NCBI GenBank assembly: GCA_023662875.1
Contig: JAMPIG010000032.1
Span: forward strand, 1 to 36,903
Length of the DNA: 36,903 nt
Direction of reading: 5' to 3'
DNA from: Roseburia sp.
Lineage (GTDB): Bacteria; Bacillota; Clostridia; Lachnospirales; Lachnospiraceae
Shown here: piece after piece, positions 1 through 36,903 of the stretch
How positions within the stretch are numbered: position 1 is the stretch's first letter
How the letters are laid out: every line of letters begins with the position of its first letter
Program-made: the position numbers and the translations under genes
Notes under the pieces: model-generated
The model's input: the letters and a program-made list of their open reading frames with translations, nothing else
Databases searched by the model: none
Told to the model about the DNA's origin: nothing

Positions 1-485
1 GCCATGGGTGCGAGGCAGTTCGTGGTGCAGGAAGCTGCGGAGATAACGGTATCCTCGGGCTTCAGGGTGTCATGGTTTACGTTGTATACGATGGTCGGAA
101 GGTCATTTCCCGCAGGAGCGGAAATAACAACCTTGCGCGCGCCCGCTGTGATGTGTGCGCTTGCCTTCTCCTTGGAGGTATAGAAACCGGTACACTCCAG
201 AACTACGTCCACCTTCAGCTCTCCCCAGGGAAGCTTGGAAGCGTCCGCTTCCTTGTAGATGGTGATGGTCTTTCCGTTTACAGTGATGCTGTCCTCGCCT
301 GCGGTTACGGTCTCGGCATATTTATACTTGCCCTGTGAAGAGTCGTACTTCAACAGATGAGCCAGCATCTTGGGGCTGGTCAGATCGTTGATCGCTACCA
401 CTTCGTATCCTTCCGCATCAAACATCTGTCTGAACGCCAGACGGCCAATACGTCCGAAACCGTTAATTGCTACTCTTACTGCCAT
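1..485 (-). CDS. gap: Glyceraldehyde-3-phosphate dehydrogenase, 3' end cut by window
   Basis: Glycolytic enzyme that oxidises glyceraldehyde-3-phosphate to 1,3-bisphosphoglycerate with NAD and phosphate in the cytosol. About 161 N-terminal codons are present. The protein opens with [20 protein letters not shown], the classic Rossmann glycine-rich NAD site, and near the cut edge carries the active-site motif [13 protein letters not shown] with the catalytic Cys in SCTTNC. The start is the ATG at 483-485, preceded by an AGGAGG ribosome binding site a few bases upstream. The rest of the catalytic domain lies outside the window. Rho is the next gene upstream on the same strand, separated by about 165 bases of AT-rich DNA. 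Family identity is certain; NAD versus NADP preference was not judged. Confidence 0.97.
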
Positions 486-650
486 TTTACATTCCTCCTG
501 AAATATAATTTTATATCATTTTGACTTTTGAAACCGCCCCCGTCCGGAGCCTGTCCCCTTGTCAAAATTTTATCAGCAATGATATTTTACCTAATTTCAC
601 ACGATAATTCAAGATGTAAATGAAAAATAATTGCCAATTCTTTGGGAAAA

Positions 651-2591
651 CTAGATAAACTTTTGTTTCCGCGCGATCTGGACGAAATCGCCGTTGTGCC
701 TGGTTCTCATAAACAGCTCCAATATCCTGTCCGTAGCCTCGTCGGGCTTCAGGCCGTTCAGCGCCTTGCGCATGATATTGATCGCCTCCAGCTCCTCCTG
801 GCTGAGGAGAAGATCCTCCCGCCTGGTTCCGGATTTTGCCAGATCGATGGCCGGGAAAATCCGCTTCTCGGAAAGCTTGCGGTCCAGCACCATCTCCATG
901 TTGCCGGTGCCCTTGAACTCCTCGTACACCACATCGTCCATCTTGCTTCCGGTCTCCACCAGGGCCGTCGCCAGGATCGTCAGGCTCCCGCCCTCACGCA
1001 TATTCCGCGCCGCGCCGAAGAAGCGCTTGGGCATATGCAGCGCCGCCGGGTCAAGGCCGCCGGACAACGTCCGCCCGCTGGGGGGAACTACAAGATTATA
1101 GGCCCGGGTCAGCCTTGTGATGCTGTCGAGAAGGATGACCACGTCCATCTTATGCTCCACCAGTCTCTTGGCACGCTCGATCGCCATCTCGGCCACCCTT
1201 TTATGATGCTCCGGCAGCTCGTCGAAGGTAGAGTGGATGACCTCCACATTGTCCCCGTGGATGGCTTCCTTGATATCCGTAACCTCCTCAGGCCGCTCGT
1301 CGATCAGCAGGATCAGCATGTGCATCCTGGGGTTCCCCCGCAGGATTGACTTTGCCACCTCCTTCAGCAGCGTGGTTTTGCCGGCCTTTGGCGGCGACAC
1401 GATCATGCCTCTCTGCCCCTTGCCGACGGGGCTCACCAGATCCATCACTCTCATGGCCACGCTGCATCCCGGCGTTTCCAGGCGGATTCTCTCGTTCGGG
1501 AAGATCGGCGTCAAATCCTCAAAGGCTGTCCTCTTCCCGGCCTCCTCCAGACTGTATCCGTTGATTGTACGGATAAACAGGAGGGCGCTGAATTTTTCCT
1601 GCTGGGTCTTCACGCGCTTGTTTCCGCGCAGAATATCTCCTGTCTTTAACCCGAACCGCCGGATCTGGCTGGGCGCTACATAGACGTCGTTCTCGCCGGG
1701 CATATAATTCTCGCAGCGGATAAAACCGAAGCCGTCCGGCATTACCTCCAGAATTCCGCAGACCTCCTCGCCGCTGTCCAGCTCCTTGGGATAGGTCTTT
1801 TCATCATAGATATCGCCGCTGCGGGCAGGGCGCTGCTGCGTCCCCTCCGCGGCAGCCGGGGCTGTCCTCTCCGGCCGCGCTGCGGATGCGTCCCCGGCCT
1901 GCGGCGTAACCCCTTCGCCGGTCTCTGTCCTCTGGGGAGCGCTGTCCGGCCTCCTCGAGCTCTCCGGTCTCTGGGCTCCGCTTTCCGCTCGTGCGGCATT
2001 CTCCGGCCTCTGCCCGCCGTTGTCCTGCCTCGGCGTGCCTTCCGCCCTTTCCGGCCGACGGGAAGGATTGTCCGCCCTTTCCGACCGCTGGGCTCCGTAG
2101 CTCTGTCGAGCTCCTCCCGGGCCGCCCGCCGTCTGTCTCCGACGCGGCGACTGTCTGTCTCTGCCCTCCGGGCCGGGCTGGCCTGTCTGTCTGCCTCGCA
2201 GCTCTGCTCCGGGCTGGGCTTCCTGTCTCTCTCCGCCCTCCGGGCCGGGCTGGCCTGTCTGTCTGCCTCGCAGCTCTGCTCCGGGCTGGGCCGCCTGCCT
2301 CTCTACGCCCTCCGAGCCTGGCTGGGCCGCCTGACCTTCTCTGTCCTCCGCTTCGGTTCGGCCTGCACGCCTGTTCCTGCCGCCTGCCCCGGCCTGCGGT
2401 GCCTGCTTGTCCCCGCGCGCCGCCTGCTGCTTTGCGGCGTTCTCTTCCTCCAGCTTCTTCAGCCTCTCATCCTCCGCCAGCATCGCCTCCACCAGCTCCG
2501 CCTTTTTCATGGACGAGGTTCCCTTCAGCCCGCGCACCTTAGCCAGCTCCTTCAGCTGTACAAGCGCAAGCGATTCATATTTTTCTCTCAT
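651..2591 (-). CDS. rho: Transcription termination factor Rho with long low-complexity linker
   Basis: Hexameric RNA helicase that terminates transcription. The 646-residue protein starts at an ATG preceded by GGAGGG; the frame is open further upstream but without homology. Domains in order: an N-terminal Rho_N helical domain (about residues 1-45, VQLKELAKVRGLKG); a Gln/Arg/Glu/Gly/Pro-rich disordered linker (about 50-260); a cold-shock-like RNA-binding domain (about 275-345, with DGFGFIR); then the RecA-like ATPase with Walker A in SPPKAGKTTLL and Walker B in VVILLDSITRLTRAYN. The C-terminus is complete. It is longer than the roughly 420-residue E. coli Rho because of the linker, which in other bacteria can affect RNA binding or condensate formation. 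The linker contains an exact internal DNA duplication (see repeat). It is divergent from the malic enzyme gene. Confidence 0.97.
   Translation of the reverse strand: MREKYESLALVQLKELAKVRGLKGTSSMKKAELVEAMLAEDERLKKLEEENAAKQQAARGDKQAPQAGAGGRNRRAGRTEAEDREGQAAQPGSEGVERQAAQPGAELRGRQTGQPGPEGGERQEAQPGAELRGRQTGQPGPEGRDRQSPRRRQTAGGPGGARQSYGAQRSERADNPSRRPERAEGTPRQDNGGQRPENAARAESGAQRPESSRRPDSAPQRTETGEGVTPQAGDASAARPERTAPAAAEGTQQRPARSGDIYDEKTYPKELDSGEEVCGILEVMPDGFGFIRCENYMPGENDVYVAPSQIRRFGLKTGDILRGNKRVKTQQEKFSALLFIRTINGYSLEEAGKRTAFEDLTPIFPNERIRLETPGCSVAMRVMDLVSPVGKGQRGMIVSPPKAGKTTLLKEVAKSILRGNPRMHMLILLIDERPEEVTDIKEAIHGDNVEVIHSTFDELPEHHKRVAEMAIERAKRLVEHKMDVVILLDSITRLTRAYNLVVPPSGRTLSGGLDPAALHMPKRFFGAARNMREGGSLTILATALVETGSKMDDVVYEEFKGTGNMEMVLDRKLSEKRIFPAIDLAKSGTRREDLLLSQEELEAINIMRKALNGLKPDEATDRILELFMRTRHNGDFVQIARKQKFI
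2163..2290. repeat. Exact 56-bp direct repeat inside the rho linker
   Basis: Bases 2163-2218 and 2235-2290 are identical over 56 bases, at an offset of 72 bases (exactly 24 codons). A decayed third copy follows around 2305-2330. In protein this yields repeated blocks such as QPGAELRGRQTGQPGPEG. The in-frame period shows that the Rho linker has grown by tandem duplication. Confidence 0.93.
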
Positions 2592-3097
2592 AAATCCCTC
2601 CTGATTCTGATCTTTTTTCTCTTTTCGTTCTCTGCCCTGAACCCATGCCCAGGCACAGGTCATTCTGTTCTCTTATGTACCGTTCCGGAATTCCTTCCGC
2701 CGTCTGTCCGACACCGTTGCCGCCCGGTCTGCCGTTTCCTTCGGGGAGCCGCGCGGCCGCGGTTCCTGCCGGGCCCGACCCCCGGCGGACCGCCCAAACA
2801 GCTTTCAGCCTTACGGCAATATCGCCGGGATCCTTCGGATCGCAGCTCATCGCTCGCAGGAAAATACGGGGAACACAACGAGATACATCATGGATATGAT
2901 TCCTTGACAGACTTTGTAAGTGACGGATCGGATTCCTTACTTTACCATAATTATAATACACATTTCGTGAAATAGAAAGTCCAATTTTCATGTTTCGTGG
3001 AAAACTTCCGTTTCGATCTGCCCCCTTGCGCGGAAAAGCAAATTATTATATGATAATTGGGAGACTTTCAAAAATAATCGCCAAAGAGAGGTACGCC
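2592..3097. other. Divergent intergenic region rho / malic enzyme
   Basis: About 500 bases between divergent genes. The rho side (2592-2900) is GC-rich and would form a long 5' leader for rho mRNA. Overlapping open frames there show no recognisable protein. Around 2940-3060 it turns AT-rich, with a plausible rho -10 (TATAAT on the minus strand, 2950-2955) whose -35 is unclear. Two near-identical motifs, TTTCGTGAAA at 2963-2972 and TTTCGTGGAAA at 2993-3003, sit 30 bases apart between the two promoters. Confidence 0.6.
3026..3054 (+). promoter_or_regulatory. Putative promoter of the malic enzyme gene
   Basis: TTGCGC (3026-3031), a 17-base spacer, then TATGAT (3049-3054), about 45 bases before the start codon. 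The fit to a sigma-A type promoter is reasonable, with an imperfect -35. Confidence 0.5.
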
Positions 3098-4249
3098 ATG
3101 ACAACCAACGAAAAATCGCTGCTGATGCATGAAAAATGGAACGGAAAACTGGAAACCGCCGCGAAGGCACCCGTGAAATCCCGGGAAGACTTAGCCATCG
3201 CTTATACCCCGGGCGTAGCAGAGCCCTGCAAGGTCATCGCCGCCGACCGGGAGGCCGCCTATAAATACACCATGAAGGCCAACACCGTGGCTGTGGTCTC
3301 CGACGGAAGCGCCGTCCTGGGGCTGGGCAATATCGGCCCTCACGCAGCCCTGCCGGTTATGGAGGGTAAGGCCGTCCTGTTTAAGGAGTTCGGCGGCGTA
3401 AACGCCGTCCCCATCTGTCTGGATACTCAGGATACGGAGGAGATCATCAAGGCTGTCACCTGGCTCGCCCCGGCCTTCGGCGGCATCAACCTGGAGGACA
3501 TCAGCGCTCCCCGATGCTTCGAGATCGAGGAACGCCTGAACGAGCTCCTGGATATTCCCGTATTCCACGACGACCAGCACGGCACGGCCATCGTCGTCCT
3601 GGCCGGCATCATCAACGCCCTGAAGGTTGTGGGCAAGCGCAAGGAGGACTGCCGCGTCATCGTCAACGGCGCGGGGAGCGCCGGTATTGCGATCACGAAG
3701 CTCCTGCTGACCTACGGCTTCTCCAACATCATCCTCTGCGACAAGGCGGGCATCGTCTCCAAATCCGCCCCCGGCCTGAACTGGATGCAGCAGAAAATGA
3801 CGGAAGTAACCAACCCCGGCAACGAGACCGGCTCTCTGGCCGACGCCCTGAAGGGCGCGGACATTTTCGTCGGCGTCTCCGCTCCCAATATTGTAACGCC
3901 GGAAATGGTGGCCTCCATGAACCCTGACGCCATCCTCTTCGCCATGGCGAATCCGGTTCCCGAGATCATGCCGGATTCGGCGAAGGCTGCCGGGGCCCGC
4001 GTCGTAGGAACAGGCCGCAGCGACTTTCCCAATCAGGTCAACAACGTAGTGGCCTTCCCCGGCATTTTCAAGGGTGCCCTGGAGGGCCGCGCAACCCGGA
4101 TTACGGAAGAGATGAAGCTGGCCGCGGCGGAAGCCATCGCCGGTCTGGTTCCCGAGGAGGAGCTTGGCGAGGAGCATATCCTGCCGGAAGCCTTTGACCC
4201 CAGAGTAGCCCGTCTGGTAGCCGAAGCCGTAAAGTCCCATATCCGTTGA
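3098..4249 (+). CDS. NAD(P)-dependent malic enzyme (malate dehydrogenase, decarboxylating)
   Basis: Converts malate to pyruvate and CO2 with reduction of NAD(P). The 383-residue protein has the short bacterial malic enzyme architecture, without the phosphotransacetylase-like tail of long MaeB. Visible motifs are AYTPGVAEPC near residue 34 (substrate side), HDDQHGTAIV around residue 160 (metal and substrate binding) and the dinucleotide-binding NGAGSAGIA about 190-200, followed by MANPVPEI. The ATG at 3098 is preceded by AGAGAGG at suitable spacing. The longer open frame from 2990 has no homology in its extension. It is followed after about 120 bases by the DUF4364 gene on the same strand. Confidence 0.95.
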   Translation: MTTNEKSLLMHEKWNGKLETAAKAPVKSREDLAIAYTPGVAEPCKVIAADREAAYKYTMKANTVAVVSDGSAVLGLGNIGPHAALPVMEGKAVLFKEFGGVNAVPICLDTQDTEEIIKAVTWLAPAFGGINLEDISAPRCFEIEERLNELLDIPVFHDDQHGTAIVVLAGIINALKVVGKRKEDCRVIVNGAGSAGIAITKLLLTYGFSNIILCDKAGIVSKSAPGLNWMQQKMTEVTNPGNETGSLADALKGADIFVGVSAPNIVTPEMVASMNPDAILFAMANPVPEIMPDSAKAAGARVVGTGRSDFPNQVNNVVAFPGIFKGALEGRATRITEEMKLAAAEAIAGLVPEEELGEEHILPEAFDPRVARLVAEAVKSHIR

Positions 4250-4368
4250 ACGGCGTGAGCCGGCAGCCGGGCAGGTATGTCCGTCTGCTTCCCCGCTCAC
4301 GGGAGTATATACCCACCAATGTAATTGACTGCGTTCACGAGTATAAAGCGGGAAGAAGGAGAACCGAT

Positions 4369-4884
4369 ATGACACAAGAGCAACTGACCCTTTATAAACT
4401 GATCGTGCTGTATATGCTGAACCGGGTGACCTTTCCCATGACCACCGCCCAGGTCAGCGACTTTATGGTGGAAAAGGATTATACCGGCTACCTCACCCTG
4501 CAGCAGGTAATCAACGACCTGATCGACGCGAAGCTGATCTCCTCGGAAACCATCCGCAACCGCACCCACCTTTCCATCACGGAGGAGGGCCGGGAAACCC
4601 TGCGGTTTTTCCAAAACCGGATTCACCCGGAAATCAGGCAGGATATCAATACTTATTTCCGGGAAAACGAATATACCCTGCGCAATGAGGTCTCCGTGCT
4701 GGGAGATTACTATAAGTCCAGCTCCGGCGAATACGAAGCGCATCTGCTGGCCAGGGATCGCGGGATCCGTCTGGTGGATATTACGCTCTCCGTCCCCGAC
4801 GAGGCAACCGCCGCCGCGATCTGCGATAACTGGCAGAAAAAGAATCAGCCGATCTACCAATATCTCATTCAGGAGCTTTTTTAG
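4369..4884 (+). CDS. DUF4364 family protein (predicted winged-helix regulator)
   Basis: A 171-residue protein of a family known mainly from Clostridia, usually of unknown role. The N-terminal 75 residues read as a winged-helix fold (LTLYKLIVLYMLNRVTFPMT, then VINDLIDAKLISSE and HLSITEEGRETL), which suggests DNA binding; the C-terminal half resembles the DUF4364 dimerisation or effector part. The start is set by AAGGAG upstream of the ATG at 4369. The 3' end overlaps the 3' end of rarA on the other strand by 20 bases, so the two mRNAs share an antisense tail. Function is inferred from fold only. Confidence 0.85.
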   Translation: MTQEQLTLYKLIVLYMLNRVTFPMTTAQVSDFMVEKDYTGYLTLQQVINDLIDAKLISSETIRNRTHLSITEEGRETLRFFQNRIHPEIRQDINTYFRENEYTLRNEVSVLGDYYKSSSGEYEAHLLARDRGIRLVDITLSVPDEATAAAICDNWQKKNQPIYQYLIQELF

Positions 4885-6205
4885 CGGCCTCGGCCCGGAT
4901 CCTCTTCATGTGCTCCCGGATCCTGACCTCATACCCGTTTCCCGAGGGACGGTAAAATTCCCGCCCGGTCAATTCATAAGGCAGGTATTGCTGCTCCACG
5001 TAATGGTTCGGATAGTCGTGGGCATATTTATACCCTGTGCCGTGTCCCAGCTTCGCAGCGCCCTTGTAATGGGCGTCCTGCAGATGTGTGGGGATCGGCA
5101 GATTTCCTGTTTTTTCCACCTCCTGCGCCGCCTCGAAGACGGCGCTGCTGGCGGAGTTGCTTTTCGGCGCGCAGGCTACATAGGCCGCCGCCTGAGCCAG
5201 GATGATTTGCGCCTCCGGCATCCCGACCCGCTCCGCCGCCAGCGAAGCGCTTACCGCTACCGTCAGCGCCTGGGGATCCGCGTTCCCCACGTCCTCCGCC
5301 GCGCAGATCATAATCCGCCGGGCGATAAAGGTCACCTGCTCCCCCGCGTAAAGCATTCTGGCGAGATAATATACCGCCGCGTCCGGATCCGATCCACGCA
5401 TACTCTTAATAAAAGCGGAGATCGTGTCGTAATGATTATCCCCCGACTTATCGTAGCGAATCCTCCTTTTTTGGATACATTCCTGGGCCACCTCCGCCGT
5501 GATATGAATCTTTCCGTCCTCCCCGCGGTCTGTCGTCATAATCCCCAGCTCCACCGCGTTCAGCGCATATCTCGCGTCTCCCCCGGACATCTCCGCCAGA
5601 AAGTCCAGCGTCCCCTCGTCGATCACTGCGTCATAGGCTCCCATCCCGCGCTCGCTGTCGTAAACAGCCGTTCGAAGCAGCTCCTTTATCGCCCCCGGGG
5701 ACAGGGGCTTCAGCTCAAAGACCGCCGAGCGGGAAAGCAGCGCCCCGTTCACCTCAAAATAAGGATTCTCCGTAGTGGCTCCAATCAGGATAATCGTCCC
5801 GTCCTCTACAAAAGGCAGGAGATAATCCTGCTGCCCCTTGTTAAACCGATGGATCTCGTCGATAAACAGGATCGTCCGCTTTCCGTACATCCCCTGCAGA
5901 CTCTTCGCCTGCTCTACCACCTCCTCCATATCCTTTTTCCCGGCCACCGTCGCGTTGATCTGCTTAAATTCCGCGCTTGTCGTATTGGCAATCACTCTGG
6001 CAAGAGTAGTCTTCCCCGTCCCGGGCGGGCCGTAGAAAATAACCGAGCTGATCTTGTCCGCCTTGATCGCCCGGTAGAGCAGTCTGTCCCTGCCGACAAT
6101 ATGCTCCTGTCCGACTACCTCCTCCAGCGTCCTGGGCCGCATCCGGGCCGCCAGCGGGGCTTCCTTCTCTTTCCTTGCGTCACGCATGTATTCAAAAATA
6201 TCCAT
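4865..6205 (-). CDS. rarA: Replication-associated recombination protein A (RarA/MgsA AAA+ ATPase)
   Basis: AAA+ ATPase of the clamp-loader/RuvB class that acts at stalled replication forks. The 446 residues start MDIFEYMRDARKEKEAPLAA, as family members do. Walker A GPPGTGKT is at about 59-66, Walker B ILFIDEIHR at about 112-120, then sensor 1 (GATTEN) and sensor 2 (SGGDARYALN), followed by the helical and tetramerisation region ending with the conserved YLPYELTGREFYRPS. I chose the ATG at 6205, which has GGAAGGAAGAG directly before it. A GTG six codons earlier (6223) also has a ribosome binding site and overlaps the upstream stop as GTGA, so it cannot be excluded. It is coupled to the NYN gene. 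Confidence 0.95.
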   Translation of the reverse strand: MDIFEYMRDARKEKEAPLAARMRPRTLEEVVGQEHIVGRDRLLYRAIKADKISSVIFYGPPGTGKTTLARVIANTTSAEFKQINATVAGKKDMEEVVEQAKSLQGMYGKRTILFIDEIHRFNKGQQDYLLPFVEDGTIILIGATTENPYFEVNGALLSRSAVFELKPLSPGAIKELLRTAVYDSERGMGAYDAVIDEGTLDFLAEMSGGDARYALNAVELGIMTTDRGEDGKIHITAEVAQECIQKRRIRYDKSGDNHYDTISAFIKSMRGSDPDAAVYYLARMLYAGEQVTFIARRIMICAAEDVGNADPQALTVAVSASLAAERVGMPEAQIILAQAAAYVACAPKSNSASSAVFEAAQEVEKTGNLPIPTHLQDAHYKGAAKLGHGTGYKYAHDYPNHYVEQQYLPYELTGREFYRPSGNGYEVRIREHMKRIRAEAAKKAPE

Positions 6206-6219
6206 CTCTTCCTTCCGCC

Positions 6220-7191
6220 TCACTGCCTTCCACCATGGGAATTCTTCTCCGTCCGCAGCGTCACCTGGTTCTCATGTACCGTCAAAGACGGCAGACTGCG
6301 CAGGAAGCTGGAAATCCGGCTGTAACCGAACTGCTTGAAATCCAGCTGCTTGTATTTTTTATGAAGCTCGTCGTTCAGAGTGGCAAGATTGTCTACCATC
6401 CCGCCGCTTTTCTCAATCATATTACAGATCTCACGCTCCAGCTCAGCCTTTGTCAGCGTGGAGCGCCGCTCCACAAAATAACTGTTGTTTCCCTTCCGCA
6501 GGAACAGATCCGGAACCTCCTGCACCACCATCGTGCTGAGCTTAGTATAGCCATAGTTGCGCACGTCAAAGTCGGAAAACTTATCGTACAGCCGGCTGCC
6601 GATCACGGCCAGGTCTATCTCCTTGCCGTCATTCTCGCTGATCATCCCCAGAATCGCCTGCCGGATTTCCGCGATCGAGGTAACGTTCTGCTCATCCCCG
6701 CTCAGGGACTCGCTCTCCTCCAGGGCCTTATTCTGCTCCGCCACCAGATTCAGATGGATAAAACGATTACAAGCTCTGGTCAACGCCAGCGGCGTCTTAG
6801 ATTCCCCCATGCCCAGCACAAACATGTTTTCCTCTCTCAGCCGCATAGCCAGTCTCGTAAAATCGCTGTCGCTGGTCACCAGGCAGAAGCCCTGCACCTT
6901 ATTTTTGTATAAAATATCCATCGCGTCGATCGCCATGGCCATATCCGTGGCGTTTTTTCCCGTGGTATAGGAAAACTGCTGTACCGGCATAATCGAATAT
7001 TCCAGCAGCAGCTCCTCCCCCCAGCCGTTTGCCCTGGACCAATTCCCGTAAATACGCCGATAGGTGGAGAGCCCGAATTTCTCCAGCTCCTCAAAAATCG
7101 TCGCCGTATACTTGGAGCTGATATTATCCGCGTCAATCAGTACCGCAAACTGCATCCTCTCGCTTACCGGCTTTTCCATCAATTCATCCAT
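6220..7191 (-). CDS. NYN (LabA-like PIN) domain protein with two OST-HTH/LOTUS domains
   Basis: Predicted RNA-binding ribonuclease. Residues about 10-150 form a NYN domain with the expected acidic residues: AVLIDADNIS, NATDMAMAIDAMD and LVTSDSDFTRLA. Two tandem OST-HTH/LOTUS winged helices follow: about 175-245 (AEIRQAILGMISEN to QEVPDLFLRKGNN) and about 250-320 (ELEREICNMIEKSGG to FLRSLPSLTVHEN). LOTUS domains bind RNA or RNA helicases; bacterial NYN-LOTUS proteins are known but poorly characterised. The ATG at 7191 has GAGGG five bases upstream; an ATG at 7203 is the alternative. The stop overlaps the possible GTG start of rarA, implying coupled translation with a fork-repair ATPase. The substrate is unknown. 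Confidence 0.9.
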   Translation of the reverse strand: MDELMEKPVSERMQFAVLIDADNISSKYTATIFEELEKFGLSTYRRIYGNWSRANGWGEELLLEYSIMPVQQFSYTTGKNATDMAMAIDAMDILYKNKVQGFCLVTSDSDFTRLAMRLREENMFVLGMGESKTPLALTRACNRFIHLNLVAEQNKALEESESLSGDEQNVTSIAEIRQAILGMISENDGKEIDLAVIGSRLYDKFSDFDVRNYGYTKLSTMVVQEVPDLFLRKGNNSYFVERRSTLTKAELEREICNMIEKSGGMVDNLATLNDELHKKYKQLDFKQFGYSRISSFLRSLPSLTVHENQVTLRTEKNSHGGRQ

Positions 7192-7199
7192 CTTTGCCC

Positions 7200-7358
7200 T
7201 CATTTCTGCGCCGCTCTCCGCGCATCCTTCCTTCCCGTCACGCCGCCTGCGGCGGCGCAGACCGCTCCCGCGGAGTCCGCCGATTCTTTAAGTCCCTTCA
7301 GCATCCGCGGAGCCTGGCGTCTCTTCCGCAAAACAGCCAAGCCCGGTCTCTTTTTCAT
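7200..7358 (-). CDS. Possible small basic ORF between comEC and the NYN gene
   Basis: A 52-codon frame that begins five bases after the comEC stop and ends in an ATGA overlap with the upstream alternative ATG (7203) of the NYN gene. The product is Arg/Lys/Ala-rich (starts MKKRPGLAVLRKRR). No clear ribosome binding site precedes it and I recognise no family, so it may simply be a chance frame in GC-rich DNA. The ATGA junction is the only positive sign. Confidence 0.25.
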   Translation of the reverse strand: MKKRPGLAVLRKRRQAPRMLKGLKESADSAGAVCAAAGGVTGRKDARRAAQK

Positions 7359-7362
7359 TTTA

Positions 7363-9765
7363 CTACAAAAAAGCATCCACCGTCAACAGGTAGACCGTCT
7401 TCGCGCCTTTTGTATGTAGCGTATTTTTGCGAAAGCCCCAAATCCGAACGCCGCCCCGACGCCCCTCCACGATGACAGCCCCTCTTTCCGGAGTCGTCAG
7501 GATCCTGCATCCGGCGTCCTCCAGACGCCGGAGCAGTTCCTCGTGGGGATGACCGTACCGGTTATTCCTGCCGCAGGAAATAACCGCCAGCCGGGGGGCA
7601 ATCTGTTCCAACAGCTCCCTCGATGTCGAATTCCGGGAGCCGTGATGGGAAACCTTCAGCACCGTCACCGCCCGGATTTCTCTCCTTTGCAGCTCCCGCA
7701 GCAGGGCCTCTTCCCCCTCTTCCTCCACATCCCCTGTAAGCAGCAGCGAAAAACTGCCGAATTCCACATAAATACATTCTGAACCGGCGTTTGTGTTTTC
7801 GGCCGGCCAGCCCTTCTCCGGGTGCAGGCACAGGAATTCCGCCGCCCCGCTTTCCCAGGCCTCCCCGGCGGAAAGCCAGGCGACCCGAACGCCGTCGGCT
7901 CCGTCATCCCCTTCCGCTGCGGCCAGCAGATCGGCAAACCGGTCTTCTCCCTCTTCCCTCTCCACCGCCGGTAACAGCAGCTGTCGGATCCGAATCCGAT
8001 GATCCTGCGCCAGCAGAAGCAGCTCCGTCACGCCGTTCATATGATCGCTGTCCGGATGGGAGACAAACACCCCGTCCAGGGTGCGGATCCCGTAATATTT
8101 CAGGCAGGGAAGCAGCACATACTGCCCCACGCCGCTGCGGCTGCTGCTGCCGCAGTCAAAAAGATAATTCTCCCCGGAAGCGGTTCGGACAAGGCAGCAG
8201 TCTCCCTGCCCCACATCCAGGAAGATTACCTGATCCCTCTGAATCGGGCGGATCCCCAGCGAAACCACCGCCAGGAGCAGGAGCCCATAGCGCAGAAGCC
8301 CAAGACTGCCGCTTTTTATAGCCGGGGAGACCTCCGCCCCCATCTGTTTCGGGCAGTCTCCCCTCTTCCCGGCGATTCTTCCTTTCTTCTTTTGTCCCAG
8401 CAGCACGGCCCCCAGCAAAATCCCATAGTACAGAAAAACCTGCCAGGTCGCAGGCCGCCCCGGATTCCAGGTGTGAAAGGGCAGCCGGTCGCAAAGTCCG
8501 CATACTGTCTCATAAATCCAAAGAATCCCCCGATCCGCCCAGGCGAAAGCTCCAAGCCCCGGAATCAGACTGAACAGTCCCGTTATCAGCAGCGGCTTCA
8601 TCAGCGGCAGAATCAGAAGGTTCACCGCCAGAGAGTATATCGGCGTCTCATAATAGTACCACAGCTGGATCGGCAGGGTCGCCAGGGTGATGGAGCAGCT
8701 CGCCGCCGCGGCGGATTTCACCTTCCCGACCGCCTCCCGCATCCGGATCCGCCATTCCTTCTCCCCGTAAAACCGCGCCCCTGCCGACCGGGGAGCGCCT
8801 CCTTTCAGAATAGGATGGATCACTGCGATTCCCAAAACCGAGGAGAAGGACAGAAGAAACCCTGCGTTCTGCAGGTAATAGGGGTTGTGCATCGTCATGG
8901 CTGCCAGCAGAATCCCCAGCGCCGTCAAGGTATCGTAGCTTCGCCCGATCATCTCCGCTCCCATGCGGAGCAGATACATCCCGATGGCCCGGCAGGCGGA
9001 TACGGAGAACCCCGCCATGCTCCCGTAAAAAAGCAGCGCCCCGCTTCCCGCCAGCGCAGCCGCGGGCACAGGCAGTCCCATTTTCCGCAGCGCCTTATAG
9101 ATACTCATGCCGATAATCGTGATATGCAGGGAAGAGATCGATAGGATATGTAAAATTCCGTTCCTCTTGTAAAGATCCTTCAGATCGCCGTCCAACTCCG
9201 CCCTGTCCCCCAGCAGGAGTGCGCACATCACTCCGGCGCTCTCCTGCGGCAGAATACGGTAGATCCTGTCCCGCAGAAATTGCCGCAGCCGCCAGGCCGC
9301 CTCCCGGATCGGCCAGCGTCCGCCGTCCCGGGCGAGAAGCTCCGCCGACAAAAGTCTTCCTCCCGCCTGCAGGGAGCGGTAATAGGCGGCGCTGTCGAAT
9401 TCCCCCGGATTGGCCGCCTCCGAAAAGGGCATAAAAACGCCGCCCAAAACCACCCTGCTTCCCAGGGGCAGCTTTGTTTCCTCCGAAATCTCGCATATAA
9501 GCTTTTGATGATATGGAATATCCTGTTCCAGATGATCTGTCTGATGAAATGTATTATCCTGAAAGGTAAAGGTTACGGACTGTAACCAGATTTTATTTTC
9601 TTCTTTCCGGCAAATCTGCCCTGTCACATACAGGGCGTCTCCCGCCTCAGGTTCTCCCCCTACGGCCCCGCCCGGCGAAGGATCCTCAAATCCTCCCGCC
9701 GTCAGCCGGATCCAGAGAACCGCCGTCAGAAGCAGCGCCGCCAGAAACACCGGCCTCTTTATCAT
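7363..9765 (-). CDS. comEC: DNA internalisation competence protein ComEC/Rec2
   Basis: Membrane channel that brings single-stranded DNA into the cytoplasm during transformation. The 800 residues contain an N-terminal membrane segment, a DUF4131/OB-like region (about 40-150), the multi-spanning Competence domain starting near residue 170 (GVMCALLLGDRAEL, HILSISSLHITIIG) and a C-terminal metallo-beta-lactamase-like domain (about 530-780, with FLDVGQGDCCLVRT, the metal motif SHPDSDHMNG and later LKVSHHGSRNSTS). The motif usually read as ISGLH is ISSLH here. Length and order are complete. It lies at the far end of the block that begins with comEA, separated from the GerMN gene by about 190 bases of hairpin-rich DNA. 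Confidence 0.96.
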   Translation of the reverse strand: MIKRPVFLAALLLTAVLWIRLTAGGFEDPSPGGAVGGEPEAGDALYVTGQICRKEENKIWLQSVTFTFQDNTFHQTDHLEQDIPYHQKLICEISEETKLPLGSRVVLGGVFMPFSEAANPGEFDSAAYYRSLQAGGRLLSAELLARDGGRWPIREAAWRLRQFLRDRIYRILPQESAGVMCALLLGDRAELDGDLKDLYKRNGILHILSISSLHITIIGMSIYKALRKMGLPVPAAALAGSGALLFYGSMAGFSVSACRAIGMYLLRMGAEMIGRSYDTLTALGILLAAMTMHNPYYLQNAGFLLSFSSVLGIAVIHPILKGGAPRSAGARFYGEKEWRIRMREAVGKVKSAAAASCSITLATLPIQLWYYYETPIYSLAVNLLILPLMKPLLITGLFSLIPGLGAFAWADRGILWIYETVCGLCDRLPFHTWNPGRPATWQVFLYYGILLGAVLLGQKKKGRIAGKRGDCPKQMGAEVSPAIKSGSLGLLRYGLLLLAVVSLGIRPIQRDQVIFLDVGQGDCCLVRTASGENYLFDCGSSSRSGVGQYVLLPCLKYYGIRTLDGVFVSHPDSDHMNGVTELLLLAQDHRIRIRQLLLPAVEREEGEDRFADLLAAAEGDDGADGVRVAWLSAGEAWESGAAEFLCLHPEKGWPAENTNAGSECIYVEFGSFSLLLTGDVEEEGEEALLRELQRREIRAVTVLKVSHHGSRNSTSRELLEQIAPRLAVISCGRNNRYGHPHEELLRRLEDAGCRILTTPERGAVIVEGRRGGVRIWGFRKNTLHTKGAKTVYLLTVDAFL

Positions 9766-9805
9766 ACACGCCTCTTTTCTGTTTAGTCATAAGCATGGTG
9801 CAAAC

Positions 9806-9859
9806 CCGGAAGAGCGCCCCCTCAAAGAGGTGGGCTGCGCCCCCTCTTGGCGTTCTTCC
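9806..9859. repeat. Interspersed hairpin repeat, copy 1
   Basis: Contains AAGAGG, a GGG/CCC step and CCTCTT as a compact hairpin (9825-9848), enclosed by outer arms near GGAAGAGCGCC and GGCGTTCTTCC. The core CAAAGAGGTGGGCTGC followed by CCCCCTCTT recurs at 24892-24917 in another intergenic gap, so this is a small dispersed element rather than a local structure. Confidence 0.75.
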
Positions 9860-9860
9860 C

Positions 9861-9941
9861 GGAATGATTTAGATTTTCTTAGGTTGGGTCTTAAGAGGGT
9901 GTGTAAACACCCTCTTTCCAACCTTAGAAAATCTTCATTCC
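9861..9941. repeat. Long imperfect inverted repeat between the GerMN gene and comEC
   Basis: The left arm at 9861-9902 and right arm at 9907-9941 pair over about 35 bases with three small bulges, closed by a GTAA loop. Both arms carry AGATTTTCT/AGAAAATCT and AGGTTGG/CCAACCT. There is no U-tract on the minus strand. It could act as an attenuator or RNA processing site between the two genes, or be a miniature element insertion. CTTAGAAAATCTT also occurs beside the second copy of the neighbouring hairpin repeat (24922-24935). Confidence 0.8.
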
Positions 9942-9951
9942 GTGCGCACTG

Positions 9952-10860
9952 TCAGCGTTCCAGCGTCGTCACAATATCCAGATTTCTCTCAAAGTTCGAA
10001 TTGGAATACCCCGGCGGCGTCTCCCCGTTGATCAGAATCTGCACCTTATTGATATTGTTCAGCTCCACCAGCGAATTCACGATGGAATAGATCGATACGT
10101 CCGTAGGCACGTTGCTTTCCACCGTGAGAAAGCTCTCGTCCAGATTTACGTAGCAGATCCCGTCCTTGGTCATGACATTGATAATCTTTGTGGAGGGATT
10201 GACGCTCGGGTAAAACCCGTCCACAGTGGGCCCGGCGATCAGCTCCTCCACCACAAAACGCTCCAACGCAGTATTCGTCGAATAGTACTTTTGACGATAG
10301 CCTGCGATGAGATTGGTTCCCTCCTCGCTGGCAAAATACAGCTTGACCCGTACCTGCTCATAGGTATTGATCTCATTTCCGTCGTTGTCGATAAACTGAT
10401 CCGCGCTCATCCAGCCCACGAGGTTTCCCAGACCGTCGTACAGCTGCTCTCCCTCCACAGCAATGCCGATATAGCTGATCCCTTCCAGCTGGGTCAGAGT
10501 ACGGACAATCGCCGCGCGAACCAGCACCTCCGTCGTCAACGGCATATTGCGGTACGCCGCGTCCACATTCAACAAAATCCTGCCGTCGTTCCTCTCCAGA
10601 TCCAGCAGCTGGAACCCCATCACCAGCGGTGCCTTGTACTCCAGCTTTTCCGGATTTGTGGAAAGATACTGAATCAGCTCGTCCAGCTGCCCCTCCGGGT
10701 CGCTGCTCTCTCTCTCCTGAAGATGCATCTCCACCTTTGTCTCGGAATTACTCACATAATAGACCTGCCATTCCGCCCGATTGCTCTTCTGCTCCTGCGC
10801 GCAGCCCGAAAAGAGCAGTCCGCCAAGCAGCGCCAACAGAATTCCTGTTATCTTCTTCAT
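9952..10860 (-). CDS. GerMN-domain lipoprotein
   Basis: Predicted extracytoplasmic lipoprotein of 302 residues. The signal peptide MKKITGILLALLGGLLFSGC ends in a lipobox with Cys20. Two GerMN modules follow: about 75-165 (EYKAPLVMGFQLLDLERNDG, TEVLVRAAIVRTLTQLEGI) and about 200-290 (NTALERFVVEELIAGP, INVMTKDGICYVNLDE). GerM is a sporulation and germination lipoprotein in Bacillus, and GerMN domains also occur beside sensor kinases such as LpqB/MtrB in Actinobacteria. Here it lies 35 bases after the sensor kinase gene on the same strand, so it may tune that kinase or act at the cell wall; this is inference. Confidence 0.9.
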   Translation of the reverse strand: MKKITGILLALLGGLLFSGCAQEQKSNRAEWQVYYVSNSETKVEMHLQERESSDPEGQLDELIQYLSTNPEKLEYKAPLVMGFQLLDLERNDGRILLNVDAAYRNMPLTTEVLVRAAIVRTLTQLEGISYIGIAVEGEQLYDGLGNLVGWMSADQFIDNDGNEINTYEQVRVKLYFASEEGTNLIAGYRQKYYSTNTALERFVVEELIAGPTVDGFYPSVNPSTKIINVMTKDGICYVNLDESFLTVESNVPTDVSIYSIVNSLVELNNINKVQILINGETPPGYSNSNFERNLDIVTTLER

Positions 10861-10895
10861 CTCAAATCGCCATGCCTTTCCGTGATCCGGGAAAT

Positions 10896-12383
10896 TTACG
10901 CTGTCTGACCGCTATTGCCCGCGATATAGCTTAAGGGAATCCTCACCTTAAAGCAGGATCCCTCTCCCTCCACACTGCTCACCGTGATCGAGCCCCTGTG
11001 CATCAGCACCGCGCTCTTTGTGATCGCCAGCCCCAGCCCTGTCCCGCCGATCTCCCTGGAATGAGACTTCTCCACGCGGTAGAACCTTTCGTAAATATGA
11101 GTCAGCGCCTCCTCCGGGATCCCCAGGCCCGAATCGCTGACCGAAAAGGTGAAATACTGATGATCCGCGTCCAGCAAGACCTTGACCCATCCGTGCTCCT
11201 TGTTATATTTTATGGCGTTTTCCACCAGGTTCGTCATAACCAGCGTAAGCTTGACCTCGTCTACCTCCGCCGTCACCGGACGTATGCTTTCAAAGACAAC
11301 CTCCACATCCTTCTTTCTGGCAATGGGCCTCAGCCGCTTCAGGATCAGCTCCACCAGCTCGTTGATATTCAGGGAGGCGATATTCAGCTCCTGCACTTTT
11401 TTATCCATCTTTACCAACGCCAGCAGATCCGTAATAATCCGGTTCTCCCGGTCGATCTCGGAGACAATATCCTCCATAAATTCCCGGTAAAGCTCCGCCG
11501 GAACATTCTCCTGGGCCAGCAGGGAATCCGCCAGAACCTTTACGGAGGTCATGGGCGTCTTCAGCTCGTGGGACACGTTCGCCACAAACTCTTCCCTGGA
11601 ATCATCCAGCGTCCGCATCCGCGCCAGCATATGGTTGAACGCATCTACAATATGTACCGTCTCCGCGTAATCCGGCACCGAGATCGGCTCGTTGCTGTAA
11701 CCGGCCTTTACCTCATTGATCGCGTCCGTCACCCGGTTGAAGGGTCTTGCCAGCAGATTGGAAATCAGGAGGGCAAAGGCCACGATCACAATGATCATCA
11801 GATTTTCCAGCAGCACAGCCTGTCGGCTCAGCGCCTCCATGGTATCCACAATCGCAGAGCTGGAGATACTGGTCAGCATCACCCCCACTACGATACTGCT
11901 CCCGTCCTCCGCCGTGCTGGTGATCGGCGTCGTCATCTCAATATATCCGTGATCCCTGTCATAATGGGAGCTGCGCTCGCCCCTCAGCCCCAGGATAACC
12001 TCCTCGGAGATAATGGTTTTTCCCTCGCTGATGCTGTAGGTATCCTTTACGATCTTCAACCCGCCGTTGATAATCATGACCCGGCCCTCGTAAAGATTGG
12101 AGATCATCTCCAGCTCCGCGTTGATGACCGCCCTCGACTTCTCATCCGACTTTGCCGCGTCAAAATAATTGTTCGCCAGCAGATGGCTTCCGATAATCAA
12201 AAGCTGGTTCTGTACCGCCGTGATCCTCTGCGCCACCGCCCGTTCCTCGTAATTATTCAGAATACCGTATCGCATCAGGACTCCGGGTATAATCCCCGTC
12301 AACAGCATGATAATACAAATACGTGCCTTCAGACTGCGCAGAAGGACAAAAGACTTCAGTTTCTCTGGGATTTTTACTGCCAT
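10896..12383 (-). CDS. Sensor histidine kinase, WalK/PhoR-like
   Basis: Membrane sensor of 495 residues. A membrane segment at about 20-40 is followed by an extracytoplasmic sensing region (about 45-185), a second membrane segment (about 190-212), a HAMP linker, a HisKA domain with the phospho-accepting His in FVANVSHELKTPMTSV (about residue 274), and a HATPase_c domain with the N box (TNLVENAIKYNKE), G1 (DSGLGIPEE) and G2 (GGTGLGLAI). There is no PAS domain between HAMP and HisKA, unlike B. subtilis WalK. It starts 15 bases after the response regulator stop, so it is the cognate partner. The signal is unknown; linkage to comEA, a GerMN lipoprotein and comEC suggests an envelope role. Confidence 0.95.
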   Translation of the reverse strand: MAVKIPEKLKSFVLLRSLKARICIIMLLTGIIPGVLMRYGILNNYEERAVAQRITAVQNQLLIIGSHLLANNYFDAAKSDEKSRAVINAELEMISNLYEGRVMIINGGLKIVKDTYSISEGKTIISEEVILGLRGERSSHYDRDHGYIEMTTPITSTAEDGSSIVVGVMLTSISSSAIVDTMEALSRQAVLLENLMIIVIVAFALLISNLLARPFNRVTDAINEVKAGYSNEPISVPDYAETVHIVDAFNHMLARMRTLDDSREEFVANVSHELKTPMTSVKVLADSLLAQENVPAELYREFMEDIVSEIDRENRIITDLLALVKMDKKVQELNIASLNINELVELILKRLRPIARKKDVEVVFESIRPVTAEVDEVKLTLVMTNLVENAIKYNKEHGWVKVLLDADHQYFTFSVSDSGLGIPEEALTHIYERFYRVEKSHSREIGGTGLGLAITKSAVLMHRGSITVSSVEGEGSCFKVRIPLSYIAGNSGQTA

Positions 12384-12398
12384 GGACCGGTTTCCTTT

Positions 12399-13103
12399 TT
12401 ATTCGTTCAAGAAGTAATAGCCTACGCCCCACTTTGTATGTACATACCTCGGCTCGCTGGGATTCTGTTCGATCTTCTCCCGCAGCCTCCGGATATGGAC
12501 GTCCACCGTCCGGACGTCTCCCGGATAATCCGGCCCCCATACCAGCTGCAGCAGATTCTCCCGGCTGTATACCTTGTTGGGATTCATCATCAGAAGCTCC
12601 AGAACCTCAAATTCCTTTGCCGTCAACCCGATCTCCCTGTTGGCAATATAGGCTCTCCGCCCCTCTCTGTCCAGCCGCATATCGCCGCTCTGCAGGGTGC
12701 TTGGCCCGACCGCCGCGTCGCCCATCACCCGCCTTGGCTCCGTGCGCCGCATGATCGCCTTGATGCGCGCCTTTACCTCCAGAATATTGAAGGGCTTTGT
12801 GATATAATCGTCGGCTCCGTACTCCAGCCCCAGAATCTTATCCATATCGTCTCCCTTGGCCGTCAGCATGATAATCGGCACATTGGAAAACTCCCGGATC
12901 TGCTGACAGACCTCAAAGCCGGTAAGCTTTGGGAGCATGATATCCAGAAGAATGATATCGTATTGGTTGTTTCTGGCGTACTCCAGGGCCTCCTCCCCGT
13001 CGTAGGCACAGTCCACCTGCATATCGTCCTGCTCCAGGCTGAACCGGATTCCCTTTACGATCAGCTTCTCGTCGTCCACAATCAACGCTCTCTTTCCCGC
13101 CAT
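12399..13103 (-). CDS. OmpR/PhoB-family response regulator
   Basis: A 234-residue DNA-binding regulator. The receiver domain has the acidic pair Asp10/Asp11, the phospho-acceptor Asp54 (ILLDIMLP), Thr81 and Lys103 (DYITKPF). The C-terminal winged helix (about 135-232) shows GLTAKEFEVLELLMMNPNKV and VDVHIRRLREKIE, and ends with the family-typical HTKWGVGYYF. It is closest by eye to the WalR/PhoB group. It sits between comEA and its kinase with gaps of 19 and 15 bases, so the genes are co-transcribed. Target genes cannot be read from the sequence. Confidence 0.96.
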   Translation of the reverse strand: MAGKRALIVDDEKLIVKGIRFSLEQDDMQVDCAYDGEEALEYARNNQYDIILLDIMLPKLTGFEVCQQIREFSNVPIIMLTAKGDDMDKILGLEYGADDYITKPFNILEVKARIKAIMRRTEPRRVMGDAAVGPSTLQSGDMRLDREGRRAYIANREIGLTAKEFEVLELLMMNPNKVYSRENLLQLVWGPDYPGDVRTVDVHIRRLREKIEQNPSEPRYVHTKWGVGYYFLNE

Positions 13104-13122
13104 ATCCCTTTCCCCTTCTCTT

Positions 13123-13713
13123 TTACTTCACCGTGATTTTGTCCTTTATTTTCTGATACACGCTCGTCTTGATCCCTGGCACCTGCATAATATCCTCGCA
13201 GGACTGGAATCCGCCGTTTGTCTCCCGGTAGGCGATAATGTCCGCCGCCCGGGACGCTCCGATCCCCGGCAAGGTACAGAGCAGGGCGGCGTCCGCGACA
13301 TTGATATTGATCAGACCGCTCTCCGGCTGTTCCGCCTCTGTCTCCTCATCCGCTGTGGGAAAATAAAGCTTTTCCCCGTCCGAAACCCGGGCCGCCAGGT
13401 TTACCCTGTCCGTCCCCGCGTCCTCCCGGAATCCTCCCGCCAGCTCCAGCGCGTCCGCCACCCGGCTCCCCTCCGGCAGCCTGACCAGCCCCGGGGAATT
13501 TACCGCGCCGCAGACATAGACGCAGAGCTCCGTTTCTTCCGGTATCTGCTCCTCCGGGCCCGGCTCCGCGCAGACCTCCTCCAGGCCCGGATTCTCCCGC
13601 ATCTCCTCCCCGGCGTCGCCAAGATAGACCATCTCTCCCCCGCCGCAGCCTGCCAGAAGCAGACACAAGACAAGACCGCACAGCGCGCCCTTATTCTTAC
13701 TTTTTCTCATCAT
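13123..13713 (-). CDS. comEA: ComEA-family helix-hairpin-helix DNA receptor, lipoprotein form
   Basis: Extracytoplasmic DNA-binding protein of the uptake machinery. The 196 residues begin with a signal peptide and lipobox (CLLLAGC), so the protein is predicted to be lipid-anchored rather than held by the single membrane helix of B. subtilis ComEA. After an acidic spacer comes an SLBB domain (about 60-118, CVYVCGAVNSPGLVRLPEGS), then the HhH pair (about 133-195: INVADAALLCTLPGIGASRA, VPGIKTSVYQKIK). The start has AGAGGG upstream and a tandem ATGATG. It is the first gene of the block leading to comEC. Confidence 0.93.
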   Translation of the reverse strand: MMRKSKNKGALCGLVLCLLLAGCGGGEMVYLGDAGEEMRENPGLEEVCAEPGPEEQIPEETELCVYVCGAVNSPGLVRLPEGSRVADALELAGGFREDAGTDRVNLAARVSDGEKLYFPTADEETEAEQPESGLININVADAALLCTLPGIGASRAADIIAYRETNGGFQSCEDIMQVPGIKTSVYQKIKDKITVK

Positions 13714-13757
13714 AGTCCCTCTCTTTCAGGGATTGCCTCTCTATGCTGGTTATTTTT

Positions 13758-13786
13758 ATTGTAAGGGAATCGGAATGCTTTTACAA
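13758..13786 (-). promoter_or_regulatory. Putative promoter for the comEA block
   Basis: On the minus strand TTGTAA (13781-13786), a 17-base spacer and TACAAT (13758-13763), about 45 bases before comEA. The spacing and hexamers match a housekeeping promoter well. Confidence 0.6.
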
Positions 13787-13804
13787 GTATCTTTTTTAAA
13801 AAAC

Positions 13805-14245
13805 TTATTTCCACTTAAAAATAATGATACCGGCGATGGCTACCGCCATCCCGATCGCCTTCCGCCACTCCCAGGGCTGCTTCTCCACCTGGAACCAGCC
13901 CAGCAGCTCGATCAGGTAGGCCACCGCCAGCTGTGCCACTACGATCACCATCACCGCACGGGCGGGCCCCAGTGCGTCCATGCTCCGAATCACCGTGTAG
14001 GTGATAAACGCGCCGATAGCGCCTCCCAGCAGCATATATTTCGGCTGCACCCGGAAAACCTGCAGCAGACTGCTTCTGTCCGTCAAAAACCATGCCCCCA
14101 GACAGACCAGCAGGGCGGAAAACTGGACGAAGGCGCTGGCCGCCCAGATCGAGGACGACTTTGTCACCTGGGTATTCATCACTCCCTGCACGCTCATCAG
14201 GGCTCCGGAAAACAACGCAATCAAAAAACCGATCATGGAATACAC
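13805..14245 (-). CDS. Small DMT-superfamily transporter (DUF606/YdcZ-like)
   Basis: A 146-residue integral membrane protein with about five hydrophobic helices (FLIALFSGALMSVQGVMNTQ, FVQFSALLVCLGAWF, YMLLGGAIGAFITYTVI, AVMVIVVAQLAVAYLIELL, AIGMAVAIAGIIIF). The pattern GxxMSVQGxxN and the short length fit the DUF606 (YdcZ) branch of the drug/metabolite transporter superfamily, whose members work as dimers or pairs. The start appears to be GTG at 14245 with AAAGGA close by; an ATG three codons in is possible. The substrate is unknown. It lies about 110 bases after the solute-binding protein gene. Confidence 0.85.
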   Translation of the reverse strand: MYSMIGFLIALFSGALMSVQGVMNTQVTKSSSIWAASAFVQFSALLVCLGAWFLTDRSSLLQVFRVQPKYMLLGGAIGAFITYTVIRSMDALGPARAVMVIVVAQLAVAYLIELLGWFQVEKQPWEWRKAIGMAVAIAGIIIFKWK

Positions 14246-14354
14246 TTTTCCTTTCTTTTTCTCACAGTGTATCCCACAATCGGTTTTTTATACGGAGGCT
14301 CCTTACCCTCCTCTTACGCCGCGGCGTCCGCCCGGGAGTGAAAACGGAACGCTC

Positions 14355-15758
14355 CTATTGCACGGCGTCCGTCTGGAAGGAGAGCAAAACCTCCAGCTCC
14401 TGGGTCAAGGCCGTCACATCGTCGCCGTCCCAGGCCTTCGCAAACAGTCTCTCCAGCAGCAGCCAGAAATTTCCCGTCGCCATCATCTTCGGAAGCGGAA
14501 TACTTTCCGCGTACTCCAGCTTAAAAATCTGAATCGCCCCGTCCCCCGCGTTCGTATACAGATTGGCGGGCGCTTTCCCCGTCATATCGTAGAGAGAACC
14601 GGCGCACTCGTCCACCAGATAGGCGGCAAATTTGTTCGCCATTTCCTTATGGCGGGAGTAACCGTTTACCGCCACAGTATTCGTCACAGACATGGAACGG
14701 CTCTTCAGCTCCTCGCTCACATCCGGCATCATGGCGATCCCGTAATCAAACGGCAGCGTCCCGTCCTGCTTCGCCTGCTCCAGCCGCTTTGCCACATCGG
14801 TGGTGGCAATGGTAAACACAATCTTGCCGTCCATAAAGTCCTGGATTGCCGACTCGTAGGTCACAGTATCCGACTCGATAAAGAAAAACTGATTTAACGC
14901 CTTATAAACCTCCAGACAGCTGATGGTCTCCGGGTTATTCACACTGATATTTTCCCCATCATCCCCCGCGTCGCCGCCGACGATCATATAGTCTCCCACA
15001 AACCAGTAATTGTAAAAAATATCGGACACCGCCCATTTCATGATGCCTTCCACGTTTTCCGGCAGGTCAAAAGTATCCGCGATCGTCAGGATGTCGTCCA
15101 CCGTCCTGGGAACCGCCTTCTGAAAATACTCCTGCGTCTTAGCCGCAAGAGCCGCCTCGTCCACATCCTCCTCCGCGATTTCCTCCGCAGACTCACCGTC
15201 TTCTCCCTCTTCCCCCCCGGTCAGTTCCCGCAGGGCCGCCTGCCTGGCCCACTCCGCCAGATACGTCTCATTATACACCAGTGCACTGGTCTCGAAGGAC
15301 AGGGGGTAGGCCACCTGCTTCCCATGATAGGAGATCGCCGACAGCGCCGCCGCCGGAAACTTTTCCTCTCCGCACACGCCCGCCTCGTCCTCAATCTCCG
15401 CAGCCAGCCCCGCCAGATAGGCCTTCTCCAGGGAGTCGTGGCTGACGATATAAGCGTCCGGCATCTGTTCCTCCCGAACCGACGCCCGACTGACCGCCTC
15501 CAAGTACTCGCTGTCGGACGCCAGGACAGGGATCACATGAATCCCTTCCCGCTCCCCGAAGGAAACTGCCGCGCTGTTGATAAAGCTTTCCATACTCTCG
15601 TCCGAATACCAGAAATAAATCGTGTCCTCCCGGTCAAACCAGGAGAGACTGATTCCCTCCTCCTGCTCCGCATTCATCTCCAGAGTGCTTCCGTACAGGA
15701 CGGCAGCCGCCAGCGCAAGCACCGACACCGCCGCAGTCAGTCTTTTTTTGATATGCAT
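14355..15758 (-). CDS. Extracellular solute-binding protein, family 1 (orphan)
   Basis: A 467-residue exported binding protein of the MalE-like type that feeds sugars to ABC importers. The N-terminal hydrophobic signal (about 5-25) has no Cys lipobox, which is unusual for a Gram-positive binding protein. The mature region shows the family pattern (DTIYFWYSDESMESFI; then YHGKQVAYPLSFETSALVYN; later FMDGKIVFTIATTDVAKRLE). An acidic insertion around residues 185-205 (GGEEGEDGESAEE) is not typical. No permease or ATPase gene is adjacent. It starts 20 bases after argD with a GAGGGG ribosome binding site, so it is probably read with the arginine operon. The ligand cannot be assigned. Confidence 0.85.
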   Translation of the reverse strand: MHIKKRLTAAVSVLALAAAVLYGSTLEMNAEQEEGISLSWFDREDTIYFWYSDESMESFINSAAVSFGEREGIHVIPVLASDSEYLEAVSRASVREEQMPDAYIVSHDSLEKAYLAGLAAEIEDEAGVCGEEKFPAAALSAISYHGKQVAYPLSFETSALVYNETYLAEWARQAALRELTGGEEGEDGESAEEIAEEDVDEAALAAKTQEYFQKAVPRTVDDILTIADTFDLPENVEGIMKWAVSDIFYNYWFVGDYMIVGGDAGDDGENISVNNPETISCLEVYKALNQFFFIESDTVTYESAIQDFMDGKIVFTIATTDVAKRLEQAKQDGTLPFDYGIAMMPDVSEELKSRSMSVTNTVAVNGYSRHKEMANKFAAYLVDECAGSLYDMTGKAPANLYTNAGDGAIQIFKLEYAESIPLPKMMATGNFWLLLERLFAKAWDGDDVTALTQELEVLLSFQTDAVQ

Positions 15759-15778
15759 AAATAACCCCTCTTACCGGC

Positions 15779-16996
15779 TCACTTCCCACAGCAGCTGCGG
15801 ATGCAGTCCTCCAGGATCGAAACCATCTCGTCAATATTTTCCTTTTGGATCACGAGAGGCGGCACAAAGCGGATAATCTGCGGCCCGGCATTGATCAGGA
15901 TCAGACCGTTTTCCAACGCGCGGTTGATGATCCCGTTCACCGGCCGGTCAAACACAAGCCCCTGCATCAGTCCGACGCCCCGCCGCTCCGCAATGCAGCC
16001 GTAACGCTCCGCCAGCTCATCCAGACGCGCCTCCAAATAAGGCGCAGCCTCTCTTACATTCTCTATTATATGATCCCGCTCAAATAAATCAAGCACTTTT
16101 TCCACCGCCGCGCAGGCCAGCGGGTTTCCCCCATAGGTCGTCCCGTGGTCTCCCGCCTTCAGGGAATTTTCCGCAACCCGCTCGGTCATCAGAAACGCCC
16201 CCACCGGCACGCCGCAGCCCAGAGCCTTCGCCGTCGTCATAATATCCGGCTTTACGCCGTACCTCTGCCAGGCGAAGGGATAGCCCGTCCTTCCCATACC
16301 GCACTGAATCTCGTCCAGGATCAACAGGATGTCCCGCTGGTCGCAGATCCTGCGCAGCTCCCTCAGGAAATCCTCCCGGGCCGGCGTAAGCCCGCCCTCC
16401 CCCTGTACCGTCTCCAGAAGAACCGCGCAGGTTTTAGGCGTCAGCTGCTCCCGAACGCTTTCGATATCGTTCAACTCGGCAAAGCGCACCTTCCCGATCA
16501 GGGGCTCGAAGGCCTCCCGGTATTTCGGGTTTCCCGTGACCGCCAGCGCTCCCATGGTTCTCCCGTGAAAGGAATGATTCATGGCGATCAGCTCATGATC
16601 CGTACTGCCGTCCTTTAAAAACGCGTACTTTTTCGCCGCCTTCAGCGCCCCCTCTACCGCCTCCGCCCCGGAGTTGGTAAAAAAGACCCGATCCATGCCG
16701 GAAATCTTCTTCAGCTTCCCCGCCGCCCGGATCGCGGGCACGTTATAATAATAGTTGGAGGTATGGATCACCTTGTCAATCTGCTCCTTCAGGGCGTCGT
16801 TGTACTCCCGGTTTCCGTACCCCAGGGCAAAGACCGCGATCCCCGCGCAGAAATCCAGATATTTCTTCCCGTCCGTGTCATACAGAAAGACTCCCTCTCC
16901 CCGATCCAGGACGATCGGGTAACGGTTATAGGTATGGAGCAGATCCCGCTCCGCCTGCTCGATATAGGCTTCCCTGTTCATGGCTTCCCTGTTCAT
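15779..16996 (-). CDS. argD: Acetylornithine aminotransferase
   Basis: PLP enzyme that converts N-acetylglutamate semialdehyde to N-acetylornithine in arginine synthesis. The 405 residues contain the class III aminotransferase signature: TNSGAEAVEGALKAAKKYA, NHSFHGRTMGALAVTG, LLILDEIQCGMGRTG, and the PLP lysine in TTAKALGCGVPVGAF. The 5' end has an exact 15-base tandem duplication (16967-16996), so the protein begins MNREAMNREAYIEQAE with two possible starts. The first has GGGAG upstream; the second has AGGGAAG created by the duplication. It is the last biosynthetic gene of the arg cluster, 45 bases after argB. Confidence 0.96.
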   Translation of the reverse strand: MNREAMNREAYIEQAERDLLHTYNRYPIVLDRGEGVFLYDTDGKKYLDFCAGIAVFALGYGNREYNDALKEQIDKVIHTSNYYYNVPAIRAAGKLKKISGMDRVFFTNSGAEAVEGALKAAKKYAFLKDGSTDHELIAMNHSFHGRTMGALAVTGNPKYREAFEPLIGKVRFAELNDIESVREQLTPKTCAVLLETVQGEGGLTPAREDFLRELRRICDQRDILLILDEIQCGMGRTGYPFAWQRYGVKPDIMTTAKALGCGVPVGAFLMTERVAENSLKAGDHGTTYGGNPLACAAVEKVLDLFERDHIIENVREAAPYLEARLDELAERYGCIAERRGVGLMQGLVFDRPVNGIINRALENGLILINAGPQIIRFVPPLVIQKENIDEMVSILEDCIRSCCGK

Positions 16997-17041
16997 GGCT
17001 TCTCCCTTCCGCCGCTCTCAGGCGGCTGTCCGTTTCCGGCT

Positions 17042-17959
17042 TTACACGCAGAATTGATCTCTCCGGACGCCCAGGGCCAGGTTGTCGTCGTCCGCGATGA
17101 TCGCCGTTCCGACTCCCTGCCTGGTAAAGATTTCCAGCAGAAGACAGTGAGGCACCCGCCCGTCCAGAATGTGGACGCGGCTCACGCCGTTTTCGATGGC
17201 GGCGGTGCAGTTGTGCAGCTTGGGCAGCATACCGCCTCCCACGAATCCGCCGCTCATCAGCTTTTCCGCCTCCGACACCGTCAGCCGGGAAATAAAGCTG
17301 GACTTGTCGTTTACATCCCTGTAGAGTCCCTCAATATCGGTAAGGAACGCCAGCTTCTCCGCATTCACCGCCCGGGCGATGGCGCAGGCCGCGTCGTCCG
17401 CGTTGATATTGTAGGTCGCAAAGCTGTCATCCATGCCGATGGGGGCCACGATCGGCAGAAAATCCTTTTCCAGCAGATCGTAGAGCACCTTGGGATTGAC
17501 CTCTGTGATCTCCCCCACATAGCCGATATCCTGACCGTCGGCATACTTTTTCTCCACCTTTAAAAGGCCGCCGTCCTTGCCGCTGATCCCCACGGCCTTG
17601 ACACCCAGCTCCTGAACCATGGCCACAAGGCTCTTGTTTACCTTGTTCAAAACCATCTCCGCGATCTCCATGGTCTCCTCGTCGGTGACCCGCAGGCCGT
17701 TGACAAAGGCGGACTCCTTGCCCACCTTTCCCACCCAGCGGCTGATCTCCTTCCCGCCGCCATGCACGATGATCGGCTTAAAGCCCACCAGCTTTAAAAG
17801 CGTTACGTCCTTAATCACATTCCGCTGCAGCTCCTCGTTGCTCATAGCGCTCCCGCCGTATTTCACGACGATGATCTTACGGTTGAACCGCTGAATATAA
17901 GGCAGCGCCTCGATCAGAACCTCCGCCTTTTGAAGTACCTTTTCCATGTCCTTTTCCAT
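17042..17959 (-). CDS. argB: Acetylglutamate kinase
   Basis: Phosphorylates N-acetylglutamate, the second and usually feedback-regulated step of arginine synthesis. The protein has 305 residues from the ATG at 17959. The amino acid kinase fold is clear: [11 protein letters not shown] near the start (phosphate loop), [15 protein letters not shown] (substrate), [20 protein letters not shown] and [20 protein letters not shown] near the C-terminus. The Gly/Lys residues of both loops are present. The start is the least certain part: AGGAGG lies 12 bases before this ATG, a second ATG follows four codons later, and the frame is open back to 18067 without homology. It follows the Nudix gene by about 43 bases. 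Confidence 0.95.
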
Positions 17960-18002
17960 CTGTTTCTCAATCCTCCTGATGATATCCCGATAAAGATAAG
18001 CT

Positions 18003-18440
18003 TTAGCGATAATGGGGATGATATCCGTCTTTACAGGTACAGAAGCACTCCCCGTATTCCTCCTCAAATACCCTGAGGTATTTCTCCATATGAGGTGCCA
18101 GCCTGCATTCCGGCAGCTTCTCCTTCTCCAGCCAAAAGACGTTCCCCTCGTCTGTCGCTTCCTTCAGCTCACCGGTATATTCTCTTGCTTTATACAGGAA
18201 GACAAAGTATTTATACCCTTCTTCCCCCTCCCAGTAGAAAAAACCGCTGCTCTCCAAATCCGAAATCACAAGTCCCGTTTCCTCCCGGAATTCCCGAATC
18301 GCAGAATCGTATATACTTTCACCGGGCTCCGTTTTCCCGCCGGGAAAAGCAATTCCCGTAAAACGCTTTACTCTGTCTATGACCAACACCCTGCCGTTCT
18401 TCTCCAGCATAATCATATTGGTAAGTACCGTCTCCGCCAT
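18003..18440 (-). CDS. Nudix hydrolase (MutT-like)
   Basis: A 145-residue hydrolase of nucleoside diphosphate-linked compounds. The Nudix box is intact from residue about 36: GGKTEPGE, then REFREETGL, giving the GX5EX7REUXEEXGU pattern with its metal-binding glutamates. MutT-like 8-oxo-dGTP or NTP clean-up is the usual guess, but the box does not reveal the substrate. The start at 18440 is fixed by AGGAGGGG; the open frame further upstream has no homology. It is inserted between argJ and argB in the arginine cluster on the same strand. Confidence 0.9.
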
Positions 18441-18617
18441 CTGTATCCCCTCCTGTCCCGGATTATCTGTAGTCAAAAATCTGCTGCAAGCGCAATAAGT
18501 CCAAGAACCGCTATGGTATTGACCCTCGCGGAAATCAATAATCCATGATTGCGTTGCAATCACGGTATGGAGGGCCATTCGGTCATTTCCTGTCCTGAGC
18601 AGGGACATTATGCCCTG

Positions 18618-19841
18618 TCAGCTGCGATAATCGGCATTAATTTTCACATAATCATAGCTTAAATCGCAGCCCCAGGCAGCAGCCTCCCCGTCCCCCATAT
18701 GCATATCCACCAGGACGCATACCTCAGGCTCGGAGAGAATCTTCGTCGCCTCCTCCTCGCTGTAATCGCAGGCTGTGCCGTTTCCGTATATATGGATTTC
18801 ACCGCTTTTGCCCCGGAAGTACAGATCCACATTTTCCGGATCAAACTGCGCGCCCGAATATCCCAGCGCACAGAGGATTCTGCCCCAGTTGGCGTCATGT
18901 CCGAAGATGGCCGCCTTGGTCAGGGAAGAACAAATGACGGATTTTGCCAGCGTTCTGGCATCCGCTTTGGAGGCAGCTCCGACCACCTTCGTTTCAAACA
19001 GGGCTGTGGCGCCCTCCCCGTCTCCCGCCATCTTTCTTGCCAGATAGACCGTAACCTCGTGCAGGGCGGCGCAGAAGGCGTCGTAGTCCTCCCCCTCCCC
19101 GGTAATCTCCTCGTTCTCCGCCAGTCCGTTAGCCAGAATCAGAAGCGTATCGTTGGTCGAGGTATCCCCGTCCACCGAAATCATATTAAAGGAATCCACC
19201 ACATCCTCCCGCAGAGCCTTTGCCAGCATTTCCCGGGAGATACGGATGTCCGTGGTGAGAAAGCCCAGCATGGTACACATGTTAGGGTGAATCATGCCCG
19301 AGCCCTTACACATTCCCCCCAGCGTCACCGTCTTTCCGCCGATCTGCGTCTGTACGGCGATCTCTTTCTGTACCGTGTCCGTCGTCATGATCGCCCGGGC
19401 CGCGTCCGTCCCTGCCTCCAGGGTATCGCTCTTCGCCGCCGCCAGCTTCCGGATTCCCTCCCGGATCCGATCCATGGGAAGCTGCATCCCGATGACGCCG
19501 GTGGAGCAGACCAGCACCGCCTCCGACGGGATCCCCAACAGCTCTCCCGCAAGCCCGGCCTCCGCCTCGCAGCTCTCCAGCCCCTGCTGCCCGGTGCAGG
19601 CGTTCGCCACGCCGGAATTCACGACGACAGCCTGAGCAAAAGGAGACACCTCCACGATTTGTTTATCCCAGAGAACCGGTGCCGCCTTTACAACATTCGA
19701 GGTAAAGACGCCCGCCGCCCGGCAGGGTGTCCGGCTGTAAATCAGAGCCATATCCTTCCTGTCCTGATATTTTACTCCGGCCTCCACGCCTGCCGCCTCA
19801 AAGCCCCTTGCCGCCGTCACGCCGCCGTCGATTCTGTTCAT
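18618..19841 (-). CDS. argJ: Bifunctional glutamate N-acetyltransferase/amino-acid acetyltransferase
   Basis: Recycles the acetyl group from N-acetylornithine to glutamate and can also use acetyl-CoA, closing the cyclic arginine pathway. The 407 residues contain the autocleavage site in KGSGMIHPNMCTMLGFLTTD, with cleavage expected before Thr190; the residue before it is Cys189 where Ala is more usual. Other family blocks are present: SRTPCRAAGVFTSNVVKAAP, VLVCSTGVIGMQLPMDRI, ISVDGDTSTNDT and DANWGRILCALGYSG. AGGAGG lies seven bases before the ATG. With ArgJ present no separate argA is needed. A 16-bp tandem repeat lies just upstream. Confidence 0.96.
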   Translation of the reverse strand: MNRIDGGVTAARGFEAAGVEAGVKYQDRKDMALIYSRTPCRAAGVFTSNVVKAAPVLWDKQIVEVSPFAQAVVVNSGVANACTGQQGLESCEAEAGLAGELLGIPSEAVLVCSTGVIGMQLPMDRIREGIRKLAAAKSDTLEAGTDAARAIMTTDTVQKEIAVQTQIGGKTVTLGGMCKGSGMIHPNMCTMLGFLTTDIRISREMLAKALREDVVDSFNMISVDGDTSTNDTLLILANGLAENEEITGEGEDYDAFCAALHEVTVYLARKMAGDGEGATALFETKVVGAASKADARTLAKSVICSSLTKAAIFGHDANWGRILCALGYSGAQFDPENVDLYFRGKSGEIHIYGNGTACDYSEEEATKILSEPEVCVLVDMHMGDGEAAAWGCDLSYDYVKINADYRS

Positions 19842-19936
19842 TTGGAATCCTCCTGTCTCGCGCTTTACCGCTCCCGTTTCGATCTTTTTTGTTTCGTATT
19901 TTTTGCGATATTGTCTTGTCGTTCTGAATTTATTGC

Positions 19937-20048
19937 TGCATTGTTGTTTTCCGCGCTGTTGTTTTGTCGTACTGTTGTTTTGCTGTATTGTGGCTCTGCC
20001 GCATTGTGGCTCTGCCGTACTGTTGTTTTGCTGTATTGTTGCTCTGCC
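19937..20048. repeat. 16-bp minisatellite, about seven units, between the GNAT gene and argJ
   Basis: Six consecutive 16-base units run without gaps from 19953 to 20048 (for example GTACTGTTGTTTTGCT and GTATTGTTGCTCTGCC), with a degenerate unit before them at 19937. Units at 19969 and 20017 are identical and others differ by one to five bases. The strand is T/G-rich on plus. It is not in a convincing gene and lies in the arg operon transcript between the GNAT gene stop and argJ. Confidence 0.95.
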
Positions 20049-20081
20049 GTATCAGTTGTTATCTTCTCCGCCGGAATCTTC

Positions 20082-20549
20082 TCATCCTTGATTAAAGGCC
20101 GTTATATTCGCCTCGTTTAAGGTAAAATCGTAATAATTCAAGTCCTCCCGCCTCGTCCAGCCGATCTGCTTCCAGAAAGCGTTGCCGATATCGTTTTTCG
20201 TAAAGGCAATCAGGCTGACCTTGTTGATCTTTTCCTCCCGCAGGGCGTTCATGCAGTACACTACCATAGCCCTTCCGATGCCAAGCCTCCTGCAGTCCTC
20301 TCTCACGCAGACATGGTACAGACAGCCCCTTCTCCCGTCGTGCCCGCAGAGAATACCGCCGACCACAGCGCCGTCCTCCGCCACCGCCACCACACTGGTT
20401 CCGGGATTCCGGGTCAGAAACCGCTCTACCCCCTCCCTGGAATCATCCAGGCTGCGGATACCGAAGCCCCGGATGGTCATCCAGAGGGCCCGCAGTCCGT
20501 CATAATCCTCCGGCGTCATCGCCCGGATTGTAAATCCTTCTTTCTTCAT
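20082..20549 (-). CDS. GNAT family N-acetyltransferase in the arginine operon
   Basis: A 155-residue acetyl-CoA-dependent acetyltransferase. The GNAT fold is clear: an N-terminal strand and helix (FTIRAMTPEDYDGLRALW), motif A with the acetyl-CoA loop (HVCVREDCRRLGIGRAMV), and motif B (GNAFWKQIGWTRREDL). It lies between argC and argJ. The arg pathway already has ArgJ for acetylation, so this may acetylate another amine or act as an auxiliary N-acetylglutamate synthase; the sequence does not decide. I set the start at the ATG in MKKEGFTIRAM. The frame stays open 109 codons further upstream, but that stretch is a 29-bp minisatellite whose period is not a multiple of three, so I do not count it as protein. 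No strong ribosome binding site directly precedes the start. Confidence 0.85.
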   Translation of the reverse strand: MKKEGFTIRAMTPEDYDGLRALWMTIRGFGIRSLDDSREGVERFLTRNPGTSVVAVAEDGAVVGGILCGHDGRRGCLYHVCVREDCRRLGIGRAMVVYCMNALREEKINKVSLIAFTKNDIGNAFWKQIGWTRREDLNYYDFTLNEANITAFNQG

Positions 20550-20583
20550 CTTCCGATTTCTTTCCTTTCGTTTCCGCCTTTTT

Positions 20584-20840
20584 GGTTTCTGTTCCTTCGC
20601 CTCCAGCCCTTCGGTTTCCGTGCCTTTGCTTTCGATTCTTCGGTTTCTGTTCTTCTCCTCCAGCCCTTCAGTTTCCGTTCTTCCGCTTCCGACCCTCTGG
20701 CTTCTATTCTTCGCCTCCGCCCTTCGGTTTCTGTTCCTTTGCCTCCGGTTCTTCGGCTTCCGTTCCTTCGCTTTCGATTCTTCGGTTTCTGTTCCCTCAC
20801 CTCCGGCCCTTCGGTTCCCGTTCTTTCGCCTTTGGTTTCC
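20584..20840. repeat. 29-bp degenerate minisatellite upstream of the GNAT gene
   Basis: About nine units begin with GGTTTCTG or similar at 20584, 20613, 20642, 20670, 20699, 20726, 20755, 20784 and 20813, mostly 29 bases apart, with a partial unit at 20834. Two unit types alternate in part, one ending CTCCAGCCCTTC and one ending TTTCGATTCTTC, suggesting expansion as 58-base dimers. On the minus strand, which is the mRNA strand, the array is purine-rich and full of GAAGG and GGAGG-like tracts. Confidence 0.93.
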
Positions 20841-20924
20841 CGGTTTTCTCTTTTCCTTTCGGCTTTTCGCTCCCATCCGTCCGTGGCTTCTTGCGGTATC
20901 TGAGCCCCTGCCTTGCGCCTCCCG

Positions 20925-21983
20925 TCACGGGAAACAGGGAACCAGCTCCAGCCCTTCGCTCTCCGGCAGCCCGAACAGCAGATTCATATTCTGCACCGCC
21001 TGCCCGGCCGCCCCCTTTACCAGATTATCCAAGGCCCCCATCAGCACGGCCCGTCCGGTTCTCTCGTCCAGGACAAAGCCGATATCCACATAATTGCTGC
21101 CCTCCACCCACTTTGTCTCCGGACAGACGCCGTCCTCCAGCAGGCGGATAAACTTCTCGTTCCCGTAATATTTTTCGTAAGCCGCCCGGATCTCCCCCGC
21201 AGAGGGCAGAGCGCCGTCCTTTCCGGGCCGCAGGGACGCGTACTCCGTTACGAGGATTCCCCGGTTCATGGGAACCAGATGCGGCGTAAAGCTCACCGTC
21301 GCCTTACCGTTCGCGGCATACCCCAGCTGCTCCTCGATCTCAGGCGTATGCCGGTGAGCCGCCACGCCGTAAGCCTTGATATTCTCGTTGACCTCGCAGA
21401 ACAAATTGGGCAGCTTCGTCCCTCTCCCCGCGCCGGAGGTTCCCGACTTGGCGTCTATAATCAGCGTATTTTCGTCGATCAGCCCCTCCTTCACCAGCGG
21501 GTAGGCTGTCAAAATCGAACAGGTCGTATAACAACCGGGATTTGCCACAAGCCTGGTTCGGTCTGTGATCTTCCCCCTGTTGATCTCGCAAAGCCCGTAC
21601 ACCGCCTCCTCGATAAACTGCGGCGATTGATGCCGGATTCCGTACCACTTCTCGTAGACCGCCACATCCTTGATCCGATAGTCCGCGGACAAATCCACAA
21701 TCTTTACCCTCGACAGAATCTCCTCACTGAGGAGCCCGGCCAGGTATCCCTGAGGCGTCGCCGTAAAAATGACGTCCACCTGCTCCGCCAGCTCCTCCAG
21801 TCGATCATCCCCGCAGACATTCTCCACAATCCGGAAAAAATTTCGGTAAACCTCGCTGTATCTTTTGTCAATATAGCTTTTGGATCCGTACCAGAGAATC
21901 TGCGCGTCCGGATGATTCTGCAGAATTCTGACCAGCTCTCCCCCCGCGTATCCCGTAGCTCCGATAATACCGACCTTAACCAT
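20925..21983 (-). CDS. argC: N-acetyl-gamma-glutamyl-phosphate reductase
   Basis: NADPH-dependent reductase for the third arginine step. The 352 residues start MVKVGIIGATGYAGGELVRI with the Rossmann GxxGxxG motif; the active-site Cys lies in LVANPGCYTTCSILTAYPLV, and AYGVAAHRHTPEIEEQL, FTPHLVPMNRGI and KWVEGSNYVDIG complete the family pattern. The ATG at 21983 is about 13 bases from GGAGGG, slightly long. An upstream in-frame ATG (22013) would put the ribosome binding site inside the gene and is less likely. It is the first gene of the arg cluster, behind a strong promoter and ARG-box-like sites. Confidence 0.95.
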   Translation of the reverse strand: MVKVGIIGATGYAGGELVRILQNHPDAQILWYGSKSYIDKRYSEVYRNFFRIVENVCGDDRLEELAEQVDVIFTATPQGYLAGLLSEEILSRVKIVDLSADYRIKDVAVYEKWYGIRHQSPQFIEEAVYGLCEINRGKITDRTRLVANPGCYTTCSILTAYPLVKEGLIDENTLIIDAKSGTSGAGRGTKLPNLFCEVNENIKAYGVAAHRHTPEIEEQLGYAANGKATVSFTPHLVPMNRGILVTEYASLRPGKDGALPSAGEIRAAYEKYYGNEKFIRLLEDGVCPETKWVEGSNYVDIGFVLDERTGRAVLMGALDNLVKGAAGQAVQNMNLLFGLPESEGLELVPCFP

Positions 21984-22076
21984 GATAATTCCCGTGCCCT
22001 CCTTCGGCTGCATCGATTTCAGGCAATTCCTTCCAACAATAGAATTTATGCTTCACCGAAATCCTGCTCCCTGTAA

Positions 22077-22104
22077 TCATACCACGTTTTTCATAAATGT
22101 CTAC
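22077..22104 (-). promoter_or_regulatory. Putative argC operon promoter
   Basis: On the minus strand TAGACA (22099-22104), a 16-base spacer and TATGAT (22077-22082), about 95 bases before argC. Each hexamer has one mismatch to consensus. ARG-box-like sites lie just upstream. Confidence 0.6.
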
Positions 22105-22129
22105 TACTTTTTTATCTTTATGCAAATTT

Positions 22130-22366
22130 TTACATATTTGACGCATAAAAATACATCCTCTCGAGAAATGCAGCGAAAAGATGTATTTTTATGAATTTCT
22201 CTTCCAACACAGCCTTCCCGGCCGCTTCTGATTTTGTGTACGCCGAATCAAGCCAAGCCGCGACAGAATAGCCTGACTCTTTCAAGGAGCGGTATTGACA
22301 CAGCGTCAGGTAATATAGCTGAAAACCGGGCAAGTCCGCGAAAAACAGATTGACTGTCCGGGTCAT
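22130..22366 (-). CDS. Small hypothetical protein, translationally coupled
   Basis: A 78-residue frame that starts in an ATGA overlap with the stop of the exported protein gene, with GGAG about ten bases before the ATG, so coupled translation is likely. The product is rich in aromatic and hydrophobic residues (NLFFADLPGFQLYYL, HLFAAFLERMYFYA) with no clear signal peptide. I do not recognise it. Its 3' end carries the argC operator inverted repeat, so the last codons may be constrained by that DNA site. Confidence 0.45.
   Translation of the reverse strand: MTRTVNLFFADLPGFQLYYLTLCQYRSLKESGYSVAAWLDSAYTKSEAAGKAVLEEKFIKIHLFAAFLERMYFYASNM
22144..22193. promoter_or_regulatory. Paired ARG-box-like operator (perfect 14-bp inverted repeat)
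   Basis: CATAAAAATACATC at 22144-22157 is repeated perfectly inverted as GATGTATTTTTATG at 22180-22193. Each arm, with flanks, resembles an ArgR box (TGNATWWWWATNCA) with one mismatch, and further weaker matches lie at about 22112-22136. The sites are 40 to 110 bases upstream of the argC promoter, which suits arginine-dependent repression by ArgR. The structure also overlaps the last codons of the small upstream ORF. Without a U-tract a terminator is unlikely. Confidence 0.6.
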
Positions 22367-23895
22367 TCTCTGACAATCTCCAGCTTCAGGGGTTCCTCCG
22401 GCCTGGAATAACCTGCCAGACCTCCCACAGGATATATTTCGCTGGTTTCGTTCCGTCCCCGCTCCCGGGAGCCGCTGTGTTCATACATCCCCAGATACGT
22501 CATGCCCTCCCGCCGAAAGACCCCCACCCAGGCGTCCACGCCCTGCCAGGTGTCAAAGGCCGCCAGCACAAGCCTTTCGCCGTCAAAATCACAGCAATAT
22601 TCATTGGGAAACAGCGACCCGTATTCCTCGCTGCTCTCCCGGGAAACCCCCGGAAAATTTCCCCTGCAGAATATCGAAAACAGGCCGTCCTTCTCCGTCA
22701 GGAAGAGAAAGCTGCCGCTTCCCTGCGCGTTCCTCTCCCAGGCCAGCAGCAGGCCGCCCTCCAGCAGCCGCATTCCGCCCCAGCCCCAGCTTTCCGTTGC
22801 ACGGGCTCCGGTTCGTTCCGCTAAGGGAATCTGCTGCGACAGCCGCAGCTCCTCCCCCTCTTTCCTCAGGATATACAGGCTCTCCTTACCGTCCTGCGCG
22901 CCCACCAGATACAACTGTCCCGCCGTCTCGTCCCAAGCCAGATCCACCAGCTCGACTCCGTCGCTCTCCGCCTCCCAAACCCTGCGGCTTTGCCCGATAT
23001 CCAGAGTAATCTCAGCGTCCACCGCTACTCCGCTGTACCTTCCCCGGGCCTCCGGCTGATCCGTATAGGGGATATAAAAAACGCCCCAGCCGCCCTCCGC
23101 CTTCTCCGTCGCGGAGAAACCGTAACAAAGGTAAAGCCCCCTGTCCCCGAAGGCCCCGTCCAGAGTGCGGAAGAATTCCTTCTCCGCCGTCCGATCCGTT
23201 TCTTCCTCCGCCATGTCCCGGCTGCCCGTCTCATTTTCTGCCTCGTCTTCATCCATAATCAGCCGACTGCTCACCTCCAGACAGTTTCCGCCCTCGTCCT
23301 TTGTGATCGTTATCATAACCCGATCCCTCTCCGATACCGGCAGCCCCACCTGTCCGGCCAGACTGTCCGCACCGGTCGCCGACTCATAATAATACCCCCA
23401 GAACAGATTTCTCCGCTCACTCTCCACCGTCAGATAAAAGGGATAATAATCGTAATAGTCCGCCAGCCGAATCTCCTCCGAACGGGTTTCCCCCGGTGCC
23501 ACACGGGAAGCCGCAGCCTTCACCATCGCGGAAAAATAGACCTCGTCCAGATCGACTCCGCCCGGGCTGGAGCTAGATGTCCCCCAGCCGCCCACGCCCA
23601 TCCAGTCCACTCCTTCCCGCTGCCTCTGCTCCCAGGGCTCGCCCTCCGAGGAGAAGGAAAAGGCGCTCTCCGTCTCACCGCTGCCCGTCAGATACACCGT
23701 GTCCCAAAGCAGCTTCCTGCTCCACTGAACCCCGTATTCCAGCCGGATCCCACTTGCCTCCCCCGGATCGCCGAACAGCGAAATCTCCGTAATCTGAACC
23801 GCCTCCTTCTCCCGGTCGATGCAAACCGCCAGAGCCGGTATACTACAAAGGGCCGCCAGGAAACAGACCGCCGCCAGAATTGCACTCTTCTTCAT
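22363..23895 (-). CDS. Exported protein of unknown function, propeller-like C-terminal half
   Basis: A 510-residue protein with an N-terminal signal sequence (MKKSAILAAVCFLAALCSIP ending near ALAV). The region to about 210 reads as beta-rich. The C-terminal half (about 300-505) has repeated short motifs typical of propeller or WD-like strands, such as VDLAWDETAGQLYLVGAQDG, GGLLLAWERN, GSFLFLTEKDGLFSIF and ERLVLAAFDT. No catalytic motif is visible. I chose the ATG at 23895 with AGAGGA before it; an ATG four codons earlier is possible. It follows the ABC ATPase gene by about 110 bases and is probably part of the GntR/ABC operon. The role is unknown. Confidence 0.75.
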   Translation of the reverse strand: MKKSAILAAVCFLAALCSIPALAVCIDREKEAVQITEISLFGDPGEASGIRLEYGVQWSRKLLWDTVYLTGSGETESAFSFSSEGEPWEQRQREGVDWMGVGGWGTSSSSPGGVDLDEVYFSAMVKAAASRVAPGETRSEEIRLADYYDYYPFYLTVESERRNLFWGYYYESATGADSLAGQVGLPVSERDRVMITITKDEGGNCLEVSSRLIMDEDEAENETGSRDMAEEETDRTAEKEFFRTLDGAFGDRGLYLCYGFSATEKAEGGWGVFYIPYTDQPEARGRYSGVAVDAEITLDIGQSRRVWEAESDGVELVDLAWDETAGQLYLVGAQDGKESLYILRKEGEELRLSQQIPLAERTGARATESWGWGGMRLLEGGLLLAWERNAQGSGSFLFLTEKDGLFSIFCRGNFPGVSRESSEEYGSLFPNEYCCDFDGERLVLAAFDTWQGVDAWVGVFRREGMTYLGMYEHSGSRERGRNETSEIYPVGGLAGYSRPEEPLKLEIVRE

Positions 23896-24005
23896 ATTTC
23901 CTCTCATTCCGCCGCTTCTGCGGCATAATCCTTTATCAACTTTTGCGTTTGTTTATCTTGGCCTCATTCCGCCCCCGGCCGACAGGGACCTCTCTCCCCG
24001 CCCGT

Positions 24006-24743
24006 CTACATCCGCCCGCCGGTCAGCTCCTCCAGCGCCTGATTCACCCGGTTCGCCTGATAGCCGTAAACCTGCTTGATATAATCGGTCAGCGTTATCC
24101 CCTGCTCCTCCAGGTCAAGGGTCGTGACATCCCCCACGATCCGACCTTTTCGGAGCAGCACCGCCCGGCTCACAAAGTTTTCCACCTCCTCGATCAGATG
24201 AGTCGACAAAAATACCGTCTCCCCCGGCTCCAGAATTCCCAGCAGCACCTTGTAAAAATCCTCCCGGTTGAAGATATCGTTTCCCGCGAAGGGCTCGTCC
24301 ATCAGGATATAGTCCGCCCCCTGACAGAGAGCCATAATGACCTCGAACTGATTCTTCTGTCCGGTGGAAAAGGTTCGCAGGCTCTTCGTCATGGGCAGCT
24401 CAAAAAAACGCATCAGCGCCTCGAAGCGCCTGTGCCGGAAGCCATCGAACTGAGACTGATAAAACTCCTCATGCCCTCTCGGCGTCAGATTCGGGAAGAA
24501 CGAATGCTCGCAGGTGGCAAAGGAGAGCCTTCCGAGCTGCTCCCGATCGATCGCCTTCCCCTCTAAGAGTACCTCGCCCCGAAAAGGAAGATACCCTAAA
24601 ATACATTTTAACAGCGTCGTCTTCCCCGCGCCGTTTTCTCCGAACAGACCCACAATCTCCCCCGGCCCCAGCTTCAGCTCCACATCCACCAGCGCCCTTA
24701 CCTTCCCCGGATAAGTCTTGCTCAATCCCCTGATTTCTAACAT
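24006..24743 (-). CDS. ABC transporter ATP-binding protein (YtrB-like exporter)
   Basis: Energises export or sensing with the two membrane proteins encoded upstream. Of 245 residues, Walker A is GLFGENGAGKTTLLK (about 32-46) and Walker B is DYILMDEPFAGND with the catalytic Glu, followed by the switch histidine in FLSTHLIEE. The signature motif reads FSTGQKNQFEV instead of LSGGQ, a degeneracy that YtrB/BcrA-like proteins tolerate. The start at 24743 is set by AAGGAGG five bases upstream. Together with the GntR gene at 26.3 kb it matches the YtrA-YtrB type layout that responds to cell-wall antibiotics in Bacillus; the trigger here is inferred only. Confidence 0.92.
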   Translation of the reverse strand: MLEIRGLSKTYPGKVRALVDVELKLGPGEIVGLFGENGAGKTTLLKCILGYLPFRGEVLLEGKAIDREQLGRLSFATCEHSFFPNLTPRGHEEFYQSQFDGFRHRRFEALMRFFELPMTKSLRTFSTGQKNQFEVIMALCQGADYILMDEPFAGNDIFNREDFYKVLLGILEPGETVFLSTHLIEEVENFVSRAVLLRKGRIVGDVTTLDLEEQGITLTDYIKQVYGYQANRVNQALEELTGGRM

Positions 24744-24873
24744 AAAGGCCTCCTTTTCCTCTCCCGTTTTCGTTTCCTGCCGAACCATCCGGATCGGTCT
24801 CTTTTTCGCTTGCAGGCCAAGCCATCACAAACCAATCCCACGGAGCCATTCGGTTCCACGGAATCTGTTGATT

Positions 24874-24935
24874 CCGGGAAGAATATCTTCCCAAAGAGGT
24901 GGGCTGCTCCCCCTCTTAATGGCTTAGAAAATCTT
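24874..24935. repeat. Interspersed hairpin repeat, copy 2
   Basis: Contains a hairpin GGGAAG-loop-CTTCCC followed by CAAAGAGGTGGGCTGC and CCCCCTCTT (hairpin 24894-24917), then CTTAGAAAATCTT. The core is shared with 9806-9848 and the downstream block with 9925-9935. It lies between the membrane protein and ATPase genes of the ABC operon. Confidence 0.75.
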
Positions 24936-24952
24936 TGCACTTACACCCCAGG

Positions 24953-25465
24953 TCAAAATCTGATCTCCCACCCCGAAGCATACTCACCCAGCTGGCTGAC
25001 AATCCGCCAGAGGGCCAGACGATAAGCTCCGTAATATAACAGATAGGTCAGCCCCACCGATAAGGCCTCCGCCGCAAGGCAGCAGGCAGGAGCCTGAATA
25101 CAGTTTTCCCAGATCAGCTCTCTGCGGGGCAGTCGGCGCATCAGATAAATGCTCTTCGTCTCCCGAAAATAATACAGATAGTGATAAAAAATCATAAAAA
25201 CCGTAAAGATCGCCAGGGGCAGGAAGAACATCCAGATTCCCTCCGCCAGCGACGCAAAGGGCTCCGCCAGCGATCCTCCCGCTAAGACCAATTCTCCTCC
25301 CCTGTACTTATAGGTTCTCCTCTCCGCCCGGGCCAGCCGGTAAAAAAACTGCAGCAGGCTGAAAAAGAACCCCATCCCCCAGAGCAGGCCGATTCCCCAC
25401 CATTCCACGGTCACATCGTACCCGGGCGGATAATATTTCCCCAGGACTTCCCTAATCTTCCTCAT
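24953..25465 (-). CDS. ABC transporter membrane protein, small
   Basis: A 170-residue protein with about three or four membrane helices (WWGIGLLWGMGFFFSLLQFF, GIWMFFLPLAIFTVFMIFYH, CLAAEALSVGLTYLLYYGA). The cytoplasmic segment FRETKSIYLMRRLPRRELIW resembles the conserved loop of YtrC/YtrD-like and ABC-2 type permeases that contacts the ATPase. It overlaps the upstream membrane protein gene by 14 bases and precedes the ATPase gene by about 210 bases. The substrate is unknown. Confidence 0.8.
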   Translation of the reverse strand: MRKIREVLGKYYPPGYDVTVEWWGIGLLWGMGFFFSLLQFFYRLARAERRTYKYRGGELVLAGGSLAEPFASLAEGIWMFFLPLAIFTVFMIFYHYLYYFRETKSIYLMRRLPRRELIWENCIQAPACCLAAEALSVGLTYLLYYGAYRLALWRIVSQLGEYASGWEIRF

Positions 25466-26192
25466 GCTCCGGCTCCTCTCCGCTTCCTAAGCTTACCCAA
25501 AGGTCGGCACCCGCGACGATCAGAAACAGAAGATCGCAGAAGGCGTCCCGCAGATTGATCCCCGTTTCGCTCCGAAATACCCAGGCCGCCACCACAATCA
25601 ACAACGGCACCGACCGCCCGTAACCCTTTCTCCTGTGTCCTGCAGCCGCCTCCAGCGAAAGGGCAAGGAGCATCAACAGATTCCGCAGCCATTTTCCCAG
25701 CTCCGCCATAGGCCATAGGTTGTGAAGGAACTCGCTCCTGTAAAACGCCAAAAAGACCATCTGCCCCGTCGCCCTCTCCGGCCCCGCGCCGCCGCGGTAG
25801 ATCCCGGCCAGCCCCAGGACAAGCCCGGTCTGCACCGCAAACACCAGGACAAAGCACAGCAGATTGTATAACGCCCGCAGCGCCAGAATCTGCCGCCAGG
25901 TCAACGGCAGCCGCAGAAGAGTATATCGGCTCCTGCCGCCGTGCTCCCCCTGCGTCCAGAGCAGAATCAGGAAGACCGCGCTGAAGGCGGCCAGAAAGAC
26001 ATAGCCCGCTCCCGCCTCCCCCAGCATCCTCTCAAAGCTCAGGTTCTCCTCCTGTACCTGCCTCATCCTCCCGCAGAACAGACCGACCTGCGCCACTCCC
26101 ATGATAAACAGGATCCCCAGGATCCGGTAGATGCTGACCCGGGCCAACATCCCCCAGACGCCTGCCGCCGCCTGATACTTTCTCTTTCTCAT
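25452..26192 (-). CDS. ABC transporter membrane protein, large
   Basis: A 246-residue integral membrane protein with about six hydrophobic segments, among them ILGILFIMGVAQVGLFC, YVFLAAFSAVFLILLWTQ and LLCFVLVFAVQTGLVLGLAG. The cytoplasmic stretch HGGRSRYTLLRLPLTWRQIL resembles the coupling loop seen in the companion protein. It is the first membrane component after the GntR regulator, about 85 bases downstream, and its 3' end overlaps the next gene by 14 bases. Identity as a permease rests on topology and neighbours. Confidence 0.8.
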   Translation of the reverse strand: MRKRKYQAAAGVWGMLARVSIYRILGILFIMGVAQVGLFCGRMRQVQEENLSFERMLGEAGAGYVFLAAFSAVFLILLWTQGEHGGRSRYTLLRLPLTWRQILALRALYNLLCFVLVFAVQTGLVLGLAGIYRGGAGPERATGQMVFLAFYRSEFLHNLWPMAELGKWLRNLLMLLALSLEAAAGHRRKGYGRSVPLLIVVAAWVFRSETGINLRDAFCDLLFLIVAGADLWVSLGSGEEPEHEED

Positions 26193-26277
26193 CTACGATT
26201 ACCCCTCTCCTCAAGCCTGCCCGCACACTGTTCCAAGATTCCTTCTTTTCCGCATTTTATACTTCCCGCCATGCCGC

Positions 26278-26652
26278 TTAACTACTCCACAGCCTCTCCG
26301 CCAGCGCAAAGGCCTCCTCGCGATCCACTCCCAGCTGTTTCATACTCTTTACCCAGCCTGCGGCGCTTTCCGTCATCAGCTCCCCGCGGATCCTCTCTAC
26401 CGTCCCCTCCCCCACACAGGTATAGCTCTTCGCCCCGGATCGGGAGACGATGATCCCTTCCTCCTCCAGCATATGATATGCCTTCTGGATCGTATTGGGG
26501 TTCACACCCAGCAGCGCCGACAACGCCCTGCGGGAGGGAATCTCCTCCTGATCCGCAATAGCGCCGGAAGCGATTCCCTGCTTCACAAACCGAATAATCT
26601 GCATATAAATCGGGCCGTCGTCGCCCAACAGTAATTTTTCAAACGAAACCAT
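26278..26652 (-). CDS. GntR-family transcriptional regulator, YtrA type
   Basis: A 124-residue regulator made of an N-terminal winged helix (about 10-80: GPIYMQIIRFVKQGIASGAI, EIPSRRALSALLGVNPNTIQ, AYHMLEEEGIIVS) and a short helical C-terminal dimerisation part (about 85-122) with no ligand domain, as in the YtrA subfamily. Such proteins repress the ABC operon they head. AGGG lies just before the ATG. It is first in the minus-strand operon of permeases, ATPase and exported protein. Confidence 0.92.
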   Translation of the reverse strand: MVSFEKLLLGDDGPIYMQIIRFVKQGIASGAIADQEEIPSRRALSALLGVNPNTIQKAYHMLEEEGIIVSRSGAKSYTCVGEGTVERIRGELMTESAAGWVKSMKQLGVDREEAFALAERLWSS

Positions 26653-27054
26653 TTTCCCTCACATTTTATAAAAGCTGACCGCAGGTTTTCAAAAGGACGA
26701 ACAAACTTACAATCCAGTAAACCGGCTTTGGCTGCGGCGAAGCTTCTTCAAATTCAATTTATGCAAAATCCCATTATCCTGCACAATAGGCTTTGTACTT
26801 CGCGAGAATTCCATCGCCATGCCCAAAACCGTATTATCCATATAATACGGTTGTTAACTGTATTATACGACCGATACAGTTTTATGTCAAGCTCCATTCA
26901 CGAAAATTATCAACGCGAAATTATCGCTGAAGTAAAAAGTTACATCAGAAATTATCAGACAGATTTTCCGGCCCGTTGTACCCAAAAACGCAACTTATAT
27001 CAAGACTTTCCGTCTGCTTTTATGTTATTCTGTCTTTGTCAGGAGGAAAAAGAC
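26653..27054. other. Regulatory intergenic region between the GntR and AraC genes
   Basis: About 400 bases, distinctly AT-richer than its surroundings. It holds a perfect palindrome at 26829-26850, a further half-site near 26859-26869, a copy of the dispersed GCGAGAATTCCAT motif at 26802-26814, and a possible minus-strand promoter TTGAAA / TATAAA (26665-26692) that would leave almost no leader before the GntR gene. The plus frame is open from 26728 but lacks ribosome binding sites and homology until 27055. Confidence 0.5.
26829..26850. promoter_or_regulatory. Perfect palindrome, likely operator
   Basis: Arms CCGTATTAT (26829-26837) and ATAATACGG (26842-26850) around CCAT, followed by a third related half-site TGTATTATACG at about 26859. 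The size and symmetry suit a dimeric regulator such as the adjacent GntR or AraC protein. No U-tract follows, so it is not a terminator. Confidence 0.55.
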
Positions 27055-27954
27055 TTGTTTGAATGGAATGAGACGGTACAGAAAATGATCGACTGGATCG
27101 AAATGCATTTGACGGACAGCCCATCTCTTTTGGAGATGTCAGATCAGATCGGCTACTCGCCCTATTATTGCTCCAGCCGCTTTCACGAAATCACAGGAAT
27201 GACGTTCAGGAGCTATATCGCCGGCAGACGGCTCGCCATGGCTGCCCTGGAAATCCGGGATACCGACGCCCGTATCCTCGATGTTGCCCTGAAGTACGGA
27301 TTTTCCTCGCAGGAAGCTCTGACGAGAGCTTTTATGAGCGCTTTCGGATGTACACCGGCCGCCTATCGAAAAAATCCCGTTCCGATCGCCCTCTCTAATC
27401 CAAGGGTCGTTTTCTTTCCGGAACATTATACGAAAAACGGAGAAGCTGCTATGAATCAGACATTATTGACAGAGGCCCGCGTCCGGGTTGAGCATATCCC
27501 CGCGCATAAATATGTTGGAATCTGGGATATTGACGCCGCCGATTACGGAAGCTTTTGGAGCAGACATGACTGCGACAGTATCTGCGGAATCATCGACAGC
27601 ATGAGCCATGTTTCCCATCCGATCGTCACCTGTCACACGGCAGGATGGTTCTACGAGGAAGGCAAAAGGGGATATTTTTACGGATTTGGCGTGCCGGAGG
27701 ATTATCAGGGGGTAATCCCGGAAGGATTTGAAATTCGTAAGCTGCCCGCGAGCGACTACCTCGTTTTCTTTCATCCTCCCTTTGATTATTTGAAGGATAA
27801 CGGAGAGGTAATGGGTAAGGTCGAAGAACTGGCCTGGAATTATGACCCGGGGACGCGCGGATATGAGTGGAACGAGGAGGTCTGCCAGGATTATCAGCGC
27901 CACTATCCGGAGGGGATCGGATACGAGGTTCTGCGGCCGGTGCGGAGAAGGTAA
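27055..27954 (+). CDS. AraC-family regulator with GyrI-like effector domain
   Basis: A 299-residue activator. Two AraC helix-turn-helix motifs span about 8-105 (PSLLEMSDQIGYSPYYCSSR and RILDVALKYGFSSQEALTRA, ending FGCTPAAYRKNP). A GyrI/Rob-type effector-binding domain (about 140-295) follows, with VRVEHIPAHKYVGI and YYGFGV-like strands. Such proteins sense small molecules and often control efflux. I set the start at TTG 27055 because AGGAGG lies eight bases upstream and the product MFEWNETVQKMIDWIEMHL matches how the family begins. ATG codons at 26884 and 26761 are in frame but have no ribosome binding site and no homology in the added residues. Confidence 0.85.
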   Translation: MFEWNETVQKMIDWIEMHLTDSPSLLEMSDQIGYSPYYCSSRFHEITGMTFRSYIAGRRLAMAALEIRDTDARILDVALKYGFSSQEALTRAFMSAFGCTPAAYRKNPVPIALSNPRVVFFPEHYTKNGEAAMNQTLLTEARVRVEHIPAHKYVGIWDIDAADYGSFWSRHDCDSICGIIDSMSHVSHPIVTCHTAGWFYEEGKRGYFYGFGVPEDYQGVIPEGFEIRKLPASDYLVFFHPPFDYLKDNGEVMGKVEELAWNYDPGTRGYEWNEEVCQDYQRHYPEGIGYEVLRPVRRR

Positions 27955-28023
27955 ATCTTTTCCGCCATCTGTCAGGACGACGGCTATTCTTTCCCTTTGA
28001 CAAAAAAGCGGCAGCAAAAGTAT

Positions 28024-28422
28024 CTACATTAGATCTGACAGGAGAATCCCGTCAAAGTATGCATTCGTCAATCGATAAAACTCCGTCCACACCGGCAGCG
28101 TTTTACAGGCGGCGGCCCGCTCACAGGCCGCCGCGTCGCTGCCGAGGCAGGCAACCGGCGCGAGATCCCCTTCCGTAAGGCGCAGGATATCCCCCACCCG
28201 GTACTGCCCCGGCTCCTTTGTCAGGCGGTAGCCGCCGCCCTTTCCCTGCAATCCCTCGATCAGTTTGTTTCTGGTCAGAACCGGAAGAATCCGCTCCAGA
28301 TATTTCAGGGAGACATTCTGTCTCTCGGCTACCTCCTTCATAGGGACAAAGCTCTCCCCGTAATGCTCCGCCAGATCAATCATCACCCGCAGCGCATATC
28401 TCCCTCTGGTCGAAATCATCAT
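28024..28422 (-). CDS. Rrf2/IscR-family regulator
   Basis: A 132-residue winged-helix repressor linked to Fe-S or cysteine metabolism. The N-terminal helix-turn-helix is typical (MISTRGRYALRVMIDLAEHY, MKEVAERQNVSLKYLERILP, GGYRL). Three cysteines in CLGSDAAACERAAAC, spaced seven and five, are the likely Fe-S cluster ligands. The gene starts within the iscU stop region (28419-28422), so it is translationally coupled and is the last gene of iscS-iscU-Rrf2, the reverse of the E. coli iscRSU order. Possible targets are its own operon and metY. IscR-like versus CymR-like function is not decided. Confidence 0.93.
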   Translation of the reverse strand: MMISTRGRYALRVMIDLAEHYGESFVPMKEVAERQNVSLKYLERILPVLTRNKLIEGLQGKGGGYRLTKEPGQYRVGDILRLTEGDLAPVACLGSDAAACERAAACKTLPVWTEFYRLTNAYFDGILLSDLM

Positions 28423-28802
28423 ACGGTTGTTCCTTTCTTCTCGTAATAATCCTGCAGGGCGTTCTTGATCGCTTCCTCCGCAAGTACGGAGCAGTGGAGC
28501 TTATGCGAGGGCAGACCGTCCAGCGCCTCGGCCACCGCCTGATTGGTAAGCGCCATAGCCTCCGAGACCGGTTTCCCCTTGATCAGCTCCGTCGCCATAG
28601 AGCTGGAGGCGATAGCGGAACCGCAGCCGAAGGTCTCGAACTTAACGTCCTCGATCACATCGTCTTCAATCTTCAGATAAATTTTCATAATATCGCCGCA
28701 TTTCGCATTTCCGACCTCGCCGACCCCGTCGGCGTCCTCAATCACACCCACATTTCTGGGATTGCGAAAATGATCCATTACCTTTTCGCTGTACAAAGCC
28801 AT
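28419..28802 (-). CDS. iscU: Iron-sulfur cluster scaffold IscU/NifU-like
   Basis: Scaffold on which Fe-S clusters are built with sulfur from IscS. The 127 residues carry the three ligand cysteines and Asp: NAKCGDIMKIY, FETFGCGSAIASSSM and HKLHCSVLAEEAI, without the Lys-rich C-terminal extension of E. coli IscU. The ATG at 28802 has GTGAGG eight bases upstream; a TTG two codons earlier is in frame but too close to it. It starts ten bases after iscS and overlaps the Rrf2 gene. Confidence 0.95.
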   Translation of the reverse strand: MALYSEKVMDHFRNPRNVGVIEDADGVGEVGNAKCGDIMKIYLKIEDDVIEDVKFETFGCGSAIASSSMATELIKGKPVSEAMALTNQAVAEALDGLPSHKLHCSVLAEEAIKNALQDYYEKKGTTV

Positions 28803-28812
28803 AGCCAAAACC

Positions 28813-30006
28813 TCACTTTATGATAAATTCTTTCTTCCCGCTTACCAAATCCCGCCAGACGGGAGAAATACCGCGCAGATATTCCACCGTTTCCTTTACC
28901 GCCTCCACAGTGTACCGAACCTGCTCCTCCGTATTTTCCTCTGAAAGCGTAAGGCGAAGGGAGCCATGGGCCACATCATGTACTCTTCCGATCGCAAGAA
29001 GGACGTGGCTCGGGTCAAGGGAACCGGAGGTACAGGCGGAACCGGAGGAAGCGCAGATCCCCTTGTCGTCGAGAAGCAGCAAAAGGGACTCCCCCTCGAT
29101 TCCTTCAAAACAGAAGCTCACATTTCCGGGAAGACGCCTTACCGCATCGCCGTTTAGAATCGAATGAGGAATCTGCGAAAGCCCTGCGATGAGCTGATCC
29201 CGCAGTCCGCTCAAGCCTTTCCCGGTCTCCTCCGACCGGGAGCAGGCCTCGCTGAGCGCGGCGGCCATCCCAACAATAGCGGGGATATTCTCGGTGCCGG
29301 CCCTGCGGCCCCGCTCCTGCGCGCCGCCCTCGATCAGAGAGGTCAGCGCAATTCCCCTTCGGGCGTAAAGGGCTCCGATTCCCTTCGGGCCGTGAAACTT
29401 GTGAGCCGAAAGGGAAAGCAGATCGATCTTCTGCTCCCCGACGTCAATCTTCAGATGCCCGGCCGCCTGTACGGCGTCCGTGTGGAAAAGCACTTTTTTG
29501 TCACGGCATATTTTACCGATCTCCTCAATCGGCTGGATGGTTCCGATTTCATTGTTCGCGTACATTACCGTGACAAGGCAGGTATCGTCGCGAATTGCGG
29601 ACGCCACCTGTTCCGGCAGGACAATGCCGTTTTCATGCACATCCAAAAGGGTGATTTCAAAGCCTTCCTTTTCCAGCTTTTGCAGGGTATGCAAAACCGC
29701 ATGGTGCTCAAAGGCCGTGGAAATAATATGCTTTTTCCCCTTTTTCCAACCGGTTCGGGCCGCGGACAGGATCGCCTGATTGTCCGCCTCGCTTCCGCCG
29801 GAGGTAAAGATAATCTCCTCCGGCGAAGCGCCGATACAGTCCGCAATCTGCCGCCTTGCCCTCTCCAGCGCTTCGGCTGCCTCCTGCCCGGCGGAATGCA
29901 GGCTGGACGGGTTTCCGTAGACCGTATCCAGATACGGAAGCATCGCGTCGATCGCCGCTCTGCTCATCCTTGTCGTGGCGGCGTTATCCATATAAATTCT
30001 CATCAT
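28813..30006 (-). CDS. iscS: Cysteine desulfurase
   Basis: PLP enzyme that removes sulfur from cysteine to supply Fe-S clusters and thiolated tRNAs. The 397 residues begin MMRIYMDNAATTRMSRAAID. The PLP lysine lies in SLSAHKFHGPKGIGALY and the persulfide-forming Cys in the flexible loop CASSGSACTSGSLDPSHVL; the conserved HTDAVQAAG and ANNEIGTIQPIEEIG are present. The frame is open to 30042, but GGGG a few bases before the tandem ATGATG marks the start. A 20-bp palindrome sits just upstream. It is the first gene of iscS-iscU-Rrf2. Confidence 0.96.
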   Translation of the reverse strand: MMRIYMDNAATTRMSRAAIDAMLPYLDTVYGNPSSLHSAGQEAAEALERARRQIADCIGASPEEIIFTSGGSEADNQAILSAARTGWKKGKKHIISTAFEHHAVLHTLQKLEKEGFEITLLDVHENGIVLPEQVASAIRDDTCLVTVMYANNEIGTIQPIEEIGKICRDKKVLFHTDAVQAAGHLKIDVGEQKIDLLSLSAHKFHGPKGIGALYARRGIALTSLIEGGAQERGRRAGTENIPAIVGMAAALSEACSRSEETGKGLSGLRDQLIAGLSQIPHSILNGDAVRRLPGNVSFCFEGIEGESLLLLLDDKGICASSGSACTSGSLDPSHVLLAIGRVHDVAHGSLRLTLSEENTEEQVRYTVEAVKETVEYLRGISPVWRDLVSGKKEFIIK

Positions 30007-30014
30007 TATACCCC

Positions 30015-30034
30015 ATGTCCGCTGCAGCGGACAT
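30015..30034. promoter_or_regulatory. Perfect 20-bp palindrome before iscS
   Basis: ATGTCCGCTGCAGCGGACAT reads the same on both strands and ends eight bases before the first iscS ATG, next to the ribosome binding site. In RNA it would be a hairpin that could occlude translation; in DNA it could be a dimer operator, for example for the co-encoded Rrf2 protein. Confidence 0.55.
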
Positions 30035-30054
30035 AAATTCAACAGTACTTGTTA

Positions 30055-30147
30055 CCTTGCGCGCTCCGGCACGCATACCAGCAAGATGAAACAACAGACG
30101 GTTTCACTTGTCATGAACAATAGAATTCACGCAAGTCCTGAATTCTG
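30055..30147. repeat. Dispersed hairpin repeat, copy between metY and iscS
   Basis: Contains CAAGATGAAAC, a loop, then GTTTCACTTG (30082-30110), followed by TCATGAACAATAGAATTC. The same block, with changes that partly keep pairing, occurs at 31998-32050. The end forms another inverted repeat AGAATTCA/TGAATTCT (30122-30146) that straddles the metY stop codon. Confidence 0.7.
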
Positions 30148-31431
30148 CTGCTTGATAGCGTCAAAGCCGTTTTGCAGATCCTCGATAATATCGTCTATAT
30201 GCTCCGTGCCGATCGACAGACGAATCGTATTGGGCTGAATTCCCTGATCCGCCAGCTCCTCCGCGGTAAGCTGACTGTGGGTCGTTGTCGCGGGATGAAT
30301 CACAAGACTCTTCACATCGGCCACATTGGCGAGCAGAGAAAAGACCTTCAGACTGTCGATAAACCGGTGCGCTTCCTTTACCCCGCCCCTGATTTCGAAC
30401 GTAAAGATCGAACCGCCGCCGTTGGGGAAGTATTTTTGATAAAGCTCATAATCCGGATGCTCGGGCAGAGACGGATGATTCACCTTCTCCACCTGCGGAT
30501 GCTTCGCCAAAAACTCCACTACCCTTTTCGTATTTTCCGAATGCCGTTCTACCCGAAGCGAAAGCGTCTCGATTCCCTGTAACAGCAGGAACGCCGCAAA
30601 GGGCGAAATCGTCGCGCCGGTGTCCCGCAGCAAAACCGCGCGGATATAGGTTACGAACGCCGCCGGGCCTGCCGCTTTTACAAAGGATACGCCGTGATAG
30701 CTGGGATTCGGCTCGGCAATCGCCGGATATTTTCCGGAAGCGGCCCAGTCAAACTTGCCCGAATCCACAATGACCCCTCCCAGGGTCGTACCGTGTCCGC
30801 CGAGGAATTTCGTGGCCGAATGGACGACGATATCCGCGCCGTGCTCGATCGGCCGGATCAGATACGGCGTGCCGAAGGTATTGTCTACTACCAGCGGCAG
30901 ACCATGCTTATGCGCCAGCTCAGCCAGCGCGTCAAGATCGGGGATATCGCTGTTCGGGTTGCCAAGCGTCTCAATATAAATCGCCCTGGTCTGATCCTGA
31001 ATCGCGGCTTCTACCTCTTCCAGGTCATGAATGTTTACAAAGCTGGCCGTAATACCGAAGGCCGGAAGCGTATGCGCCAACAGGTTATAGCTTCCCCCGT
31101 AAATCGTTTTCTGGGCGACAAAATGACCGCCGTTCTGACCAAGTGCCTCAAGGACATAAGTAATCGCCGCCGCGCCGGAGGCAAGAGCCAGCGCCGCCAC
31201 ACCGCCCTCCAGGGCCGCCACGCGCTGCTCCAGCACATCCTGCGTGGAATTGGTCAGCCTGCCGTAAATATTGCCGGCGTCGGCAAGGCCGAAACGGGCC
31301 GCCGCATGGGCGGAATCCCGGAAGACATAAGAGGTGGTCGCGTAAATCGGAACCGCACGGGCGTCGGTAGCCGGATCCGGATTCTCCTGTCCTACATGAA
31401 GCTGCAAGGTTTCAAATCTGTAATGAGACAT
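30127..31431 (-). CDS. metY: O-acetylhomoserine sulfhydrylase (O-acetyl-L-homoserine aminocarboxypropyltransferase)
   Basis: PLP enzyme that makes homocysteine from O-acetylhomoserine and sulfide, and may also use O-acetylserine. The 434 residues are full length for the Cys/Met metabolism PLP family: TLQLHVGQENPDPATDARAV at the start, VPIYATTSYVFRD, YGRLTNSTQDVLEQR, VVDNTFGTPYLIRP, and the PLP lysine in VHSATKFLGGHGTTLGG. GGGAG lies about nine bases before the ATG. It is transcribed divergently from the trpB T-box unit from a near-consensus promoter with a dyad over the start site. Confidence 0.96.
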   Translation of the reverse strand: MSHYRFETLQLHVGQENPDPATDARAVPIYATTSYVFRDSAHAAARFGLADAGNIYGRLTNSTQDVLEQRVAALEGGVAALALASGAAAITYVLEALGQNGGHFVAQKTIYGGSYNLLAHTLPAFGITASFVNIHDLEEVEAAIQDQTRAIYIETLGNPNSDIPDLDALAELAHKHGLPLVVDNTFGTPYLIRPIEHGADIVVHSATKFLGGHGTTLGGVIVDSGKFDWAASGKYPAIAEPNPSYHGVSFVKAAGPAAFVTYIRAVLLRDTGATISPFAAFLLLQGIETLSLRVERHSENTKRVVEFLAKHPQVEKVNHPSLPEHPDYELYQKYFPNGGGSIFTFEIRGGVKEAHRFIDSLKVFSLLANVADVKSLVIHPATTTHSQLTAEELADQGIQPNTIRLSIGTEHIDDIIEDLQNGFDAIKQQNSGLA

Positions 31432-31456
31432 TTTTCTTTCTCCCTTCGTTCTGTAT

Positions 31457-31508
31457 TACCTACTTATTTGGTTGGTATTATAATAGACCACCTTTCCCGT
31501 TCTGTCAA
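31457..31508 (-). promoter_or_regulatory. metY promoter with downstream dyad operator
   Basis: On the minus strand TTGACA (31503-31508), 17 bases, TATTAT (31480-31485). Right after the -10 is an imperfect dyad, TACCTAC (31457-31463) and GTTGGTA (31471-31477) on the plus strand, separated by seven bases. Its place over the transcription start fits a repressor site. An Rrf2-type protein (encoded at 28.0 kb) is the natural candidate, by inference. Confidence 0.65.
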
Positions 31509-31538
31509 CCGCTAATATAAATTTTTTTCACCGAACTC

Positions 31539-31567
31539 TTGACACATGCATAAAATGGTGTTATAGT
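31539..31567 (+). promoter_or_regulatory. Promoter of the trpB T-box unit
   Basis: TTGACA (31539-31544), a 17-base spacer and TATAGT (31562-31567), immediately ahead of the T-box leader. The -35 is perfect. Confidence 0.75.
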
Positions 31568-31574
31568 ATGGAAA

Positions 31575-31878
31575 ATTTAACACGTCAAACCGATGAAGCG
31601 GAAGTAACGGCAATGATGCCTTTCCAGAGAGTCCGGGATGCTGAGATCCGGGTGAGAAACAAGTTGTCAAATGGGCCGCCGAGGGCGCAGTCAAATGTGA
31701 CTTGTCACAGAGTATTCTGCGACGCTGCAGGCAAGCGTATAAATGCCGGGGATATGTCAGTATCCCGCCAAGCGCACGGGTGAACCCGTGAATCAAGGTG
31801 GCACCGCGGATAGTTTCGTACTGGATCAGTACCTGTTCGTCCTTGACAGAGAATTTCTTTTGTCAGGGGCGATTTTTT
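31575..31878 (+). ncRNA. T-box leader, tryptophan specific
   Basis: Cis-regulatory RNA that reads the charging of tRNA-Trp and controls termination ahead of trpB. The T-box sequence AAGGTGGCACCGCGG is at 31796-31810. Stem I is recognisable from about 31600: GAAGCGG and the loop-E-like AAGTAA, the apical CAGAGAGTCCGGG, then the returning strand. The base of the specifier loop is closed by GCGG pairing with CCGC. The triplet TGG at 31672-31674 lies in the specifier position just before GCCGC, which matches the Trp codon and the downstream trpB. A terminator with U-tract follows. Confidence 0.93.
31837..31878 (+). terminator. T-box Rho-independent terminator
   Basis: TCGTCCTTGACA (31837-31848) pairs with TGTCAGGGGCGA (31861-31872), with some G-U pairs, followed by six T. 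It is the alternative to the antiterminator built around the T-box sequence. Confidence 0.88.
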
Positions 31879-31897
31879 ATGCAAGGAGGTATCCGTC

Positions 31898-31978
31898 ATG
31901 CTGTTGACGAAACGCTGGCGTCCCCGGGGACGCGCAAAACGTATCATTTCAAAGGAACCGGCAACCCTAAAACAATAG
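31898..31978 (+). CDS. Possible leader peptide ORF, 26 codons
   Basis: ATG at 31898 follows an excellent AAGGAGG at proper spacing, just after the T-box terminator, and the frame ends at TAG 31976-31978. The peptide is basic (starts MLLTKRWRPRGRAKRIIS) with one Trp. It may be a real small ORF or the relic of a start region: the string CAAGGAGGTATC before it recurs directly before trpB. I recognise no family. Confidence 0.4.
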   Translation: MLLTKRWRPRGRAKRIISKEPATLKQ

Positions 31979-32050
31979 AATTTGCGCCTTGCGAGAATTC
32001 TATTATCACGTACAAGATGAAACAGCAAGCTGCTTCACTTGTCATGAACA
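31971..32050. repeat. Dispersed hairpin repeat, copy before trpB
   Basis: First an inverted repeat AATAGAATT / AATTCTATT (31974-32004) around a GCG-rich centre, then ACAAGATGAAACAGC / GCTGCTTCACTTGT (32011-32041). The second part matches 30082-30118. Related GCGAGAATTC motifs occur at 26802 and 33472. Confidence 0.7.
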
Positions 32051-32077
32051 AAACAGAAACCCCAAGGAGGTATCACA

Positions 32078-33460
32078 ATGCAGACGAATCAAAAGACACA
32101 GGAAATCCCTTACAAAATCTATCTGAACGAAAACGAGATGCCGACGGCATGGTACAATATGCGCGCCGATATGAAGCAGAAGCCCGCGCCGCTGTTAAAC
32201 CCCGGCACCCTTCAGCCCATGAAGGCGGAGGAACTCTCCGGCGTTTTCTGCGAGGAGCTGGTTGCGCAGGAGCTCGATAACGACACGCCCTTTATCGAAA
32301 TTCCGGCGGAAATCCGTAGTTTTTACAAGATGTACCGCCCCTCTCCCCTGGTAAGGGCCTACTGCCTGGAGGAGAAGCTGGGCACTCCGGCGAAAATTTA
32401 TTACAAGTTCGAGGGCAACAATACCAGCGGCAGCCATAAGCTGAACTCCGCCATCGCCCAGGCCTATTACGCGAAGAAGCAGGGCCTGAAGGGCGTGACG
32501 ACGGAGACCGGCGCGGGACAGTGGGGAACGGCGCTCTCCATGGCCTGCTCTTACTTCGGACTGGACTGCAAGGTCTATATGGTGAAATGCTCCTACGAGC
32601 AAAAGCCCTTCCGCCGGGAGGTGATGCGTACCTACGGCGCGTCGGTGACGCCGTCGCCGTCCATGGAAACCGAGGTCGGCCGAAAGATCCTGGCCGAGCA
32701 CCCGGGCACAACCGGGAGCCTGGGCTGCGCCATCTCCGAGGCGGTAGAGACGGCTGTATCCAGCGAGGGATACCGCTATGTGCTGGGCAGCGTGCTGAAC
32801 CAGGTGCTCCTCCATCAATCGGTCATCGGTCTGGAGACGAAGGCTGCTCTGGATAAATACGATGTGAAACCGGATATTATCATCGGCTGCGCCGGAGGCG
32901 GTTCCAACTTAGGCGGCCTGATCGCGCCGTTTATGGGCCAGAAGCTCCGGGGCGAGGCGGACTACCGCATTATCGCTGTGGAACCGGCTTCCTGCCCCAG
33001 CTTTACCAGAGGCGTATACGCTTATGACTTCTGCGATACGGGGATGGTCTGCCCGCTTGCAAAAATGTATACCCTGGGCAGCGACTTTATCCCTTCCGCC
33101 AACCACGCCGGCGGCCTGCGCTACCACGGCATGAGTTCCACTCTCTCCGAGCTGTACCATCAGGGACTGATGGAGGCCGTCAGCGTAAAGCAGACCGACG
33201 TGTTTGACGCCGCGGAGTATTTCGCAAGAGTGGAGGGCATCCTCCCCGCGCCGGAAAGCTCCCACGCGATCCGCGTCGCGATCGACGAGGCAAACCGCTG
33301 CAAGGAAACCGGCGAAGAAAAGACCATCGTCTTCGGCCTCACCGGTACGGGGTACTTCGATATGGTGGCCTATGAGAAATATCACGACGGCGAGATGAGC
33401 GACTATATTCCCACGGACGAAGAGCTGGAGGTCTACCGCAAAAAGCTTCCGAAGGTTTGA
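32078..33460 (+). CDS. trpB: Tryptophan synthase beta subunit-like enzyme (TrpB2 type)
   Basis: PLP enzyme that makes tryptophan from indole and serine. At 460 residues it is longer than TrpB1 (about 395) and has the TrpB2 features: an extended N-terminus (PYKIYLNENEMPTAWYNMRA), PLP lysine Lys121 in NNTSGSHKLNSA, ETGAGQWGTALSMA, and the glycine loop GCAGGGSNLGGLI. AAGGAGG lies before the ATG at 32078. No trpA or other trp gene is adjacent, so it is likely to use free indole or serve as a stand-alone enzyme. The Trp T-box upstream ties its expression to tryptophan starvation. Confidence 0.95.
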   Translation: MQTNQKTQEIPYKIYLNENEMPTAWYNMRADMKQKPAPLLNPGTLQPMKAEELSGVFCEELVAQELDNDTPFIEIPAEIRSFYKMYRPSPLVRAYCLEEKLGTPAKIYYKFEGNNTSGSHKLNSAIAQAYYAKKQGLKGVTTETGAGQWGTALSMACSYFGLDCKVYMVKCSYEQKPFRREVMRTYGASVTPSPSMETEVGRKILAEHPGTTGSLGCAISEAVETAVSSEGYRYVLGSVLNQVLLHQSVIGLETKAALDKYDVKPDIIIGCAGGGSNLGGLIAPFMGQKLRGEADYRIIAVEPASCPSFTRGVYAYDFCDTGMVCPLAKMYTLGSDFIPSANHAGGLRYHGMSSTLSELYHQGLMEAVSVKQTDVFDAAEYFARVEGILPAPESSHAIRVAIDEANRCKETGEEKTIVFGLTGTGYFDMVAYEKYHDGEMSDYIPTDEELEVYRKKLPKV

Positions 33461-33490
33461 GTTCTCTGACGCGAGAATTCCATTGTCATG

Positions 33491-33538
33491 AAAAAAGAGC
33501 AGGAAGCCATTCCCTTTGCGGTTCTGGCATTCCTGCTC
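33491..33538 (-). terminator. Terminator of the DUF3800/small-protein unit
   Basis: GAGCAGGAA and TTCCTGCTC pair over nine bases and extend with GCC/GGC (33497-33538). On the minus strand the hairpin is followed by six U (A-run at 33491-33496). It may also serve trpB from the other side, although no T-run follows on plus. Confidence 0.85.
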
Positions 33539-33630
33539 GAATTATCTTTCGCTGAATCGTACTATAATTACTATGGCGTTTACAATAAAACTCAAGAGAA
33601 CTCGCTCAATTACGCTCTTGCCAGGCAATT

Positions 33631-33783
33631 CTACTTTACCCGGTACTGATCGGCTTCCTCATCCGTGAGCGGTCTGCCTAACGCTTTCGCTGCATCAATC
33701 ATTTTACGCCATTCATATCTTTTCCCGTCTGACGGTTCCGTTAATCTGCCGTCTTTTGCACAGTCCGCAATATCCCGTTCCAT
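33631..33783 (-). CDS. Small protein of 50 residues, downstream of the DUF3800 gene
   Basis: ATG at 33783 is preceded by AGGGAG, and the frame ends at TAG 33631-33633. The product (starts MERDIADCAKDGRLTEPSDG, ends LGRPLTDEEADQYRVK) is charged and looks helical, with one Trp and one Cys. It begins 18 bases after the DUF3800 stop on the same strand and a strong terminator lies about 90 bases beyond, so the two genes form one transcript. The balanced composition and ribosome binding site argue for a real gene. I recognise no named domain. Its position suggests a partner or antitoxin-like role for the DUF3800 protein, by inference only. Confidence 0.7.
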   Translation of the reverse strand: MERDIADCAKDGRLTEPSDGKRYEWRKMIDAAKALGRPLTDEEADQYRVK

Positions 33784-33801
33784 TCTCTCCCTCTCTGCTT
33801 C

Positions 33802-34482
33802 TCATAAATGTTTTTTCAACAACGGTTTAAGATAATTCTTTTTAAAGTCGCGGACGGAACAAAAGAATTCCTGCTCCGATTTGGAAAATGTATTGGTGTC
33901 TGCTTTTTCAGCCAGAAGCTCCATCGTACAAATCAAATCGGTGGCCTGAAATAGTTTGTAGTCCACTGGCTTTACCTTTCGGAACTCTACATGAGTGTAA
34001 AGCGTATTGAAAACAGATGTCAGTATTTTAGTGAGTTCAATCTGCCCATTGTCGTAATAAACGATAATTCTGTTGAATTTCTCCCAAAAATCCTGATGTG
34101 ATCTAAGTATCTCCGCGATTGACTTTGATATCCGTGCCGTCAAGGCAATAACGTCCGGGCATTCATCTTTCCTGATCTTAGCACAAACATAGTGAAAATC
34201 TAATTTTCTGGTAAAATTAAATAAGGCATTAAAAAGCCGTTTACGGTCTTCCATAAGGTCATTAGAATAAACGGATTCCCGGCGAATCAACGGTCCTGTA
34301 TGAATGGCGTGTTGTTTATATCCAAGATTTGATAAATGGGTCTCAAGATCATCTATATTTTTTGTGATGTTAATATCCTGATTATGTAGAACCATTGCAA
34401 CCAGATAAAACGGTGCATGGGAATCATATGGCCCGAAATCGCCCGATTCATCTATAAAAACACTCAATATCTTTTCCGCCAT
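33802..34482 (-). CDS. DUF3800 domain protein
   Basis: A 226-residue protein of a family predicted to have an RNase H-like fold and often found in accessory islands. The diagnostic N-terminal acidic motif is intact: FIDESGDFG with Asp11, Glu12 and Asp15. A second acidic strand, IIVYYDNGQIEL, and the C-terminal VDYKLFQATDLICTMELL with Asp are where this family places its other putative metal ligands. The biochemical activity of DUF3800 proteins is not established to my knowledge. The gene has its own consensus promoter and a structured leader of about 110 bases, and is followed by a 50-codon ORF. Base composition is AT-rich compared with the core genes to its left. Confidence 0.9.
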   Translation of the reverse strand: MAEKILSVFIDESGDFGPYDSHAPFYLVAMVLHNQDINITKNIDDLETHLSNLGYKQHAIHTGPLIRRESVYSNDLMEDRKRLFNALFNFTRKLDFHYVCAKIRKDECPDVIALTARISKSIAEILRSHQDFWEKFNRIIVYYDNGQIELTKILTSVFNTLYTHVEFRKVKPVDYKLFQATDLICTMELLAEKADTNTFSKSEQEFFCSVRDFKKNYLKPLLKKHL

Positions 34483-34499
34483 AGATTCCGCTTACCTTT

Positions 34500-34597
34500 C
34501 TCAAATTTCAACAACAAAATAGCGGGGAAATTCCCCGCCGTTCGGTGGACCAGGGTCTTCCGACCAGCCCAATCAGTGATACCACTGATTTATTTAT
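34500..34597 (-). ncRNA. Structured leader RNA upstream of the DUF3800 gene
   Basis: The minus-strand transcript from about 34597 would fold into consecutive hairpins: AATCAGTG-GTAT-CACTGATT (34571-34590), GGTC-GGAA-GACC (about 34554-34565), and the very stable GCGGGG/CCCCGC stem (34522-34538, GCGGGGAAATTCCCCGC on plus). The stretch between the last two repeats CTGGTC and has unpaired CACCGAACGG that could make tertiary contacts. It ends about 15-20 bases before the DUF3800 start. Several computationally described RNA motifs associate with DUF3800 genes; this leader may belong to one of them or be new. No U-tract follows, so it is not a simple attenuator. Confidence 0.65.
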
Positions 34598-34603
34598 ATG
34601 TCA

Positions 34604-34632
34604 ATTTTACCGAAAATATACTTTACTGTCAA
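34604..34632 (-). promoter_or_regulatory. Consensus promoter for the leader RNA/DUF3800 unit
   Basis: On the minus strand TTGACA (34627-34632), a 17-base spacer and TAAAAT (34604-34609). It is among the best promoter matches in the window, implying strong expression of the leader. Confidence 0.75.
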
Positions 34633-34644
34633 TGCGATTCAGAA

Positions 34645-34681
34645 AAAAATAAAATTTTTTCCGGCACCATAATCACACCGG
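34645..34681 (-). terminator. Possible terminator of the radical SAM operon
   Basis: On the minus strand CCGG-loop-CCGG (34661-34681), with wobble pairs inside, is followed by A and T runs. The stem is weak, and the T-run is preceded by six A, so this is tentative. The 9-base sequence GCGATTCAG flanks the region as a direct repeat at 34634 and 34681. Confidence 0.35.
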
Positions 34682-34728
34682 CGATTCAGCACAATTTCAA
34701 ATATAATCAGGATTTTATTGTTTCGATT

Positions 34729-35733
34729 CTATTTTTCAAGCCAACAACATAGATCTGGAATATCAAATTTCCCCGATATGGCATAAGTAAAACATCTTTC
34801 ACCGCCTTTACAGGTTTTTGAATATTCGCAGGTTTTGCATTTCCCTGAAACTTCATACTGCCTTAAGCTTTTAAACACATCGTTGTACCGATATACTTCT
34901 AAAATACTTGTGGTATGAATATTTCCACAAGGAATCGGAAGTCGTCGGCAAGGAAAAATATTACCATGCTCATCGACTGTCACCAGAGAATCCCCTGCCT
35001 GACATGAATACGGGGAATCTTCTGAACCCAGGAACTGGAGCGCGCGATAATTTTGTACATATAGACCGCACCGTTGATTTTCGACATTCTCCCGTTCCCG
35101 CCGCAGGATTGCAACATATTCCGGCATATCCGCTTTGTCTAAAGGATGAATCTTCGATTGAGAATCAAAGGGAATGTATCTGTCGCTCCAAAGTGTCCGC
35201 ACATAATGCTTGCGACAAACCTCCGCCACTTGCGGGAATTGATGAAAATTCTCTTTATTAGCTGTAAAGGAAACACGGGCGGGGATCCTCCATTCAGCCA
35301 ATTGATCGAGGGCATGAATCACTTTTTCAAAATTTCCAATACCACGAATACTATCGTGGGTTTCTTGATTTCCGTCTAAACTGACCTGAAAAGCCTTGAG
35401 ATGCAATCCTTTTATAAGCCATAGATTCCTTGAATTGAGTACAGTACCATTTGACATAATGCCATAACGGTATTTATATCTGAATCGCCGCAAAAGCCAA
35501 AGAATTTTGTGAATATCGGGATGTAAAAACGGTTCTCCTCCTGTAATATGAACATGAACTGCCACCTTCTCCCGACTTTGCTTTTTCAAATATCGAACCA
35601 ATTCATCAAACTGCTCCAGCACAGACTTAATATCACGGTAGGGCATATCCATACAATGCTCACTTATATAGCAATGCCTGCAGCGAAGATTGCAATTTCC
35701 GGTAATATGTAACTGCAAAATTAAATTTTTCAT
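34729..35733 (-). CDS. Radical SAM/SPASM domain protein (peptide maturase-like)
   Basis: A 334-residue radical SAM enzyme, intact. The cluster motif CNLRCRHC places Cys14, Cys18 and Cys21 at the N-terminus; HITGGEPFLHPDI, GIMSNGTVL and FQVSLDGNQETHDSIRG follow in the usual order. The C-terminal SPASM-like region (about 240-334) supplies many cysteines for auxiliary Fe-S clusters: CQAGDS, GNIFPCRRLPIPCGNI, CKTCEYSKTCKGGERC and a final CC. Such enzymes usually modify ribosomally made peptides. It overlaps the next upstream SPASM gene by four bases (ATGA), so the two were co-translated. No precursor peptide is evident in the window. Confidence 0.9.
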   Translation of the reverse strand: MKNLILQLHITGNCNLRCRHCYISEHCMDMPYRDIKSVLEQFDELVRYLKKQSREKVAVHVHITGGEPFLHPDIHKILWLLRRFRYKYRYGIMSNGTVLNSRNLWLIKGLHLKAFQVSLDGNQETHDSIRGIGNFEKVIHALDQLAEWRIPARVSFTANKENFHQFPQVAEVCRKHYVRTLWSDRYIPFDSQSKIHPLDKADMPEYVAILRRERENVENQRCGLYVQNYRALQFLGSEDSPYSCQAGDSLVTVDEHGNIFPCRRLPIPCGNIHTTSILEVYRYNDVFKSLRQYEVSGKCKTCEYSKTCKGGERCFTYAISGKFDIPDLCCWLEK

Positions 35734-36722
35734 GGTTTTATAATCTCAGAATGCAACATTTGTGCGACAAATTGTCTGGCTCCGAAATAGGTAACATGTA
35801 AATCACGTATAATGCTTAAAACGCTGATTTTCTTATTTTGGCGAATTAATTCGGCACGCTGCTTATCCAAATACATAATATGATGGAAGTACGATACCCT
35901 GTAAATATTGTCATACTCCACCACTTTGATGCTCGGTTGAATATCATATTTCTTCCAAGGCAAAATGATTCTGTATGTGCGCGGAAATGCTTTCGGCGCT
36001 CTCGCAGGGTCAGCATCACAATCCACGGCTTTTCCATTTCTCTGGTCATCAAGATTTGTCATTCTGCAACCGCCACGACAGACATTTACAATTCTGCAGC
36101 CTCTGCATTTTTCTGGAACTTCCTTGCGTTCTCCCCAGGAAATCAATTTCTGCCGGATCTCCGAAAAATCATCCGCAAAGATGTTTCCAATACTCTCGCT
36201 GTCTTTTGAACAGGCATACACATTTCCATCCATATCCACATTATATCCATTGATTCCAGCGCCGCAGCTTTTTCCGAACATTTTCAGACTTGCCGCAGAC
36301 GGAAAGATACAAAACGGAAAACCGCCGCAGGCAGAAACATATATATTATTTCTTTTCTTTAGCTGTTCGCATATTTTGAATAAGAGAACCAAGTCTTCTT
36401 TGCCTAACGCATATTCATCAAATTGTGAAGCAGCATTCGCAGGACGGGTTACACGGCTGATAAACAGCTTCTGACAATGATATCTGTCAATAAGCCATTG
36501 TGCTGTCGTTTCGATTTCATCCAGGTTTCGCTTCGATACCACTATATTGGGAGTAAAGGAAATGTCATGTTTGCGTAAAAAATCCATCCCCTGCACGACA
36601 GAGTCATATGTATAAGAATTATTTGTCGTTTTTTGAAACGTATCCTCACTGACGCTGGGAAAGGATACCATGAGATTTACCTGATACTCTTTGAAAAATT
36701 TTGCAATATCTTCTGTAATCAA
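35730..36722 (-). pseudogene. SPASM protein lacking its radical SAM core, with PqqD-like C-terminus
   Basis: The open frame (330 codons from a TTG at 36722) starts in the middle of a radical SAM fold. In-frame codons just upstream read IVLNGSL before LITEDIAKFF, matching the position after the GGEP motif in relatives, but an in-frame TGA at 36744-36746 ends it, so the CxxxCxxC cluster motif and about 90 residues are missing. The remainder keeps the second half of the barrel, a SPASM region (CGAGINGYNVDMDGNVYACS, CRGCRIVNVCRGGC at about 135-225) and a C-terminal domain (about 245-330, IMYLDKQRAELIRQ, ending QMLHSEIIKP) that looks like a PqqD/RRE peptide-recognition domain. Catalysis is unlikely; a recognition role for the partner enzyme remains possible. 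Confidence 0.75.
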
Positions 36723-36764
36723 GGAACCGTTCAGAACGATTTGTCAAGGACATAATGAAAGATA

Positions 36765-36902
36765 TTAAAAAATGCCTGAAAATCCAATATTTTCAAGCAC
36801 ACCCGCAATACACATATTCAGTTCTTTTTTCTGCCCTGCATATCGTTCTCTATTAGTCGGATAATTTTGTCGTTCATGCTTTCCCTGCTCTGTCGGCTGT
36901 AA
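36765..36902 (-). CDS. Possible C-terminal end of an unidentified gene at the window edge
   Basis: A minus frame enters from the right edge and runs 45 codons to TAA at 36765-36767 (includes RYAGQKKELNMCIAGVLENI). A second frame ends at a TGA (about 36876) that overlaps the ATG of a 19-codon ORF (starts MNDKIIRLIEND). I cannot tell which frame is used or recognise either product. This DNA abuts the truncated SPASM gene and may be the foreign side of the breakpoint. Confidence 0.25.
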   Translation of the reverse strand, partial: LQPTEQGKHERQNYPTNRERYAGQKKELNMCIAGVLENIGFSGIF

Positions 36903-36903
36903 T

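Follow-up and report, generated by a model that had tools for sequence, protein, structure and literature searches.

The window, i.e., the whole stretch of 36,903 nucleotides that was analysed, derives from a genome belonging to a genus of Lachnospiraceae. Positions 34632 to 33802 on its minus strand form a DUF3800-XI cassette composed of a promoter, a three-hairpin RNA (approximately 80 nt, with an intrinsic terminator at its end), and a DUF3800 gene. The cassette and the DNA that follows it comprise:

34604..34632, minus strand: sigma-70-type promoter TTGACA-17-TAAAAT, with a start site expected near 34597
34571..34590, minus strand: hairpin 1 of the RNA, AAUCAGUG-GUAU-CACUGAUU, missing from the Rfam model
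34524..34571, minus strand: core of Rfam RF02975 (DUF3800-XI), 69.2 bits over the whole model (1-48)
34547..34570, minus strand: hairpin 2, GGGCUGGUC-GGAA-GACC-CU-GGUCC, with the outer stem GGGCU/GGUCC followed by A-CC at 34546-34544
34521..34539, minus strand: hairpin 3, GGCGGGG-AAUUU-CCCCGCU, with a short U-tract to ~34516, an intrinsic terminator between RNA and gene
33802..34482, minus strand: DUF3800 gene (PF12686), 226 aa, predicted RNase-H-fold nuclease
33631..33783, minus strand: ORF of 50 aa, outside the unit, starting 18 nt past the DUF3800 stop
33491..33538, minus strand: hairpin GAGCAGGA..TCCTGCTC plus six Ts, between the minus-strand unit and a convergent TrpB-like gene

The initial annotation described this DNA as a self-contained unit in which a consensus promoter, three strong hairpins, a DUF3800 gene, and a 50-residue protein are closed by a terminator. 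The promoter (34632-34604, minus strand) stands: it matches 11 of 12 consensus bases and is the best of seven promoter-like sites detected by a scan of 1.6 kb (4.2 in shuffles), and the mean promoter score of 13 intact cassettes of the genus is 8.02 as compared to 6.55 for shuffled sequence. Hairpin 3 with ATTTTGTTGT constitutes a terminator-like site (34539-34521); two such sites were listed by the scan versus 1.5 in shuffles, and this count is therefore weak proof by itself. The closing terminator was borne out in part: a hairpin (33538-33497) followed by six Ts can be seen by eye, but it is absent from the list produced by the terminator scan (loops allowed up to 8), it is not the conserved terminator of the unit, and it is probably not specific to the cassette. 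Likewise, the DNA is AT-richer as stated, with a GC content of 0.38-0.41 in the cassette region versus mostly 0.50-0.61 leftward, but the AT-rich stretch continues past the cassette toward the contig end at 36903, across two radical-SAM genes, so that low GC is no marker of the cassette alone.

The 50-codon ORF begins where it had been placed, 18 nt after the DUF3800 stop (33783-33631), but its proposed membership in the unit did not survive comparison. Relatives occur at 14 places in 12 of 138 genomes of the genus, and only two of these places, the window and one in genome G041, adjoin DUF3800. At several of the others a longer form of the small protein comes after a 165-aa protein, relatives of which are present in 7 of the 14 loci. 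When eight cassettes near that of the window were compared by eye (the window, L109, L110, L112, L113, L116, L117, and L118), the ORF was whole in the window, L113, and L117, interrupted by an internal stop in L109 and L112, a few codons short in L110, and gone from L116 and L118. Of these, L113 comes from a cultured carrier, Parablautia intestinalis D8-82, and its DUF3800 protein shows 88% identity. Adjacency at 2 of 14 places together with stops or loss in near relatives rules the ORF out as a third component; judged by its sequence, it is a short relative of the small protein otherwise found after the 165-aa protein. The unit therefore does not extend to the closing terminator, and the conserved terminator is the one within the RNA. 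The DNA common to cassettes at different sites reaches at most ~220 nt before the 3' end of the RNA and ~120 nt after the gene.

The DUF3800 gene itself is as annotated. Its product belongs to PF12686 (E 1.7e-8, 35.8 bits, cut-off 21), a family that is matched by 70 of 70 relatives at E values up to 0.1. Among the residues invariant in these 70 sequences are D11, E12, S13, H61, R67, E69, R80, Y142, Y143, D144, G146, Q147, Q179, D182, and C185. These include the conserved acidic residues expected of an RNase-H-fold nuclease (D11, E12, D144, and D182), which are putatively catalytic; an RNase-H fold for DUF3800 proteins is given in PMC10910872. A profile of the 70 relatives matched no solved chain convincingly (best E 0.28). 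For the window protein, Pfam shows DUF3800 alone and PADLOC nothing, and the protein is not of the ToxN, CptN, or TenpN family. Across the six DUF3800 genes compared, dN/dS is 0.03-0.17, a rough estimate because 8 of the 15 gene pairs are near silent-site saturation (pS > 0.6), and by this rough measure the protein is under purifying selection.

The RNA was assigned by a covariance search with the published DUF3800 RNA models to RF02975 (69.2 bits, E 1.8e-13, gathering cut-off 37.8), a match far above chance and in keeping with the earlier statement that RNA motifs associated with DUF3800 genes had already been described. The three strong hairpins before the gene were also upheld, with a minimum free energy of -36.3 kcal/mol (z = -4.37) that was equalled by 0 of 200 shuffles. 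A DUF3800-XI RNA together with a DUF3800 gene is thus a pair already known from Rfam, where several classes of DUF3800 RNA are kept under names that run up to XI. The DUF3800 RNA classes were reportedly described by Weinberg in 2017. To the best of our knowledge, no DUF3800 RNA class has an assigned job, and none is given in the passages on DUF3800 consulted in an open full-text collection, outside which the original survey and most subscription papers lie.

The Rfam model of RF02975 spans 48 nt and pairs hairpin 2 only, leaving out hairpins 1 and 3. In a set of 55 RNAs (102 collapsed at 90%), both-side changes were found in 11 of 16 pairs, those of hairpin 3 included; hairpins 2 and 3 are thereby shown to covary strongly, and these two of the three hairpins in the initial annotation are conserved beside other DUF3800 genes. 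Within hairpin 2, sequence varies freely in the inner stem and hardly at all in the outer stem, GGGCU/GGUCC. Among the 43 RNAs beside intact genes, the fifth pair of the outer stem is U-G in all 43, the third pair is G-U in 34 (U-A in 7, C-G in 1, A-U in 1), and the bases after the stem are ACC in 28, AUC in 10, AAC in 3, and ACA in 2. The 25 nt 5' of the core vary. Hairpin 1 differs in sequence among relatives, with its stem often preserved; it is formed by 67 of 102 gene-adjacent RNAs (a set with some redundancy, the remainder of which show no clear hairpin there), by 10 of 24 next to a damaged gene, and by 18 of 57 that stand alone. No tandem repeats were found in the upstream regions fetched from relatives, each RNA carrying one copy of the motif, and no pseudoknot appears in its predicted folds. 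The upstream regions of 95 relatives show, by sequence, the same layout of RNA, intrinsic terminator, and nuclease gene behind one promoter. The genome of the window holds a second copy of RF02975 (contig C69:40541-40588, locus L033). Covariation of hairpin 3, the variable hairpin 1, the terminator end, and the occurrence of the RNA without a gene extend the Rfam description.

The relationship between RNA and gene was examined in 397 Lachnospiraceae genomes searched for both the protein (profile A1) and the RNA (RF02975). Profile A1 matched at 49 places, spread over 41 genomes; 32 of the genes are full length and free of stops, and RF02975 lies directly upstream of 29 of these 32. Two of the remaining three have a divergent RNA upstream (L262, 37.3 bits, and L263, 55.7 bits, with model R1); at the last, L261, the contig ends within the RNA and hairpin 3 is visible at the contig end. 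This locus may be the other half of an RNA plus gene start found at the end of contig G250:C54. Conversely, RF02975 was detected at 83 places in 60 of the 397 genomes, 29 of which precede a full-length gene. A further 50 places were fetched, and these include 15 with a damaged gene and 33 with none, as well as one with none and one with a partial gene at contig ends (L033 was counted with the genus, and three places were left unclassified).

The same relationship is evident within the genus and beyond the family. A search of 196 relatives detected the RNA at 46 places in 35 genomes, all within the genus of the window: 14 with an intact gene (195 or more residues, uninterrupted by a stop), 9 with a damaged gene, 21 with none, and 2 with none near a contig end. 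A total of 16 intact proteins were found in 138 genomes of the genus (L034 and L061 differ at the extreme C-terminus, and L044 and L070 reach a contig end). The RNA accompanies 15 of them; the contig of the sixteenth begins 109 nt upstream. In named genomes there are at least 531 protein relatives, and a clear RNA precedes 78 of the 80 best-scoring ones, which by record title come from Lachnospiraceae, Oscillospiraceae, Treponema, and others; of the other two, one is cut by a contig end and one is again the G103 gene, which starts near a contig end. For 15 viral protein relatives, the RNA scores well in 11 and a divergent candidate RNA is present in 4. Wherever upstream DNA was present in the family, the genus, and the named genomes, no intact DUF3800-XI protein was seen without the RNA. 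The dependence is shown to be one-way, in that intact genes have the RNA and most RNAs lack an intact gene, and the RNA and DUF3800 form a conserved two-part unit at many unrelated sites.

RNAs without a gene also occur in phages. A relaxed hairpin 2 pattern identified 41 stretches in IMG/VR, of which 33 were supported by model R1 and 8 were set aside (no R1 match, or matches of 18.7 and 25.7 bits). A DUF3800 gene or a piece of one is present in 9 of the 33 contigs and in the stretches of the other 24 there is none; merging near-identical stretches leaves 24 distinct contigs, 18 without and 6 with a gene. It should be noted that L350 and L364, both counted as gene-free, have less than 120 nt downstream, and that L355 and L361 repeat L350 with more. 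A separate protein scan of IMG/VR, based on two peptide patterns that may miss divergent genes, named none of the 24 gene-free contigs. Within the stretch, tRNA genes are present in 13 of the 24 gene-free contigs versus 0 of the 9 with a gene (p = 0.005), or 10 of 18 versus 0 of 6 when only distinct stretches are counted (p = 0.024). The proximity can be extreme: the RNA model match directly abuts a tRNA-Glu in L349/L357 and overlaps the initial bases of a tRNA-Ser in L359, L374, and L382, and L378 carries two copies of the RNA amid 22 tRNAs; in L370 the tRNA genes are 2.3 kb from the RNA. Rfam assigns DUF3800-XI in 14 of the 16 phage stretches submitted and also finds a ROOL RNA in L376, a class that phages are known to carry close to tRNA islands (PMC12286853). 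A scan of 117 neighboring proteins returned six portal, six terminase large subunit, and six exonuclease family matches. Portal or terminase was confirmed singly in L353, L356, L361, L364, L370, and L375, so that at least these are tailed phages.

The search pattern fixed the outer stem of hairpin 2, and its conservation in phages is therefore uninformative; hairpin 3 was left free. In 19 phage RNAs from the 18 distinct stretches, both-side changes occur in all seven pairs of hairpin 3 (two rows of the alignment are almost wholly gaps there), and the scores observed for the whole structure were reached by 0 of 500 shuffles, in which kinship is not taken into account. Past hairpin 3, 11 of the 19 lack a run of four T within 10 nt. 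A second IMG/VR scan, with the third pair open on both sides, returned 23 stretches, of which 22 were the earlier G-U stretches and one was new (L389, which is the L196 contig; a gene is present and the third pair is G-C). Named phages and named plasmids yielded one protein match each. The phage match is a C-terminal piece, and in the 5-kb stretch around it model R1 detects no RNA (E values up to 1e-4).

The layout, the one-way dependence, and the phage copies together make an RNA antitoxin the best fit, and suggest that the RNA may disarm the protein and that phages may bring copies of their own. It is, in our judgment, narrowly probable that the cassette is a type III-like toxin-antitoxin or defense (abortive-infection) unit, in which the RNA would restrain an RNase-H-fold nuclease and the phage RNA copies would act as counter-defense. 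One promoter would give rise to a small structured RNA, with most transcripts stopping at the hairpin 3 terminator and occasional read-through yielding DUF3800, the predicted RNase-H-fold nuclease. The RNA would bind this protein in trans and hold it inactive; were the balance of RNA and protein disturbed, e.g., by a phage, the protein would cut RNA. Large phages would counter this defense with solitary copies of the RNA, many of them situated within tRNA arrays. From sequence we infer binding of RNA and protein, toxicity, RNA cleavage, dosing by read-through, and neutralization by phage copies. The initial annotation had likewise proposed a toxin-antitoxin or defense cassette; that proposal agrees with the RNA-DUF3800 pair, with the one-way dependence, and with the copies in phages, but the 50-residue protein is to be excluded from it.

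Several characterized systems offer parallels. In Clostridioides difficile, AbiF/Abi_2-RCd22 (RF03085) resembles DUF3800-XI in having a promoter, a structured RNA, an intrinsic terminator with read-through, and a protein gene; RCd22, which occurs in prophages, was demonstrated in cis and in trans to be the RNA antitoxin of the toxic AbiF (PMC12373285). This is the nearest proven case, and the AbiF RNA family, too, was called one of unknown function in a 2024 paper citing the same survey (PMC12373285; PMC12165695). However, AbiF is a HEPN-type family (PMC12165695) whereas DUF3800 is a predicted RNase-H-fold family, RCd22 has two motif copies whereas the DUF3800-XI RNA has one, and RF03085 has no match in the window. 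The abiF RNA (RF03085) proved too weak to serve as a positive control: a search of 150 genomes found it at 13 places, 4 of them above the cut-off, and 47 of the genomes have Abi_2, yet on visual inspection just 3 of the 13 RNAs lie directly before an Abi_2 gene, and 0 of the 4 above the cut-off do. A search for DUF3800-I (RF02969) found it in only 1 of 209 genomes, too few for comparison as a second class.

The type III systems ToxIN, CptIN, and TenpIN similarly have a single promoter, with the RNA first, a Rho-independent terminator, and the nuclease gene second, and phage 'pseudo-ToxI' sequences suppress the toxin (PMC5086642). The known type III antitoxins are repeats (PMC5086642), unlike the single motif copy of the DUF3800-XI RNA, which also differs in having no predicted pseudoknot and a different protein family as its partner. 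In phages T5 and T6, RNA genes of tRNA arrays oppose the tRNA-cleaving nuclease defense Septu (PMC13096335), much as proposed here; there, however, the genes encode tRNAs, whereas the phage RNA described here is not a tRNA and matches the RNA of the bacterial cassette. The open literature was searched for decoys of RNA antitoxins carried in phage tRNA arrays, and for toxins of RNase-H fold paired with an RNA antitoxin; among the titles listed, none concerned DUF3800. Lastly, the 3' hairpin consensus of the cow-rumen-3 RNA (RF03083), GGGCUGG..GGGUCCACC, is nearly that of DUF3800-XI hairpin 2, as judged from one alignment only; the cow-rumen-3 RNA is longer with a different 5' part, and its match in the window is 21 bits versus a cut-off of 86.7.

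Alternatively, the pair could be a ribonucleoprotein effector, in which the RNA would be indispensable to DUF3800 as a cofactor, guide, or bait, activating or directing the protein instead of silencing it; the phage copies would then titrate the protein or evade sensing. Such an effector would account for the RNA at intact genes and for competing phage copies, the variable 25 nt before the core (in approximately one third of gene-adjacent RNAs without a clear hairpin) leave room for a guide stretch, and DUF3800 proteins lie beside some class 2 CRISPR loci (PMC10910872 and PMC12669027). Nevertheless, this explanation is unlikely: at 48 of the 83 family places (damaged and none) the protein is lost and the RNA kept, as would be expected of an antitoxin and not of a cofactor, and where hairpin 1 exists, the variable part pairs with itself.

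How genes are lost bears on both the antitoxin reading and a further alternative, i.e., that bacterial gene-free RNAs are functionless relics or passengers left after decay of the cassette. Damaged cassettes retain N-terminal pieces (L068, L308, L310) or C-terminal pieces shortly past the terminator (L049, L059, L063, L309), or carry an in-frame internal deletion (L056) or a stop (L313). A loose 'gene start' pattern follows the RNA at 11 gene-free loci, and by eye approximately six of these look like true remnants (L062, L267, L274, L277, L288, L290). DUF3800 fragments without a detected RNA were found at L100, L316, L317, and L107, the last of which begins at a contig end. This pattern fits a scenario where loss of the protein is tolerated and loss of the RNA is tolerated only once the protein is dead. 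It is no proof of protection by the RNA, however, because the RNA segment also carries the promoter and a protein without it would be silent regardless of how the RNA acts.

The solitary bacterial RNAs, which were found by RNA search and thus with a bias toward intact ones, outlast the gene yet erode. At 124 loci, each represented by a single full-length model match (L075 gave no match), the 16 pairs of hairpins 2 and 3 are complete in all 43 RNAs next to an intact gene, in 23 of 25 next to a damaged one, and in 37 of 56 solitary RNAs; the promoter score drops from 8.02 to 7.02 at solo RNAs as compared to ~6.4-6.6 in shuffles. With fewer intact pairs and a weaker hairpin 1 and promoter, some solo copies resemble slowly decaying relics; this reduced integrity, the short gene starts that persist after some of them, and the frequent breaking of contigs at cassettes are what the relic explanation has in its favor. 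Set against it are compensatory changes that preserve hairpin 3 in phage copies, and the more frequent presence of gene-free or damaged RNAs in genomes that also hold an intact cassette (15 of 32 versus 29 of 365; odds ratio 10, kinship ignored). Copies inside one genome are divergent by eye, which argues against amplified relics and led to rejection of a MITE-like amplification of the RNA. We regard the relic explanation as distinctly unlikely. Neighbors of gene-free RNAs were also searched for a shared partner gene; apart from DUF3800, the largest cluster was an HTH group, present at 8 of 96 loci.

The outer stem of hairpin 2 offers a lead as to what the RNA might imitate. The sole tRNA-Ala found in the genome of the window (an incomplete assembly with 23 distinct tRNAs) has the acceptor stem GGGCUCG/CGGGUCC and A73. 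Its first five acceptor pairs and discriminator are those of hairpin 2, and its C74-C75 correspond to the CC after the RNA stem (CCA is absent from the gene as printed). Among 148 distinct tRNAs in the loci examined, ARAGORN identified six tRNA-Ala, that of the host included; five of the six share the first three pairs with the RNA, three share all five, and none of the 142 non-Ala tRNAs matches the RNA in its first three pairs. The G3-U70 pair is the main identity element of tRNA-Ala. The likeness is a lead because it was sought after the phage arrays had been noticed, and we tentatively suggest that the outer stem mimics the acceptor end of tRNA-Ala, which may be the target or the bait; the rest of the antitoxin reading does not depend on this step. 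A strict version of the mimicry is opposed by the 9 of 43 RNAs beside intact genes with a different third pair and by the bases other than ACC that follow the stem in some of the 43. More tentative still is the bolder version of the antitoxin reading, in which a defense nuclease would be held in check by an RNA that mimics its natural target, tRNA-Ala, and would be disarmed by the copies in phage tRNA arrays. In that version, the phages would be large ones of gut and rumen bacteria, with the RNA released next to tRNAs.

The same likeness could mean that the RNA serves another need of host or phage, e.g., binding of alanyl-tRNA synthetase or tRNA-processing enzymes, and that DUF3800 is a guard sensing its loss or capture. 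The acceptor-like stem, the G3-U70-like pair, and the 3' ACC, which match tRNA-Ala only, agree with such a role, as does the position of the RNA in phage tRNA arrays. But recognition by alanyl-tRNA synthetase cannot be general, since the third pair differs in 9 of the 43 RNAs beside intact genes, and no synthetase was recognized by eye in neighbor clusters of at least three loci; a guard is accordingly highly unlikely. Least probable of these alternatives is an ordinary cis leader, with hairpin 3 as an attenuator of DUF3800 and no post-transcriptional role for the RNA, for although the RNA lies between promoter and gene with a terminator-like hairpin at its end, RNAs without an intact gene outnumber those with one, gene-free phage copies in tRNA arrays keep hairpin 3 even though 11 of 19 lack the four-T run, and the outer stem of hairpin 2 and the ACC are conserved beyond the needs of an attenuator.

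The observations that are new here are the one-way dependence of the gene on the RNA, the gene-free RNAs of phages, and the match of the outer stem to tRNA-Ala. The three combined make the function of a DUF3800 RNA directly testable. If the reading of the RNA as an antitoxin is true, a branch with an RNase-H fold would be added to the RNA-antitoxin systems, together with a natural counter-defense that consists of RNA only.

In the window, the DUF3800 unit is adjoined, within its AT-rich stretch, by the following feature:

34729-36722, (-) strand: two radical SAM/SPASM genes

As called, the upstream of these two genes is matched by the radical-SAM profile over its second half only; its true start may lie further upstream, or the gene may be cut. 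Against named peptide-maturase families, both members of the pair fell below the cut-off among the matches listed.

Relatives of the 50-aa ORF, which was rejected as a component of the unit, were found at L319, L323, L325 and other loci, where a 165-aa protein is followed by a 57-60-aa protein akin to the ORF in the window. This pair constitutes an unnamed two-gene module.

Near gene-free DUF3800-XI RNAs at four loci (L042, L057, L280 and L283), putative AbiEi/AbiEii-like proteins were recognized from reading the sequence, and these neighbors recur across genomes. At L042 and L283, which belong to one gene-free RNA group, the A+T-rich flanks on both sides resemble, by eye, an inverted repeat around the RNA. 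On phage contigs, an array of 22 tRNA genes encloses two DUF3800-XI RNAs (L378, 3237-3308 and 5462-5540), while another array of 22 tRNA genes (L376) carries a DUF3800-XI RNA and a ROOL RNA (positions 2175-2251 and 7644-8224). A further phage contig with a gene-free DUF3800-XI RNA has a Twister-P5 ribozyme match (L364, 2321-2374, (-) strand).

Two loci appear to be rearranged. At L068 (+17..+532 past the RNA), a deletion joins the first 34 DUF3800 residues in frame to an unrelated protein, possibly yielding a chimeric gene driven by the promoter of the RNA. At L053, at the end of contig G030:C16, an insert of ~60 nt apparently splits hairpin 3, as judged by eye.

DUF3800-XI RNAs also occur as same-strand pairs (L297, G499:C4 83219 and 84122; L248, 2295-2372). 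Their spacing of ~900 nt equals one cassette length, and the pairs are possibly tandem cassettes. Lastly, in an alignment to window 34544-34662 (-), the 3' hairpin of the cow-rumen-3 RNA (RF03083) is nearly identical to the DUF3800-XI hairpin, and a relationship between these Rfam families is possible.
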